64,000 nt of DNA, from positions 1-64,000 of the forward strand of contig PALD01000054.1 of assembly GCA_002710685.1 (NCBI GenBank), given 5' to 3'. A model generated the notes under the pieces. It was not told where the DNA came from and ran no database searches. It was given only the letters and a program-made list of their open reading frames with translations. A program made the translations under genes and the position numbers. How positions within the stretch are numbered: position 1 is the first letter of the stretch; every line of letters begins with the position of its first letter. This DNA is from Cytophagaceae bacterium. GTDB taxonomy: Bacteria > Bacteroidota > Bacteroidia > Flavobacteriales > Flavobacteriaceae. This document shows, one piece after another, positions 1 to 64,000 of the stretch.

Positions 1-289
1 CAATGAAACCTATAAAGGATCAATACGAAAACAACAACAAATATTAACTAACAACCAAGTGATATTGGTCTAAATAATAGGTAGTATTACACAGCTTATC
101 GCTGAAAGTGAGCAGAATGCTATTGCTAAAGTTATATTTTTCATTAGCTTATCAAGTCAATCCTTTCTGTATTTTCTTTTGCCATTGGGCAAATTAAATA
201 TCCTATAAATTAAACTAATTCATAATTGGCTTAATCGCACATATAAACAGGAGAAAGATAAATAATAATTAAAAAATAAGATTGAGATA
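1..289. other. AT-rich intergenic stretch
   Basis: Apart from the 24-codon relic at 70-144 there is no supportable gene here. The sequence is AT-rich with no clear hairpin. The left edge may belong to a gene outside the window, but no frame across it can be identified. Confidence 0.4.
70..144 (-). pseudogene. Relic of a DUF6705-like gene (signal peptide only)
   Basis: A 24-codon ORF reads MKNITLAIAFCSLSAISC and then runs to a stop after six more residues. Positions 92-144 match 1952-2005, the 5' end of the DUF6705-like gene at 1433-2005, at all but two bases, and the similarity ends at the Cys of the signal peptide. The sequence therefore shows a duplicated and truncated copy of that gene's start. 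It could be a recombination remnant of a third tandem paralogue or a very short lipopeptide. A remnant is more likely because nothing beyond the signal peptide is kept. Confidence 0.65.
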
Positions 290-755
290 TTAATAAAAAC
301 GATGCTCAATTTTGGTTATGATGCCCGATAAGTTATAGTTCAAATATAGAAAGCTGAAGTCTCCAGAATCAATATCAATCGCAAAACCCCCATTTGAGCG
401 GTATGCATAAGAATTAGGAAAATTTAACTGTAAGGTATTTATACTATCACCCACTTCAATGTTTTGCTGATTTAGTTTTAGATGATAATTTGATTTGGTC
501 AAATCAAATGAAACTAATTTATTGTTATCAAAATAAAATTTAGCCCCATCATAAATCAAAACCTCTACATTTTTATCATATATTTCCCAGTATTCGGTTT
601 CAGTATTGAGGGGGGGCAAGTTGAGTTGTTAAGCTTGTTTTTGAGGATTCTAAAGGCAAAACCCCATCAATGAGAATTTGATCTTTATTTATCTGATCAA
701 TTTGAGATTGACAAGAAATACTTATAAAAACAATTAGATACTTGATTAAATTCAT
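290..755 (-). pseudogene. Small lipoprotein gene with a frameshift in a C7 run
   Basis: Reading from ATG at 755 gives a lipoprotein-type start (MNLIKYLIVFISISC) and continues about 50 codons to a run of seven C on the minus strand (611-617), after which TGA follows at 600-602. The downstream frame (290-619, 109 codons) has no good start of its own, only a TTG. With six C the two parts would join into one protein of about 154 residues (...TTQLAPLNTETEYW...) ending in FY. The second part is rich in Asn, Tyr and Phe and matches no family I know. The shift may be a real null mutation, phase variation at the homopolymer, or a sequencing or assembly error. Confidence 0.7.
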
Positions 756-851
756 TAATTAAACATTTGGAACTATAAAGGCAGCAATCTCACGCGACTG
801 TATTTTATTCGAGTATAACTTATTTGGCATTATAGATTAATAAAAGCATTT

Positions 852-1436
852 TCATAGCTGCCTGGTAAGTATAAGGGTTTCGCTCCCTGTGGGGAAGATC
901 TGTTCATAGGGGCCGTCCGGACAATCCGCAATATCCACTAGGTCTCCCTCAGGGAACAAATAAGCATATAAGGTACTCAAAGATCCATTCTTTAATTTTA
1001 TTTGTAATTCACCTCCTTGACCACACTGTGGGTTTTTTCCCTTATGTTGAAGCTTGTAAACCTCATTCTTGCCCAAATAAAGTCCACTGATTACATCGGG
1101 ATGGTCATCAGGCAAGTTTAGATTATCAGCTAAAATTGCTCCATTGGAATTTGTTATTTTATAGTGGATAATCAGCTGATCAACCAATAAATCACCATCG
1201 TAACGGGATTCCGTTATTTTTTTTATCCTAAATTCATAGGTCTTTCCTTCAAAGGTGCCTATCCATGTGCCGGTATATTTATTGAGTACATTGTTCACAT
1301 CCTTGATATAGGTAGTGTTTTCTGGGATACCCTCCCCAAGTTCTATATAGGTTCTGTAATCTTCCACAGGAAGTATTTGTGCTTTGCAACTTATTGATGC
1401 AGTTATGAGCAGAAAAAATAGGGTTGTGCTTTTCAC
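852..1436 (-). CDS. DUF6705-like secreted or lipoprotein (copy 2)
   Basis: A 194-residue protein with an N-terminal hydrophobic stretch ending in SISCKAQ, so it is exported and possibly lipidated on the Cys. The body shares its ground plan with the next gene upstream: PVEDYRTYI, YIKDVNN, a K(Y/F)xGTWxG core, NLPDD, an xCGQ motif and a C-terminal Cys-containing loop before a (F/L)PT-E/G-E ending. This resembles the DUF6705 family of Flavobacteriaceae, whose function is unknown. It starts at GTG 1436, and that GTG overlaps the TGA of the upstream gene (GTGA), so the two are probably translationally coupled. Confidence 0.75.
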   Translation of the reverse strand: MKSTTLFFLLITASISCKAQILPVEDYRTYIELGEGIPENTTYIKDVNNVLNKYTGTWIGTFEGKTYEFRIKKITESRYDGDLLVDQLIIHYKITNSNGAILADNLNLPDDHPDVISGLYLGKNEVYKLQHKGKNPQCGQGGELQIKLKNGSLSTLYAYLFPEGDLVDIADCPDGPYEQIFPTGSETLILTRQL

Positions 1437-2005
1437 TGCTTAATTAACTCCATTGATTCTGTGGGCAGGATCTGTACGGCCGCTCCCGTGGTGCATTCAG
1501 GATAATTCTCACCTTCAACAGACAAAAAGAATTGTAGTTTTTCCTTATTGTCGCCATAGACCTGGGTGAAGACCCAGCCATTTTGGCCACAGGCAACATC
1601 CCTGCCTATATATGAAAAAACATACCCTTGGCTCTCGTTCATATATCCATTCTTCAAAACAAACGGACTGTCGTCAGGAAGGTTCAGGGTGTTCTCCACA
1701 ACCCCATTGATATCGGTTATTTTATAGCGCAGCAGCAGCTCATCTTCCTTGAGTTCACCATCGTCCGTGGTTCTCGGCGTGATCACCACTTCATAGCTCT
1801 TAAGGTCATATAGCCCCTTCCATGTGCCCACAAACTTGTCCCGCAGATTGTTGACATCCTTTACATACACATAGTCCCTGTCACCCAAGAGCCCTCCTTC
1901 ACTGCCTATGTATGTATATGTATCTTCAAGGGGTATGATGTGCTGCGCACTGCAGCTTATCGCTGAAAGTGAGCAGAATGCTATTGCTAAAATTATTTTT
2001 TTCAT
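1433..2005 (-). CDS. DUF6705-like secreted or lipoprotein (copy 1)
   Basis: A 190-residue paralogue of the gene that overlaps its 3' end. The signal peptide MKKIILAIAFCSLSAISC is followed by SAQH. Shared blocks are PLEDTYTYI, YVKDVNNLRDKFVGTWKG, NLPDDSPFVL and ACGQNGW. Two conserved Cys in the body could form a disulphide after export. The first 54 bases are almost identical to 92-144, the relic near the window edge. The function is unknown. The next gene upstream (557-residue lipoprotein) ends 24 bases away on the same strand, so the three may be co-transcribed. Confidence 0.75.
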   Translation of the reverse strand: MKKIILAIAFCSLSAISCSAQHIIPLEDTYTYIGSEGGLLGDRDYVYVKDVNNLRDKFVGTWKGLYDLKSYEVVITPRTTDDGELKEDELLLRYKITDINGVVENTLNLPDDSPFVLKNGYMNESQGYVFSYIGRDVACGQNGWVFTQVYGDNKEKLQFFLSVEGENYPECTTGAAVQILPTESMELIKQ

Positions 2006-2029
2006 TGGTATATAATTTAGTTGGTTCTA

Positions 2030-3703
2030 TTATTCACAATCTTGACTATCGATTTTGCCATTTTCGTCAAGTGATTTTGACTTTATTTTATATGTGCTGT
2101 TAAATAATGGTTTTTTAATCTTATATAGTTCGATGCCATCCACATTCATGATTTCGTCCAAGAACTTTAAAAAACTTCTCTCATTACCATATCTTTTTAA
2201 TTTTGCTATATAATCGGCTCTATATTCCTTGGCTGTTTTAAGCACTGGTATCTCATTCACATTACCGGTAAAGCAAATTGTGTAATCGCCCGTACTGCTA
2301 AGAACAGTGGCATAGACATCGGCAAGGTTATTTGAGTTTTTGGCAATGTTTAAAAAAGCGATCACATCGGCAGGAGAGAAAATCCTGTATATTTCGTTTA
2401 TTTCTGGAAGTCCAGTTATATTGTCAATTTTACCTGTTGGAAAATCATCCAAATGTGTATGGATAAAGCCATTGAGGTTTGCATAAGATAGCCCATCTAA
2501 ATCTAGAGAATGCCCGCCATTAATAGGGTCAAGCTTGGTAAAGGTTCCATCTGTATTTTGTACATACCCAGCCTCCTTTTGTTCTCCCGTTTTACTGTTC
2601 AAATCTTTAAACTTATCATTATAACTCTCCTCCTCAATTTGTTCTTTTAATTCTGCACAAGGATCAAAAGGTTCATAACCATCACAATCCTCCAGCTCAA
2701 AAATATTGCCACTTTCAAACACCTGTATGGCACACCATTGCGCACTTTCACTACACTGGTTGGCCTTTAAGAAATCGTTAATTAAAGCAAGGTCTATACT
2801 GCTCAGTCCAGTCTCTATAAAGCTATCAATCTCAAGCGTGGTCTCATCGCCGGGCACGCCAATGTTTATGCAATCCAGGATTTCACCTTCCACAAACACG
2901 GGCTCGGTCTCGATATCCCCGTCATCGCCTGTTTCACCATCACCAGAGTTTCCACTCGTTCCGTGTGGATCATCGCCATTATTATTATTGGGATCAGTAG
3001 GGTTTCCTGAGCCATCATTATCATCGTTGGGCCCGCCCACAGGCGTAGATTCACAGTTTATTTCATAGGTATAGGTGCAATCCTCTTCATCATAATCATA
3101 ATTCCCGTCACCTAGGTAACCTCCGGTACAGATATAAGATACAAAATATATGGTACAATCCAGTTCATCATTCTGTCGCGTGTTTGGGCTGCTGGTCCTA
3201 TTTTGGCCTAAATTGTTGTTTTGGGTTTCTCCATTATTAAATGTCAAGCTTCCCAAATAATCAGCCACTTCATCATAAAACTCAATAGCCCCCGAAAATT
3301 CTTTAAAGTTCCTGTTGTTCATTAACCAGTCTTCAGTAGGTCTATACCTCAAAAAATATTCATCATCTGTTCCAAGGCTATCCTGCGTAAATACTATATT
3401 GTCAAAATAGAAACCAGAGTTTTCCTTCGTTGTTTTGGATTGAGGTAGAAAACCTAAAATCGAGAAGGTATAATAGGTGTTGTTTTTTGCTTTTATCCTA
3501 TAGCCAGGAGTTTTTTTATTTATATTGGGAGTTGATCCTGTTTTTGTATTTCCCTTTTGCAAATACGCTAAACTTAAGCTCGATTGAAGACCTTCGGGTA
3601 AATCATCAAAATGTATAGATTGTACTCTTTTTTCTTTATCCAAAGAACTTTCTACTGGCTGGTCAGGACTTTCATCTTTTTCACAGCCCATCATAAAGAC
3701 CAT
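2030..3703 (-). CDS. Large lipoprotein with JAB/JAMM-like C-terminal domain
   Basis: A 557-residue protein. From ATG 3703 only MVFMMG precedes a lipobox-type Cys, which is unusually short. The frame continues upstream for six hydrophobic-type codons (KPFLFS) before a TGA. Residues 25-160 form a beta-rich N-terminal region. Residues 223-267 are a low-complexity Gly/Asp/Asn linker. The C-terminal third contains E377-AGY, then NG-F-I-HTH (H415, H417), then FSPAD (S443, D446). This order (Glu, HxH, SxxD) is that of JAB/JAMM-type metallo-isopeptidase or deamidase domains, including those at the ends of secreted bacterial toxins; the HTHP proline is Leu here. Activity is an inference. It lies with DUF6705-like genes of unknown function. 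Confidence 0.6.
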   Translation of the reverse strand: MVFMMGCEKDESPDQPVESSLDKEKRVQSIHFDDLPEGLQSSLSLAYLQKGNTKTGSTPNINKKTPGYRIKAKNNTYYTFSILGFLPQSKTTKENSGFYFDNIVFTQDSLGTDDEYFLRYRPTEDWLMNNRNFKEFSGAIEFYDEVADYLGSLTFNNGETQNNNLGQNRTSSPNTRQNDELDCTIYFVSYICTGGYLGDGNYDYDEEDCTYTYEINCESTPVGGPNDDNDGSGNPTDPNNNNGDDPHGTSGNSGDGETGDDGDIETEPVFVEGEILDCINIGVPGDETTLEIDSFIETGLSSIDLALINDFLKANQCSESAQWCAIQVFESGNIFELEDCDGYEPFDPCAELKEQIEEESYNDKFKDLNSKTGEQKEAGYVQNTDGTFTKLDPINGGHSLDLDGLSYANLNGFIHTHLDDFPTGKIDNITGLPEINEIYRIFSPADVIAFLNIAKNSNNLADVYATVLSSTGDYTICFTGNVNEIPVLKTAKEYRADYIAKLKRYGNERSFLKFLDEIMNVDGIELYKIKKPLFNSTYKIKSKSLDENGKIDSQDCE

Positions 3704-3804
3704 CGAAAATAAAAAGGGCTTTCAAGTAATTGTTCTTAACGTTATAATTTTAGTTAATAGTGCTATATATAATTACAAATAATCCTTTTTTGAAGAAAAA
3801 TAAA

Positions 3805-3828
3805 AGCCCCTCTTAAAAAAGAAGGGCT
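3805..3828 (-). terminator. Terminator after sdhCAB
   Basis: An imperfect hairpin (AGCCC...GGGCT with inner TCTT/AAGA) lies about 25 bases beyond the sdhB stop. On the minus strand it is followed by a U-rich tract. Confidence 0.65.
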
Positions 3829-3851
3829 ACAATTTTCATTTTAAAAAATCT

Positions 3852-4598
3852 TTATCCTTTAGTGGAAGATTTTAGGTACTCCCGGTTCATGCGTGCGATG
3901 TTCTCCAGGCTGATTCCCTTGGGACATTCAATCTCGCAGGCGCCGGTATTTGTACAGTTTCCAAAACCTTCAAGGTCCATTTGCCTCACCATGTTCATCA
4001 CGCGTTCAGTAGCTTCAATTTGACCTTGAGGGAGCAATGCAAACTGAGATACTTTTGCAGAAGTAAAGAGCATTGCGCTTGCATTTTTACACGCGGCAAC
4101 ACAAGCTCCACACCCTATGCAGGTCGCTGCATAGAATGAATCGTCAGCATCCTCCTTGCGCACTGGGATGTTGTTTGCATCCTGGGTATTCCCAGAAGTA
4201 TTTACCGAGATATAGCCACCGGCCTGTTGAATCCTGTCAAAGGCAGAGCGGTCAACAACAAGGTCCTTGATTACCGGGAAGGCCGTCGCACGGAAAGGTT
4301 CAATGGTAATCGTATCACCATCGTTGAACATGCGCATGTGCAGTTGACACGTGGTTACCAGGCGGTCAGGCCCATGGGGCTCACCATTGATCTGCAGGCT
4401 ACAAGAGCCACAGATTCCCTCACGGCAATCATGGTCAAAAGCTACAGGCTCTTCACCTTTATTGATTAGCTCTTCATTGAGCACGTCAAGCATTTCAAGA
4501 AAAGACATGTCTCCATCCACACCGTCGAGCTTGTAGTCAACAATTTTACCCTTTGTCTTTCCATCAGGCTGACGCCAAATCTTTAAATTTAGTCTCAT
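3852..4598 (-). CDS. sdhB: Succinate dehydrogenase/fumarate reductase iron-sulfur subunit
   Basis: The 248-residue electron-transfer subunit of complex II, passing electrons from the FAD of SdhA to the quinone site in SdhC on the cytoplasmic face of the inner membrane. The N-terminal ferredoxin-type domain carries the 2Fe-2S ligands (CREGICGSC, then TTCQ). The C-terminal domain carries the [11 protein letters not shown] and [14 protein letters not shown] sets for the 4Fe-4S and 3Fe-4S centres. The length and motifs fit the Bacteroidota type-B enzyme. It is last in sdhC-sdhA-sdhB; the 44-base gap to sdhA holds a copy of the TTTGGCTTAAAGCCAAA palindrome. Confidence 0.97.
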
Positions 4599-4620
4599 AT
4601 ATCAATGAGTTTATATGTTT

Positions 4621-4637
4621 TTTGGCTTAAAGCCAAA
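4621..4637. repeat. Palindrome TTTGGCTTAAAGCCAAA, copy 1
   Basis: A 17-base perfect palindrome (odd centre) in the sdhA-sdhB gap. The identical 17-mer recurs at 23405, 33029 and 45273, with a near copy at 12236. Confidence 0.85.
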
Positions 4638-4642
4638 GCAAC

Positions 4643-6646
4643 TTATTTATAGCTTCTTGTTTTTACTTCAATATTTTCAAAATTCAGGTCTTCTTTGTGA
4701 AGTACGGCCTCACGTGGATTTCCCATAAACTCCCATGCGGCTGCATAGGTGAAGTTTTCATCATCCCTAAGGGCTTCTCCTTCTTCTGTTTGATATTCTT
4801 CCCTAAAGTGCCCCCCGCAAGATTCATTGCGGTGCAGTGCATCTTTGGCAAAGAGTTCTCCCAGTTCCAGGAAGTCTGCCACGCGGCCTGCTTTTTCAAG
4901 TTCTGGGTTCATGCTATCTGCACTTCCCGGTACTTTTACATTTTCCCAGAAATCCTTGCGCAGTGCTGCGATTTCTTCCATGGCTTCCTGTAAGCCTTGA
5001 GCATTACGGGCCATGCCGCATTTATCCCACATGATCTTGCCCAGTTTTTTGTGATAGTGGTCTACAGAATGCTTGCCGGCTGCGTGCATCAGTTTCTCGA
5101 TGCGTTCGCGCACGGCGTTCTCTGCAGCGTCAAATTCTGGGGAATCCGTGGGTATCTTGCCCGTACGGATATCCTTTGAAAGATAATCACCTATGGTATA
5201 TGGAAGCACAAAATAACCATCGGCCAGACCTTGCATCAATGCCGAGGCTCCCAGGCGGTTTGCGCCGTGATCTGAGAAGTTGGCCTCGCCAGCAGCATAG
5301 CAACCGGGTATTGTGGTCTGCAGGTTATAATCTACCCAAAGCCCACCCATGGTATAGTGTACCGCTGGGTAAATCTTCATGGGTGTCTTATATGGATTCT
5401 CATCCGTTATTTTTTCATACATCTGGAAGAGGTTGCCGTATTTAGCTTCTACAACGGCTTCTCCCAGTTTCCGTATTTCGGCATCAGATGCATCGTGAAT
5501 ACCTGAGGTATGTGCTTTTTCCTTACCGTAGCGCATGATGGCGCTGTTAAAATCAAGAAAAACAGCTTCTCCCGTCTTGTTCACCCCATAACCTGCATCA
5601 CAGCGCTCTTTAGCGGCGCGAGAGGCAACATCACGGGGTACAAGGTTACCAAAGGCAGGATAGCGACGCTCTAGATAATAGTCGCGGTCATCCTCTTTAA
5701 TATCCCTGGGTTTGAGCTTTCCGTCACGGATTGCCTTTACATCTTCCATTTTCTTGGGAACCCAAATCCTACCATCATTACGCAATGACTCTGACATCAG
5801 GGTCAGTTTTGATTGATGATCGCCAGAAACAGGAATACAGGTAGGGTGGATCTGCGTGTAGCAGGGATTTGCAAAATAAGCACCACGACGGTGAGCCCTC
5901 CAGGCTGCCATCACGTTGCTCCCCATGGCATTGGTTGACAGGTAAAACACATTGCCATACCCACCAGAAGCCAGTACCACGGCGTGTGCAGAATGCCTTT
6001 CTATTTCACCGGTCACCAGGTCCCTGGCTATGATACCACGTGCCTTGCCATCAACAAGCACAAGGTCAAGCATCTCGTGGCGGTTGAAAGATTCAATCTT
6101 GCCACGGTTGATTTGACGGTTCATGGCAGAGTATGCACCTAGCAATAACTGCTGACCCGTTTGACCTTTTGCATAAAATGTGCGCGATACAAGCACGCCA
6201 CCAAAGGAGCGGTTGTCTAGCAATCCGCCATATTCACGGGCAAAGGGAACACCTTGTGCCACACACTGGTCGATGATATTTGCCGAAACTTCGGCAAGAC
6301 GGTAAACGTTAGCCTCGCGTGAGCGGTAATCACCACCTTTTACCGTATCGTAGAACAAACGGTAGACCGAGTCACCATCTCCTTGATAGTTCTTGGCGGC
6401 GTTGATTCCGCCTTGAGCGGCAATAGAATGCGCACGGCGTGGAGAGTCCTGATAACAGAATGTCTTAACGTTATAGCCCAGCTCAGCCAGGGTTGCCGCT
6501 GCGCTGCCCCCCGCAAGACCCGTGCCCACGATGATGACATCTATGTTGCGCTTGTTTGCCGGGTTAACGAGGTTGATATCGTTTTTATGTTGGGTCCACT
6601 TATCCTTGAGTGGGCCTTTGGGTATTTTAGAATCAAGGGTTGCCAT
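4643..6646 (-). CDS. sdhA: Succinate dehydrogenase/fumarate reductase flavoprotein subunit
   Basis: A 667-residue catalytic subunit oxidising succinate to fumarate with covalently bound FAD. Visible features are the N-terminal dinucleotide fold ([15 protein letters not shown]), the flavin-attachment region around [11 protein letters not shown], the substrate-binding [10 protein letters not shown] stretch and the C-terminal helical domain with [13 protein letters not shown]. The length is typical of the Bacteroidota/epsilon type-B enzyme. It begins 4 bases after the sdhC stop, so the two are in one operon. Confidence 0.97.
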
Positions 6647-6650
6647 ACGA

Positions 6651-7313
6651 TTAATGCAGTTGATTAAAGTGATGGTATAGGGCGATGAAGATAAATCCTG
6701 CAGGTACAGCTATTGCAAAAAACCTAGCGAATTTTCCCATTGCTTTAGAATATTTATTGTTCCAGCCCACTGACTGAAACGACGATGCAAAACCATGGTA
6801 GAGGTGCAGTGCCAGGAACACAAATGAAACCACATAGAGAATCGTTCTCACCGGGCTTTCAAACTTGTGCACAAGCTCTTCAAAATAACGGGTCTCAACC
6901 GGTGGGTTGCCCTCAACATATTTGTAAACAAGCTCTGGCACCCAGAAGTCATAGAAGTGCAGGCATAGAAAAGCGAGCACCACGAGACCGGTATAAATCA
7001 TGTTGCGGGAAACCCACATGCTATTCTTGCTTCCCCTAAAGTCAACATACTTCACGGCCCTGGCCCTATGGTTGCGCACCTCTAGGACAAAGCCCATCAC
7101 AAAGTGGAAAATGACGCCAAAAATCAATACGGGCTGCAAGAGCGCCTGTACAAAAAAATTGGTGCCCATAAAGTGTGAAAGTTCATTAAAGGTATCAGGG
7201 CTTATGACCGAGGTGAAATTTATGGTAAAGTGCTGGGCCAGAAACAGAACCAAAAACAAGCCGGAAAGTGCCATGGCAAACTTTCTAGCGATTGAAGAGG
7301 AATTTACTCCCAT
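6651..7313 (-). CDS. sdhC: Succinate dehydrogenase cytochrome b subunit (type B)
   Basis: A 220-residue membrane anchor with about five hydrophobic helices. It is the single-polypeptide, di-haem type of cytochrome b that replaces the SdhC/SdhD pair. Histidines lie in or near the membrane segments ([30 protein letters not shown]), as expected for two bis-His haems. It would pass electrons to menaquinone. It is first in the sdhCAB operon, with a strong Bacteroidota-type promoter directly upstream at 7341-7372. Confidence 0.95.
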
Positions 7314-7340
7314 TTAAATTTCTTTTTGATTTACGGAGAG

Positions 7341-7372
7341 CAAAAATACGGCTCAGCCTCGGGTTTCCCAAA
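7341..7372 (-). promoter_or_regulatory. Promoter of sdhCAB
   Basis: Read on the minus strand, TTTG (7369-7372) is followed after 20 bases by TATTTTTG (7341-7348). This matches the Bacteroidota sigma factor consensus (TTTG, about 19-21 bases, TAnnTTTG). The -7 element ends 28 bases before the sdhC start codon, implying a leader of roughly 20 nt. Confidence 0.6.
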
Positions 7373-7494
7373 CTTTGCCAGTTATTTGCTCCTTATTTAA
7401 AACGGGTTTAAGGAAGCGGGCGACAACGGTTGCGGATTTTGATGACCGCACCCATGAAATGCCTGTTTTTTGGCTTTCGCCGAAAGGCGGGTCC

Positions 7495-7884
7495 CTACTT
7501 TTCCATATCCTTTAGCTGGATCCCGAGTGCCTTGGTGGACAGCTGTACCTCGACAAGCGATAAGATCAGGGAGACCATCAAGAATACAAGGCTCACGCCA
7601 AAGATGACATTGGCCAGCACGCGCATCTCCACATAGATGAGGAACATGGTGACCGCCGCCAGCAGGAAGCTTATGATTGCCGAGGCCTGCATCGCCTTGA
7701 TGATGCCCAGTCTTTTGCGCAATTGCTTGATTTGCTGTGCCACGGGGGTGGAGGTGCGTTCCTGGTATTGTGCATACAATTGCCGTATCAACGCCGCAAT
7801 GGCAAGATAACGGGCATTATAGGCAAGCATGGTCAAGGATATCGCCGGAAAAAGAAGTGCTGGTATTCCTAATGTTAATTCCAT
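7495..7884 (-). CDS. DUF2721 family membrane protein
   Basis: A 129-residue protein with an N-terminal hydrophobic segment (LGIPALLFPAISLTMLAYNAR), a charged helical middle (residues 40-65) and two strongly hydrophobic helices near 70-110. The layout and the AISLTMLAYNARYL...IR start fit DUF2721, inner-membrane proteins of unknown role. It follows the large BNR-repeat gene by only 4 bases and is probably co-transcribed with it. Confidence 0.7.
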   Translation of the reverse strand: MELTLGIPALLFPAISLTMLAYNARYLAIAALIRQLYAQYQERTSTPVAQQIKQLRKRLGIIKAMQASAIISFLLAAVTMFLIYVEMRVLANVIFGVSLVFLMVSLILSLVEVQLSTKALGIQLKDMEK

Positions 7885-7888
7885 ACCG

Positions 7889-10780
7889 TTAATCTATCTC
7901 AACGCTGCTGGGTATGGGCATCCTGCCCCAGCCTCGGGCTTCGGTCACCTTGAGCTGGGTCTCTGCGGTCTTGGCACCCATGGATATCTTTACCTTGTAT
8001 TCGCCCACGGGCAAATAATAATTACCGTCATCTGCTTTCTTGGCCTCCTTGGTTTCTGTCATCGTGAGGTCATAAGCTGCCAGGTTGAAGCCTTTGTCAG
8101 CCTTGACCGCCCACTGTTTTAGGCTCTTGCCATCTTCGCCGGTTATTGTGATTTGTGCCTCCCCCTGTTGCGGACTGTAAAATGAGATTGTCGTTTCGGG
8201 TGTAAACGCATCATACCAAGTGCCCCAGCTGCTGCCCCAGCGTGGTGAAAAACGCACGTCTTCTGGTTCAAAAAGCTGCAGTTCATCTTGTTTTGCTTTC
8301 GCGAAAGCGTGAATAGCTTCCAGGTCTGCGCTGTATATTGAGCGTCCGTGCGTGCCCACGAGCAGGTCGTTTTCTTCCTTTTGAATAACGGCATCGTGCA
8401 CGGCTACCGGTGGCAGCCCGCCATCAAAGGCCGCCCAAGTACCGCCCATGTCCAGGGTCACATAAAGTCCATCATCTGTTCCCACATACAGGATTTCAGG
8501 ATTTTTGTTGTCCTCTACAATGACGTTGACGGGGCTCAAGGGCAGGTTTGAACTGATGTTTTCCCAGGTCTTGCCCATGTCTTCGCTCCTGTAAACATAC
8601 GGTGTGTAATTGTCCCAGCGATAGCCGTTAAGGGTGGCATAAACGCGGTTCTTTTTGTGTTCAGAGGCCACGACGCGGCTCACCCACATATCTTTGGGAA
8701 GGGTTTGGGAAATCATCTCCCAGTTGACCCCGCCATCCTTGGTAACATGTATCATCCCGTCATCGCTGCCGGTGTAAATAAGGCCAAACTGAAACGGGGA
8801 CTCGCTAATGGTAGCCAGTGTTCCGTAGGCAACATTTCCTTTTTTGCCGCCTGCTGTAAGGTCTCCAGAGATGGTTTCCCAGTCATCGCCCTGGTTGAAT
8901 GATCGGTGCAGTTTGTTCCCGCCAAAATAAAGTATGTCTTGATTGTGCGGGGATAGCAGGATGGGGGTCTGCCAGTTAAAGCGGTAGGGGGATTCGCCCA
9001 GCTCATGTTTTGGCTGTATGTATTTTCTATCGCCTGTCCTCAGGTTTATACGGGAGTAGCTGCCAAACTGTGACCCGGCATACACAATGTCTGAATTCCT
9101 GGAATCCACCTGGACCTGCATGCCGTCGCCCCCCATGATTTCCTTCCATGGATATTGACCTTCTGAATGCCAAGAGGTATTCTGGGAAGCATTGTGAGCC
9201 CCTTTCCATACGCCGTTATCCTGGAGGCCACCATACACATTATAGGGTTTTTCATTGTCTACCGTGATGTAGTAGAACTGGCCCACTGAAGGGGTATTGT
9301 TCTTGATCCAGGTTTCTCCATCATCATAAGAGATGTTGATTCCGCCGTCGTTGCCGTTGATGAGGTGCCCGGGCATATTGGGGTCTACCCAGATGGCGTG
9401 ATGGTCAGAGTGCATATTATCGCCGCTTATCAATTTCCAGGTTTTCCCTGCATCATCAGAGCGTATGAGCGGTACGCCGCCGGTATAGATCTTATCCTTG
9501 TCGCTTGGGTCAACGGCAATCTGGGCAAAATAGTAGCCGTAGCTGTAAAAAAGCCCGTCAATGTAGTCTTCGTTCATTTTTTTCCAGGTCATGCCGCCAT
9601 CGTCACTGCGGTAAACCTCGGCACCTATCACGGGGGTGTCAAACATCACGGAGTTTGCATCCTCAAGATATTTAACAAGGTCAAGTGGCGTTATTTCTTC
9701 ATCCTTTACCATTTGCTTTACATTCTCGGCCTTGTATTTACTTTGAAAACCGTTTTGTCTCAAATACGCTTCTACCTTCTTGTCATCAAGGGCAAGAAAT
9801 TGCTTTGATTTCATTTTTCTAAGGTCATCCTTGGTAAGCATATCCTGGTTTTCTTCTTCCTTTTTTTCTTCCTTACGGTGAAATTGACTGTCGTGTATTG
9901 CATAGATCGTGTTGCTGTCAAAGGCCGCAATGCCTATGCGTCCCACGCCATCACCTGTGGGAAAGCCACTGTCTTTAGTGCTTGTTTTTTTCCAGGTCTT
10001 TCCTGCATCAGTACTTTTATAAATCGCAGATCCTTCACCGTTTCCTATAAAATTCCATGCTTTTCTATCCTTTTGCCATGAGGCTGCAAACATGGTATTG
10101 AAGTCATCAGGAGAAGCCACAAGATCGATAATCCCTGTCTCCTCATCAATAAAGAGGGTCTTTTGCCAGGTCTTGCCACCATCAATACTGCGGTAAACGC
10201 CCCTTTCTTCATTGGGCGAATATAGATGGCCCACCGCGCCCACGACCACCTCATCAACGTTATCAGGATTTACGATGATCCTACCTATATGATGAGAGTC
10301 TGGCAGGCCCATGTTCTGCCAAGTCTCGCCATGGTCTGTAGATTTTAAGATCCCAATACCCGCGTATGATGAGCGCGAAGAGTTGTTTTCGCCAGTGCCC
10401 ACATAGATGGTCCCAGAATCCCAGTGTACGTCGATATCGCCCACGTTTTGTGTGGGGGCATTGTCCATGAGCGGGGTAAATGAGGTCCCGTTGTTTTGTG
10501 TGTACCACACCCCGGCTGTGGAGTATGCCACATAGAATTCAACGGGGTTTTTAGGGTTGACGGCCAGGTCAACCACCCGGCCACTCATGATGGAGGGGCC
10601 TATGTTTTTAAATGGTATGTTCTTGACGATAGATGAAGATTTCATCGCCTCTTTTTTGGCGAGTGCACCTACCACTTGATCAGCAGCGGTAGCGGGGGGA
10701 AAATCGGTTTTTTGGGCATTCGCTTTCGCGAAAGCGAGAAATGCGCAGATAAAAAGGCAAAGGGTAAAGTTTGGTTTCAT
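7889..10780 (-). CDS. Secreted sortilin/BNR-repeat beta-propeller protein
   Basis: A 963-residue exported protein. The best start is ATG 10780, which gives the signal peptide MKPNFTLCLFICAFLAFAKANAQ. The body is a run of beta-propeller blades with Asp-box/BNR motifs such as STDHGETWQNM, SIDGGKTWQK, STDAGKTWKK, SDDGGMTWKK, SEDMGKTWEN and TLDMGGTWAA, as in the sortilin/VPS10 and glycosyl-hydrolase-like propellers of Bacteroidota. A Lys/Glu-rich helical insert sits between blades at about 310-375. The C-terminal 130 residues lack the motif and may be an Ig-like domain. No catalytic residue set is evident, so enzyme activity is not claimed. The signal-peptide codons contain the GCTTTCGCGAAAGC palindrome. 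Confidence 0.8.
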   Translation of the reverse strand: MKPNFTLCLFICAFLAFAKANAQKTDFPPATAADQVVGALAKKEAMKSSSIVKNIPFKNIGPSIMSGRVVDLAVNPKNPVEFYVAYSTAGVWYTQNNGTSFTPLMDNAPTQNVGDIDVHWDSGTIYVGTGENNSSRSSYAGIGILKSTDHGETWQNMGLPDSHHIGRIIVNPDNVDEVVVGAVGHLYSPNEERGVYRSIDGGKTWQKTLFIDEETGIIDLVASPDDFNTMFAASWQKDRKAWNFIGNGEGSAIYKSTDAGKTWKKTSTKDSGFPTGDGVGRIGIAAFDSNTIYAIHDSQFHRKEEKKEEENQDMLTKDDLRKMKSKQFLALDDKKVEAYLRQNGFQSKYKAENVKQMVKDEEITPLDLVKYLEDANSVMFDTPVIGAEVYRSDDGGMTWKKMNEDYIDGLFYSYGYYFAQIAVDPSDKDKIYTGGVPLIRSDDAGKTWKLISGDNMHSDHHAIWVDPNMPGHLINGNDGGINISYDDGETWIKNNTPSVGQFYYITVDNEKPYNVYGGLQDNGVWKGAHNASQNTSWHSEGQYPWKEIMGGDGMQVQVDSRNSDIVYAGSQFGSYSRINLRTGDRKYIQPKHELGESPYRFNWQTPILLSPHNQDILYFGGNKLHRSFNQGDDWETISGDLTAGGKKGNVAYGTLATISESPFQFGLIYTGSDDGMIHVTKDGGVNWEMISQTLPKDMWVSRVVASEHKKNRVYATLNGYRWDNYTPYVYRSEDMGKTWENISSNLPLSPVNVIVEDNKNPEILYVGTDDGLYVTLDMGGTWAAFDGGLPPVAVHDAVIQKEENDLLVGTHGRSIYSADLEAIHAFAKAKQDELQLFEPEDVRFSPRWGSSWGTWYDAFTPETTISFYSPQQGEAQITITGEDGKSLKQWAVKADKGFNLAAYDLTMTETKEAKKADDGNYYLPVGEYKVKISMGAKTAETQLKVTEARGWGRMPIPSSVEID
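8295..8308. repeat. Palindrome GCTTTCGCGAAAGC, copy 1 (coding)
   Basis: A perfect 14-base palindrome inside the BNR-repeat gene, where it encodes AFAK near its C-terminal domain. The same 14-mer recurs at 10722 and 51748. Confidence 0.8.
10722..10735. repeat. Palindrome GCTTTCGCGAAAGC, copy 2 (signal peptide)
   Basis: A perfect 14-base palindrome within the signal-peptide codons of the BNR-repeat gene, encoding AFAKA just before the likely cleavage site NAQ. Confidence 0.8.
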
Positions 10781-10902
10781 GGGATAGGATTTGCTCATGG
10801 AAAAATAACAAATAAAAGCCAGTTATCGGGCAGCGTGGTTTAACAGGTTTTAGCAGGTATTTGAGGGGTGAGTTCGTAAATTTGGCAAAAGCCAAACAAG
10901 TA

Positions 10903-12195
10903 ATGAAATACGATTTAATAAACAACAGTCTTTTTATCAAGAACCGTAAGCATTTTATGGCCCAGATGAAGCCTAATAGCCTTGCTGTTTTTAATGCTAA
11001 CGATATTTACCCCATAGGGGCAGACAGTACCATGCCCTTTCAACAAAACCGGGATTTGTTCTACCTGAGCGGGGTGGACCAGGAAAGCAGTATCCTGGTA
11101 CTGTTTCCAGATGCGCAAAAGCAAAAGCACCGCGAAATACTTTTCTTGACCGAGACCAACGACCATATCGCCGTGTGGGAAGGTGAAAAGCTCACCAAGG
11201 AAAAAGCCGAGGAAGTGAGCGGGGTGAAGACCGTGTACTGGTTACAGGATTTTGACAAGGTGTTCTATGAGATAATGACCCAGGCAGGCACGATCTACAT
11301 CAACACAAATGAGCATTATCGCGCCAATGTGGAAACTGAGACCCGTGAGGACCGCTTTAATAAAAGGGTCAGGGAGCAGTACCCTGCACACCAGGTGGCA
11401 AAGAGCAACCCCATCTTGCAAAGGTTACGCTCTGTAAAAGACCAGATTGAGATTGATATCATGCAAAAAGCCTGCGACATCACCGAAAAAGGCTTTAAAC
11501 GTGTCCTGCAGTTTACTGAGCCAGGTGTCTGGGAATATGAAATCGAGGCAGAGTTTATGCACGAGTTCCTGCGCAACCGTAGCCGTGGTTTTGCCTATAC
11601 GCCCATCATAGGCAGTGGCAACAACGCAAACGTGCTGCACTATGTGGTAAACAACAGCCAGTGCAAAGCGGGCGAGTTGATACTTATTGACCTTGCGGCC
11701 GAATATGCAAACTACAGCAGCGACATGACCAGGACAATACCTGTTTCGGGGAGGTTTACTGAGCGGCAAAAGGATGTTTACAACGCAGTGCTTCGCGTTA
11801 AAAAAGAAGCGACTAAGATGCTTGTTCCCGGCACCATGTGGGAGCAATACCACATTGAGGTGGGCAAGTTGATGACCTCAGAACTGCTGGGGCTGGGACT
11901 TCTTGACAAGGCAGATGTGCAACATGAAAATCCAGACTGGCCAGCCTATAAAAAATACTTTATGCACGGCACCTCGCACCACATTGGGCTGGATACCCAT
12001 GATTATGGATTGCTCTATGAACCCATGCAGGTAAACAACGTCTTTACCGTAGAACCGGGCATCTACATTCCTGATGAAGGTTTTGGCATTCGCCTGGAAG
12101 ATGATGTCGTGATTCAGGAAAATGGTGAACCGTTCAACTTGATGCGCAATATCCCGCTGGAGGTAGAAGAAATTGAAGAATGGATGAATAAGTAG
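10903..12195 (+). CDS. pepP: Xaa-Pro aminopeptidase (aminopeptidase P family)
   Basis: A 430-residue cytoplasmic metallopeptidase that removes N-terminal residues before proline. It has an N-terminal creatinase-like domain (residues 1-165) and a C-terminal pita-bread domain. The five metal ligands are visible: D in LIDLAAEY, D in SSDMTRT, H in HGTSHHIGLDTHD, E in VEPGIYIP and E in RLEDDVVI. An in-frame TTG lies at 10861, but ATG 10903 gives the expected N-terminus (MKYDLINNSLFI). It is divergent from the BNR gene; its 3' end faces a bidirectional terminator. Confidence 0.92.
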   Translation: MKYDLINNSLFIKNRKHFMAQMKPNSLAVFNANDIYPIGADSTMPFQQNRDLFYLSGVDQESSILVLFPDAQKQKHREILFLTETNDHIAVWEGEKLTKEKAEEVSGVKTVYWLQDFDKVFYEIMTQAGTIYINTNEHYRANVETETREDRFNKRVREQYPAHQVAKSNPILQRLRSVKDQIEIDIMQKACDITEKGFKRVLQFTEPGVWEYEIEAEFMHEFLRNRSRGFAYTPIIGSGNNANVLHYVVNNSQCKAGELILIDLAAEYANYSSDMTRTIPVSGRFTERQKDVYNAVLRVKKEATKMLVPGTMWEQYHIEVGKLMTSELLGLGLLDKADVQHENPDWPAYKKYFMHGTSHHIGLDTHDYGLLYEPMQVNNVFTVEPGIYIPDEGFGIRLEDDVVIQENGEPFNLMRNIPLEVEEIEEWMNK

Positions 12196-12235
12196 TGAGT
12201 ACTGAGATATTGGTATTAAGATTTTAGAAAATACT

Positions 12236-12256
12236 TTTTTGGCTTTAAGCCAAAAA
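12236..12256. repeat. Near copy of the TTTGGCTTAAAGCCAAA palindrome
   Basis: GGCTTTAAGCC flanked by long T and A runs, just after pepP. It is a variant of the 17-mer palindrome found elsewhere, and with the A/T flanks it could form an extended hairpin. Confidence 0.6.
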
Positions 12257-12270
12257 AATTGCGCTATAAA

Positions 12271-12297
12271 AAAGATCCCCGCCAAGCGGGGATCTTT
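12271..12297. terminator. Bidirectional terminator between pepP and a convergent gene
   Basis: AAAGATCCCCGC / GCGGGGATCTTT form a GC-rich stem with a 3-base loop and T-rich tails on both strands. It lies between two convergent genes. Confidence 0.85.
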
Positions 12298-12306
12298 AAT
12301 TCTATT

Positions 12307-12750
12307 TTAATCAAACCATGCTGACCATGGTATCCTGCTCAATAGGCAGATGAGTGCCAGGGTGTAAAAGATGGAAAGTATCTTGAATTTTGGCCTGCTG
12401 GTCAATTTCTTTTTATGCTTGCTATACCCTATGGTCACCAGGGTGATGGTGATAATCATCATCAAGGGATGCTCCACGACATATAATCTCAGTGTGGGGT
12501 TGCTCATGACTTCTCCCATGCCCACTTCGCTGATGGCATCAATGGTGTAGGGAGATAAAAAGTAGAGCACAATACCTATCAATAGCTGGATGTGTGTACA
12601 GATAAGGGTAAACAATGCGAGCCTAAAATCTTTTGCGCCAAATTCTCGATCGCCAAAATAACCCATCAGTGAATTTATGGTGGTGATTGCCATGACGGCC
12701 AGCACAAGGTAGGCCCAGTATGAATGTATGAATTGTACCGTGGTGTACAT
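12307..12750 (-). CDS. Small polytopic membrane protein (cytochrome b-like)
   Basis: A 147-residue protein with four hydrophobic helices (around residues 5-27, 45-65, 85-105 and 122-142). ATG 12750 is preferred over an in-frame upstream codon because the protein then begins MYTTVQFIHSYWAYLVL, with a first helix at once. His residues occur in or beside helices (IHSYW, CTHIQLL, VEHPLMMI), as in small b-type cytochromes, but haem binding is only an inference. A TATCTTTG box at 12767-12774 on the minus strand may be its -7 element. Confidence 0.6.
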   Translation of the reverse strand: MYTTVQFIHSYWAYLVLAVMAITTINSLMGYFGDREFGAKDFRLALFTLICTHIQLLIGIVLYFLSPYTIDAISEVGMGEVMSNPTLRLYVVEHPLMMIITITLVTIGYSKHKKKLTSRPKFKILSIFYTLALICLLSRIPWSAWFD

Positions 12751-12790
12751 AGGTTGATGTTTTGGGCAAAGATAAAGTTTATGCAAATAA

Positions 12791-12818
12791 AAAACCCCTT
12801 CCAATAGGAAAGGGTTTT
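12791..12818 (-). terminator. Terminator after the TonB-dependent receptor gene
   Basis: A 12-bp hairpin (AAAACCCCTTCC / GGAAAGGGTTTT, one mismatch, AATA loop) lies 23 bases past the receptor's stop, with a T-rich continuation on the minus strand. Confidence 0.75.
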
Positions 12819-12841
12819 CTATATAATATTAATGGATGATA

Positions 12842-15619
12842 TTAAAATCTATACCTTACTGAAGCATTCCAGGTCCTTCCTAGACCAAAGAATACCCTGT
12901 TGCCAGTTGAAATACCATCATACGTATCATCACCATCCCTTACAAAATAATTTGTGTCTGATTCTGATATGTAGGTTTCATTAGTAACGTTGTTTACGTT
13001 TAACCTAAATGAAAGGTCGCTAAGAGAAGGCACCTTGAATGAAACACCAGCATCAAGTAATCCAAAAGACGGAAGCTTTAATGCACCATCAGGACCCACA
13101 GAGGTTGCATCATAATCAGCATATAGGTTGTCTGCAAATCGATAAGATGCATCAACGGTCAAGAATTCAATGATGTCATAAGCAGCTCCCAGGCTTGCAG
13201 TAAATTGAGCAGCATCGCCCACTTTGATACCGTCAAGTTCCAGGGTTTCAGTTTGAGCAACACCGTCAATAAGGATGGGTTGGTTACTTTCGTCAAAATA
13301 AGTTGCTGTAGGATTGTCCTTATACTCCCAGTTAGCTACAGATAACATACCGTTGATCCTTAAGTTGTGCATAAGGTCAGCAACAAAATCAACCTCAACA
13401 CCCATGTGTACTTGCGTGATGCCGTTGACATTTGCACTACCACGTATTTCATCATCAGTATCTTCATTAAATACCGCTGAAACCGTTTCAAACCTGTCTG
13501 CCCAGCTGGTACGGTACAGGTTTACGTTTCCACGGAAGTTAGGGCTACGGAAACCATAACCAACTTCAAGCCCCACGATTTTCTCATTTTGAAGGTCCTT
13601 GTTTACATCATTGCTTACAAAACTGGGGAATACAGCATCAAACAATGGTTGCTTGGAGTAGTAGCCACCGTTCACAAAAACGTTGTGCATCTCGTCAATA
13701 TTCCAGTTTACACCTCCTTTGATGTTACCGCCTATAATGTTCTCAACATCAGATTCTTGCTCTGGGTCAGAGTCAAGATAGTTGAAATAGTCGATACGCT
13801 GAAAACTTTGATTAGAGATAGATCCTTGAACAAATGCTGAAATAACATCATTGTTATATTCTAATTGTCCAAAGGCACCTTGCCATCCTACTTTACCATC
13901 ATTGTAATAGTCGATTTTTTCTTCATCATCGATGCTCTTGAAGACATTGACTGTGTTAAGGATGGTAGGCTTATAGGTTTCAGTCAAGAAACGGTAAGGA
14001 TCATTGATGTTGTCGCTGTCTACATAAGCATCTGCACCTAGAAGGTTGACCAACCTGCGGTAGTGGTAACCTGTATATTTTCTAAAATCAAGACCAGCGT
14101 TCAAGGTCAAGAATTCACTCAATTGTGTTTCATAGTTTGTGATAAGCCCAAACCAGTTGTGTGAGTTGACAGATGACCTTTGTGAAATACCGTTTTGTGC
14201 TCCATACACAAAACCTGCATCACTCGCATAAGCAGAAGGTGAATTGTTACCGTTCACAAATTGACCTTGATATTCATCGCCTCCACCGGTGTAACCAGCG
14301 CGGGTTGTGCCATCTATTGCTAGTTGACCAGAGTTATAAGCTATGATATCGTCAATAGGTACAAGTCCATTATCTACCTTAGGTAGTGAATATGACTGGT
14401 CTCCATTAACACGGCCAATACCCCCTATAGAACCCCCACGGCCAAATGAAGCATATGCTGAGGTTGACAATTTAGATGTAGAATTTATTTTCCAGTCCCA
14501 GTTAAGCGATGCGATGGGTTTGTGGTAGAAGTTACCCCCAAAGGTGAACTGCTCACCATTTCTTGATCCCCAGTCGCTGTTGTACCTGATGTCAGGATCA
14601 GTACCATTACCATATTGTATGTAATCGCCTATTGATGGGGCAAAGCTGCGCTGGTTGTGCTGTTGTGGAGCACCTGTGATCATGAAGTTGAAATCATGAG
14701 AAGCACTTGCCTTGTAACCTACGCCTATGTAATAGTTATATCCCTCAAAGTTAGTTCCGTCAACATATCCATCACCAGCCGTACGGCTAAATAAATATGA
14801 ACTTGACCATCCTTTTTCATTGATGCCCGTGTTATAAGAAACAACGGTTTTATTATAACCATCATTACCGGCAGAAGCACTTACAAATCCACCTTCTGCC
14901 CTGTCAGCAGATCTTGTCACAACGTTTATTGTACCACCCACAGAAGATACCGTGAGTTTTGAAGAACCTAGACCCCTTTGTACCTGTATGGCTGATGCCA
15001 CATCAGAAAGGCCAGCCCAGTTACTCCAGTAAACGGCACCATTCTCCATGTCATTTACAGGGATACCGTTAATCATGACAGCACTGTTCCTAGTACTAAA
15101 TCCACGGATGTTGATACGTGAGTCACCATATCCACCACCTTGCTTTGTAGCATAGATCGATGGTGTGTTGTTCAGGATTTCTGGAAATTCCTGTGACCCT
15201 AGCTTTTCTTGTATTTCCGCGGCGCGTATTGTGGATACGGCAACAGGGGTTTCCCTGTCCTTAGCGATATCTACAACCCCGGTTACAACTACCTCATCAA
15301 GGGAGTTTGCATCAACCTCAAGTACAAGGTCTCCCAGGTCTTGAGTACCTCCCCCGGTAACATTAAATGGAACGCTCAATGTCTTGAACCCCACATAAGA
15401 GATTCTAAGGGTTCCGGTTGACTGGGTAACTTCAAGATTAAAATTACCATCAAAGTCAGTACTGGCACCAGCATTTGTGCCTTGTACCATAACGTTTACA
15501 CCTGGAAGGGGCGCATTCATGTCACCATCCAGTACAGTACCTGTCAAGGTTCCCTGTCCATAGCTTACTGCCGTAAGGACAAAAAACGCTGCAACCAGTA
15601 GTTTTGAAACATTTTTCAT
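12842..15619 (-). CDS. TonB-dependent outer-membrane receptor
   Basis: A 925-residue outer-membrane transporter. ATG 15619 gives a clean signal peptide (MKNVSKLLVAAFFVLTAVSYGQ). Residues about 23-110 form a carboxypeptidase-regulatory-like domain (GTVLDGDMNAPLPGVNV...), followed by a plug domain (residues 120-240; INIRGFSTRNSAVMINGIPV, VQRGLG, GGTINVVT) and a 22-strand-type barrel ending in YRF. There is no SusD partner, so it is not a classical polysaccharide-utilisation pair. The ligand cannot be read from the sequence. It is transcribed alone and ends at its own terminator. Confidence 0.93.
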   Translation of the reverse strand: MKNVSKLLVAAFFVLTAVSYGQGTLTGTVLDGDMNAPLPGVNVMVQGTNAGASTDFDGNFNLEVTQSTGTLRISYVGFKTLSVPFNVTGGGTQDLGDLVLEVDANSLDEVVVTGVVDIAKDRETPVAVSTIRAAEIQEKLGSQEFPEILNNTPSIYATKQGGGYGDSRINIRGFSTRNSAVMINGIPVNDMENGAVYWSNWAGLSDVASAIQVQRGLGSSKLTVSSVGGTINVVTRSADRAEGGFVSASAGNDGYNKTVVSYNTGINEKGWSSSYLFSRTAGDGYVDGTNFEGYNYYIGVGYKASASHDFNFMITGAPQQHNQRSFAPSIGDYIQYGNGTDPDIRYNSDWGSRNGEQFTFGGNFYHKPIASLNWDWKINSTSKLSTSAYASFGRGGSIGGIGRVNGDQSYSLPKVDNGLVPIDDIIAYNSGQLAIDGTTRAGYTGGGDEYQGQFVNGNNSPSAYASDAGFVYGAQNGISQRSSVNSHNWFGLITNYETQLSEFLTLNAGLDFRKYTGYHYRRLVNLLGADAYVDSDNINDPYRFLTETYKPTILNTVNVFKSIDDEEKIDYYNDGKVGWQGAFGQLEYNNDVISAFVQGSISNQSFQRIDYFNYLDSDPEQESDVENIIGGNIKGGVNWNIDEMHNVFVNGGYYSKQPLFDAVFPSFVSNDVNKDLQNEKIVGLEVGYGFRSPNFRGNVNLYRTSWADRFETVSAVFNEDTDDEIRGSANVNGITQVHMGVEVDFVADLMHNLRINGMLSVANWEYKDNPTATYFDESNQPILIDGVAQTETLELDGIKVGDAAQFTASLGAAYDIIEFLTVDASYRFADNLYADYDATSVGPDGALKLPSFGLLDAGVSFKVPSLSDLSFRLNVNNVTNETYISESDTNYFVRDGDDTYDGISTGNRVFFGLGRTWNASVRYRF

Positions 15620-15794
15620 TAGTGAGTATTTAGAATTAGATTTTGCGGCAAAAGTCAGTATATCTGCCAAATTAAATATTAAGACAATGTTAAGAATAAT
15701 ATATAAAAAGCCCTAGCCCAATAGAGAATCGGGTGCTCACTAAAACGTTGTCGTTCAGAAATTTAACATTGTTGCTTTTTGCAACGATGCGGTT

Positions 15795-17441
15795 TTAAGA
15801 CTTATATCTTTTTAACAATGAAGAAGTTGAAGAATCATGCATGCCCATGTCATCTGCATTGATGTCCTTGAGAATATTCTTGGCCAACTGTTTTCCTAGT
15901 TCAACGCCCCACTGGTCGTAACTATAAATATTCCAGATTATGCCCTGGGTAAAGATTTTATGCTCGTACATCGCTATCAATGCGCCCAGTGATTTTGGCG
16001 TAAGCTTGTCAATGAGCAATGTATTTGTGGGCTTGTTGCCCTCAAAGACCTTAAAGGAAGCAAGTTTTTCAATGGCTTTTGCCGTAAGGCCATCCTGCTC
16101 AAGCTCTGCAGTGACCTCTTCATGGGTCTTGCCATTCATCAGGGCTTCGGTTTGTGCAAAGAAGTTGGCCATCAACTTGTCATGGTGGTCCTTGTCACCA
16201 TGAAGTGAATGTTTATACCCTATAAAATCCGTGGGAATCAACTTGGTCCCCTGGTGAATCAATTGAAAGAAGGCGTGCTGTGAGTTTGTGCCCGGTTCGC
16301 CCCATACAATTGTGCCCGTTTGATACGTGACCCTGTTGCCATTGCGGTCAACACTCTTGCCGTTGCTCTCCATAAATGCCTGTTCAAGATAGGCAGAAAA
16401 GCGGTGCAGGTACTGGGTGTATGGTATTAGCGCTTCACTTTCGGCACCGTGGAAGTTGTTGTACCATACGCTTATCATGGCAAGTACAACGGGAATGTTT
16501 TCGCCGAAAGGCGTATTCTTAAAATGCTCATCCATGGCATGTGCGCCCTCAAGCATCTTGTTGAAATTGTTATACCCCACTGATAGGGCAATGCTAAGGC
16601 CCACGGCGCTCCACAGGGAGAAGCGGCCGCCCACCCAGTCCCACATGGGGAAGATGTTGTGGCTGGCGATACCAAAGTCTGCCACGGCCTCAAGGTTTGT
16701 GGATACCGCCACAAAGTGCTTCTCCACGGCCTGTTTTGCATCGGCATCAGCGATGGTGTTTTTATCCAGGAACCATTTTCTTGCCGTTTTGGCATTTGTG
16801 ATGGTCTCCTGTGTGGTAAAGGTTTTTGAAACGATGACAAAGAGTGTCGTTTCTGGGTCAAGGTCTTTAAGCACCTCTTGTGAATGGTCTCCATCTACAT
16901 TTGAGATAAAATGGACCTTGAGGTGGTTTTTATAAAATTCCAGTGCTTCGGTGACCATTGCCGGGCCCAGGTCAGAGCCTCCTATACCTATGTTGACAAT
17001 AGTGGTTATGGCCTTGCCGGTAAGACCCTTGTGCTCCCCGCTTATCACGGTATCACAAAATGTTGAGATCTTCTCCTTTACCTCGGTAACCTCGGCTACC
17101 ACGTCCTCACCATCTACTTCTGCATCTGCGCTGGCGGGGAGTCGCAATGCGGTGTGCATCACGGCGCGGTCTTCGGTCTCGTTGATATGGCTTCCGCCAA
17201 AGTAATCTTTAATGGCTTCCTTGAGCTTCATCTCCTCGGCAAGCTCCAGTAAAAGGGCTTTAGTCTCGTCTGTGATGAGGTTTTTAGAATAATCCACATA
17301 AAAATCTTCCCACTCCAGTGAAAATTGTGCTGCCCTGTCCTTATCCTTAAAAAGCTTCCTCATATTGAGGTTGTTGTTTGCCTTATGGTGTGCTTCTAGT
17401 TTTTTCCAGGTTGATGTGGTGGTGGGATTGATTTTTTGCAT
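15795..17441 (-). CDS. pgi: Glucose-6-phosphate isomerase
   Basis: A 548-residue cytoplasmic enzyme interconverting glucose-6-phosphate and fructose-6-phosphate. Visible features are the phosphate-binding [26 protein letters not shown], the [15 protein letters not shown] signature, the catalytic-Glu region [12 protein letters not shown] and the C-terminal helix with DQWGVELGK. Its length equals that of the E. coli-type enzyme. It starts 2 bases after the stop of the M23 peptidase gene, so the two are co-transcribed; pairing of pgi with an M23 peptidase suggests co-regulation with cell-wall synthesis (inference). Confidence 0.97.
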
Positions 17442-17443
17442 GG

Positions 17444-18679
17444 TTATAGAATTTCTTCAAAGTTAAGATTGTCCAGTTGAATTTTAAGCGGTTCAATGTG
17501 TTTAAAATAATCTGGCTTTAAAGAATCTTCAAGAGGCTGGCTCAATGGGAGGTCTTGTTTAAAGGGGTCGACCTGCACCCCGTTTTTCCAGAAACGGTAA
17601 CATACGTGTGGACCACTCGTGTTGCCCGTCATGCCTATATATCCTATAATATCGCCCTGTTGTACATAATCGCCCACCTTAACGGCGCGCTTGCTCATGT
17701 GCAGGTACTGGGTCTCGTACGTACTGTTGTGGCGTATCTTGACATAATTACCGTTGCCGCCCCTATATTCACTTTTTATCACGGTTCCATTTGCGGTGGT
17801 CATGATGGGCGTGCCCACGGCACCGGCAAAATCAGTGCCCCGGTGCGGACGTATCTTGTTGCCATAATAGGCAATGCGCCTCCTCAGGTTGTAACGTGAC
17901 GATACCCTGTTGAATTTGAGGGGGCCTTTCAAGAAAGCCCTTCTCAGGTTATTTGCTTCCTCATCATAAAAATCTATGGCGTTGGGTAATGAATCGTTGC
18001 GGTACCTAAAGGCATATACCGGCTTGCCCTTGTGCTCAAACCAGCTGGCCTTGATCTTATCTATGCCAGCGGGAATGGTATCATTTATAAATTTTTCGGT
18101 GTAAACCACTTTAAACCTATCGCCTGCCTGAAGGTGAAAGAAATCTATGGTCCAGGCATAGATGTCTGCAATCTTGTAAGATAGGGTCACGCTTAGCCCC
18201 AGCTCATCAAAGGTTGAGGACAGGTTGTCATTGATAACCCCGTAGGCTGTTTTTTCAACCAGGGTAACGGGTTTCTTTTTGTTCTCGACTTTTATGCTGT
18301 CTTGCAGGTCAACAATAACATAGTCAATCTTGTTCTGCTCATAGATAAAGACCTTTGCCTTGTCTGTGGTGTCTTTTGCCTTAAGCAAGACATAAGGCTT
18401 GCCCATGTCTATTTTGCGGGTGTCAAAGACCCCTTCGGAAGATTCAGTGATCTTCTGGATGGTGACGTAGTCAATACCGTTGTTGAACATGATCTGGCCA
18501 AAGCTGTCACCAGATTTGACGGTATCCCTTACCACGTTATAATCGTCAAAGGTATAACCGTATTCTTTTTGAACTTGGGGCTTGGGTCTTGGGGCTGCGT
18601 CTTGGATTTCTTTTTTCGGTTCATCATCAGCACAGGAAATAATCGCTAGTGCTGCCAGCATCAGAAGAAGTTTTTTCAA
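17444..18679 (-). CDS. M23 family peptidoglycan peptidase, lipoprotein
   Basis: A 411-residue lipoprotein ([16 protein letters not shown], then ADDE) starting at TTG 18679. Residues 45-180 form an OapA/LysM-like region ([16 protein letters not shown]). Residues 275-365 are the M23 domain: zinc ligands H279 and D283 in HRGTD, QYLH at 324-327, and the usual final HxH present as H358-V-C360. The second His of HxH is therefore Cys, encoded TGT at 17600-17602. Enzymes of this family cut peptidoglycan cross-links; zinc binding here must use Cys or be weakened. It lies between the tryptophan dioxygenase gene and pgi. Confidence 0.88.
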
Positions 18680-18715
18680 TTTAGGGGATTTTATGCTATT
18701 CCTTAATTAAGTTAT

Positions 18716-19651
18716 TTAAACGTGCTTGCCCCAATCGTCGCGCTCTTCTTGAGACCATAGCTCAGGGAAGAAGATGCGTTTTTGATACTTGGGGTGCATA
18801 TATTTTACCCAGTCGCTCCCACCGGTGGCCTCTATGGGCTCCTGGCCCTTGTTGAGGTAATATTGTGCAGCCCTAAAGTGAGACATGACCCATTTAATAT
18901 TGACAGTATGGTCATAATGACGCATGGCTTCCCTCAAAGTTGCATCATTTTTGTCCTTTTCTGGCAGGGTCTTGAAACGGGCGTACAAATTTAGATTTTT
19001 ATATTTAACTAGAAAACGTTTGAATTCGTCCTTATATTTTAGCTCAAATTGAGAAAGTGTGTAGGATTTTTTCCCTGTTTTGTAGTCCTTGCCCGCGGCT
19101 TGCCAGTATAGTTTTTCAATGGATTCATCCACAGGGGTTTGTGGGTCGTGTTTTTCGCGAAAGCGTGCATCTATGAGATTCTCAAGGTCTGTACTGCCAA
19201 ATTCTATCAAGCGGTACTGCGCGCTCTGAAAACCGCTGGCAGGGCTAAGGGTCAACCGGAACTTGAGGTATTGCTCCATCTCCATCCCCTCGCGCATGAT
19301 GGTAAACGAGCCGGTGAGCATGTCAAAGTAACGGCTTATGCGCTGTAGCCTTTCGGCAAAAAAACGTGCGGTGAGGACCTCCTTGAATGCTACCTGTTCT
19401 ATCTCCCACAGGATCATTTTAAATAGGAGTTCGTTGATTTGATGATACATGATAAATACCATCTCGTCAGGGTAGAGGGTGCGCTGCACCTGGAGGTTGA
19501 GCAGGGCATCTGTTTGTATATAGTCCCAGTAGTTCACGGGTCTTGAATGCAAGAACCCTTCTAGTTGTGCCGAGAGGTCCTGCCCCATGGCATCAAACTT
19601 CCCGCTAAGTTTTTCTAATTGTTCCCGTGCGTCGTCTGGGGTGTTGTCCAT
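18716..19651 (-). CDS. kynA: Tryptophan 2,3-dioxygenase
   Basis: A haem enzyme of 311 residues that opens the indole ring of tryptophan to give N-formylkynurenine. Family blocks are visible: YWDYIQTDALLNLQ, EMVFIMYHQINELLFKMIL with its His/Glu set, RYFDMLTGSF, SASGFQS-type SPASGFQSAQYRLIE, KWVMSHFRAAQYYL and GGSDWVKYMHP. ATG 19651 overlaps the TGA of the DUF3108 gene by one base (TGATG), which favours it over the TTG three bases upstream. No kynurenine formamidase or kynureninase is in the window. Confidence 0.95.
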   Translation of the reverse strand: MDNTPDDAREQLEKLSGKFDAMGQDLSAQLEGFLHSRPVNYWDYIQTDALLNLQVQRTLYPDEMVFIMYHQINELLFKMILWEIEQVAFKEVLTARFFAERLQRISRYFDMLTGSFTIMREGMEMEQYLKFRLTLSPASGFQSAQYRLIEFGSTDLENLIDARFREKHDPQTPVDESIEKLYWQAAGKDYKTGKKSYTLSQFELKYKDEFKRFLVKYKNLNLYARFKTLPEKDKNDATLREAMRHYDHTVNIKWVMSHFRAAQYYLNKGQEPIEATGGSDWVKYMHPKYQKRIFFPELWSQEERDDWGKHV

Positions 19652-20424
19652 CAATCTACGATTATATGAAAAGGATTTGCAAGGCCTTTAAAGGCTTCAA
19701 TATCTGCCTTGAGTGACCCCACTGCAAGGCTGGCCTTGAGGCGCAAAGGTATTTTATTTTTATCATCGCTCACCCAGATGGTAAGGCTTTCTTTTTCTTT
19801 AAAAACGCGCCCTGCCTGTACATAAGGCCTGAACTTAAGGGCCTTTACCTTACCAAATTTAGTATCGAGCACCTCCTTGCCCAAGAACTTGAGCTTGAAC
19901 TTAAAGTTCTCTTCGTCAAAGAACATGTTGAGCACGGTCTCATCACCTTCCTTGAGGTTTGAGGTGTCCAGCTTGTCACGTAAAAAGAAAAAGGATGATA
20001 TAAGGTCGTGGACCTGTGGCTCTGTGGTAAAGGTTTCCTTATTGTCATGCTTAAGGTCCTGCACGTAGGCCTTGCGTGCATCTTGGTCAAAATCAATGAT
20101 CTTGTCCTTGGTATGGCCGCCCTCATCAATCTTGCGGATAAAGCGGTGCGGCAGTATGGTGTTCTTGTCAACGTAGGATTCATAATAATCCTCAACATTA
20201 AAGAACAGGGCAGAGAGGCCCTTGGTTTCACCAAAACCCTTGAGATGGTACACCTGCTTGCCGTTAAGCGTCTTGTTTTCTACATCGAGCGTGGCATAGC
20301 CCGCTGTTACCAGGCCATAATGAATACGGAATTTGAACCACTCGCCATCTTTAAAGGCGTGGTCCTGTGCATTCACCACGGCACAGAGCAATAGTGCAAT
20401 CAATATTGTAAAGGTCTTTTTCAT
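19651..20424 (-). CDS. DUF3108 family periplasmic protein
   Basis: A 257-residue exported protein with signal peptide MKKTFTILIALLLCAVVNAQ. It has the DUF3108 layout: FKDGEWFKFRIHYGLVTAGYATLDVEN at the start, VEDYYESYVD with FIRKIDEGGHTKDKIIDFDQ in the middle, and LTIWVSDDKNKIPLRLKASLAVGSLKADIEAF near the end. Function is unknown; the fold is likely a lipocalin-like beta barrel (family inference). It is translationally coupled to the tryptophan dioxygenase gene downstream. Confidence 0.85.
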   Translation of the reverse strand: MKKTFTILIALLLCAVVNAQDHAFKDGEWFKFRIHYGLVTAGYATLDVENKTLNGKQVYHLKGFGETKGLSALFFNVEDYYESYVDKNTILPHRFIRKIDEGGHTKDKIIDFDQDARKAYVQDLKHDNKETFTTEPQVHDLISSFFFLRDKLDTSNLKEGDETVLNMFFDEENFKFKLKFLGKEVLDTKFGKVKALKFRPYVQAGRVFKEKESLTIWVSDDKNKIPLRLKASLAVGSLKADIEAFKGLANPFHIIVD

Positions 20425-20512
20425 AGCTGTAATATTATGGCTTCCGCCAAAGTAATTACAAGATGTGTTCCAAAATTAGCCAAAACGATTTAATAGCCTT
20501 TTCATAAAGTGG

Positions 20513-20546
20513 AAAATCCATTCCGTTTGTAAACGCAATGGATTTT
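20513..20546 (-). terminator. Terminator after hppD
   Basis: A 10-bp stem (AAAATCCATT / AATGGATTTT) with a 14-base loop, 29 bases past the hppD stop. It separates the tyrosine genes from the DUF3108 operon. Confidence 0.6.
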
Positions 20547-20574
20547 GATTCATTGTTTTTTCTTGCTGTAAAAG

Positions 20575-21735
20575 CTATAAGGTGCCACGTAGTGCCTGCT
20601 CGCGCTCAATGGATTCAAAAAGTGCCTTGAAGTTACCGGCGCCAAAACCTTTTGCCCCCATGCGCTGAATGATTTCGACAAAGAGGGTGGGCCTGTCCTG
20701 CAATGGTTTTGTAAAAATCTGCAGCAGGTATCCTTCTTCATCGGCATCCACGAGTATGGAGAGTTCTTGAAGTCGTTTTAGATCTTCTTTCATCTTATCC
20801 ATGTGCGTGCCCAACCTTCTGGGGATATCGTCATAATATGCTTGCGGTGGCGGGGGTAGGAACTCTACGCCACGAGCCTTTAAAGCGGCCACGGTATCAA
20901 CGATATCATCCGTGGCCACGGCAAGGTGCTGCACCCCTGGACCTTCATAAAAATCGAGGTATTCTTCTATCTGTGATTTCTTGATGCCTTCGGCCGGCTC
21001 ATTGATAGGAAATTTTATCCTTCCGTTCCCATTGCTCATCACCTTGCTCATCAATGCAGAATACTCTGTGGTGATCTGCTTGTCATCAAAAGTGAGGAAG
21101 TTTACAAACCCCATGACTTCTTCATACCATTTTACCCAGGTGTTCATTTCGCCCCAGCCCACGTTGCCTACCATGTGGTCTATGTATTTTAATCCGGTAG
21201 GCTCAGGGTTATAGTCTGAGTCCCATTGGCGAAAGCCAGGTAAAAATTGCCCGTTGTAGTTTTTGCGTTCCACAAACATATGCACGGTTTCGCCATAGGT
21301 GTAAATCCCTGAACGAACGACCTCGCCGTGTTCATCTTTTTCAACCTTGGGCTCCATAAAGGGTTTTGCACCGCGTTTTGTGGTTTCTTCAAATGCGCTG
21401 TGGGCATCTTCCACCCACAGGGCAACCACCTTCACACCGTCGCCATGTTTAACGATATGGTCGTTGATGGGCGACTCGCTATTGAGGGGCGAGGTGAGCA
21501 CGAGGCGTATTTTATCTTGTTTGAGCACATAGCTTACGCGGTCCTTTTGACCGGTTTCTAGTCCGCTGTACGCAAAAGATTGAAAACCAAAAGCCGTCTT
21601 ATAAAAATGCGCGGCCTGCTTTGCATTGCCTACATAAAATTCAACATAATCTGTTCCTAAGAGAGGCAAAAAATCTTGCGCGCCATCAAATATTTTCTCT
21701 AGTCCGTAATCAACGGATTTTAAATCTTCTTTCAT
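20575..21735 (-). CDS. hppD: 4-Hydroxyphenylpyruvate dioxygenase
   Basis: A 386-residue non-haem Fe(II) enzyme converting 4-hydroxyphenylpyruvate to homogentisate, the second step of tyrosine breakdown. There are two VOC-type halves. The facial triad is visible as H in YIDHMVGNV, H in GVQHLAVATDD and E in TLFVEIIQR. The C-terminal helix with GAGNFKALFESIEREQALRGTL is typical. Its product is the substrate of hmgA, located 500 bases upstream on the same strand, with a four-helix-bundle gene between. Confidence 0.97.
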   Translation of the reverse strand: MKEDLKSVDYGLEKIFDGAQDFLPLLGTDYVEFYVGNAKQAAHFYKTAFGFQSFAYSGLETGQKDRVSYVLKQDKIRLVLTSPLNSESPINDHIVKHGDGVKVVALWVEDAHSAFEETTKRGAKPFMEPKVEKDEHGEVVRSGIYTYGETVHMFVERKNYNGQFLPGFRQWDSDYNPEPTGLKYIDHMVGNVGWGEMNTWVKWYEEVMGFVNFLTFDDKQITTEYSALMSKVMSNGNGRIKFPINEPAEGIKKSQIEEYLDFYEGPGVQHLAVATDDIVDTVAALKARGVEFLPPPPQAYYDDIPRRLGTHMDKMKEDLKRLQELSILVDADEEGYLLQIFTKPLQDRPTLFVEIIQRMGAKGFGAGNFKALFESIEREQALRGTL

Positions 21736-21806
21736 GATTTTTCAATTACTCGATTATCGATTAATCAATTAAGCTAATTAGCAAATTCGATAATTAGCGA
21801 ATGACT
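21736..21806. repeat. AT-rich word repeats flanking the four-helix-bundle gene (hppD side)
   Basis: A low-complexity tract built from AATT, GCTAATTAGC, TCGATTAATC and CGATAATTAGCG words. The other side of the gene (22185-22225) carries related words (GAATTAGCTAATCAGC, CAAATTTGC). Similar but not identical direct or inverted copies are seen, so these could be ends of a small mobile unit. Confidence 0.4.
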
Positions 21807-22178
21807 TTATTTTAAATTTCTTTTACTTGTGCCTATTATGCTATTCAGCAATTTTATAATTCCGCTAAGCTTTGTAATTAGGCTTTCACATTCTGGATAA
21901 GAGTCTATGTTTTGGCATAGAAATAACCAGTATTCTGTCTCGTCTGCTTCTTTAGAGGCAATTTTCATTTTATGAACAAAATCAGCTTTGCTTTCAGCAT
22001 TCTGTGCTTCTTTAACATTAGCTCCTATTGAAGTTGCTGATCTTAAAAGTTGTCTTGCTATGACAAATTTCTTCTTGCTTTCAAGTTTTTCAGCATACTT
22101 AACTGCTTCAATCGAAAATTCAAACGTCAGCCTTAGTATGGCATTATCCTTATATTTTTCGCTTAAGCTAAATTTCAT
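21807..22178 (-). CDS. Four-helix-bundle protein (23S rRNA intervening-sequence type)
   Basis: A 123-residue all-helical protein: FEFSIEAVKYAEKLESKKKFVIARQLLRSATSIGANVKEA, then KMKIASKEADETEYWLFLCQ. This is the S23/IVS four-helix-bundle family, first seen encoded in 23S rRNA insertions and common as single genes in Bacteroidota; its role is unknown. It sits between hmgA and hppD, genes normally adjacent in function, and is flanked on both sides by AT-rich word-like repeats (GCTAATTAGC, AATTAATTGAATTAGC, CAAATTTGC). It looks like a small inserted unit. Confidence 0.85.
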   Translation of the reverse strand: MKFSLSEKYKDNAILRLTFEFSIEAVKYAEKLESKKKFVIARQLLRSATSIGANVKEAQNAESKADFVHKMKIASKEADETEYWLFLCQNIDSYPECESLITKLSGIIKLLNSIIGTSKRNLK

Positions 22179-22232
22179 TTACATGAATTAATTGAATTAG
22201 CTAATCAGCTCATTTTCAAATTTGCTATTTAA

Positions 22233-23390
22233 TTATTCAAGCCACGATTTATAATACGTTTCGTCTGCAATTGCCATGGCGTCTTCACAAACCATCAACG
22301 GTCTGAACGTATCGACCATAACGGCAAGTTCTTCAGTTTCTGTTTTACCTATGCTGCGCTCTACTGCACCCGGATGTGGCCCATGCGGAATACCCGCCGG
22401 ATGCAGCGAGATATGCCCGGCTTCAATATCATTACGGCTCATAAAGTCACCATCAACATAATACAAAACCTCGTCGCTATCTATGTTGCTATGGTTGTAT
22501 GGCGCCGGGATACTTTCTGGGTGGTAGTCATACTTACGTGGACAAAAACTGCACACCACAAAAGCATCAGTCTCAAAAGTTTGATGCACCGGTGGCGGCT
22601 GATGGATGCGCCCCGTGATGGGCTCAAAATCATGAATTGAAAATGCATACGGATAATTATAACCATCATAGCCCACAACATCAAAGGGATGCGTGGCATA
22701 CACCATATCAAAAATCTCATCCTGTTTTTTGATTTTCATCAAAAAGTCTCCTTTCTCGTCATTGGTTTCCAGTTCGTAAGGCCTTCTCAGGTCACGCTCA
22801 CAAAACGGTGAATGTTCCAGCAGTTGCCCAAACCAGTTGCGATAGCGTTTTGGCGTGTAAATAGGCCGTCGGGATTCTACAATGAACAAACGGTTGTCAT
22901 CTGTGTCAAAATCCATTTTATAGATTACCCCACGCGGAATCAATAGATAATCGCCATATTTAAAATCCAGGTTGCCCAGATGTGTCCGCAGTTTTCCGCT
23001 GCCGCGATGTACAAAAATGAGTTCGTCAGCATCGCTGTTTTTATAAAAATAATCCTGTGTTTTTTGCTGTGGTGCGGCAAGGATTATGGTACAATCGCTA
23101 TTTGTCAATATGGGTTTACGGCTGTCCAGGTAATCCATTTCCGGCTTGACCTGAAACCCTTTAAAACGGTAGGATTGGATGTGGTTTTTCTTGGCGATTT
23201 TTGGTTTGGCATCCTTACTGCCTCTAATTTCCCTAACTTGTGTGGGCCTTTGCTCGTGATACATGTTTGTGTACATGCCATCAAAACCTATGGTGCCAAA
23301 AAGCTGTTCATAATACAGGCTGCCATCAGGTTTTTTAAACTGTGTATGTCGCTTATGGGGTATTTTTCCCAGTGTGTGATAGAAGGGCAT
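22233..23390 (-). CDS. hmgA: Homogentisate 1,2-dioxygenase
   Basis: A 385-residue non-haem iron enzyme opening the homogentisate ring to maleylacetoacetate. ATG 23390 (MPFYHTLGKIPHKRHTQF) is chosen because the in-frame extension to 23420 reads through the palindromic repeat. Visible blocks are LFGTIGFDGMYTNMYHEQRP, a cupin region (DELIFVHRGSGKLRTHLGNLDFKYGDYLLIPRG), DVVGYDGYNYPYAFSIHDFEPITG and the metal/substrate-binding HPAGIPHGPHPGAVERS. The usual partner, fumarylacetoacetase, is not in the window. Confidence 0.95.
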   Translation of the reverse strand: MPFYHTLGKIPHKRHTQFKKPDGSLYYEQLFGTIGFDGMYTNMYHEQRPTQVREIRGSKDAKPKIAKKNHIQSYRFKGFQVKPEMDYLDSRKPILTNSDCTIILAAPQQKTQDYFYKNSDADELIFVHRGSGKLRTHLGNLDFKYGDYLLIPRGVIYKMDFDTDDNRLFIVESRRPIYTPKRYRNWFGQLLEHSPFCERDLRRPYELETNDEKGDFLMKIKKQDEIFDMVYATHPFDVVGYDGYNYPYAFSIHDFEPITGRIHQPPPVHQTFETDAFVVCSFCPRKYDYHPESIPAPYNHSNIDSDEVLYYVDGDFMSRNDIEAGHISLHPAGIPHGPHPGAVERSIGKTETEELAVMVDTFRPLMVCEDAMAIADETYYKSWLE

Positions 23391-23404
23391 ATTTGAGTGT
23401 TTTT

Positions 23405-23421
23405 TTTGGCTTAAAGCCAAA
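23405..23421. repeat. Palindrome TTTGGCTTAAAGCCAAA, copy 2
   Basis: An exact 17-mer directly upstream of the hmgA start codon. Confidence 0.85.
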
Positions 23422-23511
23422 TTATAACAAGCAAAAATGACACATCTTCAATTTTTTAATGCTTGCCTACCAAATATCGCAAAATTTACATGGAAATAGG
23501 TCAAGATTTTC

Positions 23512-25779
23512 TTAAAACCAAAATCCCAGGCTGAAGTACCAGTGAACTTCATCAATATCGGGAGAATAGGCCAGCCGCGTTTGTAAAGGCCCCAGGAAAG
23601 TCTCTAACCCATAGCCCAGGTAATACCCTGTATAATCAGGCGTGCTGAGCCAGTTACCGGTGCTAAATAGGTCATCTTCAAGGTTTGCGAAATTTGCTCC
23701 CGCAGCAATGTGGTTCTTGCCATAAAAGTTATAGTCCAGGTCTATGGAGGTCTTGACATACGCATCGCCTATGCTGTCAACATAGTCGTAACCATTAAAT
23801 GTCACCAGGTTGTTGACCAGGTTGTTGCCCCAGCCACCCAGGATGAAGTCCATTGATTTTGTGGAGGTGCTGCCCAGTTTAAAACCGCCTTCATTGCTTA
23901 TGACCATGGCAAATTTATCAAGCGGGCTAAACGCATACTTGAGCTGGGCCTTGCCAATGGAAAACTCCTCAAACCGGTCAAACCGGTCACTTGAGAACAA
24001 GTAGAGGTGAAAATCTCCATTAAAGTACCATCCATTTGTAGGGAAGTATTTATTATCAAAAGAATCGAGCAACAACCTGCCGTAGGTGCTGAAATAATGG
24101 TTGTCTTCAAAGACAAACTTGGCCTCGGTTTCTTCAGAGCGCAAGGTTTCAGTCTCTATGCCTATGTATTTATGTTCCACTCCCAGGTCAAGAGAGAATT
24201 GTTTTTCAAACAGGGTTTGAATGTAAACCTGGTTCGTGATGGTAGAATACTCAATATCTATACTGTTCAGGTTGGATAGGGATAGATCGATCAATTGATC
24301 TACAAACTGTGCGCTTATGTTCTTTTCAAAACTATTGTAAGAGGACCTTGCCCCAAAACCTATGTAAAAACCGTTATCACTAAAGTAGTCTATGTTATAA
24401 CGTATGTTATCACCCACGATAAAATCTACCGATATTTCATCATTTCTAAAGAGCAACCTCTTTTTTGTGAGGTTGAGCAGCGCTGCGCTCTTGTACAGGT
24501 CATCATAATGCAGTGCGGCGCTCAGGGATGTGGTGCTCTTGCTTTCTTTTACATCTAGGTCAAGGTGGTATGACTTGTCATCATATCCGTCAAGGGCATA
24601 GTTGATGCGTTTGAAGTTGCCGGTGGCAGAGAGGCTGTTTATACCTTGATAAAGCTTGTCATAGGTTGTTGTTGCAGGGGTGCGCAGCTTGAGTTTTCCC
24701 AGGATGTATGAGCGGGTGTAGTACTCGTTTCCATTGGTAGCTATCGATTTTATGGTGAGGCTATCCTTTTTCTTGAGGTTGAGTTTAGGTTTTGTATAAA
24801 ATGTATTTTGTTTCAGTTCAACGCTTTTCAGGAGGTCCTGGAATAGTTTTGCTTTTTTTTCGCCGCAAGCGATAATCTCATTTCCCTTTTCAAAATCAAC
24901 GACACTGTAATCATCAATATCAGGCCTTATGTAAATGTCTGTGAGCTTTATCTTTTCTTTCATGGCCTCTATGGTGCGGTAGTTGTTTACCTGCACGAGG
25001 ATATCTGGGGCGCTCAGTAGCTCTTCACGGCTCCTCAGGTCGTCCTGTACATCCACGCCGATGATAAAATTAGCCCCTCTCTTTTTAAGTTCCTCAACGG
25101 GATAGTTATCAACTACCCCACCGTCAATAAGCAACTTGCCATCAAGTTCTATGGGGCTAAAAAGGGATGGGAGTGCCCCACTGGCTGTTATTGCCTCGGG
25201 GAGCGAGCCGCTGTCAAGTATAATGGCCTGCCCTTTTACAACATCTGTGGCAACACAAAAAAACGGGATGGGGAGTTTGCCAAAATCCTTAGTGTCCTTA
25301 ACATGCGCCGTTAACCTTGCAATCAAGTTGTAGATGTTCTGCCCCTTTGATAGGGCAGAGGGTATGGAGATCTTGAAGTTGTCAAATGGCAAGGTGAGTG
25401 CATACCGCTCAGAGTTTTTTTTCTGGTTAAAGCTCTTTGCGCTGCGGGGCAGTTCATCCTGTATCAATTTTTGAAAATCTATCACGTGAAAGATGGAATC
25501 CAGTTGGCTGGCCGTATACCCCGAAGCATACAGGCCGCCCACAATGGCGCCCATGCTCGTGCCGCCTATATAATCAATCTCTATGCCCGCTTTTTCAATT
25601 TCTTTTAAAACCCCTATGTGTGCGAGGCCTTTGGCACCACCGCCACTCAGCACGAGACCTATCTTGAGGTCTTTGCCTTGCGGGATCCTGTCAATATTAA
25701 GCTGTATTTCTTCCTGGGCCTGGATGAGTCCAAAAAGAAATAGGAAGGTGACGAGTGCTATATTGTTTTTATGCTTCAA
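23512..25779 (-). CDS. Patatin-like phospholipase with BamA-type barrel
   Basis: A 755-residue outer-membrane protein. After signal peptide MKHKNNIALVTFLFLFGLIQAQ comes a patatin domain (residues 35-235) with oxyanion motif GGGAKG, nucleophile GTSMG and the DGG of LLIDGGVVDNYP, so the Ser-Asp dyad is intact. Residues about 330-415 resemble a POTRA domain, and the rest is a BamA/surface-antigen-type beta barrel ending in FSLGFWF. It is a two-part phospholipase of the PlpD type, possibly exposing its lipase in the periplasm or outside. Start codon TTG 25779 overlaps the uvrC stop by 4 bases. Confidence 0.9.
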   Translation of the reverse strand: MKHKNNIALVTFLFLFGLIQAQEEIQLNIDRIPQGKDLKIGLVLSGGGAKGLAHIGVLKEIEKAGIEIDYIGGTSMGAIVGGLYASGYTASQLDSIFHVIDFQKLIQDELPRSAKSFNQKKNSERYALTLPFDNFKISIPSALSKGQNIYNLIARLTAHVKDTKDFGKLPIPFFCVATDVVKGQAIILDSGSLPEAITASGALPSLFSPIELDGKLLIDGGVVDNYPVEELKKRGANFIIGVDVQDDLRSREELLSAPDILVQVNNYRTIEAMKEKIKLTDIYIRPDIDDYSVVDFEKGNEIIACGEKKAKLFQDLLKSVELKQNTFYTKPKLNLKKKDSLTIKSIATNGNEYYTRSYILGKLKLRTPATTTYDKLYQGINSLSATGNFKRINYALDGYDDKSYHLDLDVKESKSTTSLSAALHYDDLYKSAALLNLTKKRLLFRNDEISVDFIVGDNIRYNIDYFSDNGFYIGFGARSSYNSFEKNISAQFVDQLIDLSLSNLNSIDIEYSTITNQVYIQTLFEKQFSLDLGVEHKYIGIETETLRSEETEAKFVFEDNHYFSTYGRLLLDSFDNKYFPTNGWYFNGDFHLYLFSSDRFDRFEEFSIGKAQLKYAFSPLDKFAMVISNEGGFKLGSTSTKSMDFILGGWGNNLVNNLVTFNGYDYVDSIGDAYVKTSIDLDYNFYGKNHIAAGANFANLEDDLFSTGNWLSTPDYTGYYLGYGLETFLGPLQTRLAYSPDIDEVHWYFSLGFWF

Positions 25780-27569
25780 TCCTTATGATAATGATCGTGA
25801 ATGATTCTTGCCCTAGAGGGCCCTATGACCTCTGCCAGGGCTTCCATGCCGGCCTCTTTGACCCTTTTTACAGACCTAAAATGCTTGAGCAGTTCCACGA
25901 CGGTTTTTTCTCCTATGCCGGGGATTTCCTCAAGTTCAGTATTTAAGGCCGAACTACTGCGCTTATTTCTATGAAATGTTATGCCAAAACGGTGTGCCTC
26001 ATTCCTTAGTTGCTGAATTATCTTTAAACTTTCACTCTTTTTGTCTAAATATAACGGAATACTGTCTCCCGGGTAGTAAATCTCCTCCAGTCGCTTGGCA
26101 ATGCCTATGATGGCAATCTTTCCGCGCAAGCCCAATCTTTCTAAAGCCTTTACCCCAGAGGATAACTGACCCTTGCCGCCATCCACGATGACCAGTTGCG
26201 GGAGGCTTTCACCTTCATTGAGCAATCTTCTGTACCGGCGGTGCACCACCTCTTCCATGGATGCAAAATCATCTGGGCCGGTCACGGTCTTTATATTGAA
26301 CTTACGGTAATCCTTCTTGCTGGGTTTTCCGTTCTTGAACACCACACAGGCGGCCACGGGGTTTGTTCCCTGTATGTTTGAATTGTCAAAACATTCTATG
26401 TGCCGGGGTTCCTGGCTAAGTCTTAGGTCTACCTTCATCTGGGCCATGATACGGTTTGTGTGCCGGTCTGGATCCACGATTTTAGTTTGCTTGAACCGCT
26501 CCATCCTGAAGTACTTTGCATTGCGTTCACTAAGTTCAACAATGCGTTTTTTGTCTCCCAGCTTGGGTACGGTCACCTTGATGTCATCGCCCATTTCTAC
26601 GGTAAAGGGCACATATATTTCGCGTGACTGCGAGTTGAACCTTTGTCGTATTTCCACAATGCCTATCTCCAGTAATTCCTGGTCAGATTCATCAAGTTTT
26701 TTCTTGAGCTCAAGGGTGTGCGACCTTATGATGGCACCGTGCGATAGCTGCAGGAAATTGACATAGCCATACCCTTCATCACTCACGATGCTAAAGACAT
26801 CCACATTGTTTATCCTGGGGTTTACCACCGTGCTTTTTGACTGGTAGTTTTCAAGCGTGTCCAGCTTTTCCTTGATGCGCTGGGCGTCCTCAAACTGCAG
26901 GTTTTCTGCATGTTCCTTCATCTTTTGTCTAAAACGGTTCAATGAGTCCTTGAAGTTGCCCTTGACGATTTCGCGTATGGCGTCAATATTATCGTGGTAC
27001 GCTTCCGCGGAAATATATCCTTCACAAGGCCCCAGGCAATTGCCCAGGTGATATTCTAGGCAGACCTTGTACTTGCCGCCCTCTATTTTTTCTGCTGAAA
27101 GGTCATAGTTACAGGTGCGCAATGGGTAAAGGCCCTTGATGAGGTCCAGCAGGGTGTGCACGGTCTTCATGCTCGTGAACGGCCCGTAGTACTCGCTGCC
27201 ATCCTTGATGAGGCGCCTTGTGGGAAACACACGCGGAAAACGCTCGTTCTTGATACAGATCCATGGATAGCTCTTGTCATCCTTGAGCAGCACGTTGTAC
27301 CGTGGCTGGTACTTCTTGATAAGGTTGTTCTCCAGTAAAAGCGCATCAGTCTCGCTGTTTACCACGATGTGGCGTATTTCTTTTATCTTCTTGACCAGCA
27401 CATGCGTGCGGGCATTGTCATGGTTTTTTGTAAAATAGGAAGAAACGCGCTTCTTGAGGTTCTTGGCCTTGCCCACATAGAGTAACTTCCCGTTTGCATC
27501 ATAATATTGATAAACCCCGGGGCTACTGGGAAGGGTCTGTATCTGCACGCTGATTTCTGGAAGATTCAT
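25776..27569 (-). CDS. uvrC: Excinuclease ABC subunit C
   Basis: A 597-residue nuclease making both incisions of nucleotide excision repair with UvrA and UvrB. It has an N-terminal GIY-YIG domain (PGVYQYYDANGKLLYVGKAKNLKKRV), Cys cluster (CLEYHLGNCLGPCEG), UVR helical hairpin (ENLQFEDAQRIKEKLDTLE), a C-terminal RNase H-like nuclease (IECFDNSNIQGTNPVAACVVF; VIVDGGKGQL) and terminal helix-hairpin-helix (LEEIPGIGEKTVVELLKHFRS). It is first of a two-gene operon with the patatin gene. Confidence 0.97.
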   Translation of the reverse strand: MNLPEISVQIQTLPSSPGVYQYYDANGKLLYVGKAKNLKKRVSSYFTKNHDNARTHVLVKKIKEIRHIVVNSETDALLLENNLIKKYQPRYNVLLKDDKSYPWICIKNERFPRVFPTRRLIKDGSEYYGPFTSMKTVHTLLDLIKGLYPLRTCNYDLSAEKIEGGKYKVCLEYHLGNCLGPCEGYISAEAYHDNIDAIREIVKGNFKDSLNRFRQKMKEHAENLQFEDAQRIKEKLDTLENYQSKSTVVNPRINNVDVFSIVSDEGYGYVNFLQLSHGAIIRSHTLELKKKLDESDQELLEIGIVEIRQRFNSQSREIYVPFTVEMGDDIKVTVPKLGDKKRIVELSERNAKYFRMERFKQTKIVDPDRHTNRIMAQMKVDLRLSQEPRHIECFDNSNIQGTNPVAACVVFKNGKPSKKDYRKFNIKTVTGPDDFASMEEVVHRRYRRLLNEGESLPQLVIVDGGKGQLSSGVKALERLGLRGKIAIIGIAKRLEEIYYPGDSIPLYLDKKSESLKIIQQLRNEAHRFGITFHRNKRSSSALNTELEEIPGIGEKTVVELLKHFRSVKRVKEAGMEALAEVIGPSRARIIHDHYHKD

Positions 27570-27729
27570 TCCTCAAATTTACCGTTTATTGTACGTAAGT
27601 AAAATGCCTTTATCAATAGTTTGACAGATATTTATCAAGTTGCTCCCTGGTATGTGTTATTTGTCATTTTAGGCATACTTTAGCGCACGCAAACACGATG
27701 GCTGTTGCCTTTTTATTAACTTGCATGTT

Positions 27730-28179
27730 GTGGAAAAACAGATAATAGGTAGAACTGACAAGGTAGACTTCCCCCGGCTGGGATTTAATGATATTGATGT
27801 AAAGATCGATACCGGGGCCTATACGTCTTCCATACACTGTGCGCACATACGCGAAGAAGGAGACGAGCTCCACTGCACCTTCCTAGATGCACAGCATCCC
27901 AGTTACAATGGCCTGCCCATGGTCTTTAAGGAGTTTGATATCACCGCCGTGCGCAGTAGCAATGGCGAGATACAATACCGGTATGTGGTGCAGAGCAACA
28001 TACGTGTCTATGGCAAGGTGTTCAAGATTACCCTAACCCTAAGCTCCAGGGATGACATGCGTTTTCCCGTATTGCTGGGGCGAAAATTCCTTACTAAAAA
28101 ATTTATCGTAGATACAGAGCTCACCGATGTGTCCTACAATCTGAAAATAAATGAAAATAAAGATCTTATCGAGAAATAG
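27730..28179 (+). CDS. RimB-like retropepsin-type (ATP-dependent zinc) protease
   Basis: A 149-residue cytoplasmic protein. The start is taken as GTG 27730, giving [18 protein letters not shown] 27721 is also possible. The aspartic-protease-like motif is [11 protein letters not shown] (D27-T-G), followed by [14 protein letters not shown] and [18 protein letters not shown]. This is the family annotated as ATP-dependent zinc protease and called RimB next to RimK in Pseudomonas. In that system RimB acts with RimK on the glutamate-modified tail of ribosomal protein S6 (established for the family). The 3' end overlaps rimK by 29 bases. Confidence 0.85.
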
Positions 28180-29023
28180 CCATCTCTATTCTACCCAAAG
28201 ATTAGTAGAAGCGGCTAAAAAGCGAAAGCATGAAGTTGAGGTTATCGACCCTCTCAAATGTGACTTGATCATTGAGAAGAAAAAGCCCACCGTTTATTAT
28301 AAGGGCAGGTACCTCAATGATACTGATGCCATCATACCACGTATAGGTGCATCAATAACGTATTATGGTACTGCCGTTGTACGCCAGTTTGAGATGATGG
28401 GCTGTTTTACCACGACAGAGTCACAGGCGCTGGTGCGCAGTAGGGACAAGTTGAGGAGCCTGCAAATCTTGTCAAGGGCCCGCTTGGGCCTGCCCAAGAC
28501 CGTTTTTACAAACTACTCGCGCGATGTGTCAGAAATTATTGAACATGTAGGGGGGGCACCCTTGATCATAAAACTGCTTGAAGGCACACAGGGACTGGGC
28601 GTTGTACTTGCTGAGACGCAAAATGCGGCCGAAAGTGTCATCGAGGCCTTTAATGGCCTACAGGCCCGGGTGATAGTGCAAGAATTCATCAAGGAGGCCA
28701 AAGGCGCTGACATCCGTGCGTTTATCGTGGATGGCCAGGTCGTGGGCGCGATGAAGAGACAGGGTAAAGAAGGAGAGTTTAGGAGCAACCTGCACCGGGG
28801 CGGGTCAGCATCTATCATTCAATTGACAGATGATGAAGAAAATGCCGCGATAAAGGCGGCAAAATCCATGGGGCTAGGAGTTGCCGGTGTTGATATGCTG
28901 CAAAGTGACCGGGGGCCGCTGATACTTGAGGTCAATTCTTCTCCAGGGCTTGAGGGTATAGAGGCTGCAACAGGTAAGGATATAGCAAAAAGCATTATAA
29001 GATATATTGAAAGGGGAATCTAA
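28151..29023 (+). CDS. rimK: Ribosomal protein S6 glutamate ligase-like ATP-grasp enzyme
   Basis: A 290-residue ATP-grasp ligase with an N-terminal pre-ATP-grasp domain ([37 protein letters not shown]), [16 protein letters not shown], lid and ATP-binding loop [31 protein letters not shown] and metal-binding [15 protein letters not shown]. Family members add glutamates to the C-terminus of S6 or make poly-glutamate. It overlaps the rimB-like gene at its 5' end and is 4 bases from the aspartoacylase-like gene, so the three form one operon. Confidence 0.92.
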
Positions 29024-29027
29024 CAGC

Positions 29028-30032
29028 ATGTCGTGGATTGATGAAAATAATGAGCTGCACATCCTGGGAGAGAAGATTTCGCCGGGAGGCAAATGTACCA
29101 TCAACTTCAATATGGCAAAACTGTACACTACCACCTCGGTAGATGTACCCATTATCATAAATCGTTCAAAAAAACCAGGACCTTGTATCCTGCTCACTGC
29201 AGGAATACACGGTGATGAGATAGGAGGTGTCGAGATTGTACGGCAAATCATTTCAAAAGGCATCAACAAACCGGCGAGGGGCACCATTATATGCATTCCC
29301 GTCCTCAATATTTTTGGGTTTTTAAACATGGCACGGGAGTTTCCTGATGGTCGGGACCTTAACCGGGTGTTCCCAGGATCTAAGCATGGTTCACTGGCAA
29401 GTAGGTTTGCCTATCAGTTTGTCAACAAAATCCTGCCCGTGGCAGATTTTTGCCTGGACTTTCACACCGGCGGCGGTAGCAGGTACAATGTGCCCCAGAT
29501 AAGGATTCAACAAGGTGATGAAGGGCTGCTTAAGTTTGCCAACATCTTCAACGCACCGTTTATACTGTACTCCAAGAATATCCCAAAATCCTACCGGGCG
29601 ACCTGTTTAAAAATGGGCAAGCCCATCCTGCTCTTTGAAGGTGGGATGTCACAGGTGAGTGATAAGGAAATTGCCCGGGAAGGTGTGCAGGGCGCGATGA
29701 GGATCCTGCAGCATTTTAAGATGCTGGACAAGAAGCACACCATCGAGCCGTTAAAGCGCAACATGGTGACCATACATGACAGTAGCTGGATAAGGGCCCG
29801 GTACAGCGGTCTTTTGCACTTGCGGTGCAAGTGTGGTGATTTTGTTGAAAAAAATCAGGTGATTGCACGCATCACAGACCCATACGGTAGTTTTAGGCAC
29901 AAGGTCAAGGCGCCTAACGATGGTTTTATAATCAATGCAAACGAAGCATCGCTCGTGTACCAGGGGGATGCCATTTTTCATATCTCGATAAGTGATGACC
30001 TTACAGATGACAAAGTCTCAATGGCGGATTAA
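29028..30032 (+). CDS. Succinylglutamate desuccinylase/aspartoacylase family hydrolase
   Basis: A 334-residue M14-type zinc hydrolase; ATG 29028 (MSWIDENNELHIL) is preferred over the TTG at 29007 inside rimK. Zinc ligands are visible in GIHGDEIGGVEI (H, E) and LDFHTGG (H); DLNRVFPG is the family's Arg-containing substrate loop. Family members cleave amide bonds to glutamate or aspartate, or in some cases C-terminal residues. Beside a glutamate ligase and its protease partner, it may remove or trim glutamate additions; this is an inference from the neighbourhood only. It overlaps the next gene by 26 bases. Confidence 0.85.
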   Translation: MSWIDENNELHILGEKISPGGKCTINFNMAKLYTTTSVDVPIIINRSKKPGPCILLTAGIHGDEIGGVEIVRQIISKGINKPARGTIICIPVLNIFGFLNMAREFPDGRDLNRVFPGSKHGSLASRFAYQFVNKILPVADFCLDFHTGGGSRYNVPQIRIQQGDEGLLKFANIFNAPFILYSKNIPKSYRATCLKMGKPILLFEGGMSQVSDKEIAREGVQGAMRILQHFKMLDKKHTIEPLKRNMVTIHDSSWIRARYSGLLHLRCKCGDFVEKNQVIARITDPYGSFRHKVKAPNDGFIINANEASLVYQGDAIFHISISDDLTDDKVSMAD

Positions 30033-30567
30033 GTACCGGGAACTTCGGGAGAGCCTTTCGGCGAAAGCCATAGAAGAACAGAGCATCGCGATTGCAAACA
30101 ATGCCCTGAAGATGGACATCTGGGAGCATGAAAACTACCATATATTCCTGCCCATACCCGGTAAAGCGGAAGTGGATACGGAATTCCTGATGAGTGTACT
30201 GAGCGGGAAGGACAAAAACATCATCCTGTCCCAGAGCGATTTTAAAACCTGCTCCATGACCCATTACCTGCTCACTGATGGTACGCGGATAAAACCCAAT
30301 GCCTGGGGGATACCAGAACCACAAAATGGCCTGCAGATCAATGAAGGTCAGATTGATGTGGTCTTTGTGCCCTTGCTGGCGTATGATATATGGGGAAATA
30401 GGTTGGGGTATGGCAAGGGGTTTTATGACAGGTTCTTGCATAAGTGCAGGAAAGATGTGTTAAGGATAGGGCTTAGTTTTTTTGAGCCAGAAGGGGCTTT
30501 GCCCGTAAACAATGATGACATGGGGTTAACACATTGTATAACAGGTGCTAAAATCCATTCTTTTTAG
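30007..30567 (+). CDS. 5-Formyltetrahydrofolate cyclo-ligase
   Basis: A 186-residue ATP-dependent enzyme converting 5-formyl-THF to 5,10-methenyl-THF. N-terminal KSQWRIKYREL matches the family start, IFLPIPGKAEVDTEFL lies in the middle, and the ATP-binding signature DVVFVPLLAYDIWGNRLGYGKGFYDRFL is complete. ATG 30007 is preferred over 29992 because it places the conserved Arg helix at the N-terminus. Last gene of the rimB-rimK operon; its link with glutamate chemistry may be chance. Confidence 0.92.
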   Translation: MTKSQWRIKYRELRESLSAKAIEEQSIAIANNALKMDIWEHENYHIFLPIPGKAEVDTEFLMSVLSGKDKNIILSQSDFKTCSMTHYLLTDGTRIKPNAWGIPEPQNGLQINEGQIDVVFVPLLAYDIWGNRLGYGKGFYDRFLHKCRKDVLRIGLSFFEPEGALPVNNDDMGLTHCITGAKIHSF

Positions 30568-30625
30568 AAGTGTATTATAAATATTTGCTATATTCGTTGC
30601 CCCCTTTCATAACCTATTTTACAGT

Positions 30626-31762
30626 ATGACCACTCATAAGCGAGGTCGATTACTATCTATATTTGGTAATTCTCAAGAACCTCAACCCGAAAACAAACAG
30701 GAAAAGTTTTTTTATGAACAGATAGCCATGCTGGCAGGTGCTGGTGGGTTTTCTGTGGATTTTGTTGAAAAGACAACCTATTTTGATAAACAGCTCAGGA
30801 AGATAATCGAGGTGCCCACAAGCTATGAGCCTTCTTTTAAACATGTGCTCCACTTTTTTGACATGGACTTTCATGAAGCCATACAGCAGGATTATAAAAA
30901 GGTTCAGACAGGGGTTTCTTATCAGGATGATGTAAAAATCGTGAGCTATAAGAACCGCACCTTCTGGGCACGTATCATAGCTAAGCCCGTCATAGATAAA
31001 AAAGGAAATGTCACTGGTGTTAAAGGGGTGGTCATGGATATTGATGAGGAGCGCAAAAAAGAGCAGAGCCTGGCCAAATCACTGGAATTGATAGAGGCCA
31101 ATAACAACAGGCTCTTTAAGTTTGCCAATTATGTCTCACAGGACCTCAAATCACAGGTCAATAACCTTGAGCTCACATCGCAACTTGTGGATGAGCGAAG
31201 ATTAGTGGGGGACCACAAAGATCTTTTTAAGAACTATCAAGAGATTGCAAAAAGTCTTTCTCGTACCGTTTCACAGCTCAATGAGGTAGTATCCATACAA
31301 AACAGGGCCAATGATAAAAGGGAGGTGATAATACTTGAAGAACTCCTTGCTGAATGTGTGGGTGAACTACAGCACCTTATCAACAAGGAAGAAGCGTATG
31401 TGTATTCAGATTTTTCTGAAGTTCCCTCAGTGGAATATATACCCGATTTTTTACATAACATATTCTATACCTTGATTAAAAATGGCATCCTTAACCAGAA
31501 CACCGCACGCAAACCCGAAATAAAGGCTTATAGTATTACTGAAGATGGCAAGGACAAGATCATCATAGAAGATAATGGTGGTGGTATGGATATGAAAAAG
31601 GACGCTGACAGGATTTTTCACATGACAAAAAGCTCAGACAGTGAAGGGTACAATCAATCTGTGGGCTTGTTTGTGGTAAAGAACCAGGTGGAGGCCATGG
31701 GTGGTGTCATAAATGTGATGAGCAAACTGGGTTATGGCACCAAGTTTATAATCACCCTCTAG
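30626..31762 (+). CDS. PAS-domain histidine-kinase-like protein lacking the phospho-acceptor His
   Basis: A 378-residue soluble protein: PAS/PAC domain (about 30-145, ending VKGVVMDIDEERKKEQ), helical DHp-like region (150-230) and HATPase domain (260-378). The H-box reads FANYVSQDLKSQ where the family has a form of FxxxVSHDLKxP: the phospho-acceptor His is Gln172 (CAG at 31139-31141) and the following Pro is Gln. The ATP-binding part keeps the N-box Asn (LIKNG), G1 (DNGGGMD) and an F-box (IFHM), but G2 is weak (SVGLFVV). No response regulator is adjacent. It may be a pseudokinase sensor that binds ATP or partners with another kinase. Confidence 0.85.
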   Translation: MTTHKRGRLLSIFGNSQEPQPENKQEKFFYEQIAMLAGAGGFSVDFVEKTTYFDKQLRKIIEVPTSYEPSFKHVLHFFDMDFHEAIQQDYKKVQTGVSYQDDVKIVSYKNRTFWARIIAKPVIDKKGNVTGVKGVVMDIDEERKKEQSLAKSLELIEANNNRLFKFANYVSQDLKSQVNNLELTSQLVDERRLVGDHKDLFKNYQEIAKSLSRTVSQLNEVVSIQNRANDKREVIILEELLAECVGELQHLINKEEAYVYSDFSEVPSVEYIPDFLHNIFYTLIKNGILNQNTARKPEIKAYSITEDGKDKIIIEDNGGGMDMKKDADRIFHMTKSSDSEGYNQSVGLFVVKNQVEAMGGVINVMSKLGYGTKFIITL

Positions 31763-31782
31763 GCCCCAGGATAATCCTACGG

Positions 31783-32424
31783 TTATAGTTCTTCTGTTTT
31801 TGGTTCTTCAATTTCCTGCTTGGGAGTGTCTTTTGCAAAAGCACGCTTATTGAAAACCAGGAGCAATCCCACACCCACGCTTATTGCCGTATCTGCAATA
31901 TTAAAGACCGCATTAAAAAAAGTGAAGTATTTACCACCCCATATAGGCAACCACTCTGGCAAGTAACCTTCCCACATGGGGAAATAGAGCATATCGACAA
32001 CCTTGCCGTGAAACCAGGTACCATACCCACCTGCCTCAGGTAAGAATGTGGCCACTTCTCCCTCACTACCGTTAAAGATGACCCCATAGAAAATTGAATC
32101 TATGATGTTGCCAAAGGCACCGGCAAATATGAGGGCAACCGCAACGATAAGTATTCTTGAGGCATGCTTGCGCACGCTGTCATAGAGCCAGTACCCTATG
32201 AGAGGCAGGATGCAGATCCTGAACCCCGTGAGTATGATCTTGCCATAATCGCCGGGAATCTTGGTGCCCCAGGCCATGCCTTCGTTTTCTACAAAAAGAA
32301 TCTTGAACCAATTGAAAACAACAACGTCCTCGCCAAGAACAAAATGTGTTTTGATGTATATTTTACTAATCTGGTCGATTAACAGGATAAGAACGATAAT
32401 TCCTATTGCCTTTTTTAGGGACAT
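31783..32424 (-). CDS. lspA: Lipoprotein signal peptidase (signal peptidase II)
   Basis: A 213-residue inner-membrane aspartyl protease cleaving lipoprotein signal peptides before the lipidated Cys. It has four hydrophobic helices; catalytic Asp residues lie in FGNIIDSIFYG and FNIADTAISVG, and the DQISKIYIK and VENEGMAWG motifs are present. The loop between helices 3 and 4 is long, as in other Bacteroidota. A TATTTTTG box on the minus strand (32449-32456), 25 bases before the start, may be its -7 element. Its work matches the many lipoproteins in this window. Confidence 0.95.
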   Translation of the reverse strand: MSLKKAIGIIVLILLIDQISKIYIKTHFVLGEDVVVFNWFKILFVENEGMAWGTKIPGDYGKIILTGFRICILPLIGYWLYDSVRKHASRILIVAVALIFAGAFGNIIDSIFYGVIFNGSEGEVATFLPEAGGYGTWFHGKVVDMLYFPMWEGYLPEWLPIWGGKYFTFFNAVFNIADTAISVGVGLLLVFNKRAFAKDTPKQEIEEPKTEEL

Positions 32425-32462
32425 TGTGAGCGTTTAAAAACAGAAAGGCAAAAATAGCCAAA

Positions 32463-33107
32463 TTATTTAGACCTGGTCACTTTAATGTTGCCATCTATGG
32501 ACCTTAATATCAACGTGGCCCCGCTGCCCATATTATCATCAAGTAGCACTTCGCCATTTCTTGAGGTTGCCCGTATTTTTTGATCATGGCCCTCTACAAG
32601 GATGTTGCCCATCTCAGTGTTTACAATACCTTGCCCTTCAAAGTCTTTTAAAAAGCAATTGCCACTTGAAAGGTTGAGGTTGACAAAGTTGAACCTTCCA
32701 CGTGCGGTTACTGAGGCCAGGGAAGAAGCCACCTCAATACCTAGGCCTGGCGGGACGGTAAGGTGCAGGGCCACACTAAGCAACTTATGGGCGGCAAGTT
32801 TATCATCAATCTTTTTAAATGATGGGGACCTCGCGGTATGTACCGTGAGTATGCCGTCTTCAATAGTGGTCTGTATCAGTAGGGTTTCAAAGGTTTCACC
32901 TTCAACCTCCGTATGGATCTGGATATCATCAGTACCTGCGACGGCCTGGATGTTGACATCAAAGACAAGGTCAGTATCAATAAGGATACCCTCAATGTCA
33001 TCTACTGGGATAACCTCTTCCAGGGTTTTTTGGCTTAAAGCCAAATGCACCCAGACCAAGCACAGGCTTGAGAAGATGATTTTTAACGTTTTAAAATGGA
33101 GTCGCAT
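32463..33107 (-). CDS. Secreted DUF4097/GIN-like beta-helical protein
   Basis: A 214-residue exported protein. The signal peptide ends LVWVHLALSQ. The body is made of short beta-strand repeats (GILTVHTARSP, LHLTVPPGLGIEVASSLASVTARG, VNLNLSSGNCFLKDFEGQGIVNTEMGNILVEG, IRATSRNGEVLLDD, LILRSIDGNIKVTRSK), the pattern of putative adhesin (DUF4097/DUF2807-type) single-strand beta-helices. Function unknown. It lies between lspA and the dksA-like gene, which are usually neighbours, and has its own terminator-bounded upstream gap. The 17-mer palindrome encodes the LALSQ of the signal peptide. Confidence 0.65.
   Translation of the reverse strand: MRLHFKTLKIIFSSLCLVWVHLALSQKTLEEVIPVDDIEGILIDTDLVFDVNIQAVAGTDDIQIHTEVEGETFETLLIQTTIEDGILTVHTARSPSFKKIDDKLAAHKLLSVALHLTVPPGLGIEVASSLASVTARGRFNFVNLNLSSGNCFLKDFEGQGIVNTEMGNILVEGHDQKIRATSRNGEVLLDDNMGSGATLILRSIDGNIKVTRSK
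33029..33045. repeat. Palindrome TTTGGCTTAAAGCCAAA, copy 3 (signal peptide)
   Basis: An exact 17-mer inside the signal-peptide codons of the DUF4097-like gene, encoding LALSQ. Confidence 0.85.
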
Positions 33108-33121
33108 GTCATAAGGTTAAC

Positions 33122-33158
33122 AAAAAACGCTCCAGGTCATGTGCCGGGAGCGTTTTTT
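33122..33158 (-). terminator. Terminator after the dksA-like gene
   Basis: A 12-bp hairpin (AAAAAACGCTCC / GGAGCGTTTTTT) with a 13-base loop, 38 bases past the dksA-like stop. It isolates the ileS operon from the DUF4097-like gene and lspA. Confidence 0.75.
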
Positions 33159-33195
33159 CTATGATTTTAAAAAAGTAATCTAGTGCTTTATAAAA

Positions 33196-33579
33196 CTATT
33201 TTTGCATGTTCTTGGCCTCAATGCTCAATGTCGCGTGTGGAACAAGCTTAAGTCTCTCTTTGTTGATGAGCTTGCCTGTTACACGGCATATGCCATAGGT
33301 CTTGTTCTGTATTCTCACAAGGGCATTCTTAAGGTCCCGTATAAATTTTTCCTGCCTAATGGCAAGGGCGGAGTTTGCTTCCTTGCTCATGGTCTCACTA
33401 CCTTCTTCAAAAGCCTTGAATGTGGGTGAGGTGTCATCAGTACCATTGTTGCCATCGTTCATGTAGGCACTCTTGATAAGGTCTAGGTCTTGCTGGGCCT
33501 TGTCTATTTTTGCCTGGATGATAACGCGAAATTCCTCGAGTTCCGCATCACTGTACCTTTCTTTAGTTTCTGTAGCCAT
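33196..33579 (-). CDS. TraR/DksA-type zinc-finger-like protein
   Basis: A 127-residue protein with a long N-terminal coiled coil (EELEEFRVIIQAKIDKAQQDLDLIKSAY) and a C-terminal half typical of DksA/TraR (ALVRIQNKTYGICRVTGKLINKERLKLVPHATLSIEAK). Only one Cys of the usual C4 zinc site remains, in GICRVTG, as is common in Bacteroidota homologues (from memory). DksA proteins bind the RNA polymerase secondary channel; that role here is inferred. It begins 4 bases after the ileS stop. Confidence 0.88.
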   Translation of the reverse strand: MATETKERYSDAELEEFRVIIQAKIDKAQQDLDLIKSAYMNDGNNGTDDTSPTFKAFEEGSETMSKEANSALAIRQEKFIRDLKNALVRIQNKTYGICRVTGKLINKERLKLVPHATLSIEAKNMQK

Positions 33580-33583
33580 AGTC

Positions 33584-36500
33584 TCAGTGTTTTTTGATAG
33601 AAAGCCTTGTCTCTACATCATCAAAGGCAATTTCTATTCCATTATCAACAGTATCTGCAAGGTTGAGGTTTGCAGTAAGCGTTTCATTCTTTATATACTC
33701 TATATTGCTATTGACGGCAGCCTCAACCTTACCGTCCTTTTGTATTGCAACGTCTATGCGGTCAGTCACCTCAAACCCAGAATCCTTACGCAGGTTCTGG
33801 ATACGGTTGACCAATTCCCGTGCCACACCTTCAGCTTTCAGATCGTCAGAGATCGTGACATCAAGCGCGACGGTCAATCCTGCATTGCTTGCAACTAACC
33901 ATCCCTCAATGTCTTGTGAAGATATTTCTACATCTTCGGCGCGCAAAGTAACATTTTTTCCGGCAATGTCAAGAATATAACTTCCTTCTTTTTCAATAGT
34001 TTTGATCTGCTCTGGGCCAAAATCATTTATCGCACTGGCTATCAGTTTCATATCCTTGCCAAAGCGTGGCCCCAGCACTTTAAAATTAGGTTTGATGGTC
34101 TTGACCAATATCCCTGAGGCATCGTCGATTAGCTCGATTTCCTTCACGTTGACCTCAGATTTTATCAGGTCCTGCACGGCAAGAATTTCTTCTCCCTGCT
34201 CCTTGTCAAGTATGGGTATCATGATGCGCTGCAACGGTTGACGTACCTTGATTTTTTCTTTCGCCCTGAGCGAAAGGGTCAAGGACGCGATTTCCTGCGC
34301 TTTCTGCATCTTGCTTTCCAGCTTGGTGTCAATGAACCCAGGGTCACTCACCGGGAAATCTGCGATGTGCACACTTTCTGCATCATCTTTTTGCACAAGG
34401 ACGTTGAGGTCGCGGTACAGGCGCTCAGCATAAAATGGAGCTACTGGCGCCATTAATTTGGCTACAGCCAGGAGGCAATCGTACAAGGTTTGATATGCCG
34501 AAAGTTTATCTGGGCCATACTCGCCCTTCCAGTACCGTCTCCTGCTCAAGCGCACGAACCAGTTGCTCAAATTCTCCTGCACAAAGTCTGAAATTGCCCG
34601 TGTGGCCTTGGTAGGCTCATAATCTGCGTAGAATTCATCAACCTTGCTGATAAGCGTATGCAGTTCAGAAAGTATCCAGCGATCGATCTCTGGCCGGTTT
34701 TCATAAGGCACCTCTGCCTCGCTGTAATTAAATCCGTCCAGGTTTGCATACAAGGCAAAGAATGAATACGTGTTGTACAACGTCCCGAAGAACTTGCGTT
34801 GCACTTCTGTGATACCATCCAGGTCAAACTTGAGGTTGTCCCAGGGGTTGGCATTGCTTATCATGTACCAGCGTGTCGCATCTGGGCCAAAGGTGTCCAG
34901 CGTGGTGAACGGGTCCACGGCGTTGCCCAAACGCTTGGACATTTTCTGGCCGTTCTTGTCGAGCACAAGACCGTTGGACACCACATTTTTATACGCGATA
35001 TCGTCAAAGGTCATGGTTGCGATGGCGTGCAGTGTGTAGAACCAACCGCGGGTCTGGTCAACACCCTCTGCGATAAAATCAGCTTTGCGCCAGGTTTTTT
35101 CAACCTTTTCCTTGTTTTCAAAAGGGTAGTGCCACTGCGCATACGGCATGCTGCCGCTATCAAACCAAACGTCGATAAGGTCAGCTTCGCGTTTCATGGG
35201 TTTGCCTTGCGGCGAAACCAATACAATCGCATCCACCACGTTTTTGTGCAGGTCGATCTTATCATAGTTCTCCTCGCTGAAATCTCCCGCCACAAAACCT
35301 TCAAATGGATCTTTATCCATAAATCCAGCTTCGATGGACTTTGCTATCTCTGCCTGCAGTTCCTCAACCGAACCAATGATGATTTCTTCCCTGCGGTCCT
35401 CCGTCCTCCAGATGGGCAACGGGATCCCCCAGTAGCGGGAACGCGAAAGGTTCCAGTCATTAGCATTGGCAAGCCAGTTGCCAAAACGGCCTTCTCCAGT
35501 TGCTTTAGGTTTCCAGTTGATGCCCTTGTTCAGTTCATACATGCGGTCACGCACGTCCGTTACTTTTATGAACCAGGAATCCAGTGGATAATATAAAATA
35601 GGTTTATCTGTTCTCCAGCAATTGGGATAACTGTGAACGTATTTTTCAACCTTAAAGGCTTTGTTTTCTATTTTTAATTTGATAGCAATCTCAACATCTA
35701 TTGACTTTTCAGGAGCTTCGCCATCATCATAATATTCATTCTTAACGTACTTGCCGCCATATTCCTTCATCTCTGGTCTAAACCTTCCCTGAAGATCCAC
35801 CAGTGGAACAAGATTATCGTTCTCATCCATCACAAGCATCGGCGGAACTTCGGGCGTAGCCTGTTTCGCGACAAGCGCATCATCTGCACCAAAGGTAGGC
35901 GCGGTGTGCACGATACCTGTACCATCTTCAGTGGTTACAAAATCTCCAGCAATGATTCTAAAGGCATTTTCAGGATTGTCATGCGGCTGCACATAATCTA
36001 TCAATTGCTCATAACGCAAACCTACCAGTTCGCTACCCTTGCATTCAGCTAGGATCTCGTATGGTATTTTTTTGTCGTTTTCGCTGTAGCTTTCAAAAGC
36101 CGCTTCATCTTTAGCAGCAAAATATTTCTTGCCAAATTGTTTCGCAACAAGCGCCTTTGCGATAACAACCTTGATAGGTTCAAAGGTGTATTGATTAAAC
36201 GTGCGAATCAGCACATAATCAATTTTATTCCCCACAGTAAGCGCCGTGTTAGAAGGCAGCGTCCATGGTGTGGTCGTCCAGGCTAGGAAATACACATCGC
36301 CCGCGCCTTTATGGCTTTCGCCGAAAGGTGAACTCTTAAACACGTCATTCTCCACAGCTTTAAACTGTGCTGTCACCGTGGTGTCAGTCACGTCTTGATA
36401 CGTTCCTGGTTGGTTCAATTCGTGCGAACTCAGGCCAGTTCCCGCTTTAGGAGAATACGGCTGAATGGTGTAACCCTTGTAAATCAGGTCTTGCTTGTAG

Positions 36501-37003
36501 ATATTCTTGAGCAACCACCATACGGTTTCCATGTATTTTGGCTTGTAGGTGATGTACGGATCTTCCATATCCACCCAATAGCCCATTTGCTCAGTAAGGT
36601 TGTTCCACACATCTGTGTAGCGCATCACGGCATTGCGACAAGCTTCGTTGTATTCTTCAACGGTAATTTTCTTGCCGATGTCTTCTTTTGTGATGCCCAG
36701 TTCTTTCTCAACGCCCAGTTCTACTGGCAATCCGTGCGTATCCCAACCTGCTTTACGCTTGACCTGAAACCCTTTTTGCGTTTGAAAACGGCAAAAAATA
36801 TCCTTGATGGCACGCGCCATAACATGGTGAATTCCCGGCATTCCGTTTGCAGATGGTGGGCCTTCAAAAAAGATATATGGGTCCTTGCCCTCACGGCTCG
36901 AAATACTTTTTTCAAAGATTTCATTTTCTTTCCAGTAAGACAGGATTTCTTGTGCTACGTTTGGCAGGTCAAGCCCTTTGTATTCAGGGAACTTTGCGCT
37001 CAT
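33584..37003 (-). CDS. ileS: Isoleucyl-tRNA synthetase
   Basis: An 1139-residue class Ia aminoacyl-tRNA synthetase charging tRNA-Ile. The HIGH-type motif is GMPGIHHVMARAIKD, WDTHGLPVE follows, the CP1 editing domain lies around 200-420 (TTPWTLPSNTAL, GTGIVHTAPTFGADD), and the KMSKR loop is NGQKMSKRLGNAVDP. The C-terminal DALR-type anticodon domain follows. Length suits the long Bacteroidota/eukaryote-like IleS type. It is first in the operon with the dksA-like gene. Confidence 0.98.
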   Translation of the reverse strand: MSAKFPEYKGLDLPNVAQEILSYWKENEIFEKSISSREGKDPYIFFEGPPSANGMPGIHHVMARAIKDIFCRFQTQKGFQVKRKAGWDTHGLPVELGVEKELGITKEDIGKKITVEEYNEACRNAVMRYTDVWNNLTEQMGYWVDMEDPYITYKPKYMETVWWLLKNIYKQDLIYKGYTIQPYSPKAGTGLSSHELNQPGTYQDVTDTTVTAQFKAVENDVFKSSPFGESHKGAGDVYFLAWTTTPWTLPSNTALTVGNKIDYVLIRTFNQYTFEPIKVVIAKALVAKQFGKKYFAAKDEAAFESYSENDKKIPYEILAECKGSELVGLRYEQLIDYVQPHDNPENAFRIIAGDFVTTEDGTGIVHTAPTFGADDALVAKQATPEVPPMLVMDENDNLVPLVDLQGRFRPEMKEYGGKYVKNEYYDDGEAPEKSIDVEIAIKLKIENKAFKVEKYVHSYPNCWRTDKPILYYPLDSWFIKVTDVRDRMYELNKGINWKPKATGEGRFGNWLANANDWNLSRSRYWGIPLPIWRTEDRREEIIIGSVEELQAEIAKSIEAGFMDKDPFEGFVAGDFSEENYDKIDLHKNVVDAIVLVSPQGKPMKREADLIDVWFDSGSMPYAQWHYPFENKEKVEKTWRKADFIAEGVDQTRGWFYTLHAIATMTFDDIAYKNVVSNGLVLDKNGQKMSKRLGNAVDPFTTLDTFGPDATRWYMISNANPWDNLKFDLDGITEVQRKFFGTLYNTYSFFALYANLDGFNYSEAEVPYENRPEIDRWILSELHTLISKVDEFYADYEPTKATRAISDFVQENLSNWFVRLSRRRYWKGEYGPDKLSAYQTLYDCLLAVAKLMAPVAPFYAERLYRDLNVLVQKDDAESVHIADFPVSDPGFIDTKLESKMQKAQEIASLTLSLRAKEKIKVRQPLQRIMIPILDKEQGEEILAVQDLIKSEVNVKEIELIDDASGILVKTIKPNFKVLGPRFGKDMKLIASAINDFGPEQIKTIEKEGSYILDIAGKNVTLRAEDVEISSQDIEGWLVASNAGLTVALDVTISDDLKAEGVARELVNRIQNLRKDSGFEVTDRIDVAIQKDGKVEAAVNSNIEYIKNETLTANLNLADTVDNGIEIAFDDVETRLSIKKH

Positions 37004-37147
37004 GGTATGCGTTTTTAATAAGAGGTGCGAAATTAAGCATTTTTGAGCAGAAAAACTTCCATAAAATCCGGAGGGTTGGGTGCGGGCAACTTCCCTGTTT
37101 TTGAAGTACTTTTATTTGCATAACGCTTTCGCGAAAAGGACTCAGAT

Positions 37148-37666
37148 ATGGACCATTTAAAATATCCCATCGGTAAATACTCACCGCCCGAAAACATTTC
37201 AAAATCTGACCTTGATGGATGGATTTCAACTATTGAAAATTTTCCTGGCGAAGTAAAACGAAAAACGGAAAATTTGGCGGAAGCCGATCTACAAAAAACC
37301 TATCGCCCGGGCGGATGGACATTGCGCCAACTCGTGCATCATTGTGCAGATAGTCACATGAACGCATTTATACGTTTTAAGCTTGCATTGACCGAGGATT
37401 GCCCTACAATCAAACCTTATGAAGAAGCCCTCTGGGCTGAACTTCCAGACACGGTCGAAATGCCGATAAATGCTTCACTTCAAATTCTTGAAGGTTTGCA
37501 TGTGCGCTGGGCATTTTTATTAGAGAATTTGACAGAAAGTCAATTGCAAAGGCAATACACGCACCCTGAACATGGCAAGAACTTTACTTTAGCGTTTACG
37601 GCAGGTATGTATTCTTGGCATTGCAATCATCATTTGGCACATATGGGTCTTGCTATTGAGAATTAA
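37148..37666 (+). CDS. YfiT-type DinB metal-dependent transferase
   Basis: A 172-residue four-helix DinB/YfiT protein. The metal-binding His set is visible in LRQLVHHCADSHMNAF and HCNHHLAHMGLAI. PIGKYSPPENIS at the start and YRPGGWTLRQL are typical of the group annotated as putative bacillithiol or other thiol transferase or metal-dependent hydrolase. The substrate cannot be told from the sequence. It starts a plus-strand, AT-richer set of three small genes. Confidence 0.85.
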   Translation: MDHLKYPIGKYSPPENISKSDLDGWISTIENFPGEVKRKTENLAEADLQKTYRPGGWTLRQLVHHCADSHMNAFIRFKLALTEDCPTIKPYEEALWAELPDTVEMPINASLQILEGLHVRWAFLLENLTESQLQRQYTHPEHGKNFTLAFTAGMYSWHCNHHLAHMGLAIEN

Positions 37667-37669
37667 TTT

Positions 37670-38122
37670 ATGAGAGTGAAGCAAATTCTAACGGGAATAC
37701 TGTTTGCTATAATAGGGAGTATAATTGCGTTTTATTCCTATGATTTTTTGAGAAATCAAATACAAGAGGTATTTGTCTGGTCAACAGCCGATAGTATTCA
37801 GTTCATAGGCAAAGATTTTTATCTTTTTGCTTCCTATTTTTATTATATAAGTTTTTCTATTTCTTTTTCAATTCTTGTTATAAGTTCTATGCATTTGAGT
37901 TTTCTTAAAATCTTCAAAAGAACAGTTTTGAGTATTGTGATTTTTGCAACTGCGATGATTTTAATTTCATCAGTTGATGGTAATTTAAAGGTGATTGAAT
38001 GTACAGCATGTGATAATGGGATTAGAAAACTTCATTGGAATGAGATAAATTATGGTTTCATAGTCGGTTTGAGTTCAATCATTGCGGCTGTGCCAAGTAT
38101 TATCTCAGTTTTAAAAAGATGA
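37670..38122 (+). CDS. Small membrane protein of unknown function
   Basis: A 150-residue protein with four predicted membrane helices (about 5-25, 45-75, 82-100 and 125-146). Between helices 3 and 4 is a segment with a CTAC pair. I recognise no family. It begins 3 bases after the YfiT-like gene and is probably co-transcribed. Base composition is more AT-rich than the flanking ileS and M28 genes. Confidence 0.6.
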   Translation: MRVKQILTGILFAIIGSIIAFYSYDFLRNQIQEVFVWSTADSIQFIGKDFYLFASYFYYISFSISFSILVISSMHLSFLKIFKRTVLSIVIFATAMILISSVDGNLKVIECTACDNGIRKLHWNEINYGFIVGLSSIIAAVPSIISVLKR

Positions 38123-38167
38123 TAATTAGTTCATTTTTATTATTTTAGACGAAAGTCAAAACTAAAA

Positions 38168-38515
38168 ATGAATAAGGCTTGCCCAGAGTGTGGAGATAAG
38201 ATTATAGGTCGCGCAGATAAAAAATTTTGCAGCGATTCTTGTCGTAATTCGCATAACAATCGCCAGAATCGTGACAGTAAAAACCTCATGCGCAACATCA
38301 ATAACAAGTTGCGTAAAAACTACCGCATTCTTGAAACGTTGAATCCAGAAGATAAAACGAAAGTTATACAGTCTAAACTGGCAGATGCAGGTTTTGACTT
38401 CAATTACTTCACAAGCATTTATACCACAAAAAAAGGAACGGTCTATTACTTTGTATACGACCAGGGCTATTTACCGCTAGAAGGAGATTTTTATGCGCTT
38501 GTTAAACGAAAATAG
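38168..38515 (+). CDS. Small zinc-ribbon protein
   Basis: A 115-residue protein with an N-terminal C4-type ribbon: CPECG at 5-9 and FCSDSCR at 20-26, followed by basic SHNNRQNRD. The remainder is helical then strand-rich (GTVYYFVYDQGYLPLEGDFYALVKRK). It resembles small Bacteroidota proteins of the DUF2116 zinc-ribbon kind. Function unknown; nucleic-acid binding is possible but only inferred. It ends 2 bases from the stop of the convergent CBS gene. Confidence 0.7.
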   Translation: MNKACPECGDKIIGRADKKFCSDSCRNSHNNRQNRDSKNLMRNINNKLRKNYRILETLNPEDKTKVIQSKLADAGFDFNYFTSIYTTKKGTVYYFVYDQGYLPLEGDFYALVKRK

Positions 38516-38517
38516 AG

Positions 38518-38979
38518 TTACTTCCAGGTTTGGCCTTTAAGACTTAAAGCAGCTTTGATCACATCTTTTTGACTTATTTGCCCCACTAATTTTCCATTTT
38601 CAACAATAGGGAAGCGACGGTGTTTTTTCTCGATAAAAAGTTTTGCAGCGTCAAAAACATTGAGTTCGCCATCTATGGTTTCTACCTGGCAGTTCATGTG
38701 CTTTTCCACGGTGGCCTCGCTCATGGGCATATTGTAATACCGGCTATCGCTTATTTGTTTCATGCAATCGCCCTCACTGATTATGCCCAGCAACTCGTTT
38801 TTTTCATTGACGACTGGGCCACCAGAAATGCGGTGCTTAATCAATTTTTCCATGACTTCCATGACGTGCTGCTCTGGCCTAAAGGTTATTAAATTACGCG
38901 TCATGTAATCTGAAACCTTAATATTTGTAGGAGCTTCCATAACCTTTGAACGCTTTCCCATAAAACTCTTGATACCCAT
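38518..38979 (-). CDS. Tandem CBS-domain protein
   Basis: A 153-residue protein made almost wholly of a CBS pair: VSDYMTRNLITFRPEQHVMEVMEKLIKHRISGGPVVNEKNELLGIISEGD and VEKHMNCQVETIDGELNVFDAAKLFIEKKHRRFPIVENGKLVGQISQKDV. CBS pairs bind adenine nucleotides and act as energy sensors or regulators. ATG 38979 (MGIKSFMGKR) is chosen as the family-like start; ATG 39000 and an in-frame extension to 39093 are possible. It has no attached effector domain. Confidence 0.85.
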   Translation of the reverse strand: MGIKSFMGKRSKVMEAPTNIKVSDYMTRNLITFRPEQHVMEVMEKLIKHRISGGPVVNEKNELLGIISEGDCMKQISDSRYYNMPMSEATVEKHMNCQVETIDGELNVFDAAKLFIEKKHRRFPIVENGKLVGQISQKDVIKAALSLKGQTWK

Positions 38980-39070
38980 ATCCTTGATTTTTTGTCTCAT
39001 ATAAGTTAGGACATTTTTTCCGAAAACGATTGCGGCAATGGTAAAATTTAACGTTGGCATCCTGAGTAGC

Positions 39071-39101
39071 TTGTTTAAACCACCGCTAGCCATTACCTTT
39101 A
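39071..39101 (+). promoter_or_regulatory. Candidate promoter of the M28 peptidase gene
   Basis: TTG (39071-39073), a 20-base spacer and TACCTTTA (39094-39101) come close to the Bacteroidota consensus, with one mismatch at the last base of TAnnTTTG. It lies 18 bases before the start codon. Confidence 0.4.
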
Positions 39102-39119
39102 ATTCGTGAACGTATCCTT

Positions 39120-41441
39120 ATGAAAAACAATTCTTCCGCGGCGCTTTCCTTCCTCCTTATATTGGGATTGGTGGCTTTTAGTTTTTATACCCATAAGCCA
39201 CAAGCTGTGAGTGGCCTAGATACACCCGCTGATCAATTTTCTGCACAACGGGCACTTCAACATTTAAAAAAAATAAGCGAACAGCCACATTCTGTGGGTA
39301 CTGAGGGCCATGCACTTGTGCGTGATTACATTGTGGGCGTGCTTGAAGAAATGGGCCTTGAGGTCCAGTTGCAGGAAGGATTGGCCTATACACCGGGATG
39401 GGGTGCAATGAGCGAGGCGACCAATATAATTGCACGCATTGAGGGAAGTGGCAGTGGCAAGGCCGTCCTGCTCATGTCACACTACGATAGCGCACCCCAT
39501 ACCGCAAGCCATGGCGCCAGCGATGCAGGTAGTGGCGTGGTGGCCGTACTGGAGGCTACAAGAGCCTTTTTGGCAAAAGCCCAAAAGCCCAAAAACGATA
39601 TCATCATCCTTTTTACTGACGGCGAAGAGCTGGGCCTCAACGGTGCATCTGTCTTTGTGGATACCCATCCCTGGGCCAAGGATGTGGGCGTTGCCCTCAA
39701 TTTTGAAGCACGTGGTAGCGGGGGGCCTTCTAACATGATCGTGGAGACCAATGGTGGCAATGAGAAGCTCATTAAAGCTTTTGCAAGGGCAGGCCTTACA
39801 CATCCCTATGCTAACTCGCTCATGTATAGCATTTACAAAATCTTGCCTAATGACACTGACTCAACCGTGCTGCGTGAGGAAGGTGATATCGATGGTTATT
39901 TCTTTGCGTTTATAGGCGACCATTTTGATTATCACACGGCGATGGATAGATATGATAGACTAGATCCCCTATCACTGGAGCATCAAGGGCGTTACGCGCT
40001 GCCGTTGTTAGATTACTTTGCATCAGATGACCTGGACCTTAAAAGTGATACGGACTATGTGTATTTTAATTTCCCCATTATTAAGATGGTCTATTTTCCT
40101 TTCTGGATGATATGGCCTCTGGTCATTGGCGCATGGATTCTATTGATACTCGTCACGGCGTATGGTAAGAGGAAACAGGCCTTCTCCTGGGGCCAGGTGG
40201 GCCGCTCGTTTTTTTCATTTTTGATTTCGCTTGCGGGCTGTGGCCTGATCACCTACCTGGGGTGGATGCTGGTAAGCACCATACATCCAGAGTATCAGGA
40301 TATTTTACAGGGCTTTACCTATAATGGGTACATATACCTGAGTGCCTTTGTGGCGCTCAACCTGGCATTTACCTTCTGGGTTTATAAGTTGTTTCAAAGG
40401 CCAAAACAAGCTGCGGGCCTCTCCCTGGCACCACTTTTTTTCTGGTTGGTTATCTCGACCCTCATGGCGCTGTATTTACCCGGCGCGGCCTTCTTTGTAA
40501 TTCCGGTTTATTTTGGGGTCTTATGTGTTTACCTCATCGCCTCTGGGCGGGTGACAAGTCTTTTCTGGCTGACCATTTTATGTGCCCCAGCCATTTTTAT
40601 CGTGACACATTACATTAAGGAATTCCCCGTGGGGCTAGGGCTCAAGATGCTTACGGTAAGTGCGGTGTTTACCGTGCTGTTTTTTGGTCTTTTATTACCG
40701 GTCATGGGTCACTACCGCTTTCGCGGAAGGCTCTCTGCAATCTTTTTGCTCGTGGCCGTGGGCTGTTTCATTTCGGCGGAGACACAGGCCAGCTTTACCC
40801 CACAACGGCCGCACCCCACCAGTCTGAATTATGTATATGACGTAGATGCGGGCCAGGCCTACTGGGCTACCAATAACCATACACTCGATGCCTGGCTCAC
40901 GAAAACTTTGGGCGAAGACCCAGAACCTGCCGCGGCTTATTTTAACCAAGAGGGGACCGGCAAGTATGGCAGTGGTTATACCTTTGCAAAACCTGCCGAA
41001 AAACACGCAGTGGCCCCATCAAGCATCTATATGCGTGAAGATACGGTCGTGGGGCAGTTGAGAAAGGTGCATTTTACGATATACCCTCAGCGGGCCGTGG
41101 GTGACATGACGTTGAGTGCCAAGGTGGGCATGCCTTTTCAATCGCTTAGCTTTAATGGCAAGGAGGTAAAAAAATCACCTGATGAACCCTATATCTTTAG
41201 TGACAGGAGAGGTAATACACTCTTAAATTATAGGGTTGTAGATAATGAACCGTTGGATGTCGAAGCATCTGTTCCGGTAGGTGTAGAACCTCAGTTTGAA
41301 CTGTTGGATTATAGTTATGACCTGATGGACAATCCAGATTTTGGTATTGAACCTAGGCCAGAAAACAGCATCCCCATGCCCTTTGTGTACACGGATGCCA
41401 TCATCACAAAACAGACCATACAATTTGATACAAAACAATAG
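39120..41441 (+). CDS. Membrane-anchored M28 family peptidase
   Basis: A 773-residue protein: an N-terminal membrane helix (SFLLILGLVAFSFYTH), then an M28 zinc-peptidase domain (60-310) with ligands in LMSHYDSAPHTASHGASDAGSG (H, D), FTDGEELG (EE) and LNFEARGSGGP (E). A block of about seven to nine membrane helices follows (about 320-555), then a periplasmic C-terminal domain. This layout resembles the large M28 peptidases related to eukaryotic Fxna/ERMP1. The substrate is unknown. It heads an operon with the SDR and VOC genes. Confidence 0.88.
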   Translation: MKNNSSAALSFLLILGLVAFSFYTHKPQAVSGLDTPADQFSAQRALQHLKKISEQPHSVGTEGHALVRDYIVGVLEEMGLEVQLQEGLAYTPGWGAMSEATNIIARIEGSGSGKAVLLMSHYDSAPHTASHGASDAGSGVVAVLEATRAFLAKAQKPKNDIIILFTDGEELGLNGASVFVDTHPWAKDVGVALNFEARGSGGPSNMIVETNGGNEKLIKAFARAGLTHPYANSLMYSIYKILPNDTDSTVLREEGDIDGYFFAFIGDHFDYHTAMDRYDRLDPLSLEHQGRYALPLLDYFASDDLDLKSDTDYVYFNFPIIKMVYFPFWMIWPLVIGAWILLILVTAYGKRKQAFSWGQVGRSFFSFLISLAGCGLITYLGWMLVSTIHPEYQDILQGFTYNGYIYLSAFVALNLAFTFWVYKLFQRPKQAAGLSLAPLFFWLVISTLMALYLPGAAFFVIPVYFGVLCVYLIASGRVTSLFWLTILCAPAIFIVTHYIKEFPVGLGLKMLTVSAVFTVLFFGLLLPVMGHYRFRGRLSAIFLLVAVGCFISAETQASFTPQRPHPTSLNYVYDVDAGQAYWATNNHTLDAWLTKTLGEDPEPAAAYFNQEGTGKYGSGYTFAKPAEKHAVAPSSIYMREDTVVGQLRKVHFTIYPQRAVGDMTLSAKVGMPFQSLSFNGKEVKKSPDEPYIFSDRRGNTLLNYRVVDNEPLDVEASVPVGVEPQFELLDYSYDLMDNPDFGIEPRPENSIPMPFVYTDAIITKQTIQFDTKQ

Positions 41442-41462
41442 CCCCATAAAGAATACCCCTTC

Positions 41463-42263
41463 ATGAATATAATTGCAATAGCAGGCCTGGGATGGCTGGG
41501 CTTGCCCCTCAATACCCGTTTAAAAAGCTTGGGAATGCCCGTAAAAGGGTCAGTTAGCAGCGTTAAAAAACAACGGGAACTAAAAGCCAAGGGCTATGAT
41601 GTGTACCAGGTATTGATTACTGAAACCGGTGTACAGGGCGAGGTGGATGCTTTTTTGGCTACTGTCAAAACGGCCATCGTCCTCATCCCGCCCGGCCTGC
41701 GCCGGGGCACCGGTCACAACCACGCCCTGCGCATGGCACGGTTTTTACAACGGCTGGAACAGGCCGAGGTTGAAAAGGTAATCTTGATAAGCAGTACGGG
41801 AGTATATTCAGATGCTCAGGGCAAGGTGACCGAAAATGACATGCCACGACCAGAAACCGAGGCCGGCAGGCAATTGCTTGAGGTTGAGCAGATGTACTTT
41901 AGGTCACACCTGGAGTGTACCATTGTCCGTTTTGGAGGGCTTTTTGGCGGAAGCCGAAACCCCGTAAGGTTTCTTGCGGGACGTGAAAACCTGAAGAACG
42001 GGGAAGCCCCTGTAAACCTTATACACCGGGAAGATTGCCTGAACATCATCACGGCCGTGTTGATGAAAAATGCTTATGGGCACATCATCAATGCCGTTAT
42101 CCCACAACATCCTTCTAAAAAGGAATATTATACGGCCGAGGCCATGCGACTGGGCCTGGAGCCACCGCATTATACGGGGGACATGGATGAGGTTTATAAA
42201 CAGGTGGATTCCCTAAGCTTGGGCGAGGTGTTAGGATATGAGTTTCAAAATTATTTAAAATAA
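41463..42263 (+). CDS. NAD(P)-binding epimerase-like (YeeZ type) protein
   Basis: A 266-residue Rossmann protein beginning IIAIAGLGWLGLPL, with VILIPPGLRRG and VILISSTGVYSDAQGKVTENDMPRPETEAGRQLLEVEQMY in the order of extended SDRs of the YeeZ/Gfo kind. The catalytic Tyr-xxx-Lys is not obvious (Ser-Thr-Gly-Val-Tyr is present, but no YxxxK follows). Substrate unknown. It starts 21 bases after the M28 gene. Confidence 0.75.
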   Translation: MNIIAIAGLGWLGLPLNTRLKSLGMPVKGSVSSVKKQRELKAKGYDVYQVLITETGVQGEVDAFLATVKTAIVLIPPGLRRGTGHNHALRMARFLQRLEQAEVEKVILISSTGVYSDAQGKVTENDMPRPETEAGRQLLEVEQMYFRSHLECTIVRFGGLFGGSRNPVRFLAGRENLKNGEAPVNLIHREDCLNIITAVLMKNAYGHIINAVIPQHPSKKEYYTAEAMRLGLEPPHYTGDMDEVYKQVDSLSLGEVLGYEFQNYLK

Positions 42264-42267
42264 AAGT

Positions 42268-42660
42268 ATGCGTATGCAGGTAGACCCCATAATTGCGGTA
42301 AAGAATGTTTTGGCAAGTGCAGAATGGTATCAAAACTTGCTGGGATGCGAAAATAAACATGGCGACAGTAAAGAGTTTGCCGTTTTGACCTCTGGAGATG
42401 AAATTCTTCTCTGCCTGCATAGATGGGGTGCCCATGAACATCCCACGATGGTCGACGCCGCAGTTGCCCCGGGTAATGGCCTGATTTTGTATTTTAGGGT
42501 CGATAATCTAGAGTATATCCGCAAAAGGGCTGATGAGCTGTGCTTAAAAATTCAAGAGGAAGTACATGTAAACACAAATTCTACAAAGAAAGAATTCTCC
42601 CTGTACGATCATGATGGGTATTATATCACCATCACTGAATTTCATACGTTTAAAGGGTGA
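42268..42660 (+). CDS. VOC-fold (glyoxalase/bleomycin-resistance-like) protein
   Basis: A 130-residue single VOC domain: PIIAVKNVLASAEWYQNLLG at the start, GLILYFRVDNLEYIRKRADE in the middle, and FSLYDHDGYYITITEF at the end. Metal-ligand positions are only partly kept (no clear N-terminal His; an E in ITEF is present). The function could be resistance, isomerase or none; no substrate can be named. The start may be the second Met at 42274. It is 4 bases after the SDR gene and ends before a strong terminator. Confidence 0.8.
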   Translation: MRMQVDPIIAVKNVLASAEWYQNLLGCENKHGDSKEFAVLTSGDEILLCLHRWGAHEHPTMVDAAVAPGNGLILYFRVDNLEYIRKRADELCLKIQEEVHVNTNSTKKEFSLYDHDGYYITITEFHTFKG

Positions 42661-42670
42661 TAAAATTTAA

Positions 42671-42697
42671 AAACCCGGTTTGGTGAGACCGGGTTTT
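42671..42697. terminator. Bidirectional terminator between the VOC gene and lysC
   Basis: AAACCCGGT / ACCGGGTTT form a 9-bp stem with an 8- to 9-base loop and a T run after it on the plus strand and an A run before it. It is shared by two convergent genes. Confidence 0.85.
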
Positions 42698-42744
42698 TTG
42701 GCTCTGCCCAGAGGGCAGGAAATTCTAACACTAACTAACAAAGT

Positions 42745-44073
42745 TTAAGCCAACGCCTCCTGTAATTGAAAGAGTTGCTGGTTAAGGTACCTCAAGGCAT
42801 TTACTTTCTCCTTTGTAGGAACAAGCAAAGAGATATTATTGTTGCTCCCGCCGTATGAAATCATACGTACCGGCAAATTATTGAGCAAACCGAATGCTTT
42901 ATATGATGTTTGATCCTCTATGAGGTTTTCTCCCACGATACAGATGATGCTATGGTCCTGTTCTACGGTAATCTCTGCAATTACTGAGAGTTCAGTGACA
43001 ATGGCCTGTAGATTTTGTGCATTGTCAATGGTGAGCGAGATGGCTACCTCACTTGTGGTGATCATATCAATACTGGTCTCATGACGGTCAAAAACCTCAA
43101 AGATGGTCCTTAAGAAACCGTGTGCGCCCAGCATACGGTTACTGCGTATCTTGATGGCCGTGATATCATCTTTAGCAGAGATTGCCTTAAGGCCACGGTT
43201 GTGGTATTCATTTGAGATCTTGGTGCCGTGGGCTTGCGGCTCAAAGGTGTTTTTGAGCCATACGGGGATGTCACGGTCTATCACCGGTGCCACCGTTTGT
43301 GGGTGCAGTATTTTTGCGCCAAAGTAAGCCAGCTCTGCTGCCTCGTTATAAGTAAGGTGGTCAATGGGCTTTGTGCCATCCACGTACCGGGGGTCATTGT
43401 TGTGAAGCCCGTCAATATCCGTCCATATCTGTACTTCACTTGCATCAACTGCCGCACCTATTATGGTTGCGCTAAAGTCGCTGCCGCCACGTTTAAGGGT
43501 GGTGACCGTACCCTGCTCATCCCGGCACACAAAGCCTTGTGTGATATAGATTTGGCTGGGGTTTTGCACCAGTATGGGCTGGAGCTTTTCACTTACAGTG
43601 GCAATGCTGGGGTTCTCTACCTGCCCCACATACATAAATTCTTTAGCATCAAGTAGTACATTGCTGAGGCCTGCATGGTTGAGGTAGGCCGAAATCATGT
43701 ATGTTGACATGCTCTCGCCCAGGGTCACAATCTCTGCATACGTGCTGGGCCTTAGGTCACCTACGGTTATTGCCTTAAGTTCCTCAAGGTAATCATCAAG
43801 CTTTAACAGTACCTGGCTAGCAATGTTGGCTTCACTGAAGAGCAGGTTTACGGCTTCAAAATGTTTGAACCGTATGGCATCAATACCATTGTCAACATCC
43901 TCGGGCTTGTTGTATATTACCGCTTCATAAATCTGCACAAGGAGGTTGGTCACACCGCTCATGGCGCTTAAAACCACCACTTTTGTCCCCTGGGTCTGGT
44001 TGAGTATTTCTCCCACCCGTTCTATATTTGCAGCACTTCCCACAGATGTCCCGCCAAATTTCAATACTTGCAT
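42745..44073 (-). CDS. lysC: Aspartate kinase (monofunctional)
   Basis: A 442-residue enzyme phosphorylating aspartate, the first step to lysine, threonine and methionine. The signature LKFGGTSVGSA is at the N-terminus, with LKRGGSDFSATIIGAA and WTDIDGLHNNDPRYV in the kinase domain. There are two C-terminal ACT domains (residues about 300-442; SIDMITTSEVAISLTID and GLLNNLPVRMISYGGSNNNISLLV). No homoserine dehydrogenase is fused. Its divergent neighbour has an ACT-like end, so a regulatory link is possible. Confidence 0.95.
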   Translation of the reverse strand: MQVLKFGGTSVGSAANIERVGEILNQTQGTKVVVLSAMSGVTNLLVQIYEAVIYNKPEDVDNGIDAIRFKHFEAVNLLFSEANIASQVLLKLDDYLEELKAITVGDLRPSTYAEIVTLGESMSTYMISAYLNHAGLSNVLLDAKEFMYVGQVENPSIATVSEKLQPILVQNPSQIYITQGFVCRDEQGTVTTLKRGGSDFSATIIGAAVDASEVQIWTDIDGLHNNDPRYVDGTKPIDHLTYNEAAELAYFGAKILHPQTVAPVIDRDIPVWLKNTFEPQAHGTKISNEYHNRGLKAISAKDDITAIKIRSNRMLGAHGFLRTIFEVFDRHETSIDMITTSEVAISLTIDNAQNLQAIVTELSVIAEITVEQDHSIICIVGENLIEDQTSYKAFGLLNNLPVRMISYGGSNNNISLLVPTKEKVNALRYLNQQLFQLQEALA

Positions 44074-44139
44074 TGCCTTGATTTTTATGCATAATTACTT
44101 CAGCGATAACACCTTTTAAAATAATTCAACATATTTATA

Positions 44140-44147
44140 TAAATTTG
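44140..44147 (+). promoter_or_regulatory. Candidate -7 element of the ACT-like gene
   Basis: TAAATTTG fits TAnnTTTG and lies 24 bases before the TTG start at 44171. The -33 element is not clear, so this is tentative. Confidence 0.35.
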
Positions 44148-44170
44148 CACAAATTGTTAAATATATAACA

Positions 44171-44812
44171 TTGAAGACTATTGCAGCTTGTGTTGAAGAC
44201 CTGGTAAAACATCAACCTTTTGTTGAGGATGCGCTTTCGCGAAAGATAATCAACTACAGTGCCCTTGCCGAAGATTTTCAGCCGCGTATTGAGCAAATGG
44301 TGGGCAAGAAGGTCAATGTGGGCTCCATCGTCATGGCCCTGCGCAGGTATTTTCCGCAAAAGCGGTTGAATGATAAGATGGTGCGCAACCTGGGGGATGT
44401 GACCGTGCGCAGTGGTATTACTGAATTTACCTTCTTGAACAGCGTCACGATATTAGATAGCCAGTCGCGCTTGCTTGAGGAAGTACGTACCATCCCCAAA
44501 GCATATTTTACATACTCGAGTACCTTTCACGAAAGTAATATACTGGTCTCTAATGACCTTACCGATATTGTTGAGCGCTGTTTTGCGAGTGAGACGCGCA
44601 TAACCATAAAGCCTGACCTTTCTTCAATTTCAATCGAGCTGCCGGAGAACAACTCAAAAACAGTGGGGCTTTATTTTTATATCTTTAAGTTGCTTGCCTA
44701 TGAGGGCATACCTGTGTTTGAAGTGATCTCTACCTCAAATTATTTTACACTTTTTCTAGAAAAGGAATATGTAAACCAGGCTTTTGCGCTTATAAACGAG
44801 ATAAAAAACTAG
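44171..44812 (+). CDS. Putative ACT-domain regulator divergent from aspartate kinase
   Basis: A 213-residue soluble protein. The N-terminal 60 residues are helical and resemble a helix-turn-helix-like module seen with ACT domains (DALSRKIINYSALAEDFQPRIE, then VGSIVMALRRYF). The middle is a mixed domain starting around 75 (TEFTFLNSVTIL). The last 55 residues (KTVGLYFYIFKLLAYEGIPVFEVISTSNYFTLFLEK) have the beta-alpha-beta pattern and GIPV turn of ACT domains, much like the end of LysC. A transcription-regulatory role in amino-acid synthesis is inferred. It starts at TTG 44171. Confidence 0.6.
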   Translation: MKTIAACVEDLVKHQPFVEDALSRKIINYSALAEDFQPRIEQMVGKKVNVGSIVMALRRYFPQKRLNDKMVRNLGDVTVRSGITEFTFLNSVTILDSQSRLLEEVRTIPKAYFTYSSTFHESNILVSNDLTDIVERCFASETRITIKPDLSSISIELPENNSKTVGLYFYIFKLLAYEGIPVFEVISTSNYFTLFLEKEYVNQAFALINEIKN

Positions 44813-44820
44813 ACTTTTCC

Positions 44821-45318
44821 CTATTTGCCGGGCTTTAGTTTTTCTATAAACTTGGAGTCAAAATCCTTCTTGATCCTTACAAGCTCATCCACATTTTCAT
44901 TGGGCACCGCAATGGATAGGACATAGTGGGCAATCTTCCAGGTGCCATTTTTAAGTAGGACAACACCGCTGCCCCGGCATATGCCCATTTGTGTGTCCAG
45001 CAGCTCATCAAACCATGCCGTCTTGCCGTCGCCGCCCATGTATATGTTGCGTTCCAGGGCGGTAAATGACCAGGCCTTGCCTTTATCAAAATGGGGCTTT
45101 GCATACGCCTTGAACTCATCGAGCTGCCAGTTCTCCGTCGCATCGGTTCCTATAAAAACGCCGTCTTTTGTCATCAGGTCAAAGTAAGTGTCAAAGTCAG
45201 CATCTGCAGCGGCCTGGTGCCAGGCATCCAGTTGGGTATTGATAGCTTCCTTTTTACCCTGGGCAGGCATGTTTTGGCTTAAAGCCAAAAGAATCAATAG
45301 GCTCAATATTTTTTTCAT
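44821..45318 (-). CDS. Secreted NTF2-like (SnoaL-type) protein
   Basis: A 165-residue exported protein with signal peptide MKKILSLLILLALSQNMPAQG. The body is an NTF2-like/SnoaL cone: INTQLDAWHQAAADADFDTYFDLMTKDGVFIGTDATENWQLDEFKAYAKPHF, then a central WFDELLDTQMGICRGSGVVLLKNGTWKIAHYVLSI. Function unknown. Its start is 1 base from the stop of the first helical lipoprotein gene, so it is the last gene of that transcript. The palindrome in the signal peptide encodes LALSQ. Confidence 0.8.
   Translation of the reverse strand: MKKILSLLILLALSQNMPAQGKKEAINTQLDAWHQAAADADFDTYFDLMTKDGVFIGTDATENWQLDEFKAYAKPHFDKGKAWSFTALERNIYMGGDGKTAWFDELLDTQMGICRGSGVVLLKNGTWKIAHYVLSIAVPNENVDELVRIKKDFDSKFIEKLKPGK
45273..45289. 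repeat. Palindrome TTTGGCTTAAAGCCAAA, copy 4 (signal peptide)
   Basis: An exact 17-mer in the signal-peptide codons of the NTF2-like gene, encoding LALSQ. One extra T and A on each side extend the palindrome. Confidence 0.85.
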
Positions 45319-45319
45319 C

Positions 45320-45967
45320 TTATTGTTTTTTAATGGAGTCCCGTTTTTTTACGGGTGTTGACAATAGCGGAAGTCCGGGTTTCCGGTTGGTTTTCTGTTT
45401 GTTTTGTACACTGGTATTTTCTTCACCAGGGATTACCATGGTCGTGTCGTTTGCTGCCTTGCGGTATTCTTCGAGCAGTTCTTCAACAGATTTTTGAAAG
45501 GTGATGTTGATCCTTGCCTTAAGGTCCTGAAAGGCCTCGTTGAGTTCTGTGGCTTCATTGAATACCAGGGAGGTGTCAACGACGGTTTTTTTAGTTTCCT
45601 GAAATAGCATTTCGGTCTTGGTCTCAAGCACGGTCAACCTGGATTTTATTGCCGGGGTGTTGAGGCTATCAGGGATATTGACCTTCATTTTCTTGATTTG
45701 CTCGATCCATTGCTCACCTTCTTGCTTGATGTAATCAATCTTCATCTTGCCCAAGGTCTCAAGTTCTAAGGAGATTTCCTTGTAACCGGTCCAGTTTGCC
45801 GTGGCGCTCATTCCCTTTTGAAATAGCTGCACTTTTGCAATGGGCCGCTTAAAATCTATTTCAAGCGTGTCAGTAGCCTTTGTGGGGTCTTCCTGGACTG
45901 GTTTTTCCCTTTTGCAGGAAAAGAACATGCCGGCAAGCAATAAAAATATATATAGGGTTTTTTTCAT
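45320..45967 (-). CDS. Helical lipoprotein, paralogue 1 of 3
   Basis: A 215-residue lipoprotein (MKKTLYIFLLLAGMFFSC, then KREK). The body is helical: NWTGYKEIS, then VNIPDSLNTPAIKSRLTVLETKTEMLF, then FNEATELNEAFQDLKARINITF. This W-x-x-Y / IPxxL / ELxEAFxDL plan is shared with the next two lipoprotein genes upstream. A Lys/Asn/Pro-rich tail (after residue 180) is unique to this one. Function unknown. A second Met at 45970 is an equally good start. Confidence 0.7.
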   Translation of the reverse strand: MKKTLYIFLLLAGMFFSCKREKPVQEDPTKATDTLEIDFKRPIAKVQLFQKGMSATANWTGYKEISLELETLGKMKIDYIKQEGEQWIEQIKKMKVNIPDSLNTPAIKSRLTVLETKTEMLFQETKKTVVDTSLVFNEATELNEAFQDLKARINITFQKSVEELLEEYRKAANDTTMVIPGEENTSVQNKQKTNRKPGLPLLSTPVKKRDSIKKQ

Positions 45968-46010
45968 CATATTTTTATGGATGATCAAATGTAAGAAAGA
46001 TCATAACAAA

Positions 46011-46040
46011 AAAGCCCCCATATTCTCATGTGGGGGCTTT
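46011..46040 (-). terminator. Terminator after helical lipoprotein 2
   Basis: A perfect 10-bp stem (AAAGCCCCCA / TGGGGGCTTT) with a 10-base loop, just past the stop of the 46064-46519 gene, with a T-rich tail on the minus strand. Confidence 0.85.
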
Positions 46041-46063
46041 CTAACCTTGGGGTGAATTTATTT

Positions 46064-46519
46064 TTAGGTATGTTGCCTTTGCGCAACTTCATTGAGGGCC
46101 TTGTTTAGGTCATCAAAGGCTTCCAGTATTTCATTGAGATGGCGTTGTACCACCCGCTCTCGAAGTTCAGTATTATCTACATGCTGATAAAAATCCATGA
46201 CTTCACTATCTATTTTTTGTATTTTTTCTTCTACTTCATCATCTTTTAAATCAGAAGGTATCTGCATGCTCATGGCCTCTACATTCATGGCCATGTCAGG
46301 CATGAGGCCCAGTGAGTTCAATGCATTGGTATTACTTATGGTCTGTATGTTTCTATACAGTTCATTGTATGCGCTCCAGTCTTCTACGGTATGTTTTGCT
46401 GAGGGGCACAGGGGTTCAACCTTATCCACTTTGAGTTCAAGGTTGTTTTTGCCCTTGTCACCATGGGCGCAAGATCCCAGGATCATGCACCCCAGCAAAA
46501 CCAAGGCTATTTTTTTCAT
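46064..46519 (-). CDS. Helical lipoprotein, paralogue 2 of 3
   Basis: A 151-residue lipoprotein (MKKIALVLLGCMILGSC, then AHGDK). The shared plan is present as DWSAYNELY, MQIPSDLKDDEVEEKIQKIDSEVMDF and LNEILEAFDDLNKALNEVAQ. It is shorter than its neighbours and lacks their tails. A TAAATTTG box on the minus strand (46548-46555) lies 29 bases before the start. Function unknown. Confidence 0.7.
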   Translation of the reverse strand: MKKIALVLLGCMILGSCAHGDKGKNNLELKVDKVEPLCPSAKHTVEDWSAYNELYRNIQTISNTNALNSLGLMPDMAMNVEAMSMQIPSDLKDDEVEEKIQKIDSEVMDFYQHVDNTELRERVVQRHLNEILEAFDDLNKALNEVAQRQHT

Positions 46520-46679
46520 TACGGTATCAACATTTGGGGTTAAGAAGCAAATTTACGATGATATTGTAATGCTCTGAAAAATAGAGATTTAAAGTTTAGC
46601 CAATTTTTACTTGTTTTTTAAGAGAAGGAGGGTTTTATTCTAAATTTTTACTTAATTTTTTCTCAAAAAGCCATAAAAA

Positions 46680-46698
46680 AGCCACCCTTAAGGTGGCT
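46680..46698 (-). terminator. Terminator after helical lipoprotein 3
   Basis: A 7-bp stem (AGCCACC / GGTGGCT) followed by six or more U residues on the minus strand, 25 bases past the stop of the 46723-47307 gene. Confidence 0.75.
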
Positions 46699-46722
46699 TG
46701 GTATTATGCTTATGAATAAGGG

Positions 46723-47307
46723 CTACTTCATGTTATCAGTAGGTTCCTTCATCTCTTTTTGTGCTTTTTTGGCATTTTTCCTGATGGTCTCGTTGATTTC
46801 TTCATTGAGGTCATCATACGCTTCCACAAGTTCTTCTACCTGATTGTTGACCTTGTTCTCATCAACCACTTCTTCATCAAGGATTGCCTTGAGGTCTGCA
46901 ACTTCTTCATTGATGTCCTTGATGTCCTCTTCAACCTCTTCGGTCAATAAAGATTGAGGTATCGTGGTGCTTAGGTTTTTGGCCTCGGCCACAAGACGGT
47001 CACCGTAGGTGGGGATGTCTGCTTCGGGGGCTTCAACCTCTTCAATGGTTGCGTCAAAGGTATTGAGTGCTTCCCAGGCTTGAACTTCTTCCCTGACCTG
47101 TGGGTCAACCTCAAAGTCCATGCTTTCAAAATCTATGGCGCTCTTGCCCAGGCTTGCATCTGCATATTGCATCTTGTCTGGGTCAACGGTCTGGCCAGTG
47201 GTGTTCACCTCAATAGTTTCTTCAACCTGAGCTTCTTTCTCAGAATTTTCCTTGCAGCTCATGGTAAGGAGTCCTACTGTTATTATGGATAATGCTATTT
47301 TTTTCAT
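46723..47307 (-). CDS. Helical lipoprotein, paralogue 3 of 3
   Basis: A 194-residue acidic lipoprotein (MKKIALSIITVGLLTMSC, then KENSEKE). The shared plan reads WEALNTF, TIPQSLLTEEVEEDIKDINEEVADL and VEELVEAYDDLNEEINETI; the tail is Lys-rich. A very acidic, coiled-coil-like periplasmic or surface protein of unknown function. A TACATTTG box on the minus strand (47335-47342) lies 28 bases before the start. Confidence 0.7.
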   Translation of the reverse strand: MKKIALSIITVGLLTMSCKENSEKEAQVEETIEVNTTGQTVDPDKMQYADASLGKSAIDFESMDFEVDPQVREEVQAWEALNTFDATIEEVEAPEADIPTYGDRLVAEAKNLSTTIPQSLLTEEVEEDIKDINEEVADLKAILDEEVVDENKVNNQVEELVEAYDDLNEEINETIRKNAKKAQKEMKEPTDNMK

Positions 47308-47441
47308 GATTGTCAATGTTTAAAGATTGAAGGGCAAATGTAGATGTGGAGAAGGATGGGGGAGAAATATTTTTGGCCAAAATATTATTAAACTTTCTTA
47401 GGTTTTTTAAGAAAAACAAGTGCTTTTGTTAAAGCTAAATG

Positions 47442-47461
47442 CCACGGTGTTAACATTGTGG
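47442..47461. promoter_or_regulatory. Imperfect palindrome, candidate operator
   Basis: CCACGGTGTTAACATTGTGG is a 20-base inverted repeat with two mismatched pairs around a TGTTAACA core, in the 240-base gap between the lipoprotein and epimerase genes, about 75 bases before the epimerase -7-like box. Confidence 0.35.
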
Positions 47462-47535
47462 CAAAAACCTGTTTATGGCATTCAGGACCTTGTGGGTTTA
47501 TTTATTTGGCTACAGCCAAAAAGTGGATAAAAAAT

Positions 47536-47543
47536 TATCTTTG
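47536..47543 (+). promoter_or_regulatory. Candidate -7 element of the epimerase gene
   Basis: TATCTTTG fits TAnnTTTG and lies 17 bases before ATG 47560. It would place the transcript start near 47550, which favours ATG 47560 over ATG 47548. Confidence 0.4.
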
Positions 47544-47559
47544 CGGCATGAGAAAAACA

Positions 47560-48513
47560 ATGAAAAGAGGGATATTGATCCTGGGTGCATGCGGGCAGAT
47601 AGGCACTGAGCTCACACAGGCTTTGCGAAAACGTTTTGGCAATGAGCGCGTTGTGGCCAGTGATATTAGAAAAGGCAGTGGGCAGCTCCTCAATGACGGT
47701 CCTTTTGAAATCGTGGATGCCATGGATTATGCCTCTATTGAGGATGTTGTTTTTAGGTACAATGTGGATACGGTCTATCTCATGGCGGCCATGCTCAGTG
47801 CTGTGGCCGAAAAATTTCCTGAAAAGGCCTGGAACCTTAACATGAATTCCCTGTTCAATGTGTTGAACCTGGCCAAGGAAGGTAAAATAACACGCGTTTT
47901 TTGGCCATCTAGCATTGCGGTTTTTGGGCCATCAACCCCAAGTATTGATACTCCACAGGTCACCGTGATGGAGCCCACCACGGTCTATGGAATAAGTAAA
48001 CAAACCGGTGAGCGCTGGTGCGAGTATTATAACAAGAGGTTTGGCGTAGATGTGCGCAGCATACGTTATCCCGGCTTGATAAGCCACACGACCGAGCCTG
48101 GGGGCGGTACCACGGATTATGCGGTCGAGATCTATCACCGGGCTTTAAAACATGGCAACTATCGCTGTTTTTTAAATGGCGGGACGACCTTGCCCATGAT
48201 GTTCATGACTGATGCCATACGGGCCACGATAGGTATCATGGATGCAGACCCAGATAATATTACCATAAGAAGCAGCTATAACCTGGCCGGTATAAGCTTT
48301 GATCCCGAAGAGATCACGGCAAGCATCCAGAAGCACATACCAGATTTTGAGATAAGCTATGAACCTGATTTTAGACAGGAAATAGCTGACACTTGGCCGC
48401 AAAGTATTGATGATAGCACGGCACAAAAAGACTGGGGCTGGAAGAATAAGTTCAGCCTGGACGATATTACCCAGGTCATGCTCAAAAACCTTAAACCACG
48501 CTATGAAGAGTGA
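47560..48513 (+). CDS. NAD-dependent epimerase/L-threonine 3-dehydrogenase-like
   Basis: A 317-residue extended SDR beginning MKRGILILGACGQIGTEL, the dinucleotide-binding loop. The YxxxK pair is in TTVYGISKQTGERW, with SSIAVFGP and IRYPGLISHTTEPGGGTTDYAVEIYH following, the pattern of UDP-galactose-epimerase-like L-threonine dehydrogenases in Bacteroidota (from memory). If so, it oxidises threonine to 2-amino-3-ketobutyrate. ATG 47548 (MRKTMKRG) is the alternative start. Its 3' end overlaps the next gene by 11 bases. Confidence 0.85.
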   Translation: MKRGILILGACGQIGTELTQALRKRFGNERVVASDIRKGSGQLLNDGPFEIVDAMDYASIEDVVFRYNVDTVYLMAAMLSAVAEKFPEKAWNLNMNSLFNVLNLAKEGKITRVFWPSSIAVFGPSTPSIDTPQVTVMEPTTVYGISKQTGERWCEYYNKRFGVDVRSIRYPGLISHTTEPGGGTTDYAVEIYHRALKHGNYRCFLNGGTTLPMMFMTDAIRATIGIMDADPDNITIRSSYNLAGISFDPEEITASIQKHIPDFEISYEPDFRQEIADTWPQSIDDSTAQKDWGWKNKFSLDDITQVMLKNLKPRYEE

Positions 48514-48781
48514 TTTTAATGACAGGGAGATAGACAGGATCATCGAGATGGCCTGGGAAGATAGAACAACCTTTGAGGCTATTGAATTACAATTTGGGCT
48601 CAAGGAGCAAGAAGTGATATCGCTAATGCGAAAGGAAATGAAACCCAGTAGCTTTAAGATGTGGCGGGCGCGTGTGCAGGGCAGGGCCACAAAGCATGAA
48701 CATCTCAGGGATTTTAAAAAGGGTACTTTTAAATCCAGCCGTCAAAGGCAGATTACCCATAACAAGATATCCAAAAGATAA
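48503..48781 (+). CDS. TIGR03643 family small protein
   Basis: A 92-residue basic protein. SDFNDREIDRIIEMAWEDRTTFEAIELQFGLKEQEVISLMR and MRKEMKPSSFKMWRARVQGRATKH match the TIGR03643 family, whose N-terminal part looks like a helix-turn-helix and whose role is unknown. It is coupled to the epimerase gene by an 11-base overlap. ATG 48503 is chosen over in-frame starts inside the epimerase gene. Confidence 0.8.
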   Translation: MKSDFNDREIDRIIEMAWEDRTTFEAIELQFGLKEQEVISLMRKEMKPSSFKMWRARVQGRATKHEHLRDFKKGTFKSSRQRQITHNKISKR

Positions 48782-48813
48782 AATGCTCATCCACCAGCGG
48801 TGGATGAGCATTT
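48781..48813. terminator. Bidirectional terminator
   Basis: A perfect long stem (AAATGCTCATCCACC / GGTGGATGAGCATTT, 3-base loop) between the convergent TIGR03643 and MORN-like genes. Confidence 0.85.
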
Positions 48814-48844
48814 GTGAACTGTTAAAATGATAATGCTTTTGTAA

Positions 48845-49204
48845 TTACTCGTTGCTTACAACCTGCTCCGTTACCTGCCATGTGTTTACATTGGTGATCT
48901 CAGAATCGGCATAATCTACTTCTTTAAGCGTACCGTCAGTCCAGAAGAACCATTTACCTTCCTTCTTTCCATCATTGTATTGAGCAACGGCCACTTTATT
49001 GCCGTTCTTGTCAAAACTCTTCCAGGTACCTTGTAGGTTTCCGGCTTTGTTGTAATAGCCCGTTTGACTTACTTCTCCATTATCATGATAATAGGTAGCT
49101 TTAATGAGCTTACCATCTTTTTCAAAGGTCCCTTTGGGTTTTTCCTGTGCATTTGCAAAGAGAATTCCACCTAGTAGAGCGCAAATAAATAATAGCTTTT
49201 TCAT
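48845..49204 (-). CDS. Secreted MORN-like repeat protein
   Basis: A 119-residue exported protein: signal peptide MKKLLFICALLGGILFANAQ, then short repeats GKLIKATYYHDNGEVSQTGYYNKAGNLQGTWKSFDKNGNKVAVAQYNDGKKEGKWFFW in MORN-variant style. Similar small Flavobacteriia proteins are often misnamed nicotinic acid mononucleotide adenylyltransferase or YwqK antitoxin; no catalytic motif supports either. Divergent from the phosphate transporter, and sharing its 275-base regulatory gap. Confidence 0.75.
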   Translation of the reverse strand: MKKLLFICALLGGILFANAQEKPKGTFEKDGKLIKATYYHDNGEVSQTGYYNKAGNLQGTWKSFDKNGNKVAVAQYNDGKKEGKWFFWTDGTLKEVDYADSEITNVNTWQVTEQVVSNE

Positions 49205-49264
49205 GATTATCAGGGTTTCAGTTAAACATTTCGATACAAATATAACAATTAATTAAATATGAGG

Positions 49265-49297
49265 TAACATTTAGATAACATTAAATTAACATTAAAA
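49265..49297 (+). promoter_or_regulatory. Three 11-bp direct repeats, candidate PhoB/PhoP box
   Basis: TAACATT starts at 49265, 49276 and 49287, each exactly 11 bases apart (GTAACATTTAG, ATAACATTAAA, TTAACATTAAA). 11-bp-phased direct repeats are the hallmark of binding sites for PhoB/PhoP-type response regulators, and TTAACA units resemble the Bacillus PhoP box. The site lies between the MORN-like gene and the phosphate transporter, about 190 bases before the latter's start. Confidence 0.5.
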
Positions 49298-49479
49298 CTG
49301 TATTTACTTGAATATAAACACTTTAATCAAATAATTATTTTTAAAGTAATCTCCCATCCATTACTGAGATAGGGTTTGTTTGCTTATTTTTAAGACTTGA
49401 GCAGGGTTACAGATAACCTTTGCATAACATTCATGCAGAAAATATATCTCAAATTTGCTCCCTAAATGAGTTACCTTTA

Positions 49480-51720
49480 ATGGACAATATTTATCTTGTT
49501 ATGCTAATCGCCCTGGCCATCCTGGCCATTGCCGATCTAGTTGTGGGAGTTAGTAACGATGCCGTGAATTTTCTCAATTCGGCCATCGGTTCAAAAGCAG
49601 TTTCTTTTAAGACAATCATCATTGTTGCCAGTGTGGGTATCGTTTTTGGCGCGCTATCTTCCAGTGGTATGATGGAGGTTGCCCGAAAAGGTATTTTTGT
49701 GCCCGGGCAATTCTATTTTGACGAGATCATGATCATCTTCATGGCGGTCATGCTTACTGATATATTGTTGCTTGATTTTTTCAACACGCTGGGGATGCCC
49801 ACTTCAACAACGGTATCCATCGTGTTTGAGCTATTGGGAGCGGCTTGTTGCATGACGTTCATAAAACTGGCTGACAGCGATGATACACTGCTGCAGCTGG
49901 GCAATTACATAAATTCTGATAAGGCCCTGGAGATTATACTGGGTATCCTCCTTTCAGTTGTCATAGCGTTTACCGTGGGTGCCCTCGTGCAGTTTCTGTC
50001 CCGTCTTTTTCTCACGTTTCATTATGAGAAAAAAGCTAAATGGGTAGCTGCATTGTTTGGTGGGGTTGCCATTGCTGCCATTACTTACTTTATCATTATC
50101 AAGGGACTCAAGAGTGCCACTTTTGTAGAAGGCGCATTCCTGGACTGGGCTAACAATAATGTATGGCAATTCATCGGGTTGAGCTTTGTGGTGTGGAGTA
50201 TTGTTTCATATGCGCTTGAAGCTTTTTTTAAAATAAATATCTATATCATTGTCATCGTGCTGGGCACCTTTGCACTGGCCATGGCCTTTGCTGGTAATGA
50301 TTTGGTGAACTTTATAGGGGTTCCCATGGCGGCATATAATTCTTACACTATCTGGGAGGCCAGTGGTGAGCTCGCATCACAATTTACCATGGAATCCCTT
50401 GCAGAAAAAGTACCTACCCAACCCATGTTATTGCTGCTGGCGGGTGGAGTGATGATCCTGACCCTCTGGTTCTCAAAAAAGGCACGTAGGGTGGTAAAGA
50501 CTTCTGTGGACCTATCAAGACAGGATGAGGGCGCAGAAAGGTTCAAGCCCAACACGGTTTCCAGGTTGCTGGTAAGGGGAGCTATCCAGCTCAATTATGC
50601 GGTAATGAAAATACTACCCAAGTCTACCCAAAAATACATGGATAGCCGTTTTGTAAAAAGAACACATACACGTGTAGCCGCCATTGATCTCCCGGCATTT
50701 GACCTGGTTAGGGCGGCCGTGAACCTTATGATTGCCAGTGTACTTATATCAGTGGCTACCTCAATGAAACTACCGCTTTCTACAACTTACGTGACCTTTA
50801 TGGTCGCGATGGGTACATCACTGGCAGATAGGGCCTGGGGTAGCGAGAGCGCCGTTTATAGGGTTGCCGGGGTACTCAACGTGATAGGTGGATGGTTCCT
50901 CACGGCTATCTGTGCTTTTACCGCAGCAGCCTTGATGGCATTTATACTTTATGAAGGAGGCACGCTTGCCCTGTTCCTGCTTTTTGCAGCAGCCATAGGT
51001 ATATTGGTAAGAAACTATGTGAATCATGCTAAACGCTCAAAGGCCGAAGCTGAAGAGGGAAGACTGCTCAGGGCGGTGAGCAATTCAATACAGGGAATAA
51101 TCAATGAGAGTACCATAAATGTGGCCAACTCCTTTAAAAGGGGCAGAAAAGTCTATACCGGTACTATTGAAGGCCTGGCAAAAGTTGACCTGTCCCGCTT
51201 ACGCAAAAGCAAAAAGGGAATCACAAAGCTCAACGCAGAAGTTGAAGAACTGCGCAATAGCCTGTATTATTTTATCAAGAACCTCGATGAGACACACGTT
51301 CAGGCCAGCCGTTTTTATATTGATGTGCTGGGGTACCTTCAAGACGTCACGCAGAGCATCGACTTTATCACCACATCAAGCTTTAATCACCTCAACAATA
51401 ATCACAAGGGGCTCAAGTTTACCCAGCTCAAGGATCTTAAGGAACTTGAGCATAAGCTCAGCAAGCTTTTTGACAAGATTGAAGAAACCTTCAAGAACAA
51501 GGAATTTGATGGCATAGTCGCCATTGTTGAAGAAAAGCAGGACCTGTTGGACAGTATTTCGTCAAAAATAGAAAAGCAGGTGGAGCGCACCCGTAATACT
51601 GACTCAAGTCCTAAAAACACCATGTTGTACTTTAGTCTCCTTCAGGAGACCGAAGACCTTGTAAAGGCCACGATGAGCTTACTTGAGCATTATTATGTGG
51701 AGCATAAAAAACATCTTTAG
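49480..51720 (+). CDS. PiT-family inorganic phosphate transporter with C-terminal PhoU-like region
   Basis: A 746-residue protein starting at ATG 49480 (MDNIYLVMLIAL); the ORF start at 49420 is less likely. Residues 1-545 form the PiT transporter: two inverted halves with SNDAVNFLNSAIGSKA and SMKLPLSTTYVTFMVAMGTSLADRAWG, and TLGMPTSTTVSIVFELLGAA. Residues 560-746 are soluble and helical (QGIINESTINVANSF, TEDLVKATMSLLEHYYVEHKK), resembling a PhoU-type four-helix domain. It likely moves phosphate with H+ or Na+, with the C-terminus as a regulator. See the phased repeats upstream. Confidence 0.88.
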   Translation: MDNIYLVMLIALAILAIADLVVGVSNDAVNFLNSAIGSKAVSFKTIIIVASVGIVFGALSSSGMMEVARKGIFVPGQFYFDEIMIIFMAVMLTDILLLDFFNTLGMPTSTTVSIVFELLGAACCMTFIKLADSDDTLLQLGNYINSDKALEIILGILLSVVIAFTVGALVQFLSRLFLTFHYEKKAKWVAALFGGVAIAAITYFIIIKGLKSATFVEGAFLDWANNNVWQFIGLSFVVWSIVSYALEAFFKINIYIIVIVLGTFALAMAFAGNDLVNFIGVPMAAYNSYTIWEASGELASQFTMESLAEKVPTQPMLLLLAGGVMILTLWFSKKARRVVKTSVDLSRQDEGAERFKPNTVSRLLVRGAIQLNYAVMKILPKSTQKYMDSRFVKRTHTRVAAIDLPAFDLVRAAVNLMIASVLISVATSMKLPLSTTYVTFMVAMGTSLADRAWGSESAVYRVAGVLNVIGGWFLTAICAFTAAALMAFILYEGGTLALFLLFAAAIGILVRNYVNHAKRSKAEAEEGRLLRAVSNSIQGIINESTINVANSFKRGRKVYTGTIEGLAKVDLSRLRKSKKGITKLNAEVEELRNSLYYFIKNLDETHVQASRFYIDVLGYLQDVTQSIDFITTSSFNHLNNNHKGLKFTQLKDLKELEHKLSKLFDKIEETFKNKEFDGIVAIVEEKQDLLDSISSKIEKQVERTRNTDSSPKNTMLYFSLLQETEDLVKATMSLLEHYYVEHKKHL

Positions 51721-51747
51721 AAAGCGCTTGTCAATCGTGGGGATATC

Positions 51748-51761
51748 GCTTTCGCGAAAGC
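51748..51761. repeat. Palindrome GCTTTCGCGAAAGC, copy 3 (intergenic)
   Basis: A perfect 14-mer, extended to 16 bases by one C/G pair, 26 bases after the phosphate transporter gene. Confidence 0.8.
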
Positions 51762-51789
51762 GAATCACACACAATACCTCAAAGTAAAA

Positions 51790-51824
51790 AAAAAAGGGGC
51801 AATCCACTGGATTGCCCCTTTTTT
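51790..51824. terminator. Bidirectional terminator between the transporter and nrdA
   Basis: A 16-bp perfect stem (AAAAAAGGGGCAATCC / GGATTGCCCCTTTTTT, 3-base loop). It is the strongest hairpin in the window and serves both convergent genes. Confidence 0.9.
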
Positions 51825-51848
51825 ATGGTAATTGTCCTGAAGGTGGTT

Positions 51849-54386
51849 TTAAGAACCGCACATCAAGCAGTCGTCATCACCCCCATTAGCTTCTTTGGCC
51901 TGGGCAATGAGTGCCTTCATTTCCTCGGCAGACATAGGCTCAGTATTGACTTCTGAAGCGCTTTCGGTCTTAACATCCACACTTTCGGCGGTTTTAGCCT
52001 CATATGGGGCAGCGGGTTCTTCAACAGCCACCGGTCTATGTACCTTTTGTGTTTTGGCCTCCAGGGTCTGAGCGGCCCTTTGTGCAACCTGCTTTTCAGG
52101 AGTGGGCTCAGCCTTTTCTTCCTTCTTCAAGGTAAACTTAATGGCATCCACCGCAGATTTTGTCCTTAGATAATACATGCCAGTCTTTAAGCCGCTCTTC
52201 CATGCGTAGAAGTGCATCGAGGTCAATTTTGCAAAGTTTGCATTTTCCATGAACAGGTTGAGCGATTGTGACTGGTCAATGAAGTAGCCACGGTGGCGGG
52301 ACATATCGATAATATCCTTCATGCTCAGTTCCCATACGGTCTTGTAAAGTTCCTTAAGGTCTTGGGGCACGATGTCTATGTGTTGTACAGAACCATTGGC
52401 GCGCATGATGGCCTGTTTGAGGTCTTCGTTCCATAGGCCTAGGTTGACCAGGTCCTCAAGCAGGTGCTTGTTTACCACGATAAACTCACCAGATAGTACC
52501 CTTCTAGTATAGATATTGGATGTATATGGTTCAAATGCTTCGTTGTTTCCTAAGATTTGAGAAGTAGATGCCGTGGGCATGGGGGCAACGAGCAGTGAGT
52601 TGCGCACGCCATTTTTAACCACTTCTTTACGTAGCTTGTCCCAGTCCCATCTTCCGCTAAGGTCTTCATCATTTACGCCCCATAGGTTGTACTGGAATTT
52701 ACCCTCAGATATGGGTGACCCCTTAAATGTTGAATATGGTCCTTCCTCTTTTGCCATTTCCATGGAAGCTGTAACGGCAGCAAAATATAAGGTTTCAAAA
52801 ATTTCTTGATTTAGCTTCTTTGCCTCATCACTTGTAAAGGGCAGCCTTAACTTGATAAAGGTATCGGCAAGGCCCTGTACACCCAGGCCTATGGGCCTGT
52901 GGCGCATGTTTGAATTCTCGGCTTCCTTGACTGGGTAATAATTGCGGTCAATTACCTTGTTGAGGTTGCGGGTGACCCTTTTGGTTATCTTGTAAAGTTC
53001 TTTATGGTCAAACTCGCCATCCTTGATGAACATGGGGAGTGCGATAGACGCCAGGTTACAGACGGCAACTTCATCCTCACTGGTGTATTCCAGTATCTCG
53101 GTACACAGGTTTGATGAACGTATGGTACCCAGGTTCTGTTGGTTTGACTTGCGGTTTGCAGCGTCTTTGTATAACATGTATGGAGTTCCTGTCTCAATCT
53201 GAGATTCCAGTATTTTTTCCCATAGTTCACGGGCTTTTACTGTTTTTCTTCCCTTGCCTTCAGCTTCATATTTTTCATAGGTTTTTTCAAACTCCTCACC
53301 GTGCATGTTGAAAAGGTTAGGGCATTCATTGGGGCACATGAGTGTCCATTCGGCATTGTTTTCTACCCTTTTCATGAAAAGGTCTGGTATCCACATGGCA
53401 TAAAAAAGGTCGCGTGCGCGCATCTCTTCTTTGCCATGGTTTTTCTTGAGGTCCAGAAAATCAAAAATGTCGGCATGCCATGGCTCGATGTACATGGCAA
53501 AACTCCCCTTGCGCTTCCCGCCTCCTTGATCTACATAGCGTGCGGTGTCATTATATACACGCAACATGGGTACGATACCGTTGGATGTGCCATTGGTTCC
53601 GCCTATGTAAGAACCAGTGGCACGTATATTATGTATAGATAAACCTATCCCGCCTGCACTCTGCGATATTTTAGCCGTTTGCTTCAGGGTGTCATAAATA
53701 CCATCTATACTGTCTTCTTTCATGGTCAGCAAGAAGCAGGATGACATTTGTGGTTTGGGTGTCCCCGAATTAAAGAGCGTGGGGGTCGCATGTGTAAAGT
53801 ATTTTTTAGACATGAGCTCGTAAGTTTCCTTCACCGAGTCCAGGTCATCCATGTGAATGCCCACGGCAACACGCATCAACATGTGCTGGGGACGCTCTGC
53901 TATTTTGCCGTTAACCTTTAGCAGGTAACTGCGCTCCAGGGTCTTGAAACCAAAGTAATCATACCCAAAATCACGGCTGTATATTATGGATGAATCTAGC
54001 TCTTCCTTGTTCTGCATGATGACATCATAAACTTCATCAGCCACCATGGGGGCTTTCTTGCCCGTGCGTGGGTTGACATAGTCATAAAGGTCTGTCATCA
54101 CCTCGCTAAAGGTCTTCTTTGTGTTCTTGTGCAGGTTAGATACTGATACCCTTGCGGCAAGCTTAGCGTAATCTGGGTGGGCTGTGGTCATAGTGGCGGC
54201 AACCTCTGCTGCTAGGTTGTCAAGTTCACTGGTGGTAACACCATCATAAAGGCCTTCAATAACGCGCAGTGAGATTTTAACGGGATCAACCAGGGGATTG
54301 AGTCCATAACATAACTTGCGAATACGGGCCGTGATTTTGTCAAACATGACGGGCTCTTTGCGACCATCCCTTTTAATTACATACAT
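51849..54386 (-). CDS. nrdA: Ribonucleoside-diphosphate reductase, large subunit (class Ia)
   Basis: An 845-residue catalytic subunit reducing NDPs to dNDPs. An N-terminal ATP cone ([22 protein letters not shown], residues 1-90) provides allosteric control. Active-site Cys and the radical-chain pair are visible in [17 protein letters not shown] and [12 protein letters not shown]. Residues about 755-838 form a disordered Pro/Glu/Ala/Thr-rich linker leading to the C-terminal DDDCLMCGS redox pair. The nrdB gene is upstream in the same direction, 145 bases away. Confidence 0.97.
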
Positions 54387-54531
54387 AGGCTTTGTTCTTT
54401 GTGGTTAGCTGGTAAAGCTTGCCGAATTATAAATAAGTGTTTGTGAGGTGCGGCGCTAATTGCCATGCCCCTGGAAAAATATGGTAATGTTTGTGTAAGA
54501 TATACCCTGGGTCAAGGGCAGAACTTATATT

Positions 54532-55509
54532 CTAGAAATCAGCATCAAAACTGATTTTTTTCTCATCGTCGTCCTTAGAAAGAACCCCGGCTTTTTGATA
54601 TTCAGAAACCCTTTTTTCAAAGAAGTTCGTCTTTCCCTGTAGTGAGATCATATCCATAAAGTCAAATGGGTTTGTGACATTGTATTCCTTCTCGCAATCA
54701 AGTTCTCCCAGAAGCCTATCAGTCACAAATTCAAGGTACTGGGTCATCAGTTTTGAATTCATGCCTATCAGGCTTGCGGGCAATGACTCAGTGATGAACT
54801 CGCGTTCAATATTGAGGGCGTCCACAAGTATCTCGCGAATGCGCTCTTTAGAAACCTTGTTTACAAGGTGATGGTTGTGCAGGTGTACCGCAAAGTCACA
54901 ATGCACGCCCTCATCACGGGAAATCAACTCATTTGAGAAGGTAAGGCCGGGCATGAGGCCACGTTTCTTTAACCAAAAAATAGAACAGAACGCTCCCGAA
55001 AAGAAAATACCCTCAACGGCGGCAAAGGCAATCAAGCGCTCTGCAAAGCTGGGGCTCTCTATCCATTTAAGGGCCCAGTCAGCCTTTTTCTTGATGGCCG
55101 GGAAATTCTCGATGGCATTGAAGAGCAGGTCCTTTTCCTTTTCATCCCTCACATAAGTATCAATGAGCAGGCTATACGTCTCAGAGTGGATGTTCTCCAT
55201 CATGATTTGAAAGCCATAAAAGAATTTTGCCTCAGAATATTGAACTTCACTTACAAAATTCTCGGCAAGGTTTTCATTGACGATACCATCAGATGCGGCA
55301 AAAAAAGCAAGGATGTGCTTGATAAAATATTGCTCATCCTCATTGAGCTTGTTGTTCCAATCTGTAAGGTCCTGGTGCAGGTCAATTTCTTCAGCGGTCC
55401 AAAAGCTCGCCTCAGACTTTTTGTACCATTCCCATATGTCTGCATGTTGTATGGGGAAGATTACAAATCGGTCCTTGTTTTCTTGTAAGATTGGTTCTAC
55501 TTCGCTCAT
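54532..55509 (-). CDS. nrdB: Ribonucleoside-diphosphate reductase, small subunit (class Ia)
   Basis: A 325-residue ferritin-like radical-generating subunit; ATG 55509 ([19 protein letters not shown]) is the usual start. Iron ligands and the radical Tyr appear as [37 protein letters not shown] (E, H and Y at +0, +3, +7), [14 protein letters not shown] and [14 protein letters not shown]. The Tyr of ENIHSETY is present, so a Tyr radical (class Ia) is expected. It is first in nrdB-nrdA. Confidence 0.96.
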
Positions 55510-55837
55510 TTTGTCCTTCGTTTTTAAGATTATTTTTTGATTACTAGGGACTAACAAATTTGTAAAATATTATCGCCAGATTGTAGAAAAGTGACCCACT
55601 CTTTTCAACAAAGTTTTTAACATGGAGAAATAATCTGGCTTGCGCCAAAACAAAGAAGTATTAACAATAAATAATTGATAATCAAATAATTAAATAAGTA
55701 AATGGATTAAGTAGTGAAAGGAAAAAAGAGGGTTAAAATAAGATAGAAATCCCTGTTTAAAGGGGCTGCGGAGTGTTATTGATAAAATGTTATAAACTTA
55801 AAAAGTGTACACTTTTTGAAAACTTTGTCTTAAAAAT
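55510..55837. other. AT-rich gap upstream of nrdB
   Basis: 328 bases without a gene. They hold a degraded TTTGGC-type palindrome (near 55629), an AT-rich tract with TAATAAATAATTG words and, at 55800-55817, the perfect palindrome AAAAAGTGTACACTTTTT. No classical NrdR box (ACACTATATATAGTGT-like) was found. Confidence 0.5.
55800..55817. promoter_or_regulatory. Perfect 18-bp palindrome between vsr and nrdB
   Basis: AAAAAGTGTACACTTTTT is self-complementary over 18 bases, 20 bases beyond the vsr stop and about 290 bases upstream of nrdB. It could be an operator or part of a terminator. Confidence 0.4.
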
Positions 55838-56317
55838 TTAACGTTGGGTTTTCAATTTTTGTTCATTTAGGTGAGCAACCACTTTATTAAGGCAGGCCTC
55901 AAAATTTTTCTTTAAATCTAGTGACCAAAATCTAAATACCGTGTAGTTCATCCCTTTTAATTTTGCATTTACTTCACGGTCGCGCTGCATGTTTCTTTCA
56001 ATCTTGGGTATCCAGAATTCTCGGTTGCTCTTTATCTTGTCCTTCTTGTTTTTCCAGTCATGGCCATGCCAGAATTCACCATCGATAAAAATGGCCGTCT
56101 TGTATTTTTTGATAGATATATCAGGCTTGCCAAAAAGATATTTACTGTTCACCCGGTAGCGGTACCCCGCTTGCCATAGGGCCTTTCTAAACCTTAGTTC
56201 GGGTTTTGTGTTCTTGCCGCGTATGCGGCTCATTTGTTTAGAGCGTTGCGGAGTGGTGTAAAATCCTGCTTCTTCAGAAAACCTGGGGACTTTTATGGGT
56301 TTTTCTTCATGGTACAT
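55838..56317 (-). CDS. vsr: Very-short-patch (Vsr) DNA mismatch endonuclease
   Basis: A 159-residue nuclease of the Vsr family: RSKQMSRIRGKNTKPELRFRKALWQAGYRYRVN at the start, KPDISIKKYKTAIFIDGEFWHGHDW with the catalytic Asp in FIDGEFWHGH, and FWIPKIERNMQRDREVNAKLKGMNYTVFRFWSLDL. Known Vsr enzymes correct T:G mismatches from deaminated 5-methylcytosine and are usually next to a cytosine methyltransferase. No methyltransferase is present here. The gene is AT-rich and likely acquired. Confidence 0.93.
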   Translation of the reverse strand: MYHEEKPIKVPRFSEEAGFYTTPQRSKQMSRIRGKNTKPELRFRKALWQAGYRYRVNSKYLFGKPDISIKKYKTAIFIDGEFWHGHDWKNKKDKIKSNREFWIPKIERNMQRDREVNAKLKGMNYTVFRFWSLDLKKNFEACLNKVVAHLNEQKLKTQR

Positions 56318-56450
56318 ACCATAAGATTAGCAATAATAAGATTTTTTAAATGTCAATGATGCGTTAAGTTTTTGGCTTGAGCCAAATAAAATACGGGACA
56401 ACGATATGTTTGTTTAAATATGGCACAATTATGGAGTATAATCAAGAATT

Positions 56451-57602
56451 ATGAATATTGCTAAAAAGCCTACCACAACAACTGCGTTTGTAATTCTCTT
56501 GCTCCTGGTCTTAGGGGGTGCATTTTCTTGTGATACGGTCACCAAGGCAACAGATTTGATAACAAGCCCCACTCCCAGGGAAGTATATCAAAGGGATTAT
56601 GTAGATGACACCTTGAGGTTCTCCCAGTGGCAAAAAGCTTTTGTGGATGCCATGAGCGATAGCGTGTCCATACGATTGCCCTATATGGAAAAGGGTAGGT
56701 TTTCAACCCGTACCCATGCGGTATACAGTTATGATTTTTCCCTGCAAAAGGGAGAAGTTTTTCATTTTAAGGTGCAGGTGGATACCGTTGACACAAAAAT
56801 CTTTATCGATTTATATAAAAAGAGAAACGATTCAATCCTGGATTTTGTGAAACATAATGAACCCATGCAAAACGACCTGGTGTTGCCGGTGGATGAAGAT
56901 GGTGAGTATAAGGTTGTAGCCCAGGCCGAAATGGATGCTGATACGCCTTTTGTCATCAAAGCTTTTAGAAAACCTTCTTATATCTTTCCGGTTTCAGGAA
57001 AAGGCAATGCGGCGGTACAGAGTTTCTGGGGTGCCACCCGTGATGGTGGTCGTCGTAGCCATGAAGGGATAGACATTTTTGCGCCCCGGGGCACTCCGGT
57101 GGTCGCCGCTACTGATGGACGCGTGAGCCGCACGGGCAACCGTGGTCTGGGGGGCAAGCAGGTATGGCTGCGAGTGGGGATGTTGGGTCATTCTTTATAT
57201 TATGCTCACCTGGATAGTATTGCCACGAGTGCCGGTAAGCGCGTAAAGCGTGGAGATACCCTGGGCTTTGTGGGCAATACCGGCAATGCAAAAACGACCC
57301 CACCACACCTTCATTTTGGGATTTATCAACGCGGGGCCTTAAACCCTTTGCCCTATGTCTATGAGGGGGCTGAGCCTCGGCACGCTATCGGTCCATCAGC
57401 ATTTGATGTACCTTTTGTGAAGGTAAGTTCTCCCAGGGCAAATCTGCGAAGTTCCAGTTATCTTAAATCAAGAAAAATAGGAGAGGTCCACCGCAATGAT
57501 ACCTTGATGTTGCTGGGCGAATCGTATGACTGGTTGCATGTTGCCACGCAGGATAATCAAAAAGCATTTCTTCACAAAAGCCTTGTGCAGGGAGTGCAGT
57601 AG
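56451..57602 (+). CDS. M23 family peptidase with C-terminal SH3 domain
   Basis: A 383-residue lipoprotein (VILLLLVLGGAFSC, then DTVTKAT). An all-beta domain (100-175) is followed by M23 (190-300), with complete zinc set HEGIDIFAPRGTPV (H, D), SLYYAHLDS and PPHLHFGIY (HxH). A bacterial SH3 domain closes the protein (residues 325-383; VKVSSPRANLRSSSYLKSRKIGEVHRNDTLMLLGESYDWLHVA). It cuts peptidoglycan cross-links, and the SH3 domain probably targets the wall. Unlike the 17.4-kb M23 gene, the active site is intact. Confidence 0.9.
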   Translation: MNIAKKPTTTTAFVILLLLVLGGAFSCDTVTKATDLITSPTPREVYQRDYVDDTLRFSQWQKAFVDAMSDSVSIRLPYMEKGRFSTRTHAVYSYDFSLQKGEVFHFKVQVDTVDTKIFIDLYKKRNDSILDFVKHNEPMQNDLVLPVDEDGEYKVVAQAEMDADTPFVIKAFRKPSYIFPVSGKGNAAVQSFWGATRDGGRRSHEGIDIFAPRGTPVVAATDGRVSRTGNRGLGGKQVWLRVGMLGHSLYYAHLDSIATSAGKRVKRGDTLGFVGNTGNAKTTPPHLHFGIYQRGALNPLPYVYEGAEPRHAIGPSAFDVPFVKVSSPRANLRSSSYLKSRKIGEVHRNDTLMLLGESYDWLHVATQDNQKAFLHKSLVQGVQ

Positions 57603-57676
57603 CATTAACAATTCTTTGGCTGAAAAGCCATACAGGGCATAGTATCTTTAACTGTAAATCTTAAAATACGATAACG

Positions 57677-59041
57677 ATGTCTTTATTTGGCAAGGTCAAG
57701 AACACGCTAAAACTTTTAAAATCCGTTGACCTGGATGCATTGAACAAGCTATCACAAAAGGTGGACCTTTCACAAGTAATGTCTGCCGTGGGCAGCCTGG
57801 ATGATAGTCAGCTCAAGGGCTTGATGAAAATGCTGAACCATAAAGCAAAAAAAGGACAGCATAAACTTCCTCCCATCGATGGTGACTTTTATGACCTGAG
57901 CAAGAAGCTCACTAAAGAAGAACGGGAGATTCAGCTCAAGATACGCAGGTTTATGGAAGATGAGGTGGACCCCATTGCCAATAAATACTGGAACCGCGCG
58001 GAGTTTCCGCATGAGATCATACCCAAACTTGCTGAGCTTAACGTGTGTGGAATTGCTTATGAAGGATATGGATGCCCCAATCAATCCTTCTTGATGGAAG
58101 GTATCCTGGCCATGGAGATTGCGCGTATCGATGTGTCGATGTCCACGTTTTTTGGGGTGCATAGCGGCCTTGCCATGGGTTCTATTTATATATGTGGCAG
58201 CGAAGAGCAAAAACAGGAATGGTTGCCAAAAATGCAGAAATTTGAAAAAATCGGTGCCTTTGGCCTCACCGAGCCAGACGTGGGTTCTGCCGTGGCAGGA
58301 GGACTGGGAACGACTTGTAAGCTGGAAGGTGATACATGGGTGCTCAATGGTCAAAAGAAGTGGATAGGTAACGCAACCTTTAGCGATATCACCATTATCT
58401 GGGCCCGTGACGTAGAGTCCAATCAAGTGAAGGGCTTTATCGTGCGCAAGGAGAACCCTGGCTTTAAAGCCGAAAAAATGGAAAACAAAATGGCCCTGCG
58501 TACCGTACAGAACGCCCTGATCACCTTAACCGATTGCCGTGTGCCGGAAGGAGACCGGCTTCAAAACGCCAACTCGTTCAAGGATACGGCAAAAGTACTG
58601 CAAATGACCCGCGCCGGTGTTGCCTGGCAAGCTGTGGGCTGCGCGCGAGGAGCGTATGAAAATGCGGTGAAGTATACTAAAAAAAGGGAGCAGTTTGGCA
58701 AACCTATCGCCAGCTTCCAGCTGGTGCAAAACCATCTTGTGGAAATGTTGTCAAACCTAACGGCCATGCAAACGCTTTGTTTTCGCTTAAGCGAAATGCA
58801 AGACGCAGGTATCTTGAAGGATGAACACGCATCACTGGCCAAGGTATTTTGCTCACTGCGCACCCGCGATGTAGTGAGTCAGGCACGCGAGGTGATGGGC
58901 GGCAACGGTATACTGCTTGAATATGACGTGGCCCGTTTTGTGGCTGATGCAGAGGCCATCTACTCTTATGAAGGCACCAAGGAAATCAACTCACTCATCG
59001 TGGGCCGGGCAATTACTGGCTACAGCGCTTTTGTAGGATAG
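57677..59041 (+). CDS. Acyl-CoA dehydrogenase, glutaryl-CoA-dehydrogenase-like
   Basis: A 454-residue flavoenzyme with a 60-residue helical N-terminal extension. The ACAD core has VSMSTFFGVHSGLAMGSI, GAFGLTEPDVGSAVAGG, KKWIGNATFSDI, REVMGGNGI and the C-terminal YEGTKEINSLIVGRAITG, with the catalytic Glu in YEGT. The GRAITG ending is the glutaryl-CoA dehydrogenase signature (established). It may act on glutaryl-CoA from lysine or tryptophan breakdown. A TATCTTTA box (57643-57650) lies 27 bases before the start. Confidence 0.85.
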   Translation: MSLFGKVKNTLKLLKSVDLDALNKLSQKVDLSQVMSAVGSLDDSQLKGLMKMLNHKAKKGQHKLPPIDGDFYDLSKKLTKEEREIQLKIRRFMEDEVDPIANKYWNRAEFPHEIIPKLAELNVCGIAYEGYGCPNQSFLMEGILAMEIARIDVSMSTFFGVHSGLAMGSIYICGSEEQKQEWLPKMQKFEKIGAFGLTEPDVGSAVAGGLGTTCKLEGDTWVLNGQKKWIGNATFSDITIIWARDVESNQVKGFIVRKENPGFKAEKMENKMALRTVQNALITLTDCRVPEGDRLQNANSFKDTAKVLQMTRAGVAWQAVGCARGAYENAVKYTKKREQFGKPIASFQLVQNHLVEMLSNLTAMQTLCFRLSEMQDAGILKDEHASLAKVFCSLRTRDVVSQAREVMGGNGILLEYDVARFVADAEAIYSYEGTKEINSLIVGRAITGYSAFVG

Positions 59042-59042
59042 G

Positions 59043-59810
59043 TCAATAATCAGAATACCCGGTAGGGTACAGGTAGATATTGTCAATATGTGAGACGTTG
59101 TCCTGATATTTGGACAATGCGCTCAGTTTTTTCCATACAGGAGATTCTCCAAAGGATTTCCAGTGGGCATCGCGGTCTGCTTCGTTCTTAAACGTGACCA
59201 TGTACACGAGATTGGGCGTGTCTGGACCTATGATTGCTTCACTGTAAAAAACGGCATTGAACCCCAATGCATCAAAAAGTACGATTTCGCCACCCGCGTT
59301 GAACATGTCCATTTTACTGGAAAAATAGGCTTCGGTGGGAGACTGGTAGCTGCGCAGTTCATAAATGCGTTCCTCCCGGGGGGCATCAATTTGAGCAGCA
59401 CGCATGATGGGCATATCTTCAAACGCCTTTAAGAGTGATGATGAGATGCGAGCATAGGGTGGGTTTTGGGCCTTTGCTGCAAGATATTCTTTTCCATTTT
59501 CTTGAAAATCTTCATCTGCTGCAAGCTTGTCTTTTAATGTGGTAAAATCCTCCATGGTATCAAAGGGGAGCAATACATAGATGTGGTATGAACTATCTTT
59601 TTCTTTTACCGGTTTGAACACCCCCACCGGGCCGATGCCTTGTTTCTTCAAAGCCGGTAAATACGCATTCTGTAAAAAATCATCCGTGGTATTGACCTGT
59701 TTTTCAGAGTTTAATATATATGTTTTAAGCTCGTAGTATTGTTGTTCTTGTGCCTTGCTTACGCCAAAAGCGAACAGGATTAAACAAAATAATGTGTTTT
59801 GGATTTTCAT
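59043..59810 (-). CDS. Secreted NIPSNAP-family protein
   Basis: A 255-residue exported protein; ATG 59810 gives the signal peptide MKIQNTLFCLILFAFGVSKAQ. It consists of two NIPSNAP halves: YYELKTYILNSEKQVNTTDDFLQNAYLPALKKQGIGPVGVF, and RIYELRSYQSPTEAYFSSKMDMFNAGGEIVLFDALGFNAVFYSEAIIGPDTPNLVYMVTF. Function unknown. It is convergent with the acyl-CoA dehydrogenase gene, 1 base from its stop, and 35 bases downstream of radA. Confidence 0.85.
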   Translation of the reverse strand: MKIQNTLFCLILFAFGVSKAQEQQYYELKTYILNSEKQVNTTDDFLQNAYLPALKKQGIGPVGVFKPVKEKDSSYHIYVLLPFDTMEDFTTLKDKLAADEDFQENGKEYLAAKAQNPPYARISSSLLKAFEDMPIMRAAQIDAPREERIYELRSYQSPTEAYFSSKMDMFNAGGEIVLFDALGFNAVFYSEAIIGPDTPNLVYMVTFKNEADRDAHWKSFGESPVWKKLSALSKYQDNVSHIDNIYLYPTGYSDY

Positions 59811-59845
59811 TGTCAATATGATTTTAGGTTGGGTTTGTTTTGGGT

Positions 59846-61210
59846 TTACCCAAAAAGCCACTCCACCACATCGGTTACTTTTGAGACACGTACTATTTGA
59901 ATTGCATGATCCTGTTTTGGGATCTTGCAGTATTTTGAGATCATAATAGTGCCAAAGCCCAGTTTTTCAGCTTCTAGAATACGCTGGTCTGCACGTGTCA
60001 CTGGCCTTATTTCGCCGGCAAGGCCCACCTCTGCTGCAAAGCATAAATCTTTTGCAATGGAGATGTCCTCATTGCTGGACAAGATTGCAGAAATCACCGC
60101 AAGGTCAATAGCAGGGTCATCCACACTGATACCGCCCGTGATATTGAGAAAAACATCTTTGGCGCCCAGCCTAAAACCAGCCCTTTTTTCAAGGACTGCG
60201 AGCAGCATGTTGAGACGTTTTGCGTTATACCCGGTTGCGCTGCGTTGTGGGGTGCCATACACTGCCGTGCTCACGAGTGCCTGAATTTCTATCATCAATG
60301 GGCGCATGCCCTCAAGGGTCGCGGCAATCGCCGTGCCGCTTAGATCCTCGTCATTTTTAGAAATCAAGATCTCAGATGGGTTTGAGACTTCCCGCAGGCC
60401 GCCGCCCTGCATTTCATAGATCCCCAACTCATTTGTACTGCCAAAACGGTTTTTATGCGCCCGCAATATCCTGTAAACATGATTGCGGTCACCTTCAAAT
60501 TGAAGTACGGTATCGACCATGTGCTCCAGTATTTTGGGGCCCGCAATGGTACCGTCTTTTGTGATGTGGCCTATCAAGATGACGGGCGTCGCGGTTTCCT
60601 TTGCAAATTTTATAAGTTCGCCAGTGGTTTCCCGTATTTGAGAAATACTCCCGGCGCTGCTCTCAATATAGTCGCTATGCAGGGTCTGTATAGAATCTAT
60701 TACCACGATATCTGGGTCCAGTTCCTGGATTTGCCTAAAGATATTCTGGGTTTTTGTTTCGGTAAGGATGAGGCAGTTTTCTGCATGGGGATTGATACGG
60801 TCTGCCCTCATCTTTATTTGCTGTGCACTTTCTTCACCAGAGACATAGAGCGTTTGATAGGGCAGGCCCAGGGCAATTTGAAGCATCAATGTGCTTTTTC
60901 CTATTCCCGGCTCACCGCCCAGAAGGGTCAAAGAACCTGGTACAAGACCGCCGCCCAAAACCCTATCGAGTTCCTGGTTGCTGGTCTTTAACCGTATTTC
61001 TGCAGTGCTTACAATGTCTTTTATGGGGAGTGGTCTTGCAATTCTTTTTGCAGGGGCAACTTCAGCTTGTTTCCAGTCTTTTGCATCTGTTTTTTGCACA
61101 ACTTCTTCTGCAATGGTGTTCCATTGTTTGCAAGAGTTGCACTGTCCCTGCCACTTAGCGTACTGGGCGCCACAGTTCTGGCAGTAAAAGGTTGTCTTAA
61201 CTTTGGCCAT
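59846..61210 (-). CDS. radA: DNA repair protein RadA (Sms)
   Basis: A 454-residue RecA-related helicase of recombination. ATG 61210 starts MAKVKTTFYCQNCGAQYAKWQGQCNSCKQW, the C4 zinc finger. Walker A is GGEPGIGKSTL, the RadA motif HKNRFGSTNELG is present, and the C-terminal Lon-protease-like domain carries LNITGGISVDDPAIDLAVISAILSS and GLAGEIRPV. It is part of a conserved Flavobacteriia cluster with panC/panD. Confidence 0.96.
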   Translation of the reverse strand: MAKVKTTFYCQNCGAQYAKWQGQCNSCKQWNTIAEEVVQKTDAKDWKQAEVAPAKRIARPLPIKDIVSTAEIRLKTSNQELDRVLGGGLVPGSLTLLGGEPGIGKSTLMLQIALGLPYQTLYVSGEESAQQIKMRADRINPHAENCLILTETKTQNIFRQIQELDPDIVVIDSIQTLHSDYIESSAGSISQIRETTGELIKFAKETATPVILIGHITKDGTIAGPKILEHMVDTVLQFEGDRNHVYRILRAHKNRFGSTNELGIYEMQGGGLREVSNPSEILISKNDEDLSGTAIAATLEGMRPLMIEIQALVSTAVYGTPQRSATGYNAKRLNMLLAVLEKRAGFRLGAKDVFLNITGGISVDDPAIDLAVISAILSSNEDISIAKDLCFAAEVGLAGEIRPVTRADQRILEAEKLGFGTIMISKYCKIPKQDHAIQIVRVSKVTDVVEWLFG

Positions 61211-61227
61211 AGCCAAAAATATGCTTT

Positions 61228-62376
61228 TTAATTATAGCCAAAATCCCTTTTTATGGCTTCGGCCTTCATCATGAGAAAATCTTCGCTAATGCCGCCCAGC
61301 TCATTCATGGGAAAGGCACTTTGATAGGTGCGCAATGCCTTTTTGGGCTCGCCCAGGCCTTCTTGTGAGAGTGCGGTGAAATAATAGCCCATGGTGGTCC
61401 CGGGATATTGTTTTTGGGCTAGTTTGCCCAATTTCAATAGTTCTTCCCAATCTGATTTTTGCTCAAGTGCCTGTGAGATGGCAATAAAGTCATTTACCCG
61501 TATGGTCTCGGTAAGGTCAAAGAGGTCCTCAATGGTCTGGTATTTTTCTACAAGGTATTCATAAGGTGAGGAGTCAAGCTTGAGTATGACATCTTCATAT
61601 TCTTGCTTGCTTATGGGTTTAAATACCGAGAACACCTTTTCAATGGCATTGGGTATTGCCCTTGCTGCCAGCGTGTAGTGATTAGCACCTTCAAAGTCGT
61701 CAAAATAATATTTAAAGTTGGCATCCTGAAGCTGCTCCAGCCTGGTGTCAAGTGTCTTGACCCCTTCGCGAAGGCTTTCTATATCATCGCTGCCTGTGGC
61801 CTGGTAATAAAATATCTTGCGGTCCATGTTAGTAAGCGTGGTCGTTAGCCATTCCGCCATTTCTGGCACTAGGTCTGGGCTTAGCGAGATATATGCATTG
61901 AACAAGGGGACTTCCTTGAGCAGGTAATAGTTGGCAAAATTAGCCGTGAGGTCGTGCCCCACAATCATGTTGAAATTAGAAATTCTGTAATTTTTGGCCA
62001 GCCAGGAGTAGAGGTCCATGCCTATGAACTCAAAAAATGCAGCGCCGCTGCCCGTGGGTAGGTCAGTGTCTTCAGAGTATGCCGTGTCAGCTTGCCTATC
62101 ATCGTGTAAAACGCCTATCACGATAGCTTCGGGCATGTCTTCCCAGTAGCTAAAATAATCCACATTGCCTGCCACCGGCTCAAAGAGGTAGTTGCCGTCC
62201 AGAACAATGATCACGGGGTATTTTTTATCTTTTTTGTCATTATAGCTCCTGGGGAGTTGAAGCTTGACCTTGCGTGGGGCGTCAAATTTAGCTGAAGGTA
62301 TTTCTATGTATTCTACCTGGCCATGGCTTGCGCCAAAGCAAAACAGCAATAAAAGTGTGGGTATGATTCTTTTCAT
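61228..62376 (-). CDS. Esterase-fold (Fes-like) protein with Asp at the nucleophile site
   Basis: A 382-residue exported alpha/beta-hydrolase-fold protein (MKRIIPTLLLLFCFGASHGQ). The esterase fold is clear: LQLPRSYNDKKDKKYPVIIVLDGNYLFEP and RISNFNMIVGHDLTANFANYYLL. In family members the elbow reads GHSxGG; here it is GHDLTA, with Asp142 (GAC at 61951-61953) in place of Ser. ALSPDL is kept as SLSPDL. The C-terminal third has TPR-like helices. It may be inactive, or use Asp as the nucleophile. It starts 25 bases after radA's ... cluster neighbour and ends 18 bases before radA. Confidence 0.85.
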   Translation of the reverse strand: MKRIIPTLLLLFCFGASHGQVEYIEIPSAKFDAPRKVKLQLPRSYNDKKDKKYPVIIVLDGNYLFEPVAGNVDYFSYWEDMPEAIVIGVLHDDRQADTAYSEDTDLPTGSGAAFFEFIGMDLYSWLAKNYRISNFNMIVGHDLTANFANYYLLKEVPLFNAYISLSPDLVPEMAEWLTTTLTNMDRKIFYYQATGSDDIESLREGVKTLDTRLEQLQDANFKYYFDDFEGANHYTLAARAIPNAIEKVFSVFKPISKQEYEDVILKLDSSPYEYLVEKYQTIEDLFDLTETIRVNDFIAISQALEQKSDWEELLKLGKLAQKQYPGTTMGYYFTALSQEGLGEPKKALRTYQSAFPMNELGGISEDFLMMKAEAIKRDFGYN

Positions 62377-62445
62377 GTGGCAGTTGGTTTTTTGGCAAGG
62401 CTAAGGTATGCAATTTTAAGACTAAATGTTTTAACTGACAGCGTG

Positions 62446-63420
62446 TTACTTTTTAATATTCCTGTTGTAGATGGGCAGAAAAATAAACGAGCCGCCCCCC
62501 AATATCAACACAAGCAGCGTTTGTGTGCTCCATACCAGCCAGCCAAAAGCCTCCCCGGCCTCGCGCGTAAACTCAAAAAAGATGAACAGGGCCCCGATGG
62601 CCCAGGGGTAACTGCCTATACCGCCATTTGTGACCGAGATGGCAAATGAGCCTATCACAAAGGCTGCCAGGATGATGCTAAAATCTGCTGTGGATATGGC
62701 CGGGATGGTAAATTTTACCACCCAGAACATCAAGATGTACATCACCCAGATAAAAATGGTGTGCAGTATGAACCATCCTTTATTCTTCATGGTCAGGATG
62801 GTGCGCATGCCATCAACAAGACCTTTGAGAAAACCTGAAATTTTTTGTACAAATGGATGCGATGACCTCTTGATGATGCGTATAAAGACAAAGAGCCCTA
62901 CTATTAAAAAAGCCAGCACCCCCAGTGTTATCAATGGGTTGAATTCTTTTTCTTCAATGTATTTGTAAAAACCTGCACTATTCATCGAGATGGCAATACC
63001 TATGACGAGGAGCAGCATAAAAAAGTCTGCGATACGCTCTGAGATGATGGTGCCAAATCCTTTTTCAATGGGCACATCCTCATAGGTCGTCAAGGTTGCG
63101 GCCCGCAAAAACTCACCAGACCTGGGGATGCCCAGGTTTGCCAGGTAAGCGGCCATCACCGCCATGAACCTATTGGCAAAAGCTGTCTTATAACCCATGG
63201 CGCTCAGCATAAACTTCCAGCGGTGGGCGCGTGAGAGGTGGCTCAACGTGCCAAAAAAGCACGAGAGTAAGAGATATTTAGGGTCGGCATTCTTGATGTG
63301 CTGCCACAGGGTGGCCCTCTCCTGGGTGGTGAGCGTGGCTAGCATGTACCATACAAGTCCCAAGCCCAGTACAAATGGTATGACCGTCTTTAGGATTTTT
63401 ATGGTCTTTTTACTGGCCAA
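62446..63420 (-). CDS. Flippase-like (LPG synthase TM/UPF0104) membrane protein
   Basis: A 324-residue membrane protein with about eight helices: GLVWYMLATL, LSRAHRWKFMLSAMGY, FMAVMAAYLANLGIPRSGEFLRAATL, ADFFMLLLVIGIAISM and FAISVTNGGIGSYPWAIGALFIF. The SRAxRWK, GxPRxGExxRA and NGGIGxYP motifs identify the lysylphosphatidylglycerol synthase/AglD TM family, flippase-like lipid transporters. Start codon TTG 63420 is 2 bases from the panD stop. Confidence 0.88.
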   Translation of the reverse strand: MASKKTIKILKTVIPFVLGLGLVWYMLATLTTQERATLWQHIKNADPKYLLLSCFFGTLSHLSRAHRWKFMLSAMGYKTAFANRFMAVMAAYLANLGIPRSGEFLRAATLTTYEDVPIEKGFGTIISERIADFFMLLLVIGIAISMNSAGFYKYIEEKEFNPLITLGVLAFLIVGLFVFIRIIKRSSHPFVQKISGFLKGLVDGMRTILTMKNKGWFILHTIFIWVMYILMFWVVKFTIPAISTADFSIILAAFVIGSFAISVTNGGIGSYPWAIGALFIFFEFTREAGEAFGWLVWSTQTLLVLILGGGSFIFLPIYNRNIKK

Positions 63421-63422
63421 TT

Positions 63423-63773
63423 CTACTTGAGAAGATTGGTTTCTTCGTCTGGAAAGACAAGGGTGGGCTTGAATTGCTTGGCCTCATCAACGCTCATGAA
63501 GGCATACACGATGAGTATAAGGGTGTCGCCCTTTGCAACGCGGCGTGCGGCGGCACCGTTAAGGGTGATTTCGCCACTTTTTCTGGGGCCGGGTATGGCA
63601 TAGGTCTCCAGGCGCTCGCCATTAGTGACATTTACAATTTGTACGCGCTCACCTTCAATGATGTTTGCGGCTTCCATGAGGTCTTCATCTATGGTGATGC
63701 TACCTATGTAGTGAAGCTCAGCGCCGGTGCACTTTACGCGGTGTATTTTTGATTTGACTACGTTGACTAACAT
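63423..63773 (-). CDS. panD: Aspartate 1-decarboxylase
   Basis: A 116-residue pyruvoyl enzyme making beta-alanine for pantothenate. The self-cleavage site is in [10 protein letters not shown] (Gly-Ser); [20 protein letters not shown] is the conserved C-terminal block. It processes itself to generate the pyruvoyl group. It precedes the flippase-like gene and follows panC, the enzyme that uses its product. Confidence 0.97.
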
Positions 63774-63793
63774 GGGGACAAAGTTATGCTTTT

Positions 63794-64000
63794 TTAGTTT
63801 AGGCGTAGGTTGTCTATAAGCCTTACATCACCGGCAAAAACCGCGATGAATGCCCTGTATGTGTGGTTTTCTTCAAAGGAGGTGGCTGTTTCAAGGGTGT
63901 CCTCGTCAGCAATTTCAATATATTCCAGTTGCAGGATCTTGCTTTTTTCAAACTCCTGTTCCACCCATTGTTTTATGGCGGTGGGGGCGTTTGCGGGGTA
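63794..64000 (-). CDS. panC: Pantoate-beta-alanine ligase, 3' part
   Basis: The last 68 codons of a gene running off the right edge, read from 64000 down to TAA at 63794-63796. The end reads [19 protein letters not shown], the typical PanC C-terminus ([14 protein letters not shown]). It joins pantoate to the beta-alanine made by PanD, 20 bases downstream. Confidence 0.92.

Follow-up and report, generated by a model that had tools for sequence, protein, structure and literature searches.

The window analysed here, a stretch of 64,000 nucleotides from a member of the Flavobacteriaceae, contains a 275-bp gap of 26% GC between a gene for a MORN-like protein on the minus strand and a gene for a PHO4/Pit-family phosphate transporter on the plus strand. 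We find two predicted operators in this gap, each with a -7 box of its own:

48845..49204, minus strand: MORN-like protein P0001, 119 aa, with a signal peptide judged by eye; Pfam MORN_2, 28.2 bits
49237..49244, minus strand: -7 box TATATTTG of the MORN-like gene, a full match to TAnnTTTG
49265..49293, minus strand: box A, three 11-bp-phased units, predicted operator of the divergent MORN-like gene, based on shuffles and on conservation at 30 MORN loci
49414..49431, plus strand: box B, TAACCTT-TGCA-TAACATT, predicted operator of the transporter gene; scored 33.4 by a matrix trained without the window
49450..49457, plus strand: -7 box CAAATTTG of the transporter gene, its TTTG exactly 40 nt after the first unit of box B
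49480..51720, plus strand: PHO4/Pit-family phosphate transporter P0002, 746 aa; Pfam PF01384, 103 bits

The MORN_2 score of P0001 lies just below the cut-off of 29.6 bits, which a Flavobacterium relative passes with 33.6 bits. TAnnTTTG is the consensus of the flavobacterial -7 box (PMC9723704). Box B, a second phased pair near the transporter start, is absent from the original prediction for this locus.

That prediction had described three TAACATT units exactly 11 bases apart, and in this it was exact. On the plus strand the units start at 49265, 49276 and 49287, in steps of exactly 11 bp, and they read AATGTTA toward the MORN-like gene. Box A scores 21/21; in 2000 dinucleotide-shuffled versions of the gap the score never exceeds 18/21, and in the gap itself other spacings from 7 to 16 bp give a best score of at most 15. 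The exact triple occurs a single time in the window; at up to three mismatches it is seen twice, against a mean of 0.01 in shuffled windows, the second match coming from the same array read in an overlapping register. Because the single word TAACATT is not enriched (14 seen, 15.4 expected), the signal lies in the phasing. In the 4.99-Mb genome to which the window belongs, the exact pair TAACATT-N4-TAACATT is found in the box A array only (reversed control 0), although the assembly is flagged with 8.79% contamination and single-copy claims there therefore need care. A variant array, TTACATT-TAACATT-TTACATT at 11-bp steps, lies elsewhere in this genome (L004, C70:278508-278536), upstream of a 91-aa ORF without a Pfam match, and is identical to the box A variant of the sister species G144.

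The three units had been proposed as a site of the transporter, a reading that we reject in favor of the MORN-like gene. At 30 pit loci, where the criterion was a pair scoring at least 12 located 150-330 bp before pit, box A is present at 19/19 loci with a divergent MORN gene and at 0/11 without one (Fisher p 1.8e-8), and it stays with the MORN gene elsewhere. A search with the MORN protein gave a match in 129 of 149 genomes of the family, and at the 30 best loci, the window's own included, 11-bp-phased units lie upstream of the MORN gene in all 30, whatever the neighbour. Going by coordinates, 13 of these loci have the gene divergent from pit, 8 from oprP and 9 from neither, one of the last adjoining an oprP remnant. 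At a spacing of 11 the MORN promoters hold pairs of at least 12/14 in 30/30 and of at least 13/14 in 29/30, whereas the other spacings from 7 to 16 give at least 13/14 in 0-1 and at least 12/14 in 1-8 of the 30; pairs of at least 13/14 at spacing 11 number 0.05 per shuffled set for the MORN promoters and 0.00 for those of pit. The TTTG of the -7 box lies 50-54 nt from the first unit in 27/30, and the remaining three comprise one that fits after a shift by one unit (64) and two that have ATTTA in the TTTG position. As units and TTTG spacing recur at MORN loci whatever the neighbour, we conclude that box A is a conserved, predicted operator that belongs to the MORN-like gene rather than to the transporter. 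When 14 MORN-pit gaps are aligned, the two boxes and their respective -7 boxes stand out as conserved, and little else does. At one locus (L038) the MORN gene is convergent to pit, yet the units AATGTAA, AATGTAA and AAAGTTA (by eye) are found upstream of it, and the MORN gene promoter also carries a two-unit site in two of three Flavobacterium genomes. At L146, an oprP-type promoter box and leader are kept beside the MORN gene while oprP itself is reduced to a signal-peptide remnant; this locus was left out of the oprP gene counts below.

The transporter has box B. Pit relatives are found in 146 of the 149 genomes of the family, and the window's own genome gave one Pit relative, none for OprP and no PstS over the cut-off. 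We compared 40 pit promoters, made up of the 30 fetched loci of the pit search (the window included) and the 10 next-ranked matches. In 36 of them TTTG follows exactly 40 nt after the first unit, and the pair scores at least 12/14 in 29 and at least 10 in 38. Among the 34 promoters with a start located by script, pairs of at least 13/14 occur at spacing 11 in 18 and at other spacings from 7 to 16 in 0-1, while at the laxer threshold of 12/14 other spacings reach up to 9/34.

A 50-nt matrix was trained on 34 pit promoters, the window and the sister species excluded, and its information lies mostly in the TAAC columns of both units with little in the spacers. Within the window it marks only pit, box A (11.9) and the promoter of a TonB-dependent receptor, the next value being -2.2, and the largest score in four shuffled 16-kb stretches was 5.8. 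The receptor gene and its site are as follows:

15675..15692, minus strand: third box, TAACATT-GTCT-TAATATT; matrix score 19.9, TTTG 40 nt after the first unit
12845..15619, minus strand: TonB-dependent receptor with CarbopepD_reg_2 and Plug domains, syntenic with a Flavobacterium receptor

The first unit of the third box lies 73 bp before the receptor gene, and its score is reached by none of 1000 shuffles. The receptor is 43 and 49% identical to its Flavobacterium relative, and in the shared gene order a pgi-like gene lies upstream and a similar small gene follows; this pgi-linked receptor has a two-unit box in 3/3 Flavobacterium genomes, with TTTG at 39 and matrix scores of 6.9, 7.5 and 8.3. 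The same three genomes hold a DUF47 gene followed by a Pit-like gene (by eye), the promoter of which has a two-unit site in 3/3 but a matrix score above 8 in only 1/3.

Over 1.48 Mb of fetched loci the matrix gave 106 matches above 8, overlapping loci being counted repeatedly. Those outside pit are mainly oprP promoters, which score above 8 in 15 of 19 distinct cases, two of these before oprP-pst (the other four score 8.0, 7.9, 6.8 and -2.4). There is a handful of others, among them one at a lipoprotein gene in L301, one at a PF00149 phosphoesterase gene in L335 and one at tsf in the window's own genome, the last showing the exact 40-nt grid with a score of 19.8, 97 bp before a gene identified by eye as that of elongation factor Ts (L246, C26:87715-87732). 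The strict pattern WAACANTNNNNTAACANT was rejected as a stand-alone search: in the three Flavobacterium genomes and the window's own it gave 29 matches against 24 for the reversed control, and therefore only conserved or promoter-anchored sites count. These sites, their spacing and conservation, the genes behind them and their promoter geometry are direct observations.

Upstream of oprP we also observed an element of about 65 nt, consisting of (TAT)TAGTTTTTGTC(G), a GC hairpin and a U-run, before 10 of 11 oprP genes (L140, L141, L142, L148, L150, L151, L155, L158, L346, L350). Its complementarity to the oprP 5' leader extends over 11-15 nt, longer than the best of 200 shuffles in 9/10 (L158 equal), and the oprP gene of L351 has neither the element nor a complementary leader. 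A matrix match precedes the element in L140, L148, L150 and L155. Rfam returned nothing at gathering scores on five oprP-bearing loci and on the window's own locus; these four and L042 are among the loci without a match. Judged from its sequence, the element resembles a small RNA that would be regulated by phosphate and pair with oprP.

An array of such units is also found next to phoB. Ten Flavobacterium genomes were reached via ribosomal protein L9 of PDB 7jil; the matches include Flavobacterium at up to 98% identity, and F. johnsoniae is not among the 80 loci kept. The phoB region was taken from nine of the genomes, and both phoB and the start of the receptor gene were found in 9/9. The two clusters listed have the order lipoprotein, TonB receptor, divergent phoB, phoR, oprP, glycosyltransferase, phoR adjoining phoB in both, and the regulator beside the array matches PhoB models best (TIGR02154, 215.6 bits, below the cut-off of 296). 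The receptor/lipoprotein promoter divergent from phoB carries an 11-bp TAACA array in all nine genomes, which are close relatives, and in every one of them just 0-2 shuffles out of 300 attain its best matrix score. This score exceeds 8 in 5/9, but in the register aligned to the -7 box it does so in only 2/9 (L303, L305), the best-scoring register lying 33 nt upstream of the aligned one. A manual count places the unit starts 40 and 29 nt ahead of TTTG at pit, 29 and 18 at oprP, and 40, 29 and 18 at the phoB-linked receptor, and all fall on one grid.

The Pfam types of the cluster in L300 agree with those of Fjoh_0541-0546 where the two can be compared, the lipoprotein being without a match here as in the table of PMC8115612. 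Fjoh_0545 and Fjoh_0546, the F. johnsoniae counterparts of the array-bearing receptor and lipoprotein genes, show fold changes of 8.0 and 9.9 on phosphate depletion in a transcriptome study (PMC8115612 Table 1). In the same study Fjoh_0542, the OprP gene, shows no induction (-1.3, not significant), and the phoB and glycosyltransferase genes are both induced (PMC8115612); we found no site in the phoB and glycosyltransferase promoters of the Flavobacterium cluster. Several TAACATT units, part of them 11 bp apart, lie in the phoR-oprP gap of the Flavobacterium loci L270-L279 and L282, despite the uninduced OprP of F. johnsoniae.

The repeats had been predicted to define a Pho box for the group, and this part of the prediction finds support at uptake genes, with the operator present at pit, DUF47-pit, oprP and oprP-pst, but not at most of the organophosphate genes. 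The operator is found before none of 25 PhoX-family genes (of 30 loci, five start at the gene itself and were left out), at none of 20 phytase operons and at none of the PI-PLC genes in 10 clusters. A check of pstS had been proposed with the prediction. A search via PF12849 returned 30 loci, of which 12 were PstS-like and 18, LysR-like by their N-termini, were dropped; a strict box is found in only 3 of the 12 stretches, two of these before an oprP gene that precedes pstS, and in some stretches oprP precedes pstS with its promoter outside the stretch. In 2 of the 10 PI-PLC clusters, which come from other genera, a site lies 72-104 bp ahead of a PF00149 phosphoesterase gene next to PI-PLC, reversed and at 13/14 in L333 and with a matrix score of 8.6 in L335; Fjoh_4172, a gene of the PF00149 type in a PI-PLC cluster, has a fold change of 6.4 on phosphate depletion (PMC8115612). 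Among these loci the operator is not general to phosphate genes. The PhoX, phytase and PI-PLC genes may be controlled indirectly; the phosphate-depletion clusters of F. johnsoniae include sigma factors and FecR-like regulators (PMC8115612). The phytase-TonB receptor operons share another promoter motif, TGTTGC ... TTTGTT (by eye), often behind a gene of ~470-540 aa (L313-L316, L318, L320, L321, L323, L325, L326, L328), and this sequence suggests a local regulator of these operons.

The outcomes named with the original prediction as speaking against it, absence of the motif from other phosphate genes and lack of conservation at the locus, are not what we found, because the operator is conserved both at the locus and at other phosphate-uptake genes. 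Its anatomy, a head-to-tail series of at least two 11-nt units in which 7 positions are conserved and 4 less so, and its place just upstream of the promoters of pit, oprP and DUF47-pit, agree with the view that the phasing fits an operator of the PhoB/PhoP type. The proposed tie between the MORN-like gene and phosphate-uptake genes also finds support in the same kind of site at both, and we regard a predicted Pho-type operator that connects this gene to phosphate uptake as well supported by anatomy, conservation and gene set. It is probably read by a response regulator of the OmpR/PhoB family, most likely PhoB, although sequence alone cannot name the regulator.

We infer the identity of the regulator, the phosphate signal and the sign of regulation, namely activation by PhoB under phosphate shortage. 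In the mechanism that we propose, the operator would consist of 7-nt TAACATT units in head-to-tail order with an 11-bp period, at a constant distance from TAnnTTTG, with two units and TTTG 40 nt after the first at the transporter, and three or four reversed units and TTTG at about 53 nt at the MORN gene. Phosphate shortage would lead to phosphorylation of the regulator, which would then bind as tandem dimers on one helix face over the -33 region and recruit RNA polymerase, and Pit, OprP(-Pst), the TonB-dependent receptor and the MORN-like envelope protein would be raised together. The sign of regulation is least certain at the MORN gene, because the sites there are reversed.

Repeats of TGTTA or TTAACA at 11 bp are also read by other OmpR-family regulators, and the operator could belong to one of these, for instance a PhoP like that of Riemerella, a genus of the same order, which would answer to a non-phosphate signal (envelope or redox) and co-control Pi import. 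We consider this unlikely. The most conserved part of the Riemerella PhoP motif, TTTAACA, resembles that of E. coli ArcA (PMC9603813), deletion of the two-component pair of this PhoP raised pstS 8-fold (PMC5399024), and the boxes are found at pit and mostly not at organophosphate genes. However, Riemerella PhoP has 583 peaks (PMC9603813), whereas the scanned sequence here holds few stand-out sites, mostly at phosphate-uptake genes, and in Flavobacterium the array also lies beside phoB.

The rise of pstS upon loss of the Riemerella pair (PMC5399024) would also fit repression, in which the bound regulator over the -33 region shuts pit and the MORN gene; the units do overlap this region by position, and those of the MORN gene are reversed. 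At oprP and at the phoB-linked TonB receptor, however, units on the same grid end close to the -7 box, and the F. johnsoniae counterpart of that receptor is strongly induced by phosphate depletion (PMC8115612), and we hold repression to be rather improbable, though still worth keeping in mind. A third reading takes the repeats for chance or for a local AT-rich tandem duplication without function, given that A and T make up 74% of the gap and that the units amount to a short tandem array. This is so improbable that we set it aside, since position, phasing and -7 box distance are conserved across many genera but the surrounding gap is not; a chance or low-complexity origin is rejected by the spacing, shuffle and conservation tests alike.

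We thus favor activation through a PhoB-type operator, and more tentatively we consider it possible that the Flavobacteriaceae have a small, hard-wired phosphate core marked by this operator. Such a core might comprise Pit, OprP(-Pst), one TonB-dependent receptor and the secreted MORN protein as an unrecognised part of uptake, might be largely separate from organophosphate scavenging, and might in many genera include a small RNA pairing with the oprP leader. If the operator is what we propose, a phosphate operator would be known for a major group of environmental bacteria, and its exact grid (two units, 40 nt, TTTG) would allow candidate direct phosphate targets to be listed in related genomes. 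It would also place a widespread secreted MORN-repeat protein, whose role is unknown, and an orphan TonB receptor in a physiological setting.

In B. subtilis, PhoP recognizes TTAACA repeats, and the ArcA box of E. coli and the WalR box of Firmicutes are 11-bp repeats of TGTTA-like units, at other genes and in response to other signals. In the parts of the searched literature that were accessible, no Pho box is described for this group, and the nearest relative of the operator is the Riemerella PhoP motif. The PhoP of Riemerella anatipestifer, characterized by DAP-seq, is an OmpR-family regulator whose motif has the core TTTAACA; it is linked to aerotolerance and virulence, and the accessible part of its description gives neither an 11-bp spacing nor a -7 box geometry nor a site at pit, oprP or MORN (PMC9603813). 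Compared by their core words, the two share TAACA, and the preceding base varies between the units here. The Pho box of E. coli PhoB and B. subtilis PhoP, described as a tandem of 11-nt units, each with 7 positions conserved and 4 less so, is alike in its head-to-tail arrangement by the promoters of phosphate-uptake genes, and differs in its unit, CTGTCAT or GTTCACC, where we find TAACATT (PMC4415409). Unlike the Pho box, the present operator is anchored to TAnnTTTG, is absent from most phosphatase genes tested and is reversed at the MORN gene. We regard it as a Pho-type operator with a clade-specific consensus and promoter grid.
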